Assembly: GCA_025055575.1 (NCBI GenBank)
Contig: JANWWP010000004.1
Location: forward strand, 1 to 51,531
DNA length: 51,531 nucleotides
Direction of reading: 5' to 3'
Origin: Flavobacteriales bacterium
GTDB taxonomy: Bacteria; Bacteroidota; Bacteroidia; CAIKAF01
In this document: positions 1 to 51,531 of the stretch, one piece after another
How the letters are laid out: the number at the start of each line of letters is the position of its first letter
Position numbering within the stretch: the stretch's first letter is position 1
The notes under the pieces: generated by a model
Database searches by the model: none
What the model was told of the DNA's origin: nothing
Seen by the model: the letters and a program-made list of their open reading frames with translations, nothing else
Made by a program: the position numbers and the translations under genes

Positions 1-472
1 GCCGTTCTTCTCGGCCCACATGAGATACATTCTCATCAGCATGGCGGCCCAGTCACAGCTTTCCGTGCCGCCGGCTCCGGCCGTAATCTGCAAAATTGCA
101 TCCATGGCATCTTCCGGTTTGGACAACATACGCTGCAATTCCAACTCCTGGATTTTTTTTTCAGCTTCGTTATATTGCTTTTCCAGTTCCTGGGCATCGC
201 CCTCCCCTTCCTTTTGGAATTCCAGCAGCACCAAAAGATCTTCCAGCGCGCGCTGGGCGTCTTCGAAGGCTTCTATTTTCTTGCGCAGTCCGGTTAGTTT
301 CTTGGAGACTTGTCCCGCTCTTTGGGCATCCTCCCAAAAAGACGGATCCGCGCTTTCTTTTTCTAACTCTTGTATTTGAATTTTCACCCCTTCGGGGTCA
401 AAGAAACCTCCTCAGCGCATCCAGGCGCTCTTCCAGCCCTTTGGCCTTATCTGAAGTGACACTTATTATCAT
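1..472 (-). CDS. prfB: Peptide chain release factor 2, 5' part, with programmed +1 frameshift
   Basis: Release factor 2 recognises UGA/UAA stop codons and triggers peptide release. Only the N-terminal part is present; the gene runs off the left edge. From ATG 472-470 the zero frame has 24 codons and then an in-frame TGA (400-398). Reading resumes in the +1 frame (CTT, then GAC after skipping one T), giving DPEGVKIQIQELE and onward. The edge-proximal sequence GGTESCDWAAMLMRMYL is the conserved RF2 segment before the GGQ domain. The site AGGAGG-TTT-CTT-TGA-C (412-397) has the same layout as the autoregulatory frameshift site of E. coli prfB, so low RF2 should favour the shift. The gene starts 13 bp after the PaiB-like gene stop and is probably cotranscribed with it. 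Confidence 0.93.
397..412 (-). promoter_or_regulatory. prfB +1 programmed frameshift site
   Basis: On the minus strand the order is a Shine-Dalgarno-like AGGAGG (412-407), TTT, the slippery CTT (403-401), then the TGA stop followed by C. TGA-C is a poorly terminating context. This matches the well-known RF2 autoregulation site in spacing and register. Confidence 0.9.
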
Positions 473-485
473 AGCGGGGTCAAAA

Positions 486-1103
486 TTAGGATTTTTCCAT
501 TTCGTGGGCAATCCAAAGATCTTCCGGACGCCCTCTGAGCCTGAGTCGTCGAATAATTTCCTGCCTGTCCTTACCGGATTTATTTTGCGATAATTTACAT
601 GTTGCCTCCACTTTGTCTATACTCATTTCAAACCCAAGGAGTTGCTTGTAATTAGCTTCCAGGTAACTTCCGGAGAGATTTTCGAGCCGCAAAGGATGGT
701 CTCTGTTGTATAGGCTTTCCAATTTCTCGTTCAGGAGATACAGGATATACCTAAGACGGGAAATGGAAACGGGCCGCGGGATGCCCTGGATGTGAACCGC
801 CACATAATTCATTGTGGACACTGCCGGAATGCCATACCAGGCGCCGGAAATATAGGCCGCCGGTGTGGAAAAAATGGCCAATGCCTGATTTTCCATACCA
901 CACATCTGTGCCTGAGGATTTGCCAAAGGCAAATGCCCCGCCAACACTTCCGCGCCTTCTTGATTTTGAAGCAGCAAAAAAGGAATGTGCGTGGCCCTCA
1001 ATCCTGAATCATCATGATGGACCAGGATGCCCATCGGGTTTTGTTGCACAAATTCGCGCCAAAATCCGGGCGAACTCACAGAAAAACAGGGATGCGGCAT
1101 CAT
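486..1103 (-). CDS. PaiB-like FMN-binding protein
   Basis: A 205-residue protein of the PaiB / FMN_bind_2 family, which adopts a flavin-reductase-like split barrel. It is often annotated as a negative transcriptional regulator, although a direct DNA-binding role is poorly established. Visible family motifs are GILVHHDDSGLRATHIPFLL near the N-terminus, the segment HLPLANPQ, the segment AYISGAWYGIP followed by NYVAVHIQG, and a C-terminal KLSQNKSGKDR. Length is normal for the family. The start CAT (1101-1103) overlaps the start codon of the divergent phosphodiesterase gene; a second Met follows directly. prfB lies just downstream. Confidence 0.85.
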   Translation of the reverse strand: MMPHPCFSVSSPGFWREFVQQNPMGILVHHDDSGLRATHIPFLLLQNQEGAEVLAGHLPLANPQAQMCGMENQALAIFSTPAAYISGAWYGIPAVSTMNYVAVHIQGIPRPVSISRLRYILYLLNEKLESLYNRDHPLRLENLSGSYLEANYKQLLGFEMSIDKVEATCKLSQNKSGKDRQEIIRRLRLRGRPEDLWIAHEMEKS

Positions 1104-1656
1104 GGAAAAGAAAATTTCAACTTATGAAGCATTACTACCCGAGAAAAAACGAATAAAACTAGGGGTTTTTTCCGACACCCATGGCAGTTTTCCTCCGGAG
1201 TTGTTGGATTTTTTCTCAGCCTGCGACGTGGTGCTCCATGCTGGCGATATTGGGGCCCTGGAATTGGCCGAGGCCTGGGAAAAAAGAGTCTGTTTCAAAG
1301 CGGTTTATGGGAACATTGACGGGGCCGAGGTGCGGCTGCGCTATCCCGAAATATGGCGGCTTGATTTGGGGGGCGCGCGCCTTCTGATGACCCACATTGC
1401 CGGCTACCCGGGCCACTACAACGCCCGCATCAAGCACATCTTAAGCATCGAAAAACCACAGATTGTCATTTGTGGGCACTCGCATATTTTGAAAATACAA
1501 TATGATGCTTGTTTGGGCCATCTTCACATCAATCCGGGGGCTTGCGGGCCGGTGGGATGGCATACCCGTCTCACGGCCGCAAGATTTGTTTTGGAGGATG
1601 GCAAACCTTCGGAGATGGAAATTTGGGATAAGCCCCGAAGAAAAATGGCATCATAA
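1102..1656 (+). CDS. YfcE/MJ0936-type metallophosphoesterase
   Basis: A 184-residue calcineurin-like phosphoesterase. Metal-binding motifs appear in order: GVFSDTHG (D and H), VLHAGDIG (GD), YGNID (GN), MTHIAGY (H) and ICGHSH (GHxH). This is the full set for a binuclear metal centre. Such proteins hydrolyse phosphodiesters in vitro; the natural substrate is generally unknown. I chose ATG 1102 because the reading frame upstream is covered by the opposite gene and carries no family motif. An in-frame start at 1027 is possible. The start codon overlaps that of the divergent PaiB-like gene by two bases. Confidence 0.88.
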   Translation: MEKKISTYEALLPEKKRIKLGVFSDTHGSFPPELLDFFSACDVVLHAGDIGALELAEAWEKRVCFKAVYGNIDGAEVRLRYPEIWRLDLGGARLLMTHIAGYPGHYNARIKHILSIEKPQIVICGHSHILKIQYDACLGHLHINPGACGPVGWHTRLTAARFVLEDGKPSEMEIWDKPRRKMAS

Positions 1657-1756
1657 TTGAGTTTTTGTTAATATTGCACCCTGATAGTTCCCCACGCTCC
1701 AACCGGAACTTTATCGTTTGACCTTAAGGATTCACAAAGCCCAATAACAAATACAC

Positions 1757-3538
1757 ATGTCGTTTTCCAAAGAAGATTTGGAAAAGAAGACCTTAGCCGA
1801 ACTTCGTGTACTGGCTGAACAGGTTGGCATTTCCAAAACACAAAATCTCCGAAAGCAACCGCTGATCGAAAAAATTCTGGAAGCACAGTCTTCTCTCCAA
1901 GCGGCCGAAGTAGCGGAACCCTCAGACCCTGAAAGCCCCGCTCCGGAAGCCGCCCATCGAAGGAAGCGCGTGCGCGTGATGCAAACACCCAAGCCTGCCG
2001 TTTCCACATCCCATGAAAATTCAAGGGGAGGTAATGCCAATCCCCAAGCCTTGGATACGGAACAGGCCTCCGGCAACCCAAATCAAAGAGAGACCCTGGC
2101 GCCGAAGTCTTCCTCCAGGCAGGAAAATCCCAAAGACTCAAGTGATAGCACAGAAGCCACACCGACTGCTATCCCCAGAACCCAGGATACCCCACAATCC
2201 ACTTCTGGAAACGGTTACACCCGCCAGTCCGGAGCTTCCCCTGCGCGATCTTTTGCGCCGCCCCGTAACAATCCCGAGGCCCTTCCCTCCCGCGAAGGCC
2301 CCTTTACGGCCATTCAAGGCCGTGACCGTCGAGCCGGAGAGTGGGTTTCCGGGCAAAAAAATCAAAATTTTGCGCCGCCGCCTCCCGCCAGCGCTTTCAA
2401 AGAACCGGAAATTTACAACCAGGAAGGCATTATTGAATGTGAAGGCGTCCTGGAATTGGCGCCGGAAGGCTATGGCTTTTTAAGGTCTTCGGATTACAAT
2501 TATCTGCCTTCGCCGGACGACGTATTTGTGGCTCAAAACCAAATCAAGTATTTCGGGCTTCGCACGGGGGATACCATTCTTGGGACCGTTCGTCCCCCCA
2601 GAGAAGGCGAAAAATATTTTCCCTTAGTAAAAATCAAATCGATCAACGGTTTCAAACCCGAAGATATCCGCGACCGGGTGCCTTTTGACCATCTGAAACC
2701 TTTGTTTCCTTACGAAAAACTCAAACTCACTCAGCACAAACACGAAACACTTTCCACCCGTATCATGGACCTTTTCTGTCCCATAGGAAAGGGCCAGCGG
2801 GGTATGATTGTGGCCCAGCCAAAAACAGGAAAGACCATGCTGCTCAAGGAGGTGGCCAATGCGATAGCCGAAAACCACCCGGAAGTGTATTTGATTGTCC
2901 TTCTTGTGGATGAACGTCCGGAAGAAGTGACCGATATGGAACGCAGTGTGAACGCCGAGGTAGTGGCCTCCACTTTTGACGAACCGGCCGAAAGACATGT
3001 GCGCGTGGCCGCCATTGTGCTGGAAAAAGCCAAACGGCTGGTGGAGTGCGGACACGACGTGGTGATATTGCTGGATTCCCTTACCCGTCTGGCCAGAGCC
3101 CACAATACCGTGGCGCCGGCTTCAGGCAAAGTCTTGTCCGGCGGGGTGGATTCTAACGCTTTGCACAAGCCTAAAAAGTTTTTTGGGGCCGCCCGAAAAA
3201 TAGAGAATGGCGGGTCTCTCACCATCATTGCCACGGCCCTCATAGACACCGGCAGCAAGATGGATGAAGTGATATTTGAAGAATTCAAAGGCACCGGCAA
3301 CATGGAACTTCAATTGGACCGGCGCTTGGCCAACAAACGCATTTTCCCGGCTATCGACATCAACGCTTCCAGCACCCGGCGGGACGATCTGCTCCTGGCC
3401 AAAGAGACCCTGAACCGCACCTGGATTCTGCGCAACCTTCTGGCAGAAATGACTCCCGTGGAAGCCATGGAGTTTGTGCGCGAACGAATGCGCGGCACCA
3501 AAACCAATGAGGAGTTTCTAAAAAGCATGAATGACTGA
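1757..3538 (+). CDS. rho: Transcription termination factor Rho
   Basis: 593 residues; a hexameric RNA-dependent ATPase that terminates transcription. Order: Rho_N helical domain (1-45), a low-complexity stretch rich in P, S, N, R and Q (about 48-215), the cold-shock RNA-binding domain (about 225-297, with [20 protein letters not shown]), and the RecA-type ATPase. The Walker A motif is AQPKTGKT (353-360), Walker B is DVVILLD (434-440), and the Q-loop region [19 protein letters not shown] (462-480) is intact. E. coli Rho has 419 residues; the extra length is almost all the disordered insertion, a pattern common in Bacteroidota. The next gene overlaps the stop by 8 bp. Confidence 0.97.
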
Positions 3539-4040
3539 GCCGGCCCGCTCTCCTTCCCTGCTTAAAGGTTCTTTGGCCCTTTTAATCAGCGCTTTGTATC
3601 TGGTGTACAAAGGGGGGCTTTTTGTGACGGGCTTGAAAAGCCATCCTATTTTCTCATTGTTTCCCCCATGGCCCTTGCTTTTGGGTCTTTCGGTGGTGAT
3701 GGCTATTGATAATCTGCGCGACAGCGCCTCCGAAAGTTTTATTTATTATTTTAAAAAAAATGCCCGCTTCAGCCTTCTGACAGCCCTTTTCACAACACTC
3801 ACGGTGTGGATATACTACCAATGGATAGACGTCAGCGCTTTTCAGGAAATGATTGAACAGCGCATGGAAGCCTTTAAACAACAACCTCGAAATATTCCGG
3901 CGGAAGAATTTGAAAAAAATCTGCACCGGATTTTTAATCCTTTTTTTTATTCGACCATGACTCTCAGCGGCCTGGGCGCTTTTGGGCTCTTGATGAGCGC
4001 CGGAATTGCCGCTTTAAAGAAATTTCTAAAAATCAGATAA
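3531..4040 (+). CDS. DUF4199-like inner membrane protein
   Basis: 169 residues with about four hydrophobic segments: residues ~12-32, ~44-62, ~80-97 and ~142-163. Between the last two lies a hydrophilic stretch rich in E, Q and F. The layout, with the third segment running into a [13 protein letters not shown]-type motif and a final glycine/alanine-rich helix, resembles DUF4199 proteins of Bacteroidota, whose function is unknown. It overlaps the rho stop codon region by 8 bp, so it is probably translated from the same transcript. Assignment to DUF4199 is by general likeness only. Confidence 0.7.
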
Positions 4041-4051
4041 AATCGGGCATA

Positions 4052-4081
4052 TTGTTGCCCTCTGGCCTTTAATTATTTTTG
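4052..4081 (+). promoter_or_regulatory. Bacteroidota-type promoter of the lpxC/fabZ operon
   Basis: TTG (4052-4054), 19 bp, then TATTTTTG (4074-4081). This matches the -33 TTG / -7 TAnnTTTG consensus known for Bacteroides and Flavobacterium. The predicted start of transcription is about 30 bases upstream of the ATG at 4118. Confidence 0.55.
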
Positions 4082-4117
4082 TCGGCCTAAAAAATCGTTA
4101 AAGACGCACTTCCGTAC

Positions 4118-5518
4118 ATGTTGGAATTTCAAAAGACGCTCCGCCAAGCCGTCTCTTTAAGCGGTCAGGGGCTTCATTCCGGGCGCACCGTCACGGCCAC
4201 CGTTAAACCGGCCCGGCCCAACTCTGGCATTGTGTTCCTCCGGACCGACCAAAATAAACCTGCAGAAATCAAGGCTTTGGCCGATTATGTCAGCGAAACC
4301 CATCGGGGCACCACCCTCACTCAGGGCTCCGTGTCGGTGCAAACGGTGGAACATATTCTTTCGGCTTTTGTGGGGTTGGGCGTGGACAATGCCATCGTCG
4401 AGATTGACGGTCCCGAAGTGCCCATACTGGACGGTTCCGCCCGGCCTTTTGTGCGTGCCATGACTGAAGCAGGACTGGAAGTTCAGGATGAACTTAAAGA
4501 CACTTTTGCTCTTCAGGAAACCCTCACCCTTCGGGATGACGCCACAGGCTCTTTCATCACGGCCACGCCAGCCGCCCAAAGCACTTACACCGTGACGGTG
4601 GATTATGGGAATAATGTGATCCCCACCCAGAACGCCCAATTCACCGCCGGTCCCGGATTCGTGGAAGAAATTGCCGGGTCCCGCACCTTCGTATTCTTGC
4701 ATGAGCTCGAAATGCTGTACAATGCTGGGCTCATAAAAGGAGGAGATTTGAGCAACGCGATTGTGTACGTGGAACGGATGATAGAACAAAAAGTATTGAA
4801 GCATCTGAGAGAAAAACACAATCTCCCCGACCTCAGCATCGAACGCGGGGCCATTTTAAGTCAGGAGCCTCTGCGCTACGAAAATGAACCGGCGCGCCAT
4901 AAAATACTGGACCTGATGGGTGACTTGCATTTATGTGGTTTCCCGGTAAAAGCCCACTTTTACGCTTACAAACCAGGTCACAAAATCAATTGCGCTTTTG
5001 CCCGGCTCCTGAGAGAGCATATCAAAAAGAAAAGAGCTGAGCGGGCCATGCCCCATATTGACTTCAACGACACGCCGGTGTACGACAGTCAAAAAATACA
5101 GGCCCTTCTTCCCCATCGTTATCCCTTTCTTTTGGTAGATAAAATTCTGGAACTCAGCGACACTTTCGTAGTAGGAGTGAAAAACATCACCTTAAATGAA
5201 GTGCAATTCTTAGGACATTTTCCGGGGAACCCGGTGATGCCGGGCGTGCTGCTGATAGAAGCCATGGCCCAGGTGGGAGGCATACTGGTGATGAACACTG
5301 TGGACAACCCAGCCGATTACACACCGTATTTTCTTCGGGTGGACAGCGTGAAATTCAAGCGGAAAGTGGTGCCCGGAGATACTGTAATTTTCATAAATAA
5401 ATTGACAGCCCCCATCCGCCGGGGTTTGTGCCAAATGCGAGGCCAGGCTTTTGTGGACGGCCGGCTTGTGATGGAGGGTGAATTAATGGCCCAATTGGTG
5501 AAAAACGGAACGGCGTGA
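4118..5518 (+). CDS. lpxC-fabZ: Bifunctional UDP-3-O-acyl-GlcNAc deacetylase / 3-hydroxyacyl-ACP dehydratase
   Basis: 466 residues joining two enzymes. LpxC (about 1-305) performs the committed deacetylation of lipid A synthesis; FabZ (about 320-466) dehydrates 3-hydroxyacyl-ACP in fatty acid synthesis. LpxC residues are visible: E78-H79, H261 and D265 (zinc ligands in HKILDLMGD) and catalytic H288 in KPGHK. FabZ shows LPHRYPFLLVDK, catalytic H367 in GHFPG and E381 in LIEAMAQ. The fusion is characteristic of Bacteroidota. It is first in an operon with lpxA (GTGA overlap) and an ABC ATPase. lpxD, often just upstream in this phylum, is not in the window. Confidence 0.97.
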   Translation: MLEFQKTLRQAVSLSGQGLHSGRTVTATVKPARPNSGIVFLRTDQNKPAEIKALADYVSETHRGTTLTQGSVSVQTVEHILSAFVGLGVDNAIVEIDGPEVPILDGSARPFVRAMTEAGLEVQDELKDTFALQETLTLRDDATGSFITATPAAQSTYTVTVDYGNNVIPTQNAQFTAGPGFVEEIAGSRTFVFLHELEMLYNAGLIKGGDLSNAIVYVERMIEQKVLKHLREKHNLPDLSIERGAILSQEPLRYENEPARHKILDLMGDLHLCGFPVKAHFYAYKPGHKINCAFARLLREHIKKKRAERAMPHIDFNDTPVYDSQKIQALLPHRYPFLLVDKILELSDTFVVGVKNITLNEVQFLGHFPGNPVMPGVLLIEAMAQVGGILVMNTVDNPADYTPYFLRVDSVKFKRKVVPGDTVIFINKLTAPIRRGLCQMRGQAFVDGRLVMEGELMAQLVKNGTA

Positions 5519-6312
5519 TTCAACCGCTGGCTTTCATTCACCCTTCGGCCCGCATTGCAGAAAATGTGATCATCGACCCTTTTACGGTGATACATAAAAA
5601 TGTGGAAATCGGTGAAGGCACTTGGATCGGGTCGAACGTTACTATTATGGAGGGAGCCCGTATCGGACGAAATTGCCGAATTTTTCCAGGCGCCGTGATT
5701 TCAGCCATTCCACAAGATTTAAAATTCCGGGGCGAGGAAACCACAGCTGTGATTGGCGACGGCACTACGATCCGGGAATTTGTGACCATTAACCGGGGTA
5801 CGGCCGACCGGTTTACCACCCGCATCGGGGCCGGTTGTCTCATCATGGCTTATGTGCATGTGGCCCATGATTGTATCATCGGCGATCACTGTATCTTGGC
5901 GAATGGGGTCACCATGGCCGGACATGTTCAGATTGGCGATTATGCCAACATCGGCGGCCTCACCGCCATACAACAGTTTGTGAGTATCGGCGCCCACAGC
6001 TATGTGGCCGGTGGTTCGTTGGTGCGAAAAGATATACCCCCCTACGTGAAAGCGGCCAAGGAGCCCATCAGTTATATGGGTGTGAATTCGGTGGGACTTA
6101 GGCGCCGCGGCTTTCCGGATTCCAAAATTGCCGAAGTGCAGGAAATTTACCGCACGCTCTACTTAAAAAATTACAACATCAGCAAGGCTCTGGAAATCAT
6201 TGAAACAGAAATGCCGCCTTCGCCCGAAAGGGATGAAATCCTTCTTTTTATTCAGAAATCCAAGAAAGGTATCATGAAGCGGCATGCCCAGGACAACGAC
6301 GAAGCGGTATGA
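5515..6312 (+). CDS. lpxA: Acyl-ACP--UDP-N-acetylglucosamine O-acyltransferase
   Basis: 265 residues; the first acyl transfer of lipid A synthesis. The N-terminal two-thirds is a left-handed beta helix of hexapeptide repeats (for example the segments HPSARIAENVIIDPFTVI and GEGTWIGSNVTIMEGARIG). The stretch MAYVHVAHDCIIGDHC carries the catalytic histidine region, and the C-terminal helical tail (GLRRRGFPDSKIAEVQEIYR) is typical of LpxA. The start is GTG at 5515, overlapping the lpxC-fabZ stop (GTGA), which fits translational coupling. Length is normal for the family. Confidence 0.96.
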   Translation: MIQPLAFIHPSARIAENVIIDPFTVIHKNVEIGEGTWIGSNVTIMEGARIGRNCRIFPGAVISAIPQDLKFRGEETTAVIGDGTTIREFVTINRGTADRFTTRIGAGCLIMAYVHVAHDCIIGDHCILANGVTMAGHVQIGDYANIGGLTAIQQFVSIGAHSYVAGGSLVRKDIPPYVKAAKEPISYMGVNSVGLRRRGFPDSKIAEVQEIYRTLYLKNYNISKALEIIETEMPPSPERDEILLFIQKSKKGIMKRHAQDNDEAV

Positions 6313-6941
6313 CAGGCATACGGGCGGAAGGCGTTTTTAAATTTTTCGGCCCTTCCTGTGTGCTCCGTAATCTCAGTTTTCAATACCATGCCCCTCAGTC
6401 TGTGTGGATAGCCGGAGCCAACGGCCGTGGAAAGAGCACATTATTGGCGCTTATGAGTGGTATCATATCCCCGGAGAAAGGCCACATCACCTTTTTCAAA
6501 GATCACAAATCCGTGTCTCCTGAAATCTGGCGCCACCTGATTGCTTTTGCAGCGCCCTACCAAAGCCTTCCGGATTGGCTTACGGTGGAAGAAATAATCC
6601 ATTTTCAGTCGGCATTCAGACCTTGGCATCCTGCGCTGACAGCGCACGATATTCCGGCATTATGTCGGCTTGAGCGGCATCGGCATCAGCGCCTGCATGC
6701 TCTTTCTTCAGGCATGCGTCAACGCCTGCGCCTTGCATTGGCCTGGGCCATGGACAGCCAGGTGCTCCTTCTGGACGAACCTTGCGCCCACCTGGACGCT
6801 GAAGGAGAAAACTGGTACTTGTCTCTTTATGAAATGCTGGGAGCACACAAACTAATCCTTGTAGCTTCCAACAACACCCCGGCAGAAAGGGCTTTCTGCA
6901 CTGAAAAGTTGGATCTGGATACAATGAGCCTGAGCGATTAA
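6309..6941 (+). CDS. ABC transporter ATP-binding protein
   Basis: A 210-residue stand-alone ATPase subunit. Walker A is GANGRGKST, the signature is LSSGMRQRL, and Walker B is VLLLDEP followed by CAHLD, so all nucleotide-binding motifs are present. It overlaps lpxA by 4 bp (ATGA) and has no permease beside it in the window. The transported substrate cannot be told; its place after the lipid A genes hints at an envelope role, which is inference only. Confidence 0.9.
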   Translation: MTGIRAEGVFKFFGPSCVLRNLSFQYHAPQSVWIAGANGRGKSTLLALMSGIISPEKGHITFFKDHKSVSPEIWRHLIAFAAPYQSLPDWLTVEEIIHFQSAFRPWHPALTAHDIPALCRLERHRHQRLHALSSGMRQRLRLALAWAMDSQVLLLDEPCAHLDAEGENWYLSLYEMLGAHKLILVASNNTPAERAFCTEKLDLDTMSLSD

Positions 6942-6958
6942 AAACTTGCAATAGCCCC

Positions 6959-7405
6959 CTAAATTTTCACAGCTTGCCGACACAACAAGCGCCAGCGGCG
7001 GTTGATTTTATGGTAGGTTTCTGTGAACAATAGCGGCACTGAAAAGGCTTGTCCCGCCACCGCCCCGGCAAAGAAACCTTCTCCCATCACCACGCAAGTC
7101 TTTCGATGGCACCAACATTGCAACTTTTCCGGCAGAATACGTACCGAGGACAACACCAATTTTTGGCTTTTCAAATCTTCCAAAAGTTCAGCCCGCGTCT
7201 GGGTCCACCCATTTGAATGAATGTAGCGGGCGGCCGGGTGCAGTGTTGCTTCCAGCGAATCCCATCGTCCTTGCACCATCCAGTCAAACTTTGCCTGAAC
7301 AAGGCGCTGTATTTGTGAACATTTATCTTTTTGGGCACATGCGACCTCATATCTGGCCATGCACAAAATACAAAGAAGCCCCAAATTCCACAAAAATCCT
7401 TGCAT
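6959..7405 (-). CDS. Secreted NTF2-like (SnoaL/DUF4440-type) protein
   Basis: 148 residues with an N-terminal hydrophobic signal segment ending near VACAQ (about residue 25), so it is likely exported to the periplasm. The rest looks like a small NTF2-fold domain, with VQAKFDWMVQGRWDSLEATLHPAARYIHSNG at its start (quoted here only as a region, residues ~35-66) and a C-terminal segment ending RRWRLLCRQAVKI. Such domains bind small ligands or act as isomerases, but no function can be assigned. It converges with the ABC ATPase gene and lies downstream of the Mpo1-like gene on the same strand. Confidence 0.7.
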   Translation of the reverse strand: MQGFLWNLGLLCILCMARYEVACAQKDKCSQIQRLVQAKFDWMVQGRWDSLEATLHPAARYIHSNGWTQTRAELLEDLKSQKLVLSSVRILPEKLQCWCHRKTCVVMGEGFFAGAVAGQAFSVPLLFTETYHKINRRWRLLCRQAVKI

Positions 7406-7419
7406 TGGTTAGGGTTTTT

Positions 7420-7776
7420 TCAGGCCAAGGCGACCAGCCGATCCCGCTGGCGCAAAGCTTCGCGTCGGCGTTCCGGAAGACGCCCCGTAAAGGCATGCCA
7501 CAACATCACAAAGTCGCTGGCAAAACTCCACAAGGGATAACGAAAGGTAGCCGGTTTATTTTTTTCAAAAAAGAAATGCCCCACCCAGGCAAAGCCGTAG
7601 CCTATGGGCAGCACAAACAACAACCCCAGCCAATATCCTCGCAAAAGACAATAAGCCAGCCACACCAAGGCCAAAGAAGTGCCCAGCAGATGAAGGCCTC
7701 GGCACACGGGATGGTTGTGCTCATTCAGGTAATACAAGTAAAAGTCGGAATATGTTTGGATACCTTTTTTTCTCAT
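7420..7776 (-). CDS. DUF962 / Mpo1-like membrane protein
   Basis: 118 residues beginning MRKKGIQTYSDFYLYYLNEH, followed by a histidine-rich N-terminal motif (NHPVCRGLHLLGT) and two hydrophobic helices (LALVWLAYCLL and GLLFVLPIGYGFAWVGHFFFE), then the conserved PATFRYPLWS. This matches DUF962, the family of yeast Mpo1, a dioxygenase in 2-hydroxy fatty acid breakdown. The start is ATG 7776; the open frame continues upstream over the divergent SixA gene without family similarity. It lies 14 bp upstream of the NTF2-like gene. Confidence 0.85.
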   Translation of the reverse strand: MRKKGIQTYSDFYLYYLNEHNHPVCRGLHLLGTSLALVWLAYCLLRGYWLGLLFVLPIGYGFAWVGHFFFEKNKPATFRYPLWSFASDFVMLWHAFTGRLPERRREALRQRDRLVALA

Positions 7777-7846
7777 ACCCTGGTCCAAAACCTTATCAAA
7801 AATATCAATTTTGAGCGAATTTTCGGTTTCTTTTTCTTCTTGTGCA

Positions 7847-8344
7847 ATGAAAGAACTTTTGTTAGTCCGCCACGCCAAAAGCGACTGGGACAAACCGCAT
7901 TTGTCCGACCACGAAAGACCTCTGAACAAAAGGGGCCACCGGGCCGCCACCGCCATGGGGGTGTTATGGGCCGGAATTCTCCGGCCGCCCGACCTTATTG
8001 TCAGCTCCTCCGCCCGCCGGGCGCTGGACACTGCGCATTATTTTGCCCGGGCCTGGAGAATACCGGAAGCTGACATTCGTCAGGACGACCACCTTTATCT
8101 GGCCACACCGCATAGTTGGCTGCATATCGTTCGTAAGCTTCCGGATTCGGCCGGGCTGGTGGCCATGTTTGGCCACAACGAAGGCATATCTGAATTTGTG
8201 GCTTTTTTACTGGGCCGCACCTTCGTTTCCATGCCCACCTGCGCGGGCGTGTGGCTCCAGATGGCCATAGATGCCTGGGCCGACGTCTCCGAAGACCTGG
8301 CTACCCTGCAGCGTTACGAATTTCCCAAAAAATATGGCCTTTAA
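7847..8344 (+). CDS. SixA-like histidine phosphatase
   Basis: 165 residues of the histidine phosphatase superfamily. LLVRHAKSDW at the N-terminus carries the catalytic RH(A/G) motif, IVSSSARRALDTA the conserved arginine, and MFGHNEG the second histidine. RHAKSxW and GHNEG are typical of the SixA branch, known for removing phosphate from histidine on phosphotransfer domains. The start is ATG 7847; the upstream frame extension has no similarity. It is divergent from the Mpo1-like gene with 70 bp between start codons. Confidence 0.87.
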   Translation: MKELLLVRHAKSDWDKPHLSDHERPLNKRGHRAATAMGVLWAGILRPPDLIVSSSARRALDTAHYFARAWRIPEADIRQDDHLYLATPHSWLHIVRKLPDSAGLVAMFGHNEGISEFVAFLLGRTFVSMPTCAGVWLQMAIDAWADVSEDLATLQRYEFPKKYGL

Positions 8345-8401
8345 AAAAAGTTGCTCAACCCGGAGAGCTGATTTATGTTATTTTGTACATTTGAATACCC
8401 C

Positions 8402-8620
8402 ATGGACCGCGCCCATTTCTCAGTATTTATCACCACTCTTGCCCTCTTGGTGTACATTCTGCTCACCCATTACGAACCTTGGTTACCTATTGTTTTTGGA
8501 GCTTTTCTTGGATTACATGTTCTGTACTTCTATATGATATACACTGTCCTGCGCCACGGAAAAGCCAGTGCGTACACTTTTGAGGACCGCATGTATGAAG
8601 ACTACGAAGTGAAGCCTTAG
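8402..8620 (+). CDS. Small two-helix membrane protein
   Basis: 72 residues from ATG 8402 (an ATG at 8375 in the same frame would add nine). Two hydrophobic segments, FSVFITTLALLVYILLTHY and a region around PIVFGAFLGLHVLYFYMIYTV, are followed by a short charged tail ending DRMYEDYEVKP. It looks like a genuine small inner-membrane protein but I do not recognise a family. A TACATTTG box (8386-8393), a -7-like motif, lies just before ATG 8402 without a clear -33 partner. Confidence 0.55.
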   Translation: MDRAHFSVFITTLALLVYILLTHYEPWLPIVFGAFLGLHVLYFYMIYTVLRHGKASAYTFEDRMYEDYEVKP

Positions 8621-8659
8621 AACTCCGCGTCAATCTTTGATTTTTCTACGGTAACCTTT

Positions 8660-8870
8660 CAAGCAGCCACCGCGCCTTCCCTGCGTGAGGGATGCGGAGG
8701 GCGGCTCCAAAGACGCCGGCACTGCCCTGAGCCCGCGCAGCGGGCGAAGGGATTGCCGGAGCGTGAGCGGAGCCCGGAGCAGCCCGACCCCTGGCGGGCC
8801 GGCGGCACAAGCCGGCGGAGCGAAGCGGAGGCCGGCCCACCGGCCGCCGGCCCGCCGGGGGCACGCCCTA
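8660..8870. repeat. GC-rich palindromic intergenic block
   Basis: This non-coding stretch is far more GC-rich than its neighbours and has nested inverted repeats. GGCGGGCCGGCGGC (8793-8806) pairs perfectly with GCCGCCGGCCCGCC (8843-8856). A smaller hairpin GCCCGC-GCA-GCGGGC lies at 8731-8745. Open frames in both directions are low-complexity artefacts (A, G, P, R rich). It resembles in style the block at 51131-51254 and may be a dispersed genomic repeat; copy number cannot be judged from one window. Confidence 0.6.
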
Positions 8871-8923
8871 AAAATTGATTACAGACTATTTAAAAATTAC
8901 TGAAAAAAACGAGGAGGCCGTGA

Positions 8924-9886
8924 TCAGGGTCCAGGTTTTGGAAGTGCGCGCTTCCGCCCTGCCAATTCGAGCGCCACGTCGGGGTAATCGGTGATGAGGC
9001 CGTCCACCTCCATATTCATCACACGGCGCAGGTCGGTGGTGTCGTTGACAGTCCATGGAATGACCAAGTAGCCTTTTTGTTTGAACGCGCGGACGGATTC
9101 TTCTGTCAAAGTTTGCCAGCGGGGGCTGTAAATCTGGGGTTGAAATCCTAGTATCTGTTCCACTTGTTCGGGGGTGTGGCCTTGTGCGCTGAGAAAAGCT
9201 AACGGGATGGTGGGATCGGTTTCGTGGCAGAATTTGAGCGCCCGGGGGTCAAAGGACTGAATGGTGACTCGGGGACCCAGATTAAAAGGCCGGAGAACAT
9301 CGAGGACGAGGCGACAGAATTCGTTCACGGGCGGCGTGCGCCAGTTGTCCCAATCGGGCTGGGATTTGATTTCTATGTTGTAGCGCACAGGTGCATAGTT
9401 CTTAGCGCGCCAGTATTTTTCGCAGGTATCCAGCACTTCCCGCAGCAAAGGCTTACAGACACTCAGGCGGGCCTGGCGCGGAAAACTCCGGTGGCCACGC
9501 CGGCCGACGTCGTAGCGGCGGATTTCGGAGTATGGCATTTCATAAAGCAGCAGGCTTTCCTCCTCCACAGGCAACACAATGTCCATATTGGGCCGGGAGG
9601 AAAATTCGGCGCTGAACCATGGCTCGTGGCTTACCACCACTTCTTTATCGCCGCTGACGGCCAGGTCCATTTCCAGCGTCGTGACGCCAAGGTCCATGGC
9701 GTGGATAAAGGCTGGTATGGTGTTTTCGGGCATGAGGCCCCGCGCGCCCCGGTGGCCCTGAATATCGAAATGATCGGGCAAGGGCTTGTGCAGGACGAGA
9801 CCTGTGTCAGAATGTTGACAAGACATGGTTAAAAGAAAGACCAGAAGTTCGGCGCAGGTGAAGAAAAAAGCAGCACGAAGCAACAT
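8924..9886 (-). CDS. Glycerophosphodiester phosphodiesterase, predicted lipoprotein
   Basis: 320 residues from ATG 9886. The N-terminus is a lipoprotein signal with lipobox LTMSC. The catalytic domain of the GDPD family follows: IQGHRGARGLMPENTIPAF (His and Arg), TTLEMDLAVSGDKEVVVSHE (Glu, Asp, second His) and YNIEIKSQPD (Glu, Lys). The C-terminus GLITDYPDVAL is also typical. It hydrolyses glycerophosphodiesters to glycerol-3-phosphate and an alcohol, here probably on an envelope membrane. An upstream in-frame TTG at 9919 is unlikely to be the start. It lies downstream of the RsmB-like gene on the same strand. Confidence 0.92.
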   Translation of the reverse strand: MLLRAAFFFTCAELLVFLLTMSCQHSDTGLVLHKPLPDHFDIQGHRGARGLMPENTIPAFIHAMDLGVTTLEMDLAVSGDKEVVVSHEPWFSAEFSSRPNMDIVLPVEEESLLLYEMPYSEIRRYDVGRRGHRSFPRQARLSVCKPLLREVLDTCEKYWRAKNYAPVRYNIEIKSQPDWDNWRTPPVNEFCRLVLDVLRPFNLGPRVTIQSFDPRALKFCHETDPTIPLAFLSAQGHTPEQVEQILGFQPQIYSPRWQTLTEESVRAFKQKGYLVIPWTVNDTTDLRRVMNMEVDGLITDYPDVALELAGRKRALPKPGP

Positions 9887-9942
9887 GGGATGAGGCGGGC
9901 CATCAAATTTAGTCCCCAAAACACAAAAGACACCCCTTCATT

Positions 9943-11148
9943 TTACTCCTTGCGACGCGCCGCAGCCATAAAAAACCCATCACAAGCGTGCCGGGATGGG
10001 AGGATGTGCCGGGACTCCAGATGTTCGAACGTGGGATGATCTTCCAAAAACCGCTGCCACTGGTTTTGATTTTCATCAGGCAGAATGGAGCAGGTGGCAT
10101 AAACCAACCGACCGCCGGGTTTCACCAAAGCCGCATATTGGCGGAGCAGGGTGTGCTGCGTCTGAGTGCACCTTTGAAGCCAGGCCTCGGAGAGGCGGTA
10201 TTTGAGATCCGGATTTCGGCGCCAGGTGCCGGAACCTGTGCATGGGGCATCTACCAAAACCAGGTCGGCCGTGCCCAACAGGCGCTTTAGGATTTTGCGA
10301 TTTTCAACAGAGCGGGTTTCCACTATTTGCACACCCGCTCGGGATGATCGGCGGCGGAGTTCATGCAGTTTCCGGGGATCTACGTCTAAAGACAAAATGC
10401 GCCCTTTATTGCCCATGAGAGCGGCCATGTGCAGGGTTTTACCGCCGGCTCCGGCACAGGCATCCACCACACGGTCTCCAGGCTGAGGCGCTGCGAAGCG
10501 TCCCACCTCCTGAGATCCCGCATCCTGCAACTCGATCCAACCTTCACGAAACGCTCGGGTGGAAAAGATATTGCGACCCTGACGCTGGACAACTAGAACG
10601 TCGGGAAACTTTTCATGTGGACGCGTGATTACCGACTCTTCGGACAACTTCTTTACTACAACTTCAGGAAGCGCCTTTAAACTGTTGACCCGAAGATGCG
10701 GAAGGCTGGGACTGTTCTGAGCCGCCACTTCCACTTCCCAATCCTGCTCCAATTGGTCCAGGCCCAATTGCCAAACCACATCTGGAACAGAATAATACAC
10801 AGCGGGCGGACAAAGTTTTTTTTGTTCCACGAGCCAAAATTCCAGGCTCATAGCATTTTCATTTAGTTGATGAAGCAGATCTAAGTAGTTCAGGACCAGT
10901 TTTTTTAATTGAGTTTCCCCGGTGGCTGGAGGCGCTTCCATCAGGTGCCACCAAAGGCGCCAGTGGCGAATGAGGTTGTAGGAGGTTTCAGCGACGACTG
11001 CCCTGTCGCGGGCTCCCGGACGGCCCAGACGCTGGAATTCCAACATCAAAGCCCTATCCGGCCGGACGCCGGTCGTAAAAACCGACTGCACCACCCGGAC
11101 AATAGCCTGGATATGGGCTGGAAAAGTCCGGAATCCGGATTTGCTCAC
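9943..11148 (-). CDS. RsmB/NOP-family RNA cytosine-5 methyltransferase
   Basis: 401 residues. The SAM-binding core begins with VVDACAGAGGKTLHMAALMG and ends with the two catalytic cysteine motifs of RNA m5C methyltransferases: DAPCTGSGTWRRNPD and YATCSILPDEN. The N-terminal ~140 residues are helical and resemble the NusB-like domain of RsmB, which methylates C967 of 16S rRNA. Exact target is uncertain, so no symbol is given. The GTG start (11148) overlaps the stop of the OmpA-family gene (GTGA), consistent with coupling. Confidence 0.9.
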   Translation of the reverse strand: MSKSGFRTFPAHIQAIVRVVQSVFTTGVRPDRALMLEFQRLGRPGARDRAVVAETSYNLIRHWRLWWHLMEAPPATGETQLKKLVLNYLDLLHQLNENAMSLEFWLVEQKKLCPPAVYYSVPDVVWQLGLDQLEQDWEVEVAAQNSPSLPHLRVNSLKALPEVVVKKLSEESVITRPHEKFPDVLVVQRQGRNIFSTRAFREGWIELQDAGSQEVGRFAAPQPGDRVVDACAGAGGKTLHMAALMGNKGRILSLDVDPRKLHELRRRSSRAGVQIVETRSVENRKILKRLLGTADLVLVDAPCTGSGTWRRNPDLKYRLSEAWLQRCTQTQHTLLRQYAALVKPGGRLVYATCSILPDENQNQWQRFLEDHPTFEHLESRHILPSRHACDGFFMAAARRKE

Positions 11149-13205
11149 AAAATTCTGAATTCGATACGGCGGTTTTTGGCCCGGCCTTCAGGTGAATTGT
11201 TGTCAGCCACAGGCATATCCCGCCCCATGCCCTTAGTATCGATACGTCCAGGATCTATGCCTTTGGACACCAAATATTCTTTGACCGAATCGGCTCTCTT
11301 AAGGGATAGTTCACGCAAGTAGGCATCGGTGGTCCGCTCGTTGCTTCCATCCGTATGGCCAATCACTTCCAGACGATAACTGGGGTTTTCTTTCAGTAAA
11401 AAAACCAATTGATTCAGTACAGGATAAGACTCCGGCTCCACTTTGGTGGAGTTGGGTTTGAAGGCAATGCTCCGCAAATCAAACTTGCGCTCCTCTGTGA
11501 TAGGAATCAATTCAATATTGAGATCCACATCTTCGTATTCCACTTTGATGGGCGTAGTAGAAGGCAAGTAACCGGGCATTTCCACTTTAATCACATACTC
11601 GCCGGGCGTCACTTCGTGTTCAAATCGGCCGCTGTTGGTGCTATGAATTTTGCTGATCTTAGTTTTAGTGTGAATAAATTGGTACACCGGCATCATGATT
11701 TCATCGGTGGCACTGTTGACAAACACGCCCGTAATTCTGAGTTTGGGCGGCGGAGGCGGCTCAACGGCCGATTGTGTAAAAGATAAAACCTCAATTTCAT
11801 TCAGGTAAGCACCGTTGTAAACCTGGTCGCCAAATCCTTTGTAATCCACACGGGATTCAGGAATTCCAAGACCCACTATAAAATCGCGGATTTCTTTGGC
11901 TCTGGATGTCGTTTCGGCCACAGGATCCCCTGAAGACCCGCTGCGGCGCCCATGACTGTTGATTCGGATTTTAAAACCGTTGTTGTCTTTCAGAAACTCG
12001 GCCAGGTAGCCCAGCTCTTCTTTAGAATATTCCTCAAAAATGGTTTTGCCATCCTGAATGTAATAAAAATTCAGCAGCGGACTTTTGGCACCTTTCGCGA
12101 AAGGCACTAACTTAAAATTGACATTTTCTTCATAGTCGGTGGCGCTCACGAAGGCCGCCCTGGGAATGTAGCCCTGACGAGAACAAAAAACGAAATAATC
12201 GATGTTTTTTCGACTGGTGCTGAAGCGCCCGTTCGGAAGGCTTTGAAATTTTACCGCCAGAATGCCCTCTTCTCTTTCCTGAAGGGCCATATTGGCCTGA
12301 AGCGGGCGGCCTGTGTTGTAATCCTCCACCTTGCCCCGGATGAAGAGGTTGCCTTGCTGGAAATAAAGGACTTCTTTTGGCGGCTTAATGTCCACCGCAT
12401 CCAGGGCGCTGGGCGGCGTACTTTCCGGAGCCGACATAGGCTCCACCGAGACATCATCAATATAGTAATAACAAAAATTATGGCCCGGCTCGCCCGGTTT
12501 GTCACTGATCCAAAAAACGGGACCTTTCAAATCGTTCCGAAAATGCCCGATGAGGATATACTTCTCCCCACCTGCGGCAAGATACTCCCCAGTCACCACC
12601 ATCCAGCGCGCTTTTTCAGAAAGCAACCGGGTGGAGTCGTTGACCGATACCGCTCTGAGATTGGTGAGCGCCCCGGAAAAATCGCTGGCTAAGGTGGGGG
12701 GGGCGTTCACAAAAGCAACCCCTGGTAGACTGCCCGCCAGGCTGGATTTTTCGGCCAGAGACAAATAAAACCGGACCCTGTAACGCATGAAACCTTTCAA
12801 GGGGCTGGACAATTGTCCCACCAGATACTGCCGCCTTTCAGGAAACTTATCACTTCGATACAGGAATCCTGCGTATCCAGAGCCTGTGCGGGGTGTTTGA
12901 TATCCATATTTATTAAAAGGCACACCGTAGGAGGTGTCCTCAGAACATGCATTAAAATATTCGAAAGCCGTAAGATAGGAAGGTGCCGACCAGTTTTTTA
13001 AACGGGCCGCATCCGCACCATGAACGTAGTTCACATATTTAGAAGTAATGGCAGGGGTGAGACAGCGCTCGTAAGCCTCAAAAGATGGATCCAAGACTAG
13101 ATTTTGTCCCTGGAGCAAAGCACCCTGAATCCAAATCAAAAAGGCCCCTGCAGAGATTTTGCCTGTTCTTTTAATGAAATACTTCGTGGCTTGGGTGATT
13201 TTCAT
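11145..13205 (-). CDS. OmpA-family envelope protein with two regulatory-like/OmpA units
   Basis: 686 residues from ATG 13205; signal peptide ending near LLQGQ. The mature protein begins with a jelly-roll-like region opening NLVLDPSFEAYE. Then come two repeats of the same plan: a carboxypeptidase-regulatory-like beta domain (from IRGKVEDYNTGRPLQANM; from ITGVFVNSATDEIMM) followed by an OmpA-like domain. The second OmpA domain is complete (LEVIGHTDGSNER and GRAKNRRIEF at the end) and should bind peptidoglycan. The first (INSHGRRSGSSGDPVAE, GFGDQVYN) lacks the terminal NRR motif. The gene start overlaps the ribD 3' end by 35 bp. Confidence 0.88.
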   Translation of the reverse strand: MKITQATKYFIKRTGKISAGAFLIWIQGALLQGQNLVLDPSFEAYERCLTPAITSKYVNYVHGADAARLKNWSAPSYLTAFEYFNACSEDTSYGVPFNKYGYQTPRTGSGYAGFLYRSDKFPERRQYLVGQLSSPLKGFMRYRVRFYLSLAEKSSLAGSLPGVAFVNAPPTLASDFSGALTNLRAVSVNDSTRLLSEKARWMVVTGEYLAAGGEKYILIGHFRNDLKGPVFWISDKPGEPGHNFCYYYIDDVSVEPMSAPESTPPSALDAVDIKPPKEVLYFQQGNLFIRGKVEDYNTGRPLQANMALQEREEGILAVKFQSLPNGRFSTSRKNIDYFVFCSRQGYIPRAAFVSATDYEENVNFKLVPFAKGAKSPLLNFYYIQDGKTIFEEYSKEELGYLAEFLKDNNGFKIRINSHGRRSGSSGDPVAETTSRAKEIRDFIVGLGIPESRVDYKGFGDQVYNGAYLNEIEVLSFTQSAVEPPPPPKLRITGVFVNSATDEIMMPVYQFIHTKTKISKIHSTNSGRFEHEVTPGEYVIKVEMPGYLPSTTPIKVEYEDVDLNIELIPITEERKFDLRSIAFKPNSTKVEPESYPVLNQLVFLLKENPSYRLEVIGHTDGSNERTTDAYLRELSLKRADSVKEYLVSKGIDPGRIDTKGMGRDMPVADNNSPEGRAKNRRIEFRIL

Positions 13206-14247
13206 ACAATTCAATAAGAGACCGATCTCCTTCCTGCACGCGGACGGGAATACCATTCGGCACACTGGGTGCGGCCACACCATTCTGGGCCAAAACATTC
13301 AGGGCTTTAAAAACGTAAATTTGGTCCCACAAGTTGCAGGAAATAAAAAAATCCAAGGTTGCACGCCCGCCTTCCACCAACACAGTACCAAGATCTGCCT
13401 CCAACAAATACCGCAGCACTTCCTTCAGGTCGGCAGCCTTTTTCCAGATTTTTTCACCCATTTTTCTCTCACAATATCGGTTGAATATCCACACGGGTAA
13501 ATCATCTTTCAGGATTTGAAGATCCTGCGGAAGTCCGTTTTCTGGATCCCACACCACGCGAAGGGGATTTTTTCCTTCCAGATGCCGCACGGTGAGCCGG
13601 GGGTTGTCCATAACGGCTGTCCGGTAACCTATGAGAATGGCATCGTGCTGAGCACGCAGCCAATGGATAAACAGATCGTCCGTCCCCTGGGTTATCTTTA
13701 AGGGATGGCTTCCGGGCCCGCTCATAAAGCCATCGGCCGTCTGGGCCCACTTGAGGGTAATGTAGGGCCTTCTGTAATTTTTCTGAACCAAATATGCACG
13801 GTTCAGATACTGAGCATCTTTTTCCAGAACACCCGTTAATACTTCCAGGCCCGCCTGACGAAGAATTTCCAGCCCCCGCCCGGAGACGCGCACATCTGGA
13901 TCGCTATGGGCTACCACCACTTTTTTCAACCGGCTTCTCAAAATCAAATCTGTACAGGGCGGTGTCTTTCCGGTGTGACAACAGGGCTCCAGGTTCACGT
14001 AAAGCGTGCTGCCTTCCCGGAGTTCCATGGGCAGGCATTCCAGCGCCATCACTTCGGCATGGGCCTTTCCAAAGCCAGCATGCCAACCTTCAGAAATGAT
14101 ACGACCCTCCCGAACCACCACACTACCAACAAGTGGATTGGTGCGTGTGTGGCCAAGGCCCCTTTCCGCCAATTCCAGGCAACGGGCCATCATGACCGCA
14201 TCAGTTTTGGAAAATTCTGGAGTCAAATCTGCCGCAAATTTCTTCAC
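13171..14247 (-). CDS. ribD: Bifunctional riboflavin deaminase/reductase
   Basis: 358 residues. RibD performs the second and third steps of riboflavin synthesis: pyrimidine deamination and side-chain reduction. The N-terminal deaminase has zinc ligands in KAHAEVMAL (H63, E65) and EPCCHTGKTPPC (C89, C98). The C-terminal reductase begins around RRPYITLKWAQTADGFMSG. The start taken is GTG 14247, because RibD normally has residues before the first helix; ATG 14193 is the alternative. Only 11 bp separate it from the divergent prmC. No other rib genes are in the window. Confidence 0.94.
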   Translation of the reverse strand: MKKFAADLTPEFSKTDAVMMARCLELAERGLGHTRTNPLVGSVVVREGRIISEGWHAGFGKAHAEVMALECLPMELREGSTLYVNLEPCCHTGKTPPCTDLILRSRLKKVVVAHSDPDVRVSGRGLEILRQAGLEVLTGVLEKDAQYLNRAYLVQKNYRRPYITLKWAQTADGFMSGPGSHPLKITQGTDDLFIHWLRAQHDAILIGYRTAVMDNPRLTVRHLEGKNPLRVVWDPENGLPQDLQILKDDLPVWIFNRYCERKMGEKIWKKAADLKEVLRYLLEADLGTVLVEGGRATLDFFISCNLWDQIYVFKALNVLAQNGVAAPSVPNGIPVRVQEGDRSLIELYENHPSHEVFH

Positions 14248-14258
14248 TTTACTGCCAA

Positions 14259-15122
14259 ATGTCGATAGGCCTGCCCAAAGAAAATTCTCTTCCCTTTGTC
14301 AAGTCCTGGTTTAAATCTTCTTTAGAGGGGATCTCTTCATCGGAAGCGGACAACCTATTTTGGTGGCTTGCAGAGGAGGGTTTAGGTTACCCCCGCGCCC
14401 GCATTTTAGCTGAGGGAGGTCAATTCAGATTCAATGAAGGTGATTTGAGGAATTGGGTGTTGTGGTTGAAAAAACTCCGCGCACACTGGCCGGTTCAATA
14501 CATCCTGGGCCACAGTTGGTTTTGTGGATTAAAATTGCGCGTCACCCCCCACACCTTGATTCCAAGGCCTGAAACGGAGGAGCTAGTGGCATGGACTCTG
14601 GAACTGGAAAAGCCTGGTATACGTAATTCCCCGCGCATCCTGGATGTAGGTACAGGCTCCGGGGCTATCGCCTTGGCCCTGAAAACCGCTTGGCCAGAAG
14701 CCACAATCGCTGGGCTGGATATTTCCAAGGAGGCCCTGGAGGTGGCCCGCTGGAATGCCCAAGCTCTCGGCCTGGATATAACCTTTTTTCAAGCCGACAT
14801 TCTGAGCGAATCATGGCCCCGGCACAATTGGGACATTTTGATTTCCAATCCGCCCTATGTTCCTATTAGCCAACGACACCTCCTGGAAGCCCGTGTGCGT
14901 GACCATGAACCCGAATTAGCTTTATTTGTGCCCGACGAGGACGTGCTGAAATTTTACAGAATTCTTTTGGAGGCGGTGCAGCCAGGTCAAGTTGTGTATG
15001 TTGAATTTGGCGCAGATCAATTTCCGGGCCTCAGGGATTTGGCTATATCTTATGCGGCTAAGGATGTAGAGTTTAAAAAAGATAGCCAGGGAAAGTGGCG
15101 GATGGCCCGGATACAATTTTAA
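14259..15122 (+). CDS. prmC: Peptide chain release factor glutamine methyltransferase
   Basis: 287 residues. PrmC methylates the glutamine of the GGQ motif in release factors, so it acts on the product of prfB at the left edge. The N-terminal helical domain is followed by YILGHSWFCG, the SAM motif ILDVGTGSGAIALAL (127-141) and the catalytic NPPY (197-200). Length is normal. It is followed after 12 bp by the sirtuin gene. Confidence 0.95.
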   Translation: MSIGLPKENSLPFVKSWFKSSLEGISSSEADNLFWWLAEEGLGYPRARILAEGGQFRFNEGDLRNWVLWLKKLRAHWPVQYILGHSWFCGLKLRVTPHTLIPRPETEELVAWTLELEKPGIRNSPRILDVGTGSGAIALALKTAWPEATIAGLDISKEALEVARWNAQALGLDITFFQADILSESWPRHNWDILISNPPYVPISQRHLLEARVRDHEPELALFVPDEDVLKFYRILLEAVQPGQVVYVEFGADQFPGLRDLAISYAAKDVEFKKDSQGKWRMARIQF

Positions 15123-15134
15123 TAAAGTTTAAGT

Positions 15135-15851
15135 ATGCCTCAACGCAAAAATCTTGTGGTATTGTCCGGCGCTGGAATCAGCGCTGAAAGCGGCCTAAAA
15201 ACTTTTCGAGGCGCGGGCGGTCTATGGGAAGGCCACCGCGTGGAGGATGTGGCCACTCCGGAGGCTTGGCGTCGCGATCCGGAGAGGGTTTTGCGTTTTT
15301 ACAATGAACGCAGGAGCCAACTCGCCTTGGCCAAGCCCAATACCGCTCACTTTCTTCTGGCGGAATTGGAACAATGGTTGAATGTGCACATCGTGACCCA
15401 AAATGTGGACGACCTGCATGAGCGCGCTGGTAGCCGACAGGTGTTGCATTTACATGGATTGCTGACACAGGTGCGCAGCGAAAAAAATGAAAACCTTATT
15501 TTGGACTGGGGCTATAAAGAGCTGCATCTGGGCGACCTTGCGCCGGACGGCGCCCAACTGAGACCTCACGTGGTGTGGTTCGGAGAAATGGTACCGGCTA
15601 TGGCCAAGGCAGCAGCCCTCGCCCAAAAAGCGGATTTTTTCCTTATTGTGGGGACATCGCTGCAGGTGTATCCTGCGGCCGGCCTCATAGCTTCCGTGCC
15701 ACGGCATGTCCCTGTCTGGTATATTGACCCGGAGCCCGCACCCATTTATGAACAACATACAATCCATGTCATCAAAGCTCCGGCTTCAGAAGGACTTCGG
15801 ATCTTCAGCCAACATATAATCGACCGACAAGGCCCCCATGAAAAGTTTTAA
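15135..15851 (+). CDS. cobB: NAD-dependent protein deacylase, zinc-cysteine-free sirtuin
   Basis: 238 residues. The NAD-binding motifs GAGISAESGLKTFR and TQNVDDLHERAGS, the HLHG motif with the catalytic histidine (H107) and the GTSLQVYPAA segment are all present. YNERR (Y56, R59) is the Tyr/Arg pair that marks sirtuins able to remove succinyl or malonyl groups. The four zinc-binding cysteines of most sirtuins are absent: the region after HLHG has no cysteine at all. I believe this is usual in Bacteroidota sirtuins. It overlaps the next gene by 14 bp. Confidence 0.9.
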   Translation: MPQRKNLVVLSGAGISAESGLKTFRGAGGLWEGHRVEDVATPEAWRRDPERVLRFYNERRSQLALAKPNTAHFLLAELEQWLNVHIVTQNVDDLHERAGSRQVLHLHGLLTQVRSEKNENLILDWGYKELHLGDLAPDGAQLRPHVVWFGEMVPAMAKAAALAQKADFFLIVGTSLQVYPAAGLIASVPRHVPVWYIDPEPAPIYEQHTIHVIKAPASEGLRIFSQHIIDRQGPHEKF

Positions 15852-16950
15852 TTCATCCAGCCGGCTCTTTGTTCCTGGCCGCATCAATTTGTTAGGAGAA
15901 CATTTGGATTACAACGGAGGTCCTGTGCTTCCGTTCACTCTGGATAAAGGTCTCACAGCTGTTTGGCGCCCGCGGGATGATCACAGAGTTCAAATTTATT
16001 CCCAAGGACAGCCAACTGCGCTGGAATTGGATTTGCGGGATCTGGCAAGCCATTTCGATGTGAACCCCTGGTACCGTCCGTCCTTGGCCATGTTGCGGAT
16101 GATGATGGAAAGCTATCCGGGGGCCTCACGGGGCTTTTCTGTGGACATCGCTTCAACGCTTCCGCCCGCAGCCGGCCTGTCCTCATCCGCCGCCACGGAA
16201 ATACTCATGGGCTGGATTTTTTGCCGGGTCCAGAATATAGATCTCCCCCGTTCTGAACTGGCTTTGGCAGCTCAAAAGGCCGAACACCGATTTCTGAACG
16301 TGCGCTGCGGTATTATGGATATGTGGGCTATAGCCCATGGAAGAAAAAATTTTATAACACATATAGACTGTTCCGGACCTATCCATCAGTATCTGCCATT
16401 GTATCCTGAGCCCTGGCACATTGTAATCCTCCACAGCGGCATCAGCCGACGTTTGGAAAGTTCAGAATACAACGACCGGCGCGCCGCCTGTGAGCGGGCT
16501 TTGGCCCGGTTGCGCCAAAGGCACCCCATAACTCATTTGGCCGAGGCGGAGCCTGAAATGCTCGCCCTGCTGGAAGATCCCATAGAATTCCGACGCACCC
16601 GCCATGTCATCACTGAAACCCAACGGGTCTACCAAGCCATAGAAGCGCTAACCCGCGGAACGATCGAAGCTTTGGGCCCCTTATTAAAAGAAAGCCATGC
16701 CTCCCTGCGGGCGGATTATGAGGTGACTGGCGCGCCTGCAGATGCTATTGCTGAAGCCGCCAACAACCACCCGGCCTGCCTGGGCTGCCGGCTCACTGGC
16801 GCGGGTTTTGGAGGTTGTCTTGTGGCTTTGGTATTCAAGAATGAGGTAAAACAATTTGAGAGAGACGTTTTGGAAAATCTTCGCCTTCTGAATTGGGATT
16901 TACAACCCCAGATCATCCCCGTGGAAAGTGGAGAAATCCGGGAAGATTGA
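15838..16950 (+). CDS. galK: Galactokinase-family GHMP kinase
   Basis: 370 residues. The galactokinase signature is seen as PGRINLLGEHLDYNGGPVLP, the GHMP phosphate loop as LPPAAGLSSSAATE, and the C-terminal motif as RLTGAGFGGCLVALV. It should phosphorylate galactose to galactose-1-phosphate. No galT, galE or galM is nearby, so a related sugar substrate is possible. It overlaps the sirtuin gene by 14 bp, and the CDP-sugar gene group follows after about 80 bp. Confidence 0.87.
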   Translation: MKSFNSSSRLFVPGRINLLGEHLDYNGGPVLPFTLDKGLTAVWRPRDDHRVQIYSQGQPTALELDLRDLASHFDVNPWYRPSLAMLRMMMESYPGASRGFSVDIASTLPPAAGLSSSAATEILMGWIFCRVQNIDLPRSELALAAQKAEHRFLNVRCGIMDMWAIAHGRKNFITHIDCSGPIHQYLPLYPEPWHIVILHSGISRRLESSEYNDRRAACERALARLRQRHPITHLAEAEPEMLALLEDPIEFRRTRHVITETQRVYQAIEALTRGTIEALGPLLKESHASLRADYEVTGAPADAIAEAANNHPACLGCRLTGAGFGGCLVALVFKNEVKQFERDVLENLRLLNWDLQPQIIPVESGEIRED

Positions 16951-17028
16951 AGAATGCGCCACAAGGAGCTGAAACCCCCTTATTTTAATTCCCTAAGGAA
17001 AATTCCAATCAAGTCTATATTTGACGGG

Positions 17029-17799
17029 ATGAAAGTGGTGATTTTTGCCGGAGGCCGAGGTTCACGTATTTCAGAAGAATCCTTGATCCGCCCCAAACCT
17101 ATGATTGAAATCGGTGGTCGTCCCATCCTCTGGCACATCATGCGGCATTACAGCCATTTCGGTTTCAATGATTTCATTATTTGCTTGGGCTATAAAGGCC
17201 ATCTCATCAAAGAATATTTCATCAATTACTACCACTATCACAGCGATCTGGAGGTGGATTTGAAGGCCAATACGCTGCGGGTGCTCAATCCACGGGCCGA
17301 GCCCTTCAGAGTCACACTGGTGGACACCGGTCTGGACACTATGACAGCCGGGCGCCTCAAGCGCGTCCTCCCCTACACGGAAGGCCAAACCTTCATGCTC
17401 ACTTACGGTGACGGAGTTTCTGACATTGATATTTTGAACCTGATCCAGTTTCATCGTCAGCATGGTCGCATTTGCACAATGAGCGCCGTGCAAGCCGGAA
17501 GCCGCTTCGGGGTGGTGCAAATGGACGCACAGGGCCACGTGACGGGGTTTGCTGAAAAACCGGCCGACGAAGGAACGTGGATCAACGCCGGTTTTTTTGT
17601 TGTGAATCCTGAAATTGAACTCTATCTGAAAGGCGATGCGGACCAGGTGATGTGGGAGCGGCAACCCATGGACGACTTAGCCCGGGACGGACAGTTGGCC
17701 GCTTACAGACACTATGGATTTTGGAAATGTATGGACACCCTGCGCGACAAAGAACAACTGGAGGAACTGTGGCACAAGGGCGCTCCCTGGACCACTTAA
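17029..17799 (+). CDS. rfbF: Glucose-1-phosphate cytidylyltransferase
   Basis: 256 residues from ATG 17029; the frame is open upstream but the family starts at MKVVIFAGGRGSRISEES. The enzyme makes CDP-glucose from CTP and glucose-1-phosphate, the entry step of CDP-deoxysugar pathways. Motifs: the nucleotide loop GGRGSRISEE, RPKPMIEIGGRPILWHIM, LTYGDGVSDI and the C-terminal GFWKCMDTLRDKEQLEELW. These fit RfbF/DdhA-type cytidylyltransferases rather than RmlA thymidylyltransferases. First of four tightly packed genes. Confidence 0.95.
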   Translation: MKVVIFAGGRGSRISEESLIRPKPMIEIGGRPILWHIMRHYSHFGFNDFIICLGYKGHLIKEYFINYYHYHSDLEVDLKANTLRVLNPRAEPFRVTLVDTGLDTMTAGRLKRVLPYTEGQTFMLTYGDGVSDIDILNLIQFHRQHGRICTMSAVQAGSRFGVVQMDAQGHVTGFAEKPADEGTWINAGFFVVNPEIELYLKGDADQVMWERQPMDDLARDGQLAAYRHYGFWKCMDTLRDKEQLEELWHKGAPWTT

Positions 17800-17812
17800 T
17801 ACGCCTGCACCG

Positions 17813-18892
17813 ATGATGAAGTCGTTGCTTCAGGAAGCATTCAAGGGAAAACGGGTATTTCTCACCGGCCATACGGGGTTTAAAGGCGCATGGATGGTGC
17901 ATGTATTGCACCGATTGGGAGCGGAAGTGTGGGGCTATGCCCTGCCCCCCGAATCCGAGGACTGGCTTTATAGCCTTTCAAGGAGGGGACTCCTTCACCA
18001 GGAGAATCTGGAGGATATCCGTCATCCGGGAACACTGGGACTCGCTTTGCAACGCTGCAAACCACACTTTGTCCTGCACATGGCCGCACAATCCCTGGTG
18101 CGCCGTGGTTATTCGGAACCCCGCGCCACTTTTGAAACCAATGTCACGGGAACACTGAATGTGCTGGAAGCCGTGCGCCATGTTGAAATTCCTGAGCCTC
18201 CGCTGGCCGTAATGATTGTCACCACCGATAAAGTGTATGAAAATAATGAGCTGGGCAAGCCATTTCATGAAGGCGATCCCTTGGGCGGACATGACCCATA
18301 TTCTGCCAGTAAAGCCGCTTGTGAAGTTTTGTGCGCAAGCTACAGGCGCAGTTTTCTGCAGGACGCCCGTCGTTTTGCCCTGGCCACCGTCAGATCCGGC
18401 AATGTCATTGGCGGAGGAGACAGGGCCCAAGACCGCCTGCTTCCGGATATTGTAAGAGCCTGGCGCAAAAAGGAGTCTGTGCGTTTGCGCTATCCCTTGG
18501 CCACACGTCCGTGGCAGCATGTGCTGGAACCACTAATCGCCTACCTGATGCTGTTGGCTTTGGCGCGCCAGCAACCATCCGCCTATTCAGAAGCCTGGAA
18601 CGTGGGGCCCCAACCCTCCCAATCCTTGTCCGTGGCCGAAGCAGCCGCCCTTTTTTGCCAGCACCTGGGGGCCCCGCCACCTGACAGGGAGCCCCAGGAA
18701 AGCCAACCCCAGCATGAAGCCAGATATCTGGCGTTGAGTATTGAGAAAATCACCCAAAAAACCCCTTGGCATCCCCGTCTGTCCATGCAAGAAGCGATCC
18801 AATGGACCGCAGATTGGGAAAAAGATCCTCGGGCAGCCTCCGAAAAATGTTTTGAGCAAATTGAACGCTACCTCGACTTATGGAACTCCTGA
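17813..18892 (+). CDS. rfbG: CDP-glucose 4,6-dehydratase
   Basis: 359 residues from ATG 17813 (a second ATG follows at 17816). It converts CDP-glucose to CDP-4-keto-6-deoxyglucose. This is an extended SDR fold: NAD motif LTGHTGFKGAW, then VLHMAAQSLVRRGYSEP, the TTDKVYEN segment and active-site YSASK in HDPYSASKAACEV. GNVIGGGDRAQDRLLPDIVRAW and RPWQHVLEPL are strong hallmarks of RfbG. It begins 13 bp after rfbF and overlaps the epimerase gene by 13 bp. Confidence 0.95.
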   Translation: MMKSLLQEAFKGKRVFLTGHTGFKGAWMVHVLHRLGAEVWGYALPPESEDWLYSLSRRGLLHQENLEDIRHPGTLGLALQRCKPHFVLHMAAQSLVRRGYSEPRATFETNVTGTLNVLEAVRHVEIPEPPLAVMIVTTDKVYENNELGKPFHEGDPLGGHDPYSASKAACEVLCASYRRSFLQDARRFALATVRSGNVIGGGDRAQDRLLPDIVRAWRKKESVRLRYPLATRPWQHVLEPLIAYLMLLALARQQPSAYSEAWNVGPQPSQSLSVAEAAALFCQHLGAPPPDREPQESQPQHEARYLALSIEKITQKTPWHPRLSMQEAIQWTADWEKDPRAASEKCFEQIERYLDLWNS

Positions 18893-19422
18893 AGACCCCG
18901 CTTCCGGGCCTTCTCTTGGTAAGAAATTTCACCGCCCGCGACCCGCGAGGGCTATTTGTGAAAACCTTTCGGGCAGATGTATTTGTTTCAGCCGGCTTGA
19001 ATTTCCAAATCCGGGAATCTTTTTACTCCATCTCCCAGGCCGGCGTCATCCGGGGTATGCACTTTCAGAAGCCGCCTTATGGCCAGGCAAAGCTTGTGTG
19101 TTGCCCTGCCGGCGAAGTGGAGGATGTGGTTCTGGACATTCGGAAGGGCAGCCCCACGTATGGTCGGTACTGGTCCGTGCGACTCACTGCCGAAAATGCT
19201 CTGGGGCTTTTTATTCCCGAAGGTTTTGCCCATGGTTTTCAGGCCATTAAAGATCAGAGTTTGATGGTGTACTATGTCTCCTGTGAAAACCAACCCGAGG
19301 TGGACATGGGCTTGCGTTGGGACAGCTTCGGCTTCACCTGGCCTTTGGCCCCTACGGCCATTTCGGAACGGGATCGCCAATGGCCTTTGTTCAACAGGAG
19401 TTTCTCCTCCCCTTTTGATTAG
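18880..19422 (+). CDS. RmlC-like nucleotide-sugar epimerase
   Basis: 180 residues of the RmlC cupin family, which epimerises C3 and/or C5 of 4-keto-6-deoxyhexose nucleotides. Visible family features are the segment FYSISQAGVIRGMHFQKPP with catalytic H61, DVVLDIRKGSPTYG with D86, and PEGFAHGF with H118. The segment CENQPE (135-140) sits where RmlC proteins carry a tyrosine before an NP or SP motif, so that tyrosine seems absent. Given rfbF and rfbG upstream, the substrate is probably CDP-4-keto-6-deoxyglucose, comparable with AscE of the ascarylose pathway, rather than the dTDP form. Confidence 0.85.
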   Translation: MELLKTPLPGLLLVRNFTARDPRGLFVKTFRADVFVSAGLNFQIRESFYSISQAGVIRGMHFQKPPYGQAKLVCCPAGEVEDVVLDIRKGSPTYGRYWSVRLTAENALGLFIPEGFAHGFQAIKDQSLMVYYVSCENQPEVDMGLRWDSFGFTWPLAPTAISERDRQWPLFNRSFSSPFD

Positions 19423-19428
19423 CCTATT

Positions 19429-20310
19429 ATGAAAGTGCTGGTCATCGGCGCATCGGGACTTGTGGGTGGGCAGTGTTTTCGCCTTTTTTCTGCGCAACCC
19501 GGCTTTCGCGTGGCCGGCAGTTACTTTAGCTTTCCCCTCGCCGGGCTTAGCTGTATCGACACCTTGCGGGCCCATGCCTTGTTCCGTTGGGCTGATGAAA
19601 ACTTCGTACCGGACCTCATCCTGCAGTGTGGGGCCCTCACCCATGTGGATTATTGCGAAAGCCATCCAGAAGAGAGTTTTCAGAAAACGGTGGTGGCCCA
19701 TCGCCATGTGCTCGAATTCAGCCGCCAATGCGGGGCCAAGGTGGTATTGTTTTCCAGCGATTACGTCTTTGATGGCCGAAGCGGTCCCTACGTGGAGACC
19801 GACCCGGTGAACCCTTTAAGCGTCTACGGAAAACACAAACGACTTACAGAGGAAGAAACTCTGGCACATTCAAGCCGACATCTGGTCCTGCGCATCACCA
19901 ATGTATATGGCCGCGAAGTCCGGGGAAAAAATTTTGTAGCCCGCATTCTGGATCAAATACAAAAGGCTTCCCACATTCATCTCCGGTTGCCGGTGGATCA
20001 ATATTCCACCCCCGTGGATGCTGCGGATGTGGCTGCGGCTACGTTGATGCTTGTAAGAGCCGGCCAAGCCGGACTTTTCCATATTGCAGGCACAGATTTC
20101 ATGAACCGCGTGGAGCTGGCTCTCACAGTTCTTCGCACGTTAAATTATGAGCGTTACACTCTGGAGGCCCTTCCTACCCAGGCCCTCGGACAGGCCGCCC
20201 CCCGCCCGCTTTTGGGAGGCCTGATTGCCCAGGCCTTCAAAAACCTCTTTCCGGAGTTTGCGTTCGGCACGGTGCGTACTTTTGTGGAAGGGTGGAAGAA
20301 ATCGGAATGA
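19429..20310 (+). CDS. RmlD-like sugar nucleotide reductase
   Basis: 293 residues of the RmlD substrate-binding / extended SDR family. The NAD(P) motif is VIGASGLVGG; LQCGALTHVDYCE, FSSDYVFDGRSGPY and the active-site YGKHK are present. RmlD reduces the 4-keto group of a 6-deoxyhexose nucleotide. It starts 6 bp after the epimerase gene and is the last of the four-gene group, so it probably completes a CDP-6-deoxyhexose. The following gene differs sharply in base composition. Confidence 0.87.
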   Translation: MKVLVIGASGLVGGQCFRLFSAQPGFRVAGSYFSFPLAGLSCIDTLRAHALFRWADENFVPDLILQCGALTHVDYCESHPEESFQKTVVAHRHVLEFSRQCGAKVVLFSSDYVFDGRSGPYVETDPVNPLSVYGKHKRLTEEETLAHSSRHLVLRITNVYGREVRGKNFVARILDQIQKASHIHLRLPVDQYSTPVDAADVAAATLMLVRAGQAGLFHIAGTDFMNRVELALTVLRTLNYERYTLEALPTQALGQAAPRPLLGGLIAQAFKNLFPEFAFGTVRTFVEGWKKSE

Positions 20311-20344
20311 TTTCCTACTAAAAGAAAACTTTTTTCCCTTACAT

Positions 20345-21123
20345 ATGGAAATAATTAATGGTCCTTGGGATAATAGACTTTGGACATTGGTTAATGAAAC
20401 CCAGAAGACCATTAAAATAATTTCTCCATTTATAAAAATGGAAACCTGTAAAACATTAATACAAAACAAACCTACCTCCACCCGTCTCCAACTCATTACC
20501 TCCTTAAATATATCTTCCGTTTGCTTCGGCTCATTGGATCTTCCCGCTTTGGATCTTATTTTGAAAAATAAAGGAAAAATCAAAAATTATCCTAAAGTTC
20601 ATGCCAAAGTTTATATATTCGATGAGGATACTGCAATTGTAACTTCTTCCAATTTAACGCCGGGGGGGCTAAAATATAATTTTGAATATGGGATATTAAT
20701 TCAAGAGGAGAAATATGTACAAAAGATAATTTATGACTTTAATGAAGCATTCTATTCGGATGCTTGCTCCAATGTAACATCAAGGGATTTGGATTTTTTG
20801 GCAAAATTATCTCAAAAAATTGTTCGTCCTTCCCTTCATTTTAATGGTTTTTCTGACAGCCAGCCTGAAATAGAAATCTCATATCAAATCTTAACAGAGG
20901 TGCTCAGCGGTTGGAAAAAAGAAGTGTTTCAGAAATTGAATGAAATAGATAAATCCACAATACAATTAAAGGATCTTTTACAATTCGTTCCAGAATTTCA
21001 TAAGCTATACCCCAACAATCATTATATTGAAGCTAAGATTCGCCAAACCCTTCAGTTCTGAGGGATCTTGGATTACTGGAATTTCTTGGAAACGGAAGAT
21101 ACAAAAAGAAATGGAAGAAATAA
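20345..21123 (+). pseudogene. PLD-family nuclease with C-terminal winged helix, frameshifted
   Basis: The uninterrupted frame (20345-21061) gives 238 residues. A phospholipase D-type active site is visible: KVHAKVYIFDED (H86, K88), then SSNLTPGG (S102, N103) and E114. Single-HKD proteins of this kind dimerise and include restriction enzymes such as BfiI and NgoFVII. Residues ~205-238 (DLLQFVPEFHKLYPNN, then EAKIRQTLQ) look like the start of the winged helix found at the C-terminus of DpnI-like restriction enzymes. TGA at 21059 cuts this domain. The next frame (from 21058) continues it: LRDLGLLEFLGNGRYKKKW, ending at TAA 21121-21123. One base lost near 21055 explains this. Composition is much more AT-rich than its neighbours, suggesting transfer. 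Confidence 0.75.
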
Positions 21124-21419
21124 AATTTTTCTTTTTGAAAAAATCCATATCCTTCCAGATTTTCCGGATTTATCCTTAGTTCCTGATGGGGCTGCCATCC
21201 TTCAGAAATATCCTCTAAATATGGACTTTTTTTAACTGAAAGTGTAAAGAAGTCCAAATCCAAGGGTCGTCCTTAAGAAACACCCCAAAGAATGTGAAAA
21301 AGGGTTTTAAAATAAAATGCTCAAAACTTCTCCGTTTCATGAGTAATCAGATTATTTTCCTGATCTTTTGGGAACAAGGAATTACGATAGTCCAAGGCCC
21401 ACGAACACAGGCCAGGATA
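21124..21419. other. AT-rich intergenic stretch without recognised gene
   Basis: About 296 bp between the frameshifted nuclease gene and the pdhC stop. It shares the AT-rich composition of the nuclease gene, so it may belong to the same acquired segment. Short open frames exist on both strands (minus 21033-21263, and a plus frame ending near 21234) but show no family motif. No clear terminator was found. Confidence 0.5.
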
Positions 21420-22646
21420 TCAGAGCAGCAGGCTGAGCGGCTCCTCTAAAAATTGACGCAGCGTTCGGAGAAATGCTGCGCCGGTGGCGCCATCTACCGC
21501 GCGGTGGTCGCAGCTGAGCGTGAGTCGCATGCGGCGGCCGGGAACCACTGACCCTCCTCTCACCACGGGCTCTTCCCGCACAGCGCCCACAGCTAAGATA
21601 GCCACATCGGGCGGGTTGATAATTGCGGTGAACTGATCTATCCCAAACATTCCAAGGTTGCTGAGGGTGAAGGTATTGCCCTCCATCTCCTGGGGCTGAA
21701 GTTTTTTGTCGCGGGCGCGGGCGGCCAGGTCGCGCACAAGCTGTGAAATCTCGCGGAGATTGCGCCGATGGGCATCGGTGATGACAGGCACCACCAGGCC
21801 TTCCTCCACAGCCACCGCCACGCCGATATGAACGCGGTGGTGGTAGCGGATTTTATCCCCGAGCCAGGAAGCGTTGACTTTAGGGTGTTGTTCCAAAGCT
21901 GCGGCGGTGATGCGGATGAGAATATCGTTGAGGGAAATTTTGAGATCATGGGCTTTATTGAGCCGTTCACGGGCTTCCACAAGCCGTTCCACATCTACGT
22001 CCACGGTAAGATAGAAGTGGGGCGCTGTAAACTTGCTCTCGCTCAGGCGCCGCGCGATGGCTTTGCGCATTTGAGACAAGGGGACGTCTGTATAATCCTG
22101 CCCGGATCCAACAACAGGGGCCACGGCCGGAGTTGGTACTGTTTTAACGATTGGAACCTGGCCTTCCACATCGCGTCGGACAATACGACCTCCCTCGCCG
22201 CTGCCTTGCAGCGCAGAGAGATCCAAACCCTTTTCTCGGGCTATTTTCCGGGCCAGCGGCGAGGCTTTAATGCGCCCGTCGTTTTCTTCGGCTACCGAAG
22301 TCGCGGCGGCAGGCGCGGAGCCAGCAGCGGCATGCTCGGTCGGCGCTGAAGCCTCGGGCTGCGATGAGGCTGCATTTTCCTGGTTCAAGATTGGGGTGAT
22401 GTCTTCCCCGGCTTGTCCCAGAATAGCCAATATGCTGTCCACGGGAGCGGTCTGGCCTTCCTCCACGCCACGGTATAGCAGCACGCCCTCCTGGAAGGAC
22501 TCGAATTCCATCGTAGCTTTATCGGTTTCAATTTCGGCCAAAAGGTCGCCACTCTTTACGGGGTCGCCCACTTTTTTGTGCCAACGTGCCACAACACCTT
22601 CGGTCATGGTGTCGGAGAGTTTGGGCATGCGTACGATTTCTGCCAT
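21420..22646 (-). CDS. pdhC: Dihydrolipoamide acetyltransferase (E2) of pyruvate dehydrogenase
   Basis: 408 residues. A single N-terminal lipoyl domain carries the modified lysine in IETDKATMEFESF. An alanine/proline-rich linker, a peripheral-subunit-binding domain (region from KASPLARKIAREKGLDLSAL to GEGGRIVRRDVE) and the catalytic domain with LSCDHRAVDGATGAAF (His/Asp) follow. Together with PdhA it makes acetyl-CoA from pyruvate. It starts 3 bp after the pdhA stop. The E1 beta and E3 genes are not in the window; separate loci for them are common in this phylum. Confidence 0.95.
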   Translation of the reverse strand: MAEIVRMPKLSDTMTEGVVARWHKKVGDPVKSGDLLAEIETDKATMEFESFQEGVLLYRGVEEGQTAPVDSILAILGQAGEDITPILNQENAASSQPEASAPTEHAAAGSAPAAATSVAEENDGRIKASPLARKIAREKGLDLSALQGSGEGGRIVRRDVEGQVPIVKTVPTPAVAPVVGSGQDYTDVPLSQMRKAIARRLSESKFTAPHFYLTVDVDVERLVEARERLNKAHDLKISLNDILIRITAAALEQHPKVNASWLGDKIRYHHRVHIGVAVAVEEGLVVPVITDAHRRNLREISQLVRDLAARARDKKLQPQEMEGNTFTLSNLGMFGIDQFTAIINPPDVAILAVGAVREEPVVRGGSVVPGRRMRLTLSCDHRAVDGATGAAFLRTLRQFLEEPLSLLL

Positions 22647-22649
22647 ACT

Positions 22650-23648
22650 TTATTCGGTAATAAAAGGATAATCCGGCTGGGTGTAGACAAATTTGTAGAG
22701 ATCTTCAGGAAGGGGCAGCGGAGATTCTTCAGCAAATTGCACACTTTCATCCACCAAAGCTTTCACATGGGCCTGGATACCGGAAATTTCTTCCGGTGTG
22801 GCCAGTTGTTTTTGAAGAATAGTTTGAAGCGTTGTTTCGATGGGATCCATGGCCTTGTATTCTTCCACTTCTTCCTTTGAACGGTACGTCTGGGGGTCGC
22901 TCATGGAGTGCCCCTTGTAGCGATACGTGCGCATCTCCAGCAGTACGGGGCCGCGTCCCTGTCGGGCATGCTCGGCTGCATCCGCCACAGCCTGGTGCAC
23001 CTCTTCGCAGCGCATGCCGTTCACAGGGTATGAGGGCATTTCAAAAGCGCAACCCAGCTTATACAGGTCGGTGACGTTGCTGGTGCGCTCCACGGAAGTG
23101 CCCATGGCATATTGGTTGTTTTCGATAATAAAAATCACGGGAAGTTTCCAGGTCATGGCCATGTTTAGGGTTTCGTGAAAGGCGCCCTGGCGTACGGCGC
23201 CATCGCCCATAAAGCAGAGGGTGATCAGGTCAGAACCACGGTATTTGTCCGCAAAAGCGATTCCTGCGCCCAGAGGGATCTGCCCGCCCACAATGCCATG
23301 CCCGCCAAAGACGTTCAGTTCCTTGGAAAACATGTGCATGGAGCCACCGCGCCCGGAGGAACACCCCGTGGTGCGACCAAATAATTCAGCCATAACAAAT
23401 TTGGGGTGCATGCCCCGCACAATCGGGTGCACATGACAGCGGTACGCCGTGATAACCCTGTCCTCGGGCCGGATCGCTGTTTCGCACCCCACCACCACCG
23501 CTTCCTGGCCAATGTAGAGGTGACAAAATCCGCCGAATTTTTGTCGGGTGTACAGTTCGCCGCATTTTTCTTCAAAACGGCGGCAGAGGAGCATTTTTTC
23601 GTACCAAAACAAATAGGTTTCTTTGGAAAATTCTATGTCTGCAGGCAT
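22650..23648 (-). CDS. pdhA: Pyruvate dehydrogenase E1 component, alpha subunit
   Basis: 332 residues. The thiamine diphosphate motif runs from GDGAVRQGAFHETLNMA to IIENNQYAMGTSVERTS. RYKGHSMSDPQTYRSKEEV, which carries the phosphorylation-loop region, and GRGGSMHMFS are also typical. The short length fits the separate alpha/beta form of E1, so a pdhB elsewhere is expected. It is cotranscribed with pdhC. Confidence 0.95.
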   Translation of the reverse strand: MPADIEFSKETYLFWYEKMLLCRRFEEKCGELYTRQKFGGFCHLYIGQEAVVVGCETAIRPEDRVITAYRCHVHPIVRGMHPKFVMAELFGRTTGCSSGRGGSMHMFSKELNVFGGHGIVGGQIPLGAGIAFADKYRGSDLITLCFMGDGAVRQGAFHETLNMAMTWKLPVIFIIENNQYAMGTSVERTSNVTDLYKLGCAFEMPSYPVNGMRCEEVHQAVADAAEHARQGRGPVLLEMRTYRYKGHSMSDPQTYRSKEEVEEYKAMDPIETTLQTILQKQLATPEEISGIQAHVKALVDESVQFAEESPLPLPEDLYKFVYTQPDYPFITE

Positions 23649-23673
23649 TCTTTTAAAGTCTTAATGAAAAGGT

Positions 23674-23681
23674 CAAAAGTA
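23674..23681 (-). promoter_or_regulatory. Possible -7 element upstream of pdhA
   Basis: TACTTTTG on the minus strand matches TAnnTTTG and lies about 25 bases before the pdhA start, just beyond the cdd stop side. No TTG was found 17-23 bases upstream, so the call is weak. Confidence 0.3.
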
Positions 23682-23685
23682 GCTA

Positions 23686-24177
23686 TCATCGCGGATTCAG
23701 AGGCGGCTTCAGGGTGAAAGCAAAAGGTAAAAGAAGCGACGCGTCTTCCAAAAAAATCCACCGCTGAAAACCGGAAGGAAAGTACAGAGCCATGGGAGAC
23801 TCCTGGCGGCGGAGGGATTCGCTGATCACCTGGCGGCAAGCGCCACAAGGCGCCAGCACGGACTCAGCCTGAGGAATGAAAATGAACAGCGCTTTTACGG
23901 CCAGGCCAGGCCAACGAGCGCCAGCAAAAAACAGGGCTACGCGTTCTGCACATAAGCCGGAGGGATATGCCGCGTTCTCCTGATTGCTGGCCGAAACCAG
24001 GGCGCCATCTTCCATTTCCAGCGCACAACCCACCGGAAAACCCGAATAGGGCGCATAAGCAGATTCAGCCGCCGCACGCGCCGCGTCGAACAGACGCAAT
24101 TCGCGGGGCCCGAAGTCCGATGGGAAACTCAATTCCCTGTAGGTGAAATGGAATTGCCCCAAAGCTTTTACATCCAT
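23686..24177 (-). CDS. cdd: Cytidine deaminase
   Basis: 163 residues from ATG 24177 (an in-frame TTG lies at 24189). It deaminates cytidine and deoxycytidine in pyrimidine salvage. Motifs: YAPYSGFPVGCAL, then ENAAYPSGLCAERVALF with zinc ligand C and catalytic E, and APCGACRQVI with the other two zinc cysteines. The C-terminal tail ending LLPFAF is typical. It lies 37 bp upstream of pdhA on the same strand. Confidence 0.93.
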   Translation of the reverse strand: MDVKALGQFHFTYRELSFPSDFGPRELRLFDAARAAAESAYAPYSGFPVGCALEMEDGALVSASNQENAAYPSGLCAERVALFFAGARWPGLAVKALFIFIPQAESVLAPCGACRQVISESLRRQESPMALYFPSGFQRWIFLEDASLLLPFAFTLKPPLNPR

Positions 24178-24199
24178 AATTGTGAACAAAAGTGCAACA

Positions 24200-25144
24200 T
24201 CAGCGGAATGTCAGAAAATTTTCGCACACCATGCAGCGCAGGCTGCCTCCGCCCACCTGTTCGAGGGTTGACAGGGGCACAAATCGTCTTGGAAGGTCCG
24301 GTGGCAGGTGGGCCTCCAACACAGGTTGGGCGCCTTGGGAAGCCCACAGCGTGGGGCCTTCGTTCCCTTTAAGAATCAGCACGTTGGCGCCAAAACAGTC
24401 CAAAGCCGAGAGCGGCAAAGCCACCACCTTTCGCCCCTCGGCGCCCAGAAAGGCCTCCAATTCAGAGCGAGAGCCTGGATCGGGGACTGTGTCCGGGATC
24501 CATACCACACATTCCGGCGCCACGCTGAGCATCACGTTGGTGTGATACAAGGGCCGGCCGGTGCCCGGATGCCGGGTCTCAAAAATCACCGGTTCATACC
24601 CCAGCAGACGGGACACAAGCACGACCAAGGTTTTGTGAGTGCGGGAGGAGATGGCCGCATACACCCGGCGGAAGCGGATGTCAAAAACCAAGCTGCCGGT
24701 GCCTTCCAAAAATTGCCTATGGGTTTCAAAACCGCTAAAATCCAGAACTTCAGAAACCTCACAGGCGCCCTTCAAAAAATCGAGGATCAGGGGATTACGC
24801 TCCAGGCGTCGATTTTCAGCCATCATGGGATACAGTGCCACCCGCCCGTCCGGATGCGTGCTTAGCCAATTGTTGGGAAATACGGCATCGGGCAGGTCCG
24901 GTGCCGGCGGATCAAATACGTCCACCCGAACCCCCTCTTGCCTAAGTTGTCCCACAAAATTTTCAAATTCATCCAGGGCAAGGGAAGCCAAGCTCTGGCC
25001 CTGAGCCGGCTTCTGAAAATCGTTGTCCACCGCTGTACTGGGATTAAAACCAAAATCCAGCGGCCGCACCATTACCACAGACGAGGCAACGCGCCTGGTA
25101 TTTTTTTCATCATAGGGGGAGGTGAGAAACGCTTCAGATAACAA
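24200..25144 (-). CDS. ctlX: Citrulline hydrolase / arginine deiminase-related protein, CtlX type
   Basis: 314 residues of the amidinotransferase fold. Motifs match the CtlX family: MVRPLDFGFNPSTAVDNDFQ, PDAVFPNNW, LEGTGSLVFD, YHTNVMLSV and the C-terminal VGGGSLRCM with the catalytic cysteine. CtlX hydrolyses citrulline to ornithine, CO2 and ammonia; related members act on arginine or methylarginine. The start is uncertain. The TTG at 25144 is used because the first strand (VVMVRP) needs preceding residues; ATG 25072 is the alternative. It diverges from the CHU_C protein gene. Confidence 0.87.
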   Translation of the reverse strand: MLSEAFLTSPYDEKNTRRVASSVVMVRPLDFGFNPSTAVDNDFQKPAQGQSLASLALDEFENFVGQLRQEGVRVDVFDPPAPDLPDAVFPNNWLSTHPDGRVALYPMMAENRRLERNPLILDFLKGACEVSEVLDFSGFETHRQFLEGTGSLVFDIRFRRVYAAISSRTHKTLVVLVSRLLGYEPVIFETRHPGTGRPLYHTNVMLSVAPECVVWIPDTVPDPGSRSELEAFLGAEGRKVVALPLSALDCFGANVLILKGNEGPTLWASQGAQPVLEAHLPPDLPRRFVPLSTLEQVGGGSLRCMVCENFLTFR

Positions 25145-25180
25145 AATTTCAAAAATTACGTATTACTTTCACGTTTTTCT

Positions 25181-27052
25181 GTGAGTACAAAGGTATTTTC
25201 CGGGTGTCTATTGGCGTTCATGGGGTATTTGCCGGCTCTCTGGTCCCAAATCACTGTGCAGGATTGCCAGGGAGCCATTCCCGTCTGTCAGTGGCAATAT
25301 TCCACATCCAATGCTTACACAGGCTGCGGCGGCAATTGTCAGGAAATCAATCCTTCTATTTCATGCCTTGGCGGCGGAGAATTGAACAGCGTATGGTATG
25401 CCTTTAACATTCAGACCGATGGCAACCTGAATTTCACCATTCATCCCAACAACCCTCAAAACGATTATGACTGGGCGCTCTACAATCTCACCAACGCCAC
25501 CTGTGCTGACATTTATACCAATCCTTCCCTTCAGGTTTCCTGTAATTTTATAGGCCTCCCAGGGCCCACAGGAGCCAACGGTGGCCCACCCCCGCAAAAC
25601 AATCCCGTGGTGCCAGTCCTGGCCGGTGAAACTTATGTTCTGGTGATCAGCGTATATCCAGGCCCTGGAAATGGCACCCAGGGCGGCTATCTCATCGACT
25701 TTAGCCAGTCCACGGCCCAAGTGTTCGACAATCAGCCCCCTTCCCTGTTGAAGGTGGACTTGCCGGTGGCTTGCTCTTCGGACTCGCTGATTGTCTTTTT
25801 CAGCGAAAATGTCAAGTGTTCCGAATTGCAACCGGGGACTTTCTCTCTTCAGGGGCCCAATGGTCCGGTGGCGGTGACCTCCGTACACAGTACGGATTGC
25901 TCGGCCGGTGCCTCGTACAGCAAACGCGTGCGCCTCACCGTGGCGCCGCCTTTTACGTCCAGCGGCACTTACACCCTGGCCCTAGCCAGCGGCATCTCTG
26001 ACCAGTGCGGCAATTACGCCAATCCGGCCACATCCACGCCGCTCACCTTCCAGGTGAATGCCCTGCAAAAAGATTCTGTCTGGAGCCAAAACACCCAGTG
26101 CAGCGCTCCCACCGGCCAGGCTGGCATGCTGGTGAGCGGCGGGGTACAACCTTACCAGTACACTTGGACTCCCAATGTGTCCTCTTCCAACTCCGCTTCC
26201 AGCCTCGATGCCGGCACCTACACCCTCACCGTCACCGATCAGCAGGGTTGCAGTATCTCCCATAGTTTTTTGATCGAAAAAATTATCCCATTCACCATAA
26301 GCCTCAGCCAGACCCCGGACACCTGCCAGCAAAATAAAGGCACGGCCACCGCCACCATCAACGGAACAGGCACTTCCTTCACATATCAGTGGAACGACCC
26401 CCAGGCCCAAACCACGCCCACTGCCACCGGGCTTCAGGCATATCAAAGCTACACCGTCGTAGTCACCGACCAGGACGGTTGTCAACGCACCGGCAGCATC
26501 GTGGTGCAAAACATGATAAATCCCAACCTGCAGGCCTCATTTCAGGTGGTGCCGGACAGTGTGGATCTCCTTTTTCCCACCTGCAAGCTCATCAACACGT
26601 CTCAGGGCTATCAAAGCTTCAAATGGGAATTCCTGGGCCGTGTGGTCACGGATACTCTTAATCCGGTGCTCACTTTCAGCACCTACGGCGAATACGATAT
26701 CTTCCTCACCGTGTACGACCATTTAGGCTGTTCTGCGATGGCCTACAGACCTGTGCGCGTGTATTCTGACTTGCATTTGTACCTGCCCACGGCCTTCACT
26801 CCCAACGATAACGACATCAACGAAGTATGGCGCCCGAAGGGCGTCGGCTTCGATACCACCACCTACGAATTGAGGGTGTTTGATCGTTGGGGCCATCTGG
26901 TCTTTGAAACCCGCAACTATCTGGCTTCCTGGAACGGTCAAGACCTCAAGGGCGCACCTTTGCCCCAGGGCATCTATGCCGTCCGCGTTACGATGAAGGA
27001 CATCTATGGCCTGCCCCGCCAGTTTATGGGACACGTCACGTTGTTCCGTTGA
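25181..27052 (+). CDS. Large secreted protein with SprB-like repeats and T9SS type B sorting domain
   Basis: 623 residues from GTG 25181. The signal peptide ends near PALWSQ. The N-terminal domain (~23-185) starts VQDCQGAIPVCQWQY and holds the segment LGGGELNSVWYAF, a module typical of CHU_C proteins. An Ig-like domain follows (~190-290), then two SprB-type repeats (for example VSGGVQPYQYTWTPN and SLDAGTYTLTVTDQQGCS; and TGLQAYQSYTVVVTDQDGC) and a PKD-like domain. The C-terminus LYLPTAFTPNDNDINEVW ... FDRWGHLVFET ... LKGAPLPQGIYAVRV is the gliding-associated type B sorting domain, recognised by the type IX secretion system. It is expected at the cell surface. Confidence 0.92.
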   Translation: MSTKVFSGCLLAFMGYLPALWSQITVQDCQGAIPVCQWQYSTSNAYTGCGGNCQEINPSISCLGGGELNSVWYAFNIQTDGNLNFTIHPNNPQNDYDWALYNLTNATCADIYTNPSLQVSCNFIGLPGPTGANGGPPPQNNPVVPVLAGETYVLVISVYPGPGNGTQGGYLIDFSQSTAQVFDNQPPSLLKVDLPVACSSDSLIVFFSENVKCSELQPGTFSLQGPNGPVAVTSVHSTDCSAGASYSKRVRLTVAPPFTSSGTYTLALASGISDQCGNYANPATSTPLTFQVNALQKDSVWSQNTQCSAPTGQAGMLVSGGVQPYQYTWTPNVSSSNSASSLDAGTYTLTVTDQQGCSISHSFLIEKIIPFTISLSQTPDTCQQNKGTATATINGTGTSFTYQWNDPQAQTTPTATGLQAYQSYTVVVTDQDGCQRTGSIVVQNMINPNLQASFQVVPDSVDLLFPTCKLINTSQGYQSFKWEFLGRVVTDTLNPVLTFSTYGEYDIFLTVYDHLGCSAMAYRPVRVYSDLHLYLPTAFTPNDNDINEVWRPKGVGFDTTTYELRVFDRWGHLVFETRNYLASWNGQDLKGAPLPQGIYAVRVTMKDIYGLPRQFMGHVTLFR

Positions 27053-27475
27053 AAGAACTTAAAGAAATCCTCGTAGGCAAAGCCAAAACAAAGAGTCCAT
27101 TTTTTTTCACACCGCTAAAGAATCTACTTTTCTCATTAAATATTAATTATTGACTAACAACATTTTATTAAATCTGGATAAATACATTTTTTTAAGATAC
27201 ATTGTTTCCGCGCCGAAATCAAGATCCCTTTTGGGCCAGAGGGAAGCTCCTGTTTAAAGGGATTAATGATGATTAATTAAATATTTGGTTTAAGAGAAAT
27301 TATTAATTGTTTTGTATTCAAATAATTAAAGATATTTCTCAAAAAGATTTTTTGGAGCTGAAGGCGGCCGCTATGGCCTTCAAAACTTTATAGACCATAG
27401 GACAAATGCCAGAGAAAATGCGTTGGATAGCGTAATTTTGGTTTTTTAGGACGTTACATCCAGGTTTTCCCCGAA
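27053..27475. other. AT-rich intergenic region upstream of the EVE gene
   Basis: About 420 bp without a convincing gene, much more AT-rich than the flanking cargo gene. It contains a possible 6-bp-stem hairpin (GAAGGC 27360-27365 with GCCTTC 27376-27381) and a -7-like TAATTTTG at 27433-27440, 35 bases before the EVE gene ATG. No TTG lies at the right distance. The sequence may mark the edge of an acquired segment. Confidence 0.45.
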
Positions 27476-28594
27476 ATGGCTTATTACGTTAATATCTTTT
27501 CCCCGGCTACCTATCAAATATTCACCCATTCCGACAGAACCTTATCGGGCTTCAGGGAAAGACATAAAGGGGTGGCCTCCACAATCCAACCGGGAGATAA
27601 ATTTATATGTTATGTCACAAAGCTATCCCGATGGGTGGGGGTTTTGGAAGTGAAAAGTTCTTGCTTTGTGGATCCTGCTCCCCTATTCTCTGAAATTCAG
27701 GATCCTTTCGTCATACGATTTCGTGTGCAGCCTTCGGTGTGGCTTCCACTGGAAAAGGCCATTCCCATGGAGGCGGATCTCCTATGGAACAACCTTTCAT
27801 TCACCCAACATTTGCCCAAAAAAAGCGCCGGTTGGACCATCATGGTTCGGAGCAGCCTGAAAAGGCTCGCCGACAACGACGGTGCATATTTGGAGAAAAT
27901 TTTACTGGATCAACTGAACAATCCTATCATTTTTAACCTAGATGAAACAGATCACAAGAAATTAAAAACCACCATCGTAAAAACGCAGGATTATAGGCAG
28001 GTGCCCGTTGCCATTCCGGAAAATGAAAATTTTGTCCCGGAGGCGCAAGGTGCGCAGCCCACCGCCCCACGGGATTCCATCCTCATCCAGGCGCTTTTAG
28101 CAGAGGTGGGAGAGCGCATGAATCTAAAGATTTGGCTGCCCCGAAGCGACAGGCAGAAAGTGTTGGAAATTTGGAAACCTAAAACCCACTGCTTACTGCA
28201 ACAACTCCCGCTGAATTATGATGATGCCACTTTAAAAACTATCGAAAATATTGATGTCCTCTGGATCCGGGGCCGTTCCATCGTGCGGGCTTTCGAGGTG
28301 GAGCACACCACTTCGGTGTACTCCGGTATTTTAAGAATGGCCGATTTAATGGCCTTGCAACCCAATCTGAACATTCAGGCCCACATCGTGGCGCCCTTGG
28401 AACGAAGGGATAAAGTATTGAAAGAAATATCCCGGCCGGTTTTTGCTTTTTTAGAGAAAGGCCCCTTATCGGAATCCTGCTCTTTTATCTCTTACGAATC
28501 CGTGCAAGAGCTTTCTAAGGAAAAGAGACTTGAATACATGTCGGATGCGGTTTTGGATGCGTATGCAGAATATGCTGAAGAAGCGGATATTTAA
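27476..28594 (+). CDS. EVE-domain protein with C-terminal PD-(D/E)xK-like nuclease domain
   Basis: 372 residues. Residues ~1-150 form an EVE (PUA-like) domain: YYVNIFSPATYQIF at the start, then IQPGDKFICYVTKLSRWVGV, the usual gating strand pair. EVE domains bind modified bases such as 5-methylcytosine derivatives. A linker (~175-198) leads to a domain (~199-372) containing NIDVLWIRGRSIVRAFEVEH with D260, E274 and E276, followed by TTSVYSGILRMADLM. That D...ExE(H) arrangement resembles a PD-(D/E)xK nuclease core, but this is inference. The pairing suggests modification-dependent restriction or defence. It stands alone, flanked by AT-rich non-coding DNA. Confidence 0.75.
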   Translation: MAYYVNIFSPATYQIFTHSDRTLSGFRERHKGVASTIQPGDKFICYVTKLSRWVGVLEVKSSCFVDPAPLFSEIQDPFVIRFRVQPSVWLPLEKAIPMEADLLWNNLSFTQHLPKKSAGWTIMVRSSLKRLADNDGAYLEKILLDQLNNPIIFNLDETDHKKLKTTIVKTQDYRQVPVAIPENENFVPEAQGAQPTAPRDSILIQALLAEVGERMNLKIWLPRSDRQKVLEIWKPKTHCLLQQLPLNYDDATLKTIENIDVLWIRGRSIVRAFEVEHTTSVYSGILRMADLMALQPNLNIQAHIVAPLERRDKVLKEISRPVFAFLEKGPLSESCSFISYESVQELSKEKRLEYMSDAVLDAYAEYAEEADI

Positions 28595-28789
28595 ATCAAA
28601 ACATTTTTTTAAAATCTTTACTAATCAATTTCATTAAACTGATTGGCAATCATGTGGCGTTCGCCGAATATTAAAATATGATTATTATTATTTTTTATAA
28701 ATAATTATTGTATGCCATTTGGTTGAAAAGCCAAACCTGTAGTTTGCCCATGTTTTTTAGACATTATTCAATAATCTAAAGGTTAATCT
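28595..28789. other. AT-rich non-coding region between convergent genes
   Basis: 195 bp with long A/T runs and TTATTATTATTTTTTATAAATAATTA-like sequence near 28680-28708. It separates the 3' ends of the EVE gene and the PKD cargo gene. No gene or strong GC hairpin was seen. Confidence 0.45.
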
Positions 28790-30613
28790 TTACATTTTAA
28801 TAAAATTTGCGCCCCAAACAAGGGATTGTTCCCGGATGCATAATCTATACACGCCTCTGGGTAAAAAATCTAAAGGCCAGGAAAAAGGCTCGGAAGGCGA
28901 GACCCGGGCCACGGTTTGGGCCACGCGGCGCCCGTCGGTGGAATATACCTCCAGCACAGCGGTCTGCAGGGGGAAGGCAGTCTGAATCCACAACACATCG
29001 CGCACGGGATTCGGAAATAGGTGCACCCCCCCGGAGGCAGACAATCCGCTCAACCCCACAGGCGCCAGCTTGAGGGTATCACAGATTTGGACAGTGTCGG
29101 AACAATGGGGGTCAAAGACCCGAAAACAGGGCAGATAATTACCGTAGCCCCCGTAGGTATGAACGGGGTCGTTGGTGTACAGGGCGGCAGCGCCGTCGCC
29201 AAAAATCCATTCAAACCAGATGCTGCCGCCGGGGGGATAATCCGGCTCATTCTGAAATTGCACCGTCAGTCCCGAAACACTATGACTTATCAAAGGTTCG
29301 CAGTTGGTGGCTCCCGTGATAACAAGGGTATCGCACACCACGAAGGGGAGTGCGCACTGGGGATGCGTGTAGGTGAGGCACACCACATAGGTCCCCGGCT
29401 GGGCATAGGTGTGCTGGGGATAGTCGCCTGAAGCCGTGGCACCGTCGCCAAAGCTCCACTCGAGGGAAAATGGCGCCCCGCTGCCTATAACGGGATTGTG
29501 GTAAAAATGCACCGTGAGGCCGTTGATGGTGTAGCCAAAATTGGCCGTACAGGGCGCGGGCGCTCCTATAGTAATATATTCGCAATGAGCCCACACCGGC
29601 ACATCAGGACAGGGCAGGCCATCGGCAAACAAGCATACATAATAGGTGCCGGCGCCGGGAAAAGTGTGTGTGGGATTGTTGACGCCGGAAACCACCCCGC
29701 TCAGATCCCCAAAATCCCAATAAAAATTGACTGGCGGGGTCAGAGGCGGCTGCGCCTGAAAGCTCACAGTGAGACCGCTGATCTGATAGGCATACGTGAA
29801 AACACAGGAATCCGGGACGCTGATATGCACCGAATCACAGGCCGATTGAATGGGCGCGGCGAAGCATTGTGGCATATGCGCCGTGGCGCACACATAAAAG
29901 TCGCCGGGAAACCAGTAGGTGTGCAAAGGATTGTTTCCTGTGATCAGGCTGCCATCGCCCAAATCCCAAACAAGGGCGCTATCGGGAAGCACAGGACTGT
30001 TAAAAAACTGCACACTGAGACCATTGGTCACCTGTGAAATGGAGAATTGGCACGTATCGGCTGCGGACAAATCCACCGGGTGGCACACCACGATGGGTTG
30101 GGCTCCGCAAGCCGGGTCGTTCACGGTCATGCAGGCGTTGTACAGACCGGGCATGGTGTAGAAATGAGACGGGTCGTTGCTGTTGAACCAGCCGCCGTCT
30201 CCAAAATCCCAAAAAATGTTGGCTGGGGCTTGGACGTTGGGTGTATTGTTGAAGAGGGCTGTGTTGCCGTTGAGGGAAAAAGTAAAATCGTAGAGGCAGG
30301 AAGCGCCGGTGACCTGGATGGTTTGGCAGGTGGTTTGGGGGGCTCCGCCATTGCAACCCGACCAGATGGAAGTCATACACACCGTGTAAGTGCCGGGGGC
30401 GGCGTAGGTGTGGATGGGATTGTTTACATTGGTGAGCGAAGCGCCATCGCCGAAATCCCAAAGAACAGTGGCCTGAGGAAAGGTCCAATCCGGCTGATTG
30501 TCAAACAACACCTGCAACCCGTTGAGCGTGTAGGTGAAAGTGGGCGGGCACTGGGCCCACAGCCTGGGAACGAGAAGTGCCCATGCAACACACCACAGCA
30601 AAAACCTACGCAT
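28790..30613 (-). CDS. Secreted protein with six PKD domains and T9SS type A sorting tail
   Basis: 607 residues with a signal peptide ending near RLWA-Q. Six similar units of about 85-95 residues follow, each with the PKD core: WDFGDGASLTNVNNPIHTY, WDFGDGGWFNSNDPSHFY, WDLGDGSLITGNNPLHTY, WDFGDLSGVVSG, WSFGDGATASGDYPQHTY and WIFGDGAAALYTNDPVHTY. Each begins with a Y/F-LNGL.V.F-type strand and has a cysteine pair. The final ~80 residues (VHLFPNPVRDVLWIQ ... VLEVYSTDGRRV ... LPRGVYRLCI) form the type A sorting domain for type IX secretion. It overlaps trhO by 8 bp, unusual for a surface cargo gene. Confidence 0.9.
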   Translation of the reverse strand: MRRFLLWCVAWALLVPRLWAQCPPTFTYTLNGLQVLFDNQPDWTFPQATVLWDFGDGASLTNVNNPIHTYAAPGTYTVCMTSIWSGCNGGAPQTTCQTIQVTGASCLYDFTFSLNGNTALFNNTPNVQAPANIFWDFGDGGWFNSNDPSHFYTMPGLYNACMTVNDPACGAQPIVVCHPVDLSAADTCQFSISQVTNGLSVQFFNSPVLPDSALVWDLGDGSLITGNNPLHTYWFPGDFYVCATAHMPQCFAAPIQSACDSVHISVPDSCVFTYAYQISGLTVSFQAQPPLTPPVNFYWDFGDLSGVVSGVNNPTHTFPGAGTYYVCLFADGLPCPDVPVWAHCEYITIGAPAPCTANFGYTINGLTVHFYHNPVIGSGAPFSLEWSFGDGATASGDYPQHTYAQPGTYVVCLTYTHPQCALPFVVCDTLVITGATNCEPLISHSVSGLTVQFQNEPDYPPGGSIWFEWIFGDGAAALYTNDPVHTYGGYGNYLPCFRVFDPHCSDTVQICDTLKLAPVGLSGLSASGGVHLFPNPVRDVLWIQTAFPLQTAVLEVYSTDGRRVAQTVARVSPSEPFSWPLDFLPRGVYRLCIREQSLVWGANFIKM

Positions 30614-31595
30614 AAGCGTCTACGGATGAAATCTGGTACGGCCGCCGGCGGAAATATCCATGCACCATGCGCCCCTTGCTCAGGCCCTGGCGCAGCCATT
30701 TCTGAACAGATTCGGGTAAGGCAATCACCGTCTGGCACACCGAACTGCAACAATTATGAAATTTTTTGCCGCAATCATCGCACTGGATAAACAATAAATG
30801 GCACCCGTCGTGGGCACAGTTCACCTGGCGGGCGGTGGGCCTTCCGCATTGCTGACAGCGGCTTATAATTTCCGATGAAATGGGCTCCCCTAAACGGTCA
30901 TCAAACACAAAATTGACCCCGTGAAATTTATTGACCAGACCTTTTTCCTTGACTTGCCGGGCGTATTCAATGATGCCCCCTTCCAGCTGATAGACTTTTT
31001 CAAACCCATGATGGCGAAACCACGCCGAGGCCTTTTCGCAGCGAATACCACCGGTACAGTACATCACACTTGGGCGGTGACGATAATCTTTAAGTTTGTG
31101 AAGCGCTTCGGGAAGCGCTTCACGGAAAGTTTCAGCAGATAGCCCCAGAGCCTTTTCAAAATGGCCGACAGCATATTCATAATGGTTGCGCATATCCACC
31201 ACCAGAGTGTCTGGATGATCCGTTAAACGATTGAAAGATTCTGCATCCAAATAAATTCCAGGCTTCGAGGGATCAAAGGCAGGGTCATTCAGGCCGTCGG
31301 CCACAATTTTCCGGCGCACTTTTACATGGAGTTTCCGAAAAGAAGGAGCCGTTTCGGCCACGGCGCGGTTCAGACGCATATTCTCAAGGCCTGGAATGGC
31401 ATAGAGAAAGTCCCGGACGGCTTCGAAATGTTTGGGATTACAACTGACCTGACCATTCACCCCCTCCAGAGCCACATACACGCGGCCCAGCACCCCCAAG
31501 CGCTGAAAACCTTCGTAGAGCCGGTTCCTGAATGCCTCAGGGTCGTCAATTGGAAGATATTTATAAAAAGAAAATGTGATTTGAGACAGCGCCAA
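30606..31595 (-). CDS. trhO: tRNA uridine-34 5-hydroxylase, rhodanese family
   Basis: 329 residues of the TrhO/YceA family, which hydroxylates U34 of tRNAs in an oxygen-dependent way. The N-terminal ferredoxin-like part (VALEGVNGQVSC) is followed by a rhodanese domain with active-site C180 in MYCTGGIRCEKA. A cysteine-rich C-terminus (CQQCGRPTARQVNC, then CDDCGKKFHNCCSSVC) is typical of the family and probably binds zinc. The start is TTG 31595: an in-frame TGA lies two codons upstream, so no longer start is possible. A minus-strand TAATTTTG at 31628-31621 may be its -7 box. Confidence 0.93.
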   Translation of the reverse strand: MALSQITFSFYKYLPIDDPEAFRNRLYEGFQRLGVLGRVYVALEGVNGQVSCNPKHFEAVRDFLYAIPGLENMRLNRAVAETAPSFRKLHVKVRRKIVADGLNDPAFDPSKPGIYLDAESFNRLTDHPDTLVVDMRNHYEYAVGHFEKALGLSAETFREALPEALHKLKDYRHRPSVMYCTGGIRCEKASAWFRHHGFEKVYQLEGGIIEYARQVKEKGLVNKFHGVNFVFDDRLGEPISSEIISRCQQCGRPTARQVNCAHDGCHLLFIQCDDCGKKFHNCCSSVCQTVIALPESVQKWLRQGLSKGRMVHGYFRRRPYQISSVDAYA

Positions 31596-31687
31596 CTTTC
31601 AGGAATTTTTGTCAGAACAACAAAATTAATTTTTCGGAAAACATCGGAAGATGGTTTTAAATTCTAAAGGCCGAATTTTACACCCGG

Positions 31688-32716
31688 ATGCATGAGACCC
31701 TGCCCCGTATTCAGGACTCCTTTCCCTGGGGTGAGGACCTTTGGCTAAAAGCCAGTGCAGGCCCCTTTTTGCCGGAAAGCTGGGAAAACGAATTGCGGCA
31801 GGGCCCTTGGTACCGGTTGTTTTTACCCCGGGCCTTGGGTGGCGCTCAGTGTTCTTTGCCTCAAGGGTTGGAGGTGTTAATTCAGGCGGCGGCGCATCAA
31901 GGAAGTTTAGGTTGGCGGGTGAATTTAGGCGCCGGAGCGGGTTTTTTTGCTGGCTGTATGGCACCGGAAACCGCCCGGCAGGTATATTCCGCGCCGGGTT
32001 CGGTAGTTGCGGGGAGCGGCGCCGCCAAGGGCCGCGCTCGCTGGGATGGAAAAAACTGGCGGTTGAGTGGCACCTGGCAGCATTGTACGGGCGCACTGCA
32101 AGCCACCGCGTTCACTTTCAATGCTATTACAGACGAGGGTCAAATTCGGACTTTTATACTTCAACCCGACCAGGTACAAATTCTGAAACACTGGCCCTAT
32201 TTTGGCCTGAAATCCAGCCACACCTACACTGTGCAAACTCCTGAAGAGGCTGTTGTGGAGCCGCACATGATTTTTGACATCGGAAAGGCACATCAATTTT
32301 GGGATTATCCTTTATACAGAATGGATTTCATGGTGTTTGCCAAATATTGCATGGCCGCATCCCTCGTGGGAATGGCGCTGTGTGTGTGCCACCACGCGCA
32401 TGCCTGGACCGCCGCAGGGTCCAAGGCCAATCCGCACTTTTATCAGGCGCTCCGACTTTTAGAAACTGCGGCCACCCATGCCCGCGAAATCCTGAACGCG
32501 GACTCTGAAAAATTGTACAAGCGCTTGCTTCACAATTCGGCCGATTCAGACCATACCTTTCCTTCCGCCACAATTTTTAAGAAAATTTCGGAAATATTAC
32601 AATATTCCTGGCAGCTTTTTCAATCCGGCGGCATGGATATGTGCCGGGAAGATGTGCCGGTGCATCAGGCCCTCCGGGATATGTGGCTGGCCGGGCAGCA
32701 TTTTTTGGTCAAATAG
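31688..32716 (+). CDS. Acyl-CoA dehydrogenase-like flavoprotein
   Basis: 342 residues with a weak but recognisable acyl-CoA dehydrogenase / HpaB-type monooxygenase layout. An N-terminal helical domain is followed by a beta domain (ARWDGKNWRLSGTWQHCTGAL) and a C-terminal helical bundle ending DVPVHQALRDMWLAGQHFLV. That tail resembles flavin-dependent monooxygenases of this fold. It is somewhat short for the family (about 380-400 residues), and the usual C-terminal catalytic glutamate is not obvious. Substrate unknown. It diverges from trhO and converges with ddl. Confidence 0.7.
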   Translation: MHETLPRIQDSFPWGEDLWLKASAGPFLPESWENELRQGPWYRLFLPRALGGAQCSLPQGLEVLIQAAAHQGSLGWRVNLGAGAGFFAGCMAPETARQVYSAPGSVVAGSGAAKGRARWDGKNWRLSGTWQHCTGALQATAFTFNAITDEGQIRTFILQPDQVQILKHWPYFGLKSSHTYTVQTPEEAVVEPHMIFDIGKAHQFWDYPLYRMDFMVFAKYCMAASLVGMALCVCHHAHAWTAAGSKANPHFYQALRLLETAATHAREILNADSEKLYKRLLHNSADSDHTFPSATIFKKISEILQYSWQLFQSGGMDMCREDVPVHQALRDMWLAGQHFLVK

Positions 32717-32777
32717 TCCCTTGAGACAAACAAAGAAATAGAAAACAGAATAAGCTTTTCTCAGTCAAAAAAATGGA

Positions 32778-33773
32778 TTATCGGCTTTGAAGAGCTTCGG
32801 ATATCAATTCAAAAATCACTTGGCCGGGATTGAGGCCCGCTGCAATTAGTTGCTGAGGCACAATGCTCTGCGCGCTGAAGCCCGGCACAGTATTCACTTC
32901 TAAAAAATAAGGTATGCCTTCTTTAGTGAGAATAAAATCCACCCGCACAATGCCCCGGCAATGGAGGGCCTTGTACACCAGGCGGGCTTTTTCCTGCAAA
33001 AGGGCGGTGAGTTCCGGTGCAATGGCCGCAGGCGTGACTTCTGAAGAAGCGCCTTCATATTTGGCGGCATAGTCAAAAAATTCCCTGTGGGGAATGATTT
33101 CCGTCACTGGAAGGGCGTGTATTTCGTCCCGGAGTCCCACCACACCGCAGGTGAGTTCCCGCCCGGGGATAAAAGTTTCGCACATCACCTCCGCGTCATG
33201 CAGGAAAGCATCTTCCAGGGCGGGCTCCAAATCTTCAGCACTCTTCACCTTGTGGGTGCCGAGGCTGCTGCCCCCATTGGCCGGTTTCACGAAAAGAGGC
33301 AGACCTAAGGCGTCCACGATCTTCGAAAAATCTATCGGGAAGCCGCGCCGCACAAGCACTGAAGCAGCCAAGCCCACGGGAACCTCCCGCAGCATCTGCT
33401 TGCAGAGATATTTGTTCATGGTGATCAGGCTGGTGCGAAAACCACAACCCGTGTAGGGCATGCCGATCATATCCAGATAACCTTGCAGACGTCCGTCCTC
33501 ACCTGGGCTGCCGTGGATGATATTGTACACGACATCAAATGAAAGCTTGCGTCCCTCGGCCGGATGGAGAAAAGAAAAATCATCTTTGTTGAGCGCACAC
33601 TGCAAGCCTTCCCCCAAAACCTGCCAATGAGAACCTCGGATTTCTACCAACCAAGGCTCCAGAGGAAAACCCTTTAATGCTTCCATGACCCTGAGCGCGC
33701 TTCGGCGCGAAATCTCGTATTCTCCCGTGTTCCCACCCCAAACGACAGCAACTCTTGGATGATGCCCAGCCAT
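32778..33773 (-). CDS. ddl: D-alanine--D-alanine ligase
   Basis: 331 residues from ATG 33773 (MAGHHPRVAVVWGGNTGEYE); an upstream in-frame start at 33896 would add 41 residues without similarity. Ddl joins two D-alanines for peptidoglycan synthesis. Motifs: the N-terminal GGNTGEYEIS, IIHGSPGEDGRLQGYLD, ATP-grasp LPLFVKPANGGSSLGTHKV and RVDFILTKEGIPYFLEVNT, then PGFSAQSIVPQ. The set of substrate- and metal-binding residues appears complete. Confidence 0.96.
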   Translation of the reverse strand: MAGHHPRVAVVWGGNTGEYEISRRSALRVMEALKGFPLEPWLVEIRGSHWQVLGEGLQCALNKDDFSFLHPAEGRKLSFDVVYNIIHGSPGEDGRLQGYLDMIGMPYTGCGFRTSLITMNKYLCKQMLREVPVGLAASVLVRRGFPIDFSKIVDALGLPLFVKPANGGSSLGTHKVKSAEDLEPALEDAFLHDAEVMCETFIPGRELTCGVVGLRDEIHALPVTEIIPHREFFDYAAKYEGASSEVTPAAIAPELTALLQEKARLVYKALHCRGIVRVDFILTKEGIPYFLEVNTVPGFSAQSIVPQQLIAAGLNPGQVIFELISEALQSR

Positions 33774-33899
33774 GAGCCAAAACAAAAACTCAAAAGGATA
33801 GGGTGAAGGGGCGTTGAAAAAAATTTGTAAACGCTCTGAGGTTAAAACCGGCTTCGCAATTTTTTTTAGGGGGAAATTCCCCGTCGAGGCCGGCAACAG

Positions 33900-33972
33900 A
33901 GCGGAAAACGGGACTCGAACCCGCGACCCTCAGCTTGGGAAGCTGATGCTCTACCAACTGAGCTACTTCCGC
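33900..33972 (-). tRNA. tRNA-Gly (anticodon CCC)
   Basis: On the minus strand the sequence folds as a full cloverleaf. The acceptor GCGGAAG pairs with TTTCCGC, followed by the discriminator U usual for glycine. The anticodon arm is TCAGC-TTCCCAA-GCTGA, giving CCC. The T arm is GCGGG-TTCGAGT-CCCGT. The 3' CCA is not encoded. It lies 7 bp downstream of tRNA-Thr, so both are probably cut from one transcript. Confidence 0.95.
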
Positions 33973-33979
33973 TGCGCAG

Positions 33980-34053
33980 AGCCTTCCACGGGACTTGAAC
34001 CCGCGACCTGCTGATTACGAATCAGCCGCTCTAACCAGCTGAGCTAAGAAGGC
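33980..34053 (-). tRNA. tRNA-Thr (anticodon CGT)
   Basis: The minus-strand sequence gives acceptor GCCTTCT pairing with GGAAGGC, the D arm with GCTCAGCTGGTTAGAGC, anticodon arm GCTGA-TTCGTAA-TCAGC (anticodon CGT) and T arm GCGGG-TTCAAGT-CCCGT. The 3' CCA is not encoded. Confidence 0.95.
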
Positions 34054-34063
34054 TTCTGAGGCA

Positions 34064-34071
34064 CAAAAATA
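34064..34071 (-). promoter_or_regulatory. Possible -7 element of the tRNA-Thr/tRNA-Gly pair
   Basis: TATTTTTG on the minus strand fits TAnnTTTG and ends 11 bases before the mature tRNA-Thr 5' end, a plausible distance. No TTG was found at the expected -33 distance, only a T-rich run. Confidence 0.35.
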
Positions 34072-34133
34072 CAAAGCCTGAAAAAAAATAAGAACCTCCG
34101 CGCCGCCATCGGCGGCTCTATCTTTGGCCCCGC

Positions 34134-35234
34134 ATGGGACTCAAATGTGGTATCGTAGGACTCCCCAACGTGGGGAAGTCCACCCTGTTCAATTGTCTCT
34201 CCAGCGCCAAGGCTCAGGCGGCCAATTTTCCATTCTGCACCATCGAACCCAACCTGGGCGTGGTGCAAGTGCCCGACCCCCGGCTCACACGTCTGGCCGA
34301 CATCGTGCGACCTGAAAGGGTGGTGCCGGCCACTGTGGAGATCGTAGACATCGCGGGCCTGGTGCGCGGGGCCAGCCGGGGAGAAGGTCTGGGTAATCAA
34401 TTTTTGTCGCATATACGGGAATGTACGGCTCTAATTCATGTGCTGCGTTGCTTTGAAAATCCTAATATCGTGCATGTGGACGGCAACGTGCACCCCTTGA
34501 GAGATAAAGAAGTGATCGACACAGAATTGCAGTTAAAGGACTTAGAAACCGTGGAAAAACGGCTGGCTCGGGTGGAAAAACAAGCCAAAACCGGCGGAGA
34601 TAAAGAAGCCCGCCGCGCTTATGAGATTCTGCTGGAGGTGAAAAAACATTTAGAAAAAGGCCAGAATGTGCGGAGTCTGGATTTGAAACCCGAGGACAGA
34701 GACTGGCTGGCCTCCCAACAACTCCTCACCGATAAGCCCGTGTTGTACCTCTGTAATGTGGATGAGGCTTCTGCAAAAACCGGGAATGCCCATTCCCGGG
34801 CCGTAGAAGACATGGCGGCCGCGGAGGGCGCCGCCACCCTTACCCTGGCGGTGGCGACGGAGGAGTCTATTGCCCAGTTGGAAACGTATGAAGAGAAACA
34901 GTTGTTTCTTCAGGAATTGGGACTGGAGGAGCCTGGCGTGAACCGCCTGATCCGTGCCGCGTACAACATGCTCAATCTCCAGACTTTCTTCACAGCCGGT
35001 CCTAAGGAGGTCCGGGCCTGGACTATTCCGCGTGGCGCCACGGCTCCAAAGGCAGCCGGTGAAATACACAGCGATTTTGAAAAGGGTTTCATCCGTGCCG
35101 AAGTCATAAAATTTGAGGATTTTGTGCGCTTCGGTTCCGAAAGCGCCTGCAGAGAGAATGGAAAATTATCCATAGAAGGAAAAGATTATATCGTGGAAGA
35201 TGGGGATATCATTCACTTCCGATTTAACGTCTGA
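34134..35234 (+). CDS. ychF: Redox-regulated ATPase YchF (OLA1 family)
   Basis: 366 residues. The P-loop is GLPNVGKST, with FPFCTIEPN and DIAGLVRGASRGEGLGNQFL after it. The usual NKxD GTP-specificity motif is replaced by NVDE (in LYLCNVDEAS), the known feature that makes YchF prefer ATP. The C-terminal TGS domain includes ARTWTIPRG-like AWTIPRGATAPKAAGEIHSD and ends with GDIIHFRFNV. YchF binds ribosomes and affects stress responses. The permease gene begins right after its stop. Confidence 0.97.
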   Translation: MGLKCGIVGLPNVGKSTLFNCLSSAKAQAANFPFCTIEPNLGVVQVPDPRLTRLADIVRPERVVPATVEIVDIAGLVRGASRGEGLGNQFLSHIRECTALIHVLRCFENPNIVHVDGNVHPLRDKEVIDTELQLKDLETVEKRLARVEKQAKTGGDKEARRAYEILLEVKKHLEKGQNVRSLDLKPEDRDWLASQQLLTDKPVLYLCNVDEASAKTGNAHSRAVEDMAAAEGAATLTLAVATEESIAQLETYEEKQLFLQELGLEEPGVNRLIRAAYNMLNLQTFFTAGPKEVRAWTIPRGATAPKAAGEIHSDFEKGFIRAEVIKFEDFVRFGSESACRENGKLSIEGKDYIVEDGDIIHFRFNV

Positions 35235-36503
35235 ATGCACCTAAATTTCTTTGGGGCGGCCATGTGGAAAGTGCTGGCGGAGAACGTGGTGGTAGCGCTA
35301 AGGAGCATCCGCAGCCAGCTGATGCGGACGGTGCTCACGATGCTCATCATCGCTTTTGGTATCATGTCGCTGGTGGGAATGCTCACGGCCATTGACGTTT
35401 TGGAACAAAGCATTGGGGCCTCCTTTTCTTTTATGGGGGCCAACACTTTCACCGTATCCGGAAATGCCGGCAAGATGAAAGTCAGCCGCCGGAAATCTCG
35501 CGCCCTTCCTTACCGCGCTCTCAGTTTCGAGGAAGTGACCGCTTTCCGCGAACGTTACACCTTTCCATCTGTGGTATCGTTGAGTGTGGAGCTCACGGCC
35601 ACGGCTGTAGTTAAATTCCAAAACAAAAAAACCACACCGAATGTGAATGTGACGGCTGTCGATGAAAATTTTCTCACCACCGGAGGCTACACAGTGCAGG
35701 AAGGCCGTAATTTTACAAGTCGGGAAGTCCTAGCCGGTGCGCCGGTGTGCCTGGCCGGCAGCGAAGTGAATAAACAATTGGCCACCGGGGGACGATCTCT
35801 TGTGGATCAGGAGATTCTGTTTCGTGGACAACATCTTCGCGTGGTGGGGATCCTGGCTAAAAGCGGCTCCGGTTTCAACGCTTCGCGCGACCGGACACTT
35901 CTGTTGCCTTTAGGCCTTTTTCGTCAGCAATTTGCAGGTCCGGATGCGGATTATTTTCTCAACGTAAAAGTGGCCCGGGCAGAGATGATGGGACCCGCCA
36001 CCGATGAGGCCAGGGGGCTGATGCGCAGCATTCGACGGCTCAGGCCCGGGGACAGCGAAAACTTTGAAATCTACCGTAGCGACAGCTTTCTCCGTACTCT
36101 GCGCGAACTCACAGGCGTTCTTTCCGCCGGAGCCTTTGTCATTGCCTTTATTACCCTTTTAGGGGCCATGACCGGTCTTATCAATATCATGTTGGTAGCC
36201 GTGAACGAGCGCACCCGTGAAATTGGGGTGCGCAAAGCCATGGGCGCCACGCGCGGCCATATTGTCCTGCAGTTTCTCACAGAAGCCGTGGTGATGTGTT
36301 TACTGGGAGGGCTTGCAGGGATTCTGGCCGGCACGGGCATCGGCAACAGCATTGCTCTTTTCACCGGGGGACAGTTTGTGGCGCCCTGGCGCTGGATGCT
36401 CATTTCTCTAGTGGTTTGTACCCTCACGGGCATTCTGGCCGGCATTGGCCCCGCCCTTCGGGCCGCCCGCCTGCATCCCGTGGAAGCCCTGCGCTATGAG
36501 TGA
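35235..36503 (+). CDS. MacB/FtsX-type ABC transporter permease
   Basis: 422 residues. The order is one N-terminal transmembrane helix (TVLTMLIIAFGIMSLVGML), a periplasmic MacB core domain (~60-270, including SFMGANTFTVSGNAGK and ATAVVKFQNKK), and three C-terminal helices of the FtsX domain (VIAFITLLGAMTGLINIMLV, then a region with NERTREIGVRKAMGATRG). This matches permeases acting on lipoproteins, peptides or drugs. No ATPase subunit adjoins it. The start ATG directly abuts the ychF stop; a second Met ten codons in (MWKVLAENV) is also possible. Confidence 0.9.
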   Translation: MHLNFFGAAMWKVLAENVVVALRSIRSQLMRTVLTMLIIAFGIMSLVGMLTAIDVLEQSIGASFSFMGANTFTVSGNAGKMKVSRRKSRALPYRALSFEEVTAFRERYTFPSVVSLSVELTATAVVKFQNKKTTPNVNVTAVDENFLTTGGYTVQEGRNFTSREVLAGAPVCLAGSEVNKQLATGGRSLVDQEILFRGQHLRVVGILAKSGSGFNASRDRTLLLPLGLFRQQFAGPDADYFLNVKVARAEMMGPATDEARGLMRSIRRLRPGDSENFEIYRSDSFLRTLRELTGVLSAGAFVIAFITLLGAMTGLINIMLVAVNERTREIGVRKAMGATRGHIVLQFLTEAVVMCLLGGLAGILAGTGIGNSIALFTGGQFVAPWRWMLISLVVCTLTGILAGIGPALRAARLHPVEALRYE

Positions 36504-36574
36504 GCGTCCGCGGAACCGCCGGCCTACTCCAGCAAGATGGCGGTGTGTAAAAAGTCGCTTTTTATTTTAGCGGT

Positions 36575-37561
36575 ATGGAAAAAAACAGGCAGCCTGAGGT
36601 CGGACGGCGCAGCTTTCTAAAGACCACAGGCATGGCGGCCTTGTGCGGTCCCTCCTTAGCACAGGAAATAGCCTCCGGGGAGTCCCGGTGGCCCTGCGTG
36701 ATCAGCACATGGAACTCAGGGTTGAAAGCCAATCCTGCAGCCTGGGCCATTTTAAGTGGGGGTGGATGGGCCTTGGATGCCGTGGAGGCCGGCGTACGCG
36801 TGACGGAAGATGACCCGGAAGATATGAGCGTGGGTTACGGAGGGCTTCCGGATCGGGATGGGCACGTGACACTGGATGCCTGCATTATGGACCACGAAGG
36901 CAATTGTGGGGCGGTGGCTTTTTTGCAAAACATTCGGCACCCGATTACGGTAGCGCGCCGGGTGATGGAAAAAACCCCGCATGTGATGCTGGTGGGTGAA
37001 GGCGCCCTGCGTTTTGCCCTGAGCCAAGGTTTTCAAAAAGAAAACTTATTGACCGAAAAAGCCCGGGAAGCCTGGCAAAAATGGCTTCAAGACAACGATT
37101 ACAAACCCCAGGTGCGCCCGGGACATGATACCATCGGGATGCTGGCCATCGACGTCCAAGGGCGCTTGAGCGGGGCCTGCACCACCAGCGGGTTGGGGTT
37201 CAAAATGCATGGGCGCGTGGGCGACTCACCCATTATCGGCGCCGGGCTTTATGTGGACAATAACGTGGGCGCGGCCACAGCCACGGGAAACGGCGAAGAA
37301 ATGATACGCTGCGCAGGCAGTGCCATGATCGTGGAACAAATGCGCCAGGGCCGCTCCCCACAGGAAGCCTGCGAAGCCATCATACGGCGCCTCTACAACT
37401 GGCGTAAGGAAAAATTGCAAGGCCGCCAGGTGTGTTTCATCGCCATGGACCGACTGGGCCAAACCGGCGCTTTCAGCCTCAGGCCCGGCTTTGAATACAC
37501 GCTGAGCACGGCCGAGGGAGGCCATCGCTTAATGAAGGCCTCATATTTATTGGACCGCTGA
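36575..37561 (+). CDS. Tat-exported glycosylasparaginase
   Basis: 328 residues of the Ntn-hydrolase family that removes the asparagine-linked GlcNAc or cleaves isoaspartyl bonds. The catalytic threonine is T186 in GHDTIGMLAID, exposed by self-cleavage after D185. GRLSGACTTSG and GAGLYVDNNVGAATATGNGE are family motifs typical of the glycosylasparaginase branch. The N-terminus RRSFLKTTGMAALCG is a twin-arginine signal, so it acts outside the cytoplasm, perhaps on scavenged glycoproteins. Confidence 0.92.
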   Translation: MEKNRQPEVGRRSFLKTTGMAALCGPSLAQEIASGESRWPCVISTWNSGLKANPAAWAILSGGGWALDAVEAGVRVTEDDPEDMSVGYGGLPDRDGHVTLDACIMDHEGNCGAVAFLQNIRHPITVARRVMEKTPHVMLVGEGALRFALSQGFQKENLLTEKAREAWQKWLQDNDYKPQVRPGHDTIGMLAIDVQGRLSGACTTSGLGFKMHGRVGDSPIIGAGLYVDNNVGAATATGNGEEMIRCAGSAMIVEQMRQGRSPQEACEAIIRRLYNWRKEKLQGRQVCFIAMDRLGQTGAFSLRPGFEYTLSTAEGGHRLMKASYLLDR

Positions 37562-37582
37562 GTTATATCAAACCTTCGAAAC

Positions 37583-38335
37583 ATGGTAAAAAACAGTCCA
37601 GACTTCCCTTGCGTCCTCATTCTTGGCGCCCTGAGTGATGTGGCCCTGGCCCTTGCAGAAGTATATGCCTCAGAAGGAAGCCGGCTTGTACTGGCGGCCA
37701 GGAGACCCGAAAGATTGGAGCGGATTGCAAAGGACCTGAACCTCCGCTTTGGTGTGACCGTGGAAATAAAGGAGCTGGATGTACGGGATTTCGCAAGCCA
37801 CGGCGCCTTTGTGGAAAGTTTATCGGAAATTCCGGATCTCGTGGTGGCTGCATTTGGCTATCTCGGAGATCAGCAAAAGGCTTTGGATGATTTTGAAGAG
37901 GCCCGTCAGATTCTAGAAGTCAATTTCGTGGGCGCTGTCAGTGTTCTGAACCGATTGGCCTTGCGTATGGCCTCCCAACGACAAGGCGTAGTGGCGGCCC
38001 TGGCCAGTGTGGCCGGCTTAAGGGGCCGCATGAGCAATTTCCATTACGGAAGTGCCAAAGCTGGTCTTATTGCATATCTCAGCGGTCTTCGCAACTGGGG
38101 TTGGCATCATGGCGTGCACGTCTGTACTTTAATCCCCGGCTTTATACGCACACGAATGATTGCCCACATGCACACACCGGGTTTCCTCACCCTCACGCCC
38201 GAACAGGCCGCCAAAAGGATTGCAAAAGCTATACGCAAGCGGCGGAATCAAGCCTATATTGGACCTATCTGGTGGTGGATGATGGCCGTGATTCGGGCCA
38301 TTCCGGAGCCTCTTTTTAAACGCCTAAGATTGTGA
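37583..38335 (+). CDS. Short-chain dehydrogenase/reductase
   Basis: 250 residues of the classical SDR type. The nucleotide motif is slightly unusual: LILGALSDVALALAE, in which the normal TGxxxGIG is reduced, while AARRPERLERIA suggests NADPH. The active site is ASVAGLRGR (Ser) and YGSAKAGL (Tyr, Lys). The C-terminus is hydrophobic (WWWMMAVIRAIPEPLF), suggesting membrane contact, as in DprE2-like and long-chain ketoreductases. The next gene overlaps its stop (GTGA). Confidence 0.88.
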   Translation: MVKNSPDFPCVLILGALSDVALALAEVYASEGSRLVLAARRPERLERIAKDLNLRFGVTVEIKELDVRDFASHGAFVESLSEIPDLVVAAFGYLGDQQKALDDFEEARQILEVNFVGAVSVLNRLALRMASQRQGVVAALASVAGLRGRMSNFHYGSAKAGLIAYLSGLRNWGWHHGVHVCTLIPGFIRTRMIAHMHTPGFLTLTPEQAAKRIAKAIRKRRNQAYIGPIWWWMMAVIRAIPEPLFKRLRL

Positions 38336-39111
38336 CATTTTTCTCTGATTTCCGCCCAGGAAAGAGGGTAGGAACAACCGTGAGCTTTTCTCTTAAAATT
38401 CTCAAATGGGGCCTTTTGGGGCTTTTCCTGAGCGCTTGTTCCTCCATCTACACGGTGAAAGTGTTTTTAAAAAACAGCTTCTTCGTGGCGGATTCGGCGC
38501 GCATTTGCCGCAGTTATGAGCGCGAACTGGCGGCCTATCGGATTCAGAACGGCCAACGGGTGGCCGATATAGGTTTTGGCTATGGCCATGTGCTGGGAGC
38601 TTTGGCTTTATGTCACGACAGCATGACCCTCTATGGAGTGGAAGTCAATAAATACTCGGTGCTATATGGCGACAGCCTCATGCGCCGGTTTGCGGCCTTA
38701 AAATCCAAGCCTCAGGCGGTGCGGTGGCAGCTGATCCGTGGAAAGAAAAAACGCTGTCTCTTGCCTGACAGCAGCTTTGACCGGATTATTATCCGGGAAA
38801 CCTATCACCATTTCAAAAGGCCAGGAGCCTTGATGCCTGATATTATCAAAAAACTTGCTCCGGATGGGCTTTTATGCATTCAGGAAGAAGATCCGGAAAA
38901 AACCTATTTTTCAAAGAATTGCAAAGCTTACATCATGCAACGCGATGAATTAATACAGGAACTCATTTCTTATGGATTATGCCTGGTTTCTGATGATACG
39001 CTCACCACCCCTTTTTCCTCCCTTCCGAATTGGGTGGACAGCCTGGGCATGTTGCGGCGCCGGGTGTATCTTTTCGGACGGGAAGGCACTTGTGGCCACC
39101 CTTCCCCCTGA
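38332..39111 (+). CDS. SAM-dependent methyltransferase-like protein with lipobox
   Basis: 259 residues from GTG 38332, overlapping the SDR stop. The N-terminus holds a hydrophobic helix followed by a lipobox (LLGLFLSACSS, Cys ~36). The rest is a class I methyltransferase-like domain: VADIGFGYGHVLGAL (motif I), then FDRIIIRETYHHF and APDGLLCIQEEDPEK. SAM is not known to be available outside the cytoplasm, so either this is a membrane-anchored cytoplasmic enzyme and the lipobox is accidental, or the fold has another role. Substrate unknown. Confidence 0.75.
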   Translation: MTFFSDFRPGKRVGTTVSFSLKILKWGLLGLFLSACSSIYTVKVFLKNSFFVADSARICRSYERELAAYRIQNGQRVADIGFGYGHVLGALALCHDSMTLYGVEVNKYSVLYGDSLMRRFAALKSKPQAVRWQLIRGKKKRCLLPDSSFDRIIIRETYHHFKRPGALMPDIIKKLAPDGLLCIQEEDPEKTYFSKNCKAYIMQRDELIQELISYGLCLVSDDTLTTPFSSLPNWVDSLGMLRRRVYLFGREGTCGHPSP

Positions 39112-39116
39112 AAGAA

Positions 39117-39149
39117 TTTGGTGGATACCGCAAAAAAGAATTACCTTTG
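39117..39149 (+). promoter_or_regulatory. Promoter of tRNA-Met
   Basis: TTTG (39117-39120), 21 bp, then TACCTTTG (39142-39149). Both elements fit the Bacteroidota consensus. The mature tRNA begins 11 bases after the -7 box. Confidence 0.62.
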
Positions 39150-39159
39150 CCCCCCGTTT

Positions 39160-39236
39160 GGCGGGGTAGCTCAGGTGGTCAGAGCGCAGGATTCATAACC
39201 CTGAGGTCACGGGTTCAATTCCCGTCCCCGCTACCA
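39160..39236 (+). tRNA. tRNA-Met (anticodon CAT)
   Basis: Cloverleaf: acceptor GGCGGGG with CCCCGCT (first pair G-U), D arm with GCTCAGGTGGTCAGAGC, anticodon arm CAGGA-TTCATAA-CCCTG and T arm ACGGG-TTCAATT-CCCGT, then A and an encoded CCA. The last anticodon stem pair (31-39) is an A-C mismatch. The normally paired acceptor indicates elongator methionine rather than initiator; a lysidine-modified isoleucine tRNA cannot be wholly excluded. Its 3' end overlaps the 3' end of the opposite-strand gene. Confidence 0.92.
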
Positions 39237-39982
39237 GCCTCCGTTTTTGAAGCGTATTTGAACAGAGTCTTCAGGGAGCGGAGGATTTTTTTTCGCTCTC
39301 CGCGTGCGTTTTCAGGTGTTAATCTGAGCCTCAGGGTTGTGTAGGTTTCCATGTAATTCAACAGCTTTTTGCACGAGTAGAGGTCCTCGTCCTGGAGCCG
39401 CGTGAAACGGTCGGGGGCATGATACTCCATAAATTCCCACTCCTCCTGGCGCAGGCTATCGCCCGGTTCTATGTATGGATCGGCTTTTAATTCCTCACGA
39501 CATGACGCACCCCCTCGTAGAAATTCCAAAACCAAGGCGCCTTCATCATCCACGCGGCTTCGGGCTGTATCCAAATCCCGAAGCGCAAAAATGCAGGTAC
39601 GCTGAAGCTGGCTAATACGCAGCATGATGCGGGGTTCACCGTAGCGAATCCCTTTTTTTTCATACAAAAAATATTTGGAATCTAATAGTTGGGCATCGGA
39701 CAATTTATACACACCGGGTGCAACGGTTTCAGAAATGGTGGCTCTTCCGTTGGAAGGGTTATATTGGAATCGTATCACCGGCCGACAGTCGAACAATGTG
39801 TTTTTTGGAACAAATGCGCAGTACAACTTTTCGCTGGAGAAATCATGTCCAGGGGCCTGCAACAAACTCTGTATATATTTCACATTTTCCGCCACCGGAT
39901 TGAAATTTTGAGCGTGAAGGCTTGACATGTTCCAGTCAATGAAGATGCAGAAACAAATTATTTTAAAGAAATTTGCCGCCAT
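39215..39982 (-). CDS. Secreted protein of unknown function
   Basis: 255 residues with an N-terminal hydrophobic segment (FFKIICFCIFIDWNMSSLHAQ) that looks like a signal peptide. The mature part mixes charged and hydrophobic residues with four cysteines, and a helical C-terminal third (for example LQDEDLYSCKKLLNYMETY). I recognise no family. The last codons lie antisense to the 3' 22 bases of tRNA-Met. It diverges from the 2OG-oxygenase gene with only 18 bp between starts. Confidence 0.65.
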   Translation of the reverse strand: MAANFFKIICFCIFIDWNMSSLHAQNFNPVAENVKYIQSLLQAPGHDFSSEKLYCAFVPKNTLFDCRPVIRFQYNPSNGRATISETVAPGVYKLSDAQLLDSKYFLYEKKGIRYGEPRIMLRISQLQRTCIFALRDLDTARSRVDDEGALVLEFLRGGASCREELKADPYIEPGDSLRQEEWEFMEYHAPDRFTRLQDEDLYSCKKLLNYMETYTTLRLRLTPENARGERKKILRSLKTLFKYASKTEAGSGDGN

Positions 39983-40000
39983 TGATGCGATAAAAGTATT

Positions 40001-40951
40001 ATGACACCCAACATTCCATCTTTAGACCTGAAAGATTTCAAAGAAGGAACGCCGGAACAGAAGCAAAATTTTGTGGAAGCGCTGGGAAAAGCCTACGAAG
40101 AAGTGGGGTTTGTGGCAGTGCGTAACCATGGACTCAGCGATGCCTTATGCGCTGAATTGTATGAAGAAGTCCGAAAGTTTTTTGACTTGCCGCTGGAAGT
40201 GAAGTTGAAATATGAGAAACCCGAGTACAACGGCCAACGCGGTTATGTTTCTTTCGGAAGAGAACATGCTAAAGACCATCCGGCGCCCGATCTTAAGGAA
40301 TTTTGGCATTTTGGCCAGGAAGTGCCGGACAATGACCCGGTCAAAGCTGAATATCCACCCAACGTATGGTGCGAAGAACTACCCCGCTTCAATGAAGTGG
40401 GGATGGAAGTATTCCGGCGTTTGGAGGACGCGGGCCGATTCATGCTTCGGGCCATCGCATTATACTTGGGTTTGGACGAGTACTACTTCGACGATAAAAT
40501 CCGCTTTGGTAACAGCATTTTGCGTCCCATCCACTACCCGCCTATTACACAAGAGCCTAAGGATTCGGTGCGGGCTGGAGCCCATGAAGACATTAATCTC
40601 ATCACTTTGCTGATGGGCGCTTCGGCGGATGGTTTGGAAATTCTCAACAAAGCCGGACAATGGGTGGCTGTGACGGCTCTGCCGGAGCAAGTGGTTGTGA
40701 ATGTGGGGGATATGTTGCAACGTCTCACCAACAACCGCCTGCGCAGTACCACACATCGGGTGGTGAATCCTCCGCGCGACCAATGGCACCTGCCCCGGTA
40801 CAGCATTCCTTTCTTTCTGCATCCGCGCTCGGACATGCGGCTCGATTGCCTGGAAAGTTGTATTGACGCCCAACACCCCTGTTTGTATCCCCCCATTTCG
40901 GCTGGCGAATATTTGGAGGAGCGCCTGCGCGAAATTGGACTGAAAAAATAG
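40001..40951 (+). CDS. 2-oxoglutarate/Fe(II) oxygenase, isopenicillin N synthase-like
   Basis: 316 residues. The N-terminal DIOX_N part (FVEALGKAYEEVGFVAVRNHG) is followed by the double-stranded beta-helix core. The iron triad is AHED (His and Asp) and THRVVNP (His); RYSIPFF provides the Arg and Ser that bind the co-substrate. Members of this family include IPNS, ethylene-forming and gibberellin-type oxygenases, so the natural substrate cannot be named. It is 16 bp upstream of hisS. Confidence 0.92.
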   Translation: MTPNIPSLDLKDFKEGTPEQKQNFVEALGKAYEEVGFVAVRNHGLSDALCAELYEEVRKFFDLPLEVKLKYEKPEYNGQRGYVSFGREHAKDHPAPDLKEFWHFGQEVPDNDPVKAEYPPNVWCEELPRFNEVGMEVFRRLEDAGRFMLRAIALYLGLDEYYFDDKIRFGNSILRPIHYPPITQEPKDSVRAGAHEDINLITLLMGASADGLEILNKAGQWVAVTALPEQVVVNVGDMLQRLTNNRLRSTTHRVVNPPRDQWHLPRYSIPFFLHPRSDMRLDCLESCIDAQHPCLYPPISAGEYLEERLREIGLKK

Positions 40952-40967
40952 ACAGCTTTCGCAGACT

Positions 40968-42410
40968 ATGACAGTTCCTGCCCTAGTGAAGGGCACGCGT
41001 GATTTTGGCCCGGAAGATTTCCGACGCCGCCAGTGGATCCTGGACACCGTGCGGCAGGTGTACGAGCGCTATGGTTTTCAGCCCTTGGAAACCCCGGCCA
41101 TGGAGCTGCTGAGTACCTTAAGTGAAACTTATGGGGAAGAAGGGGATAAACTCATTTTCCGTATTTTAAACAGCGGAGATTTTATGTCCGCCATCCCCTA
41201 CCCCGATCCGCCCCGTGGTTCCTGGACTGCAGATGGTCTCACACCCAGCCGCGTCATTCCTATGATCAGCGAAAAAGCTTTGCGGTATGACCTTACCGTG
41301 CCTTTTGCGCGTTATGTAAGTCAGAATGCAGGCCAAATCACATTCCCTTTCAAACGCTATCAAATTCAGCCTGTTTGGCGGGCCGACCGTCCTCAAAAAG
41401 GACGCTTCCGGGAATTTTACCAGTGCGATGCCGATGTGATTGGCTCGGAATCTCCTTTGTACGAAACTGAATTTTTATTCATTTTTCAGGCGGTATTTGG
41501 TGCGCTGGGTCTAGCCCAACATGTAAGGATTCGGGTGAACCACCGTTTGCTTTTGCAGGCTTTTTGCCATTGGTGTGGAGGCAATGATATCGCTTTCCCG
41601 GCTTTTTGCATTCTGTGGGATAAAAGCGATAAAGTCCCCTGGGAAAAACTACAGACCGAATTTGAAACCAGTGGTTTTGATCCTCAAAAAGTCCAGCAGC
41701 TGGCCTACCTTAGGGAAAGGCTCGTGGAGCTGCCTGCGCAGGATATTGTGTGGCACGAACTGGAAGGGTTTGCCACAGAGAATGGACTGGAATTATCTGT
41801 TGTGGGCACGTTACGTTCCATCCTTCAACCGTATTTGAACATACATCAAAAAACTGAAAACCGGAGTGGCCCGCAGGCCAATGTAACGGTGCACTTAGAT
41901 GTGAGCTTGGCCCGGGGACTCGATTATTACACCGGGATGGTCTTTGAGGCTACGCCGATGGATGGCGGAGGCAGTTTGGCCGGCGGAGGCCGGTATGACA
42001 ACCTCACAGGACGTTTTGGGAAACCAGGACTTTCCGGTGTGGGCATATCTTTTGGGGCCGACCGGATTTTTGATTATATGAAAGACAAAGGTCTCCTGGA
42101 TAATTTGGCTGCGCCCTCGGGTCCCTTGCTTTTAATGGCACGGCTGGAAGACCCCACGCCACAGGCCTGGTGGGATTGCGTGTGGCAACTGCGGCATGTG
42201 TATGAAATACCCACGGAAATCTTTCCTGAAAAAGCCCGCCTGAAAAAACAAATTGAATGGGCCGTTAAAAAAAATATCCCCTTCCTGGGATTGGCCGGAC
42301 CGGATGAATTGCAAGCAGGACGAATAGCCCTCAAAAATTTAAAAACCGGCACACAGCATAATTTTTTACCCCACGAAGCCGCCGATTATATCCTCCATCA
42401 TGGACGCTGA
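40968..42410 (+). CDS. hisS: Histidine--tRNA ligase
   Basis: 480 residues of a class II synthetase. Motif 1 lies near KGTRDFGPEDFRRRQWI, and motif 2 near FPFKRYQIQPVWRADRPQKGRFREFYQCD. The histidine-binding motif is seen as LDVSLARGLDYYTGMVFEA, and motif 3 as GVGISFGADRI. The C-terminal anticodon domain follows (MARLEDPTPQAWWD onward). The insertion after motif 1 (SGDFMSAIPYPDPPRG) makes it longer than E. coli HisS (424). It overlaps hutH by 11 bp. Confidence 0.97.
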   Translation: MTVPALVKGTRDFGPEDFRRRQWILDTVRQVYERYGFQPLETPAMELLSTLSETYGEEGDKLIFRILNSGDFMSAIPYPDPPRGSWTADGLTPSRVIPMISEKALRYDLTVPFARYVSQNAGQITFPFKRYQIQPVWRADRPQKGRFREFYQCDADVIGSESPLYETEFLFIFQAVFGALGLAQHVRIRVNHRLLLQAFCHWCGGNDIAFPAFCILWDKSDKVPWEKLQTEFETSGFDPQKVQQLAYLRERLVELPAQDIVWHELEGFATENGLELSVVGTLRSILQPYLNIHQKTENRSGPQANVTVHLDVSLARGLDYYTGMVFEATPMDGGGSLAGGGRYDNLTGRFGKPGLSGVGISFGADRIFDYMKDKGLLDNLAAPSGPLLLMARLEDPTPQAWWDCVWQLRHVYEIPTEIFPEKARLKKQIEWAVKKNIPFLGLAGPDELQAGRIALKNLKTGTQHNFLPHEAADYILHHGR

Positions 42411-43893
42411 ATTTCATGCCGGAGAACATACCCTGACCTCCGAAAAACTGTACCAACTGGCCCTGCAAAACGGGAAAATCACATTAACCGCCACAGCGCG
42501 CAACCGGCTTGAAAAAAACCGCCGCTTTCTGGAAGATAAATTGAAAGCCGGAGCCGTGGTGTATGGCGTCAACACAGGATTTGGGAAACTGTGTCAAACC
42601 CGCATAGAACCTCAGGCTTTGCAGGATTTGCAAATGAATCTGATTCGCAGCCACAGCTGTGGCACGGGGCCCTCCCTGCCCTATCCCATGAGCCGGATGG
42701 TGCTGGCCCTGAAGCTCCATAATCTGGCATTGGGGGTATCTGGTGTACGGCCTGTTCTGTGCGAGTATTTGCTTCGACTTTGGGAGAGCGGCTGGGCCCC
42801 GGTGATTCCCATGCAAGGCTCTCTGGGCGCCAGCGGCGACCTAGCACCGTTGGCCTATCTGGCGGCCGTTTTGGTGGGCCTGGGCTCCGTAGAAAACGAA
42901 CGTGGAGCGCGCCTTCCGGCTGGGGATTGGCTGAGGCAAGAAAATCTGGAACCACTGGTGCCTTCCAGCAAAGAAGGTCTGGCCCTGCTGAATGGCACGC
43001 AGTACATGGCAGCCCTGGGAGCCTATATCTGCGCCCGCACTCAGAAGCTCCTGCCTTTGATCTGGGAAGCTTATGTGTTGTCGAGCCTGGCCTGGGGGGC
43101 CGCTTCCGATCCTCTGCATCCCGCTCTGCAGGCGCGACGGCCGCATCCGGGACAAATTCGCGTAGCCGCGGCCTGCCGGGCGCTCTGGCCGGATGTTGCC
43201 CAAAAGCTCCGCAGCGAAGTCCGTGTTCAGGATCCTTATTCTTTCCGCTGTATGCCGCAAGTGGCGGGCGCTTCTTTGGATGTTCTGGATTTCGTGAACA
43301 GCATTGTACACACAGAACTGAACAGCGTCACGGACAATCCTTTGGTTTTAGACGAAGAAGACGTTTTAATTTCCGGGGGGCATTTTCACGGACAACCCCT
43401 GGCTCTTGCCTTTGATATGGCCGCCATAGCCTTAGCGGAATTGGCCGCCATCTCGGAACGTCGGCAATTCAGACTGCTGAGCGGGAAGAGCGGTCTGCCG
43501 GCCTTTCTGGCCGATGATCCCGGCCTCCAGTCGGGGTATATGATCGTCCAGTACACAGCTGCCGCTTTAGTATCTCACAACAAACAGTTGTGTACGCCGG
43601 CCTCGGTGGACAGTCTGGAAAGCAGCGACGGCCAGGAAGACCACGTGAGCATGGGCGCCAACGCAGCCAATAAACTCCTTCAGGTCTGGGACAATCTGTG
43701 TCGGGTTGTTGCCTACGAATGGCTGGTGGCCTCACGCGCCTGCTTATTCCGAACCGGTGGCGATTCCGAAATCATTGAACTTATGCCCCATGGAAAAGCC
43801 TTCTTACAAGCAGCTCCGCCCCACAAGGGCGATGTGTGGATGGATGCCCGTTTACGCGCCGCCGAAAAATTCATACAGGATGCCACACTTTAA
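42400..43893 (+). CDS. hutH: Histidine ammonia-lyase
   Basis: 497 residues. HAL removes ammonia from histidine to give urocanate, the first step of histidine breakdown. The self-made MIO cofactor comes from Ala144-Ser145-Gly146 in GSLGASGDLAPLAYL. The segment VYGVNTGFGKL carries Y55, and LIRSHSCGTG has H85, which favours histidine (or tyrosine) over phenylalanine. The HutU, HutI and HutG genes are not nearby, so a tyrosine ammonia-lyase role cannot be excluded. It overlaps hisS at its start and the NTR-like gene at its end. Confidence 0.92.
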   Translation: MDAEFHAGEHTLTSEKLYQLALQNGKITLTATARNRLEKNRRFLEDKLKAGAVVYGVNTGFGKLCQTRIEPQALQDLQMNLIRSHSCGTGPSLPYPMSRMVLALKLHNLALGVSGVRPVLCEYLLRLWESGWAPVIPMQGSLGASGDLAPLAYLAAVLVGLGSVENERGARLPAGDWLRQENLEPLVPSSKEGLALLNGTQYMAALGAYICARTQKLLPLIWEAYVLSSLAWGAASDPLHPALQARRPHPGQIRVAAACRALWPDVAQKLRSEVRVQDPYSFRCMPQVAGASLDVLDFVNSIVHTELNSVTDNPLVLDEEDVLISGGHFHGQPLALAFDMAAIALAELAAISERRQFRLLSGKSGLPAFLADDPGLQSGYMIVQYTAAALVSHNKQLCTPASVDSLESSDGQEDHVSMGANAANKLLQVWDNLCRVVAYEWLVASRACLFRTGGDSEIIELMPHGKAFLQAAPPHKGDVWMDARLRAAEKFIQDATL

Positions 43894-44551
43894 CGGGCTT
43901 GCAATTCTCCATTGGGTGTATTTATTGCTTTTTTTCAGCCTCCCGATTGTCTTCCCCCAAAACCCGGATTGTGATTGCCCGGACCACCCCGGAAAACTGA
44001 CGGTCAAATCCACAGAAAAATTCGATGTCATTTTCCTGGGGCAGCCGGATACCCTATTCCCCTGCCATGCTCAGGATCGGGAAGCTCTTGCCCGCTTCAG
44101 GATCCTACGGCTGTATAAAGGAAAGAATATTCCACCCATAGTAGAAGTGATGTACCCCTGTGCGGGAGCCTGTCGGTTTGAATTCAAAAAACACGAAGCC
44201 TGGCTGCTTTACGGCCACTGGGCCGGGGGCTCCGGCCAACGTGTGAAGGTGGTGCCTTGCGAACGTAACCGCCTTGTACCGAAAAAGCACAAGGAGGACG
44301 AATACATTCTTTACAATGAAATGACGTTTGAGGAAGAAACTGTTTTCCTTCGAAAATATCTGTTGCCCGCATTTATTTTGCCAGATACATCCTTGGCCCG
44401 CCGGGTTGAGGCCGGACAGGTAAAAGCCATAGATGCCAACCGCAATGAACGCTTTGCCACAGATATTCAAAAACTGGTCCTGCTTTTGGCCTCTCTGGCC
44501 GTTTTTTTAGGGTTGTGGTTCTGGGTAAAACGCTGGTTTAATGATCGTTAA
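43880..44551 (+). CDS. NTR/TIMP-like secreted or membrane-anchored protein
   Basis: 223 residues from ATG 43880, overlapping hutH by 14 bp. A signal segment (LHWVYLLLFFSLPIVFPQ) is followed by DCDCPDHPGKLTV, then FDVIFLGQPD, RILRLYKGKNIPP and a CAGACRFEF segment, and ends the domain with a further cysteine in VVPCERN. This cysteine spacing and strand pattern resemble the netrin/TIMP (NTR) fold. A C-terminal transmembrane helix (LVLLLASLAVFLGLWFWV) with a positive tail suggests membrane anchoring. The family match is by pattern only and the function is unknown. Confidence 0.68.
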   Translation: MPHFNGLAILHWVYLLLFFSLPIVFPQNPDCDCPDHPGKLTVKSTEKFDVIFLGQPDTLFPCHAQDREALARFRILRLYKGKNIPPIVEVMYPCAGACRFEFKKHEAWLLYGHWAGGSGQRVKVVPCERNRLVPKKHKEDEYILYNEMTFEEETVFLRKYLLPAFILPDTSLARRVEAGQVKAIDANRNERFATDIQKLVLLLASLAVFLGLWFWVKRWFNDR

Positions 44552-44584
44552 GAGTCAGGAGGGAGTTTTATTTAAAAATTATTC

Positions 44585-45697
44585 TCAAACAGCTTCCCTG
44601 AAAACAGCCACTGCCGCATTACATCCCCCAAAGCCGGAAGCGGTTTTTAGTATGACGGCAGGCCCGGGCCTCAAATAAAAATTCTCTTTCACCACATGCA
44701 AAGGAAACACGGTGCCAGGTTTTTCAAAACCTGCTGAGGCGGGCATGACCCCCTCTTTTAGAGCTTCCATAGCCAGGATAAGCTCCACGAGGGCCGCTGC
44801 CCCAAGGCTGTGACCCAAATAACCTTTCAAACTGTGCATTGGAGTGGTATGCAACCCGAGGCGATAAAAGGCAGCCGACTCCATATCGTCGTTGTAAAGT
44901 GTGGCGGTGCCATGGGCTGAAATAAAATCCACTTGATCCGGAAACACTTTTTCGTGGTTTAAAGCTTGAGTTATCGCCTTCTGCAAGCCTCGTCCCTCAC
45001 GGTCAGGGGCAGAAATATGCACGCCATCCAGTGTGAGCGCCGGGCGGCCGATCCTTAAGGAATGGACAGGCTTATGGCTGAGCCAGACCGCTGCGGCCGC
45101 TTCGCCCAGGTTGATGCCGTTGCGCTGCGCATCATAAGGCCTGCAAGCAGATGCTGAAAGCGCTTTCAATGCAGCAAAACCGGACACCACAAAATCCGAA
45201 ATTTCATCCGAAGCGCACACCAGCACATCGTCATAGCTTCCGAAGCTGATCAAATCATGGGCTAAGGCAACAGCTGCAAGGCCGGAAATGCAGGCCATGG
45301 ATATCGTAAAATCGTCTGCATCAGGCCAAAGCTTATCTTTTAGCCAGGCAGAAATACCCACCACCCCTGGCCGCGTCGCCCCTTCCGAATAACCCAAGCG
45401 TATATTGCCTTTGGTGGAGGCATAAACCAAAGCTCTTCGTCCGCCACTTCCCCCCACATCAAAGGACAGTGCCTGCCGCGCAGCGCACAAAGTGAAATTT
45501 TCAAGCCGGCTCATAGGCTCCGGCGCTTCCCAATCCTCAAAACCATTCAGAGAGCCTAAGGCGTAGGTACCCCAATATGTTTTCTTTTGCTCCAGACCCA
45601 CACAACCTTTCCAGAGCGCCTGTATTACTTCCTGAGGACTGTTTCCGAGAGGCGTCACAAGGCCGCAGGACACCGGGTACACTGGTCGCCCGGTCAT
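44585..45697 (-). CDS. Stand-alone beta-ketoacyl-ACP synthase-like protein
   Basis: 370 residues of the FabB/FabF thiolase fold. The catalytic triad is Cys136 in SMACISG, His262 in [11 protein letters not shown] and His296 in [10 protein letters not shown]. It is shorter than FabF (about 410). Such compact KAS proteins occur in the aryl polyene/flexirubin clusters of Bacteroidota, but no other cluster gene is visible here, so its pathway is open. It overlaps ruvB by 4 bp (ATGA). Confidence 0.87.
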
Positions 45698-46755
45698 GTC
45701 GGCGTCTCCGGTGAGTTGGCCAGGTCAAACAACCCTGAACTGAAGCCCGGGAAGGAACGGCCCATGTGTCGGTACGCTTTTTCGGTGGCCACCCGGCCCC
45801 TGGGTGTACGATGTAAAAAGCCTTCCTGAATGAGGTAGGGTTCGTACACCTCTTCCAAGGTGCCGGCTTCCTCGCCCACCGCTGTGGCAATGGTGTTGAT
45901 TCCCACGGGACCGCCAGAGAATTTATCAATCAACGTGGAGAGAATTTTATGATCCATGTCGTCCAATCCATAGGCATCCACATTCAAGGCCTGAAGGGCC
46001 ATCAAAGCAATATCTCTTGAAATTGTGCCATCTCCTTTCACCTGGGCAAAGTCGCGCACGCGGCGCAGGAGTGCGTTGGCAATGCGTGGGGTGCCCCGGC
46101 TGCGCCGGGCTATCTCCAGGGCCGCCTCTGAAGTGATAGGGGTTTTTAGTATGGCGGCAGAGCGGCGTACAATCCCGCTTAAGGTGGCAGCATCATAATA
46201 CTCCAGTCGGGCCGTGATTCCGAATCGGGCCCTTAGCGGTGCCGTCAATAAGCCGGAGCGGGTGGTGGCCCCGACCAGTGTAAAAGGATTTAGATTGATC
46301 TGGACAGAGCGGGCGTTGGGCCCGGCATCAATCATGATATCAATCCGAAAATCTTCCATGGCCGAGTAGAGGTATTCCTCTACCACGGCGCTGAGGCGGT
46401 GGATCTCATCAATGAACAGAATATCATATTTTTCAAGACTTGTGAGCAAGCCCGCCAAATCGCCCGGCTTTTCAAGAACAGGTCCGCTTGTGATTCGGAT
46501 ATTGACACCCAGTTCGCGGGCAATCACGTGGGCGAGTGTGGTTTTCCCCAGGCCTGGAGGGCCATGCAGCAACACATGATCCAAAGCCTCCTGACGATGC
46601 AAGGCAGCCTTGGAAAAGATTTTTAGGTTTTCCACAATTTTTTCCTGCCCGGAAAATTCCTGAAACGAGGTCGGTCGGAGTTGTTTTTCAAATTCACGAT
46701 CCACCGGTTCCTGCTGACGCACTGCGCTTTCACCCGTCTTTTTTGGGGGGGCCAT
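45694..46755 (-). CDS. ruvB: Holliday junction branch migration ATPase RuvB
   Basis: 353 residues from ATG 46755 (two GTG codons just upstream are in frame). RuvB drives branch migration with RuvA. Walker A is [12 protein letters not shown], Walker [13 protein letters not shown], sensor [20 protein letters not shown], and the C-terminal winged helix includes [15 protein letters not shown] and [14 protein letters not shown] minus-strand TACTTTTG (46768-46761) lies five bases before this ATG, hinting at a very short leader. Confidence 0.97.
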
Positions 46756-46760
46756 CACCA

Positions 46761-46768
46761 CAAAAGTA
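46761..46768 (-). promoter_or_regulatory. Possible -7 element of ruvB
   Basis: TACTTTTG matches TAnnTTTG and lies five bases before the chosen ruvB ATG, implying a leaderless or near-leaderless message. No TTG lies 17-23 bases upstream. Confidence 0.3.
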
Positions 46769-46850
46769 CTGAGAAAGCCAACCTAAAATAGAAAATTTTA
46801 AAGCCTAGATGAGCCCTCATTGAATTCAAATAAGGCTTGCCATCACCGCT

Positions 46851-47612
46851 TTAAAGACAGGGCGTGCGACCGCCATCCACAGGAATGCTCACACCGGTAA
46901 TATATCCGGCCCAGGGCGAAGCCAGAAAAACGGCCAGGGCGGCAGGCTCCTGCGGATCCGCAAAACGGCGAACTGGTATTTCGTGCAGCATGGCGGCCCG
47001 CACCTCCTCTTCAGGACGGCCGCTGGCCAAGGCTTTGCGCTGAATGATATCCAAAAGACGGGGCGTGAGGGTGGCGCCCGGGAGAATATTATTTACGGTA
47101 ATTCCGTGAGAAGCCCATTCATTGCTGAGAGTTTTTGACCAGGAAGCCATGGCACCGCGGATCACGTTGCTCACAGCCAACCCGGGCAAGGGCGCCTTAA
47201 CACTGGTGCTGATAATGTGGATCACCCTTCCGTACCCTGCCGCTGCCATGCCGGGCAGAAGGCGCCGGGCCAGTGTCTGAGCCGAGAGCACGTGCTGTCG
47301 AAAAGCATTAAGTAAGGCTTCCTCCGTGGCCTCCAACAAAGCGCCCGGAGCCGGCCCGCCCGTGTTATGCACAAGAATGTGAACCGGACCGGATTCTTCC
47401 AACAATTTCGTCACCTTTCTGTCCAGTTCCTGGGTGTCCAGCATATCGGCCTGAATGCGGCGAAAGCAGAGCGAAGCATCCATTTTTTCCAATGTGCGGC
47501 TGAGGCCGATCACCTGGGCTCCGGCTTTTTGAAAAGCTTCGCAAATGGCCTTGCCGATGCCATCTCCGGCCCCGCACACTAAAGCCGTTTTTCCTTTTAA
47601 ATCTATGAACAT
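46851..47612 (-). CDS. SDR-family oxidoreductase
   Basis: 253 residues from ATG 47612 (MFIDLKGKTALVCGAGDGIG). The NAD(P) motif is CGAGDGIGKAI, then LVHNTGGPAPGALLE (NNAG region altered to HNTGG) and the C-terminal PGATLTPRL and TGVSIPVDGGRTPC. The usual active-site tyrosine and lysine are not obvious: the region after IISTSVKAPLPGLAVSN reads VIRGAMASW, so the YxxxK motif appears lost. It may be a divergent 3-oxoacyl-ACP reductase-like enzyme with altered activity, or inactive as a reductase. Confidence 0.82.
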   Translation of the reverse strand: MFIDLKGKTALVCGAGDGIGKAICEAFQKAGAQVIGLSRTLEKMDASLCFRRIQADMLDTQELDRKVTKLLEESGPVHILVHNTGGPAPGALLEATEEALLNAFRQHVLSAQTLARRLLPGMAAAGYGRVIHIISTSVKAPLPGLAVSNVIRGAMASWSKTLSNEWASHGITVNNILPGATLTPRLLDIIQRKALASGRPEEEVRAAMLHEIPVRRFADPQEPAALAVFLASPWAGYITGVSIPVDGGRTPCL

Positions 47613-47667
47613 GGTGCACAAATATGAGATGATTAGAAAAATTATTACTCCTGTCTGATGCAACGCA

Positions 47668-47697
47668 TTGTATTGGTAAGCTCTCTCTTTAAATTCG
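47668..47697 (+). promoter_or_regulatory. Possible promoter of the subtilisin gene
   Basis: TTG (47668-47670), 19 bp, then TAAATTCG (47690-47697), one mismatch from TAnnTTTG. It would start transcription some 20-25 bases before ATG 47726. Confidence 0.4.
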
Positions 47698-47725
47698 CCT
47701 CTGCAAAAGAAACTCTCATCACTTT

Positions 47726-50700
47726 ATGAAAACACCTTCACTCTTTAAAATTCGGCACTCATTGCTTTGGGTCTGGCTTTTGGCACCTCAGCTTTTTCTC
47801 TGGTCTCAAACAGAAATGCCTCTTTTTCAGGAGGGTAAACTTTGGGTAAAAATCCGCCCGGAGGCTCCAATATCTGCCGCCGTTGCCCCCAATCCCCAGG
47901 ACCTTCCTTTGGAGGCCATTTATTTTCTGAAATCGTTTAAAGAAGAATTTGGACTCCGCCGTCTCAGTCAACCTTTTTTTGCCGCTAAAGATGATCCGGC
48001 CTTACTACGGACTTTTCTCATTGAATTTGATGCGTATCCTCTGACAGAATCTCTCATCCGCCGCTTGGAAGCCCATCCCTGGGTGGAATATGCGGAACGG
48101 GTTCCCTTGGATCGTTTTTTCCTGACACCCAACGACCCCAGCTACAATTCCCAGTGGGGACTCGCCAAAATCAATGCCCCTGGAGCCTGGGATTTTTTTT
48201 CTGCGGGTTCCAGTATCGTCATTGCGATTGTGGATGACGCCGTGCAACGCACCCACCCCGACCTGCAGCCAAATCTCTGGGTGAATGCCGGGGAAGTCCC
48301 AAACAACAATATGGATGACGATGGCAACGGCTATGTGGATGATATCAACGGTTACGATGTGGGCAGCAACGACAACAATCCCAATCCGCCGTCCAGTTCT
48401 TATGACCATGGCACCCACGTGGCCGGGATTGCCTCTGCTGCCAGCAACAACAGCACGGGAGTGGCTTCCATTGGCTTCAGCTGCAAGCTGATGTGCGTGA
48501 AGGCCACCAACACAGCCAGCGCCGTCACCAACGGCTACGACGGCATTGTGTATGCAGCGGCCAGCGGGGCCCGCGTGATCAACTGCTCGTGGGGTGGGCC
48601 CACTTTCACCAACACCGGCCAGAATGTCATCAATTATGCCTGGAACAAAGGCTGCATCGTTGTGGCTGCAGCTGGAAACGACAACGTGAGCACCCAGTTC
48701 TATCCGGCGGCTTTCAACAATGTCATTTCTGTGGCCAGCACCAACTCCAGCGATGCCAAATCGTCTTTCTCCAACTACGGCTCCTGGATAGATATTTCCG
48801 CGCCGGGCAGCAATATTTTTTCCACCACCGTCAACAGTTCGTATGGCAACAAATCGGGCACCAGCATGGCTTCCCCGATGGTGGCCGGCCTTCTGGGACT
48901 GATGTGGTCCCTGAATCCCGGCCTGCCGCGGGCCAATATCATCAACTGTCTGACTTCCACGGCTACCAATATCAACAGCCAGAATCCCAACTATGTGGGA
49001 CAACTTGGCGCCGGACGCATCAACGCCCAAGCGGCCATGCAGTGCGTGGCGTCCACGCTGAACAATCCTCCACAGGCGGAATTTGTGGCCAACACAACCA
49101 CGGTTTTTGCCGGGGGCACGGTCACTTTTACAGATCTTTCCACCTTCAACCCCACCAGCTGGTCCTGGTCATTTCCCGGGGGCACGCCGTCTTCATTTAG
49201 CGGTCAAAACCCGCCGGCCATCACCTATGCCAACCCTGGTGTGTACAATGTGAGCCTCACCGTTTCCAACGCCAATGGCAGCGACACCGAAACCAAGACC
49301 AATTACATTACAGTTTCGTCTGCGGCGGGCTGCCAGGGGATCAACTACCCGGTTCCATCCGGTTGGACGCTTGTGAATTATTACTCCGGTTCCAGCCCCG
49401 GCGCCGATGGCTGGGTGAACGGTGTCAATGTGTATGGAGACAAACAGAAAGCCATGTATTTTGACGCTTCCGCCCTGCCATTCACATATCTGACCGATTG
49501 CTATATTGCTTTTGGTCGCGCTTATTCAGCCAATTTAAATAAGATTGTCCCCATCCGGGTGTACGACGGAACGGCAGGCCCCAACGCCCCTCCCGGCGCG
49601 CAACTGGGCTTTATGAATCTGACCATGGGACAGATCCGAAATGCTGTACTGGCAGGAAATTACGTGTATGCCGATTTTGCAGATCCCATTCCCCTCCCTG
49701 CTTCTAAACGATTCTTTATCAGTGTGGATATGAGCAACTTGCAGTGGACCTCCACGGTCAAAGACACACTTTCGATTCTCAGCAATTCGGATGGACAAAC
49801 CACCAATTATCCCGTGTGGGAACAACAAAGCAACAACACCTGGTACCGCTATGGCAGCACGGGCTCTTTCAATCTGAACATTTCTCTGGTCATCCATCCT
49901 TTCCTCACCAACCAGCCGGCCCATGCCATGATGTCCCAGTCGGCCAACACCGCTTGCACCGGAGAGGGCGTCACATTTGATGCGGCCGGCTCCGTGGCCC
50001 AAGGGGCTATCCAATGGTCTTTTCCCGGGGCCTCCCCCTCCGTGGTGAACACCAATCCCAATCCCACCGTCTTTTTTAACACCCCCGGAACACACACTGT
50101 GAAGCTCTACGTCATTGGCGGGGGCTGCGAGGATCTGGACTCCGCCTGGAGCACCATCACCATCTTCCCCACACCGGTGGTGAGCATCAACGCTTCGGCC
50201 TCCGAAATATGTCCTGGCGCCAGCGTCACCCTCACGGCATCTGGTGCCAGCGGCTATACCTGGACGCCCGGGGCCTCCCTCAACACCACCTCCGGACCTA
50301 CCGTGATTGCCACCCCCTCTGCCACCACCACCTACACCGTCACAGGCACCAGCAGCAATTGCAGCAGCGCCAGCACCATCCAAATAGTGGTGCGCGACCT
50401 TCCGGATGCCAACGTCACCACCAGCAGCACCACCATTCCCTGCAAAGGTTCGGTGACGTTTGATGCCTCCTCATCTGAAGACGTGACGTCTTTTACCTGG
50501 AATTTTCCGGGGGGAGACCCGAGCTCATCCAACGCTTCCGTCGTCGTGGTCACCTACAATCAGGAGGGCACATTTCCCGCCAGCCTCAATGCTTCCAACC
50601 TGTGCGGTTCGGACGACAGCTTCTCTGTGAATGTGGTGGTCACCGGCCCTTGCAATGTCAGTCTGGAAGATGAAACCCAGACCATGGGCCTGTCTGCCAT

Positions 50701-50917
50701 CTATCATGCAGGCAGTTTGTGGATCCAAGGGATTTCGGATACCCCCGGTGGTCGCCTCCGCCTCATCAACACCTTGGGGCAGACACTGTGGTCGTTGCCC
50801 ATCCAGAATTCCGGTAGCGCTTTCACAGCAACCCTGCCACCCCTGGCTTCGGGCGTGTATTATGTGGTGGCCGATTACGGCCAGCGTAGGGAAATGGTGA
50901 AAATACTGGTCCGTTAA
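47726..50917 (+). CDS. Secreted S8 subtilisin-family protease with PKD domains and T9SS tail
   Basis: 1063 residues. The signal peptide ends near FLWSQ; a propeptide (~30-135) follows. The peptidase domain (~136-440) has the full triad: D170 in IVIAIVDDAV, H228 in DHGTHVAGIAS and S380 in GTSMASPMVAG, with oxyanion N318 in AAAGNDN. Acidic NNNMDDDGNGYVDDINGYD may bind calcium. Then come a PKD domain (FTDLSTFNPTSWSWSFPGG), a jelly-roll-like domain (~535-735), two further PKD-like domains (IQWSFPGASPSVVN; FTWNFPGGDPSSSN) with an Ig-like domain between, and a C-terminal ~75-residue type A sorting domain (LRLINTLGQTLW; PLASGVYYVVADYG). Probably an extracellular protein-degrading enzyme. Confidence 0.95.
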   Translation: MKTPSLFKIRHSLLWVWLLAPQLFLWSQTEMPLFQEGKLWVKIRPEAPISAAVAPNPQDLPLEAIYFLKSFKEEFGLRRLSQPFFAAKDDPALLRTFLIEFDAYPLTESLIRRLEAHPWVEYAERVPLDRFFLTPNDPSYNSQWGLAKINAPGAWDFFSAGSSIVIAIVDDAVQRTHPDLQPNLWVNAGEVPNNNMDDDGNGYVDDINGYDVGSNDNNPNPPSSSYDHGTHVAGIASAASNNSTGVASIGFSCKLMCVKATNTASAVTNGYDGIVYAAASGARVINCSWGGPTFTNTGQNVINYAWNKGCIVVAAAGNDNVSTQFYPAAFNNVISVASTNSSDAKSSFSNYGSWIDISAPGSNIFSTTVNSSYGNKSGTSMASPMVAGLLGLMWSLNPGLPRANIINCLTSTATNINSQNPNYVGQLGAGRINAQAAMQCVASTLNNPPQAEFVANTTTVFAGGTVTFTDLSTFNPTSWSWSFPGGTPSSFSGQNPPAITYANPGVYNVSLTVSNANGSDTETKTNYITVSSAAGCQGINYPVPSGWTLVNYYSGSSPGADGWVNGVNVYGDKQKAMYFDASALPFTYLTDCYIAFGRAYSANLNKIVPIRVYDGTAGPNAPPGAQLGFMNLTMGQIRNAVLAGNYVYADFADPIPLPASKRFFISVDMSNLQWTSTVKDTLSILSNSDGQTTNYPVWEQQSNNTWYRYGSTGSFNLNISLVIHPFLTNQPAHAMMSQSANTACTGEGVTFDAAGSVAQGAIQWSFPGASPSVVNTNPNPTVFFNTPGTHTVKLYVIGGGCEDLDSAWSTITIFPTPVVSINASASEICPGASVTLTASGASGYTWTPGASLNTTSGPTVIATPSATTTYTVTGTSSNCSSASTIQIVVRDLPDANVTTSSTTIPCKGSVTFDASSSEDVTSFTWNFPGGDPSSSNASVVVVTYNQEGTFPASLNASNLCGSDDSFSVNVVVTGPCNVSLEDETQTMGLSAIYHAGSLWIQGISDTPGGRLRLINTLGQTLWSLPIQNSGSAFTATLPPLASGVYYVVADYGQRREMVKILVR

Positions 50918-51130
50918 ACCGAGCGCTTGCAAATTTCTTGGGAGCCGGAATGGGCCCAGTAAATAGCCTTTCCGGTGAGAGGGGATTTGGATATGCATGG
51001 GCACGCTTTCCCGCCGCCTCCAAAGCATCCTAGGCCCACTTTAAGGCCTTTCATAAACTCAGGTACCGACCTTCTGATTATTTTTTTTATTTTTAATAAG
51101 GCCGCCTTGTCCGTCTCCGCCTGCAAGTCC

Positions 51131-51254
51131 GCGGGGCGGGCGGGGGGCGGCGTGGGCCGGCCGGGAGCTTCCGGCCGGTCGCTCCGTCCGGCGTCCGCCG
51201 CCCAGGCCCGCCCGCCCCTTGCGGGCTTTCCGGCTCCGCCGGGGCGGTTTTCTT
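51131..51254. repeat. GC-rich palindromic intergenic block
   Basis: Very GC-rich non-coding sequence containing a perfect hairpin, CCGGCCGG (51157-51164), six-base loop, CCGGCCGG (51171-51178), and further GCCCGC/GCGGGC pairs. It ends in a T-rich stretch. Its style resembles the block at 8660-8870. No credible gene is present. Confidence 0.55.
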
Positions 51255-51273
51255 TACTTTTTTAAAAAAGCCC

Positions 51274-51524
51274 GGTCCCTGAGTCGCCGCGCCCTGCGCG
51301 GCATATCGAACAACCGGTCCCTGAGTAGCCGCACAAAGTGCGGCGTATCGAAGGGCCGGTTGTAAAAACCCTATGTAGCATGCAGGCCATCGCATGGAAA
51401 GAACCGCGGCCCTGCGGGCCGCACAATGGCGCGGGGCTTCGATACGGCGCCGGAGGCGCCTACTCAGCCACCGCGTGCCCGGTCCCTGAGTAGCCGCGCC
51501 CTGCGCGGCGTATCGAAGGGCCGG
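51274..51524. repeat. Four copies of a short palindromic repeat
   Basis: A unit of the form GGTCCCTGAGTAGCCGC - variable - GCGGCGTATCGAAGG occurs directly at 51274-51310, 51316-51359 and 51481-51524, and inverted at 51437-51467 (CTTCGATAC ... TACTCAG). The middle parts differ (GCCCTGC, ACAAAGT, GCCCTGC; CGGAGG in the inverted copy) but keep the base pairing, so each unit can form a hairpin. Copies 2 and 4 are followed by GGCCGGTTGT. The pattern fits a REP-like dispersed element. Confidence 0.75.
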
Positions 51525-51531
51525 TTGTTCA

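Follow-up and report, generated by a model that had tools for sequence, protein, structure and literature searches.

The gene at 27476..28594 (+ strand) of the window, by which we mean the whole 51,531-nucleotide stretch analyzed here from a Flavobacteriales bacterium, encodes a 372 aa fusion of an EVE domain and a predicted PD-(D/E)XE nuclease domain. We argue that this protein is likely to be a complete restriction system for modified DNA that has no partner methyltransferase. Judged by its domains, it probably defends against phages with chemically modified DNA. The N-terminal EVE domain would bind a modified base, probably flipped into a pocket by analogy with VcaM4I. The nuclease domain, tethered on a flexible linker, would then cut the DNA close to the mark, and host DNA without the modification would escape. 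Since unmodified host DNA would be spared, a partner methyltransferase would be unnecessary and the gene could spread alone. Base reading, DNA cleavage and phage restriction are what we infer for the window protein.

A preliminary description, made from the DNA letters, had placed an ORF with an EVE half and a nuclease-like half here. That ORF is confirmed. Its MAYY start is kept in the alignment of relatives, and so is the order of the two domains. A protein scan of public genomes gave 36 related loci, and 18 two-domain relatives at 39-69% identity were aligned. The relatives come from the Bacteroidota, Bacillota, Chloroflexota and Planctomycetota plus one gammaproteobacterium. The same layout is conserved over five phyla, which rules out a chance ORF. 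The gene was also said to sit alone in AT-rich non-coding DNA between two surface-protein genes, and this agrees with what we find. By GC count the upstream spacer (27053..27475, 423 bp) is 32.6% GC and the downstream spacer (28595..28789, 195 bp) is 25.1% GC. The gene itself is 46.6% GC versus 54.2 +/- 2.5% in 16 other long ORFs nearby. The flanking genes encode proteins of 623 aa and 607 aa, the latter with PKD-like repeats, and both look like surface proteins when judged by eye. Reading the neighbors by eye revealed no recognizable adjoining defence gene, and no methyltransferase was found at the locus by motif and by reading the neighbors. The locus matches no RNA family.

Residues 1-147 (27476..27916, + strand, boundary approximate) are an EVE/PUA-like domain of the UPF0310/PH1033 type. 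Pfam EVE scores the window protein alone at E=0.042, which is under the cut-off, and NCBIfam PRK00809 matches it at 6.5e-7. Across the family PRK00809 matches 20 of 20 N-termini (best 1.1e-13) and Pfam EVE matches 19 of 20 (best 5.3e-7). The family profile finds PH1033 (1.5e-8) and MJECL36 (1.2e-7) in the PDB. A fold search with the AF2 model, whose pLDDT is mostly >85 in this domain, ranks PH1033 first (2.4e-8), followed by MJECL36, YTH domains and VcaM4I. Profile and fold thus both uphold the EVE domain that had been recognized at the N-terminus. It must be noted that YTH domains outrank VcaM4I, so the ligand may be something other than a modified cytosine. The modeled fold would fit modified cytosine and m6A alike. 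A linker follows at residues 148-197 (27917..28066, + strand); it is variable in the alignment and has pLDDT <50 at 165-197.

Residues 198-372 (28067..28591, + strand) are predicted from sequence and model to be a PD-(D/E)XK-type nuclease domain. This assignment is well supported because the same domain is the restriction subunit beside C5-methyltransferases and is also fused to methyltransferases. The PADLOC model REase_II (PDLC03534) matches residues 202-328 at 8.3e-14. The window protein covers only positions 179-312 of the 351 in this model, while the homologue L007 covers 4-348. Across the 40 aligned homologues D260, E276, W263, T279 and G212 never change and E274 is almost invariant, which puts the three acids where the preliminary description had them. 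D260 (codon 28253..28255, + strand) is the predicted metal ligand, and E274-V275-E276 (28295..28303, + strand) is the predicted E-x-E motif. The spacing is D260-x13-E274-x-E276, with a glutamate in the lysine position. The BamHI active site is also E-x-E, with a glutamate in place of the lysine.

Structure prediction and a fold search had been proposed for the C-terminal half, and their outcome is mixed. The AF2 model of the isolated domain is confident (pLDDT 91.1, pTM 0.88), and its order of helix, core strands, helix and further strand is that of PD-(D/E)XK enzymes. Type II enzymes lead the fold search, with 7 of the first 9 matches being chains of BsaWI, EcoT38I, BamHI and EcoO109I. However, these matches are weak, as none falls below E=0.001 (BamHI is at E=0.09). 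The PADLOC match, the motif and the ties to R-M operons sustain the nuclease reading. An HNH enzyme can be rejected, since the window protein has no HNH match in Pfam, NCBIfam or PADLOC and its catalytic domain is of another type.

The catalytic domain is found in several other kinds of protein. Enzymes of 359-367 aa are the full-length form of PDLC03534, and their gene overlaps a probable C5-methyltransferase gene (L077, L078, L079). A Vsr-like gene adjoins one of these operons. A PF00145 search confirms the operon methyltransferase in two genomes (G065 and G118). Three sister proteins (L007, L012, L023) share the D-E-x-E signature with the window protein and have a C5-methyltransferase adjacent. 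In L025, L029 and L030 the domain is fused to the C-terminus of DNA methyltransferases. It follows a winged-helix-like N-terminus in L022 (weak HARE-HTH match) and other N-termini in L003-L006 and Pontibacter, and it is carried by solitary proteins of 414-420 aa as well. Together these settings tie the domain to restriction, and the variety of sequences in front of it shows that the N-terminus is exchangeable.

Some of these forms have settings of their own. The 414-420 aa proteins (L083, L093-L100, and on plasmids L074, L075, L076, L101-L104) are annotated as 'type II restriction endonuclease' or hypothetical. They lie in copper/heavy-metal resistance loci in 9 of 12 Bacteroidota loci (by motif) and in 7 of 8 annotated plasmid loci. 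The genes around them encode P-type ATPases, HMA-like and CPMH-type proteins, CopC/CopD and CueR, without a methyltransferase. The Pontibacter form (L054-L065) joins the catalytic domain to an unrelated-looking N-terminus, which hhalign compares with EVE at a probability of 7%. It keeps a conserved nuo-type neighborhood across ~11 species, and apparently it was inherited vertically, in contrast to the EVE form. Two methyltransferase-nuclease fusions (L084:3833-6668 and L088:5921-8784) each follow a 95 aa RadC/HhH-like ORF. The EVE half alone weakly matches 578-871 aa frames in seven genomes (G003, G008, G050, G058, G096, G155, G179), which are possibly EVE-McrB type proteins.

The company this domain keeps suggests another scenario, in which the window protein is a type II endonuclease for an unmodified sequence. 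The EVE domain would then be an extra DNA-binding module, and the methyltransferase would be encoded elsewhere in the genome. We consider this improbable. It is true that sister proteins either have a C5-methyltransferase as partner or form one polypeptide with a methyltransferase, that PADLOC names the domain REase_II, and that one relative adjoins a C5-methyltransferase. At that locus (L031:4301-9119) a C5-methyltransferase, a gene of unknown role, an MTaX1 gene and the intact EVE-nuclease gene all point in the same direction. However, in no other relative does a C5-methyltransferase operon lie directly upstream, and a methyltransferase partner does not recur beside the EVE form. In fact no neighbor family recurs beside it across the relatives (the Pontibacter form is a separate variant). 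Profile searches of the host genome find neither PF00145 nor PF01555 enzymes; there is a single partial HsdM-type match, on another contig. The predicted modified-base reader also takes the place of the N-terminus of the type II form. A type II R-M pair at the window locus itself is rejected, since no methyltransferase is adjacent or fused. The earlier claim of a single gene without a methyltransferase is upheld.

It is less probable still that the protein reads a modified RNA base, or is a toxin or abortive-infection nuclease, and does not restrict DNA at all. EVE relatives occur in toxin-antitoxin systems according to PMC7641849, and after the UPF0310 proteins the nearest structures are RNA-binding YTH domains. 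However, the catalytic domain has its kin among DNA restriction enzymes and in operons with a methyltransferase, and an antitoxin-like partner does not recur. The least probable scenario is an inactive nuclease domain in a protein that merely binds DNA: the canonical lysine is missing (E-x-E) and E274 is substituted in two relatives, but D260 and E276 are invariant across 40 homologues that include R-M enzymes, E-x-E is the arrangement of BamHI, BamHI is among the top fold matches, and all three acidic residues are intact in the window protein.

If an EVE-nuclease enzyme of the kind we favor targeted 5mC, its carriers should have few C5-methyltransferases. This depletion is not seen. PF00145 enzymes are present in 9 of 22 carrier genomes (41%) and in 65 of 148 genomes of the phylum (44%), p=0.82. 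Since they are equally frequent in carriers, and the intact L031 copy sits beside one, it is unlikely that the target is 5mC DNA in every context. The preliminary description had proposed a reader of modified bases joined to a cutter. Both domains and the conserved active site argue for it, but the methyltransferase comparison disfavors a domain that reads 5mC whatever its surroundings. The possible targets are 5hmC, cytosines that are glucosylated or otherwise hypermodified, m6A, and 5mC if it is read only within a narrow sequence context.

R-M genes lie near five relatives, a number weighed against an assumed background of 2-10% and not a matched control. Besides L031, one copy is directly after a type IIG enzyme (L032), one has a type III methyltransferase and an AbiU-like gene nearby (L036), and two are directly before type I genes (L040 and L051). 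Some copies are changed: L035 has E274K, L049 has E274G, L048 and L051 have frameshifts, and L053 has a transposase-like insertion. Disrupted copies are common among restriction genes. A PF00145 match is present in the genomes of 4 of 5 disabled-looking relatives versus 5 of 17 others (p=0.12), with the match in the L035 genome being weak and partial, so we draw no link from these counts. One tentative idea, which we hold to be unlikely, is that phages evade R-M by means of a non-5mC mark, either a hypermodified cytosine or m6A, and that the EVE domain reads this mark, making the enzyme a second-strike partner of R-M. Reading such a mark would explain why intact copies and C5-methyltransferases occur together and why R-M systems of various types adjoin some copies. 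If this were true, type II immunity, which is self-marking, and type IV immunity, which is mark-dependent, would have shared one cutting module through a swap of its N-terminal reader.

The gene was probably acquired horizontally, based on its patchy distribution, its low GC and the context of its relatives. Full-length copies are present in only 2 of 395 genomes of the phylum, including the host's own. All 15 further genomes of the host family that were compared lack the gene, among them one from the same genus. Among the relatives, L072 is on a viral contig near phage tail-type genes and L071 is behind a resolvase. The Bacteroidota copies cluster in the tree (95/96), so any transfer would be mainly inside the phylum. 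These points favor the mobile defence gene that had been proposed, but the window locus shows neither an integrase nor an att site, and a clean empty site is not seen. In the same-genus genome the orthologues of the two flanking genes are on separate contigs with different neighbors, which implies that the region has been rearranged. The only repeats of the kind that bound inserted elements are imperfect and AT-rich. A search of phage records gave no match, and plasmid matches stop short of the EVE domain.

Bell, Wolf and Koonin (2020, PMC7641849) described a class of EVE-PD(D/E)XK fusions and predicted them to be type IV restriction enzymes. The window protein adds a convincing member to that predicted class, and the class itself is not new. 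It has the EVE domain, a nuclease domain in the same polypeptide and no cognate methyltransferase. As far as that paper outlines the class, the architecture, predicted role and solitary gene are all alike. The window subfamily combines a UPF0310-type EVE domain with the PDLC03534 catalytic domain. Among the open-licence papers searched, none reports experiments on an EVE-PD(D/E)XK enzyme. A similar system is VcaM4I, an EVE-HNH enzyme in which 5mC or 5hmC is flipped into a pocket of the EVE domain (PMC7897488). Both proteins have an N-terminal EVE domain, a linker, a C-terminal nuclease and no methyltransferase, and their EVE folds match. VcaM4I differs in having an HNH nuclease, and similarity between the two EVE domains is not detectable in their sequences. 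Compact (~370 aa) EVE-nuclease fusions across phyla would widen the modification-dependent enzymes past EVE-HNH, and they could yield reagents for detecting modified DNA.

On the nuclease side, the PDLC03534 R enzymes (L007, L012, L023) share the catalytic domain and its D-E-x-E signature, but they have another N-terminus and an adjacent C5-methyltransferase. BamHI shares the E-x-E variant and a weak fold match, but it is a sequence-specific type II enzyme with no reader domain. That one catalytic domain serves in R-M operons of type II, in fusions to methyltransferases and in fusions to EVE domains is a concrete case of modules exchanged between type II and type IV systems. Single-gene fusions of a sensor and a nuclease that act on modified DNA are known from the GIY-YIG type IV enzyme CMoRE (PMC12923530) and from the winged-helix fusion endonucleases (PMC11037411). 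These likewise put sensor and nuclease in a single gene, but the folds of both parts differ from those of the window protein.
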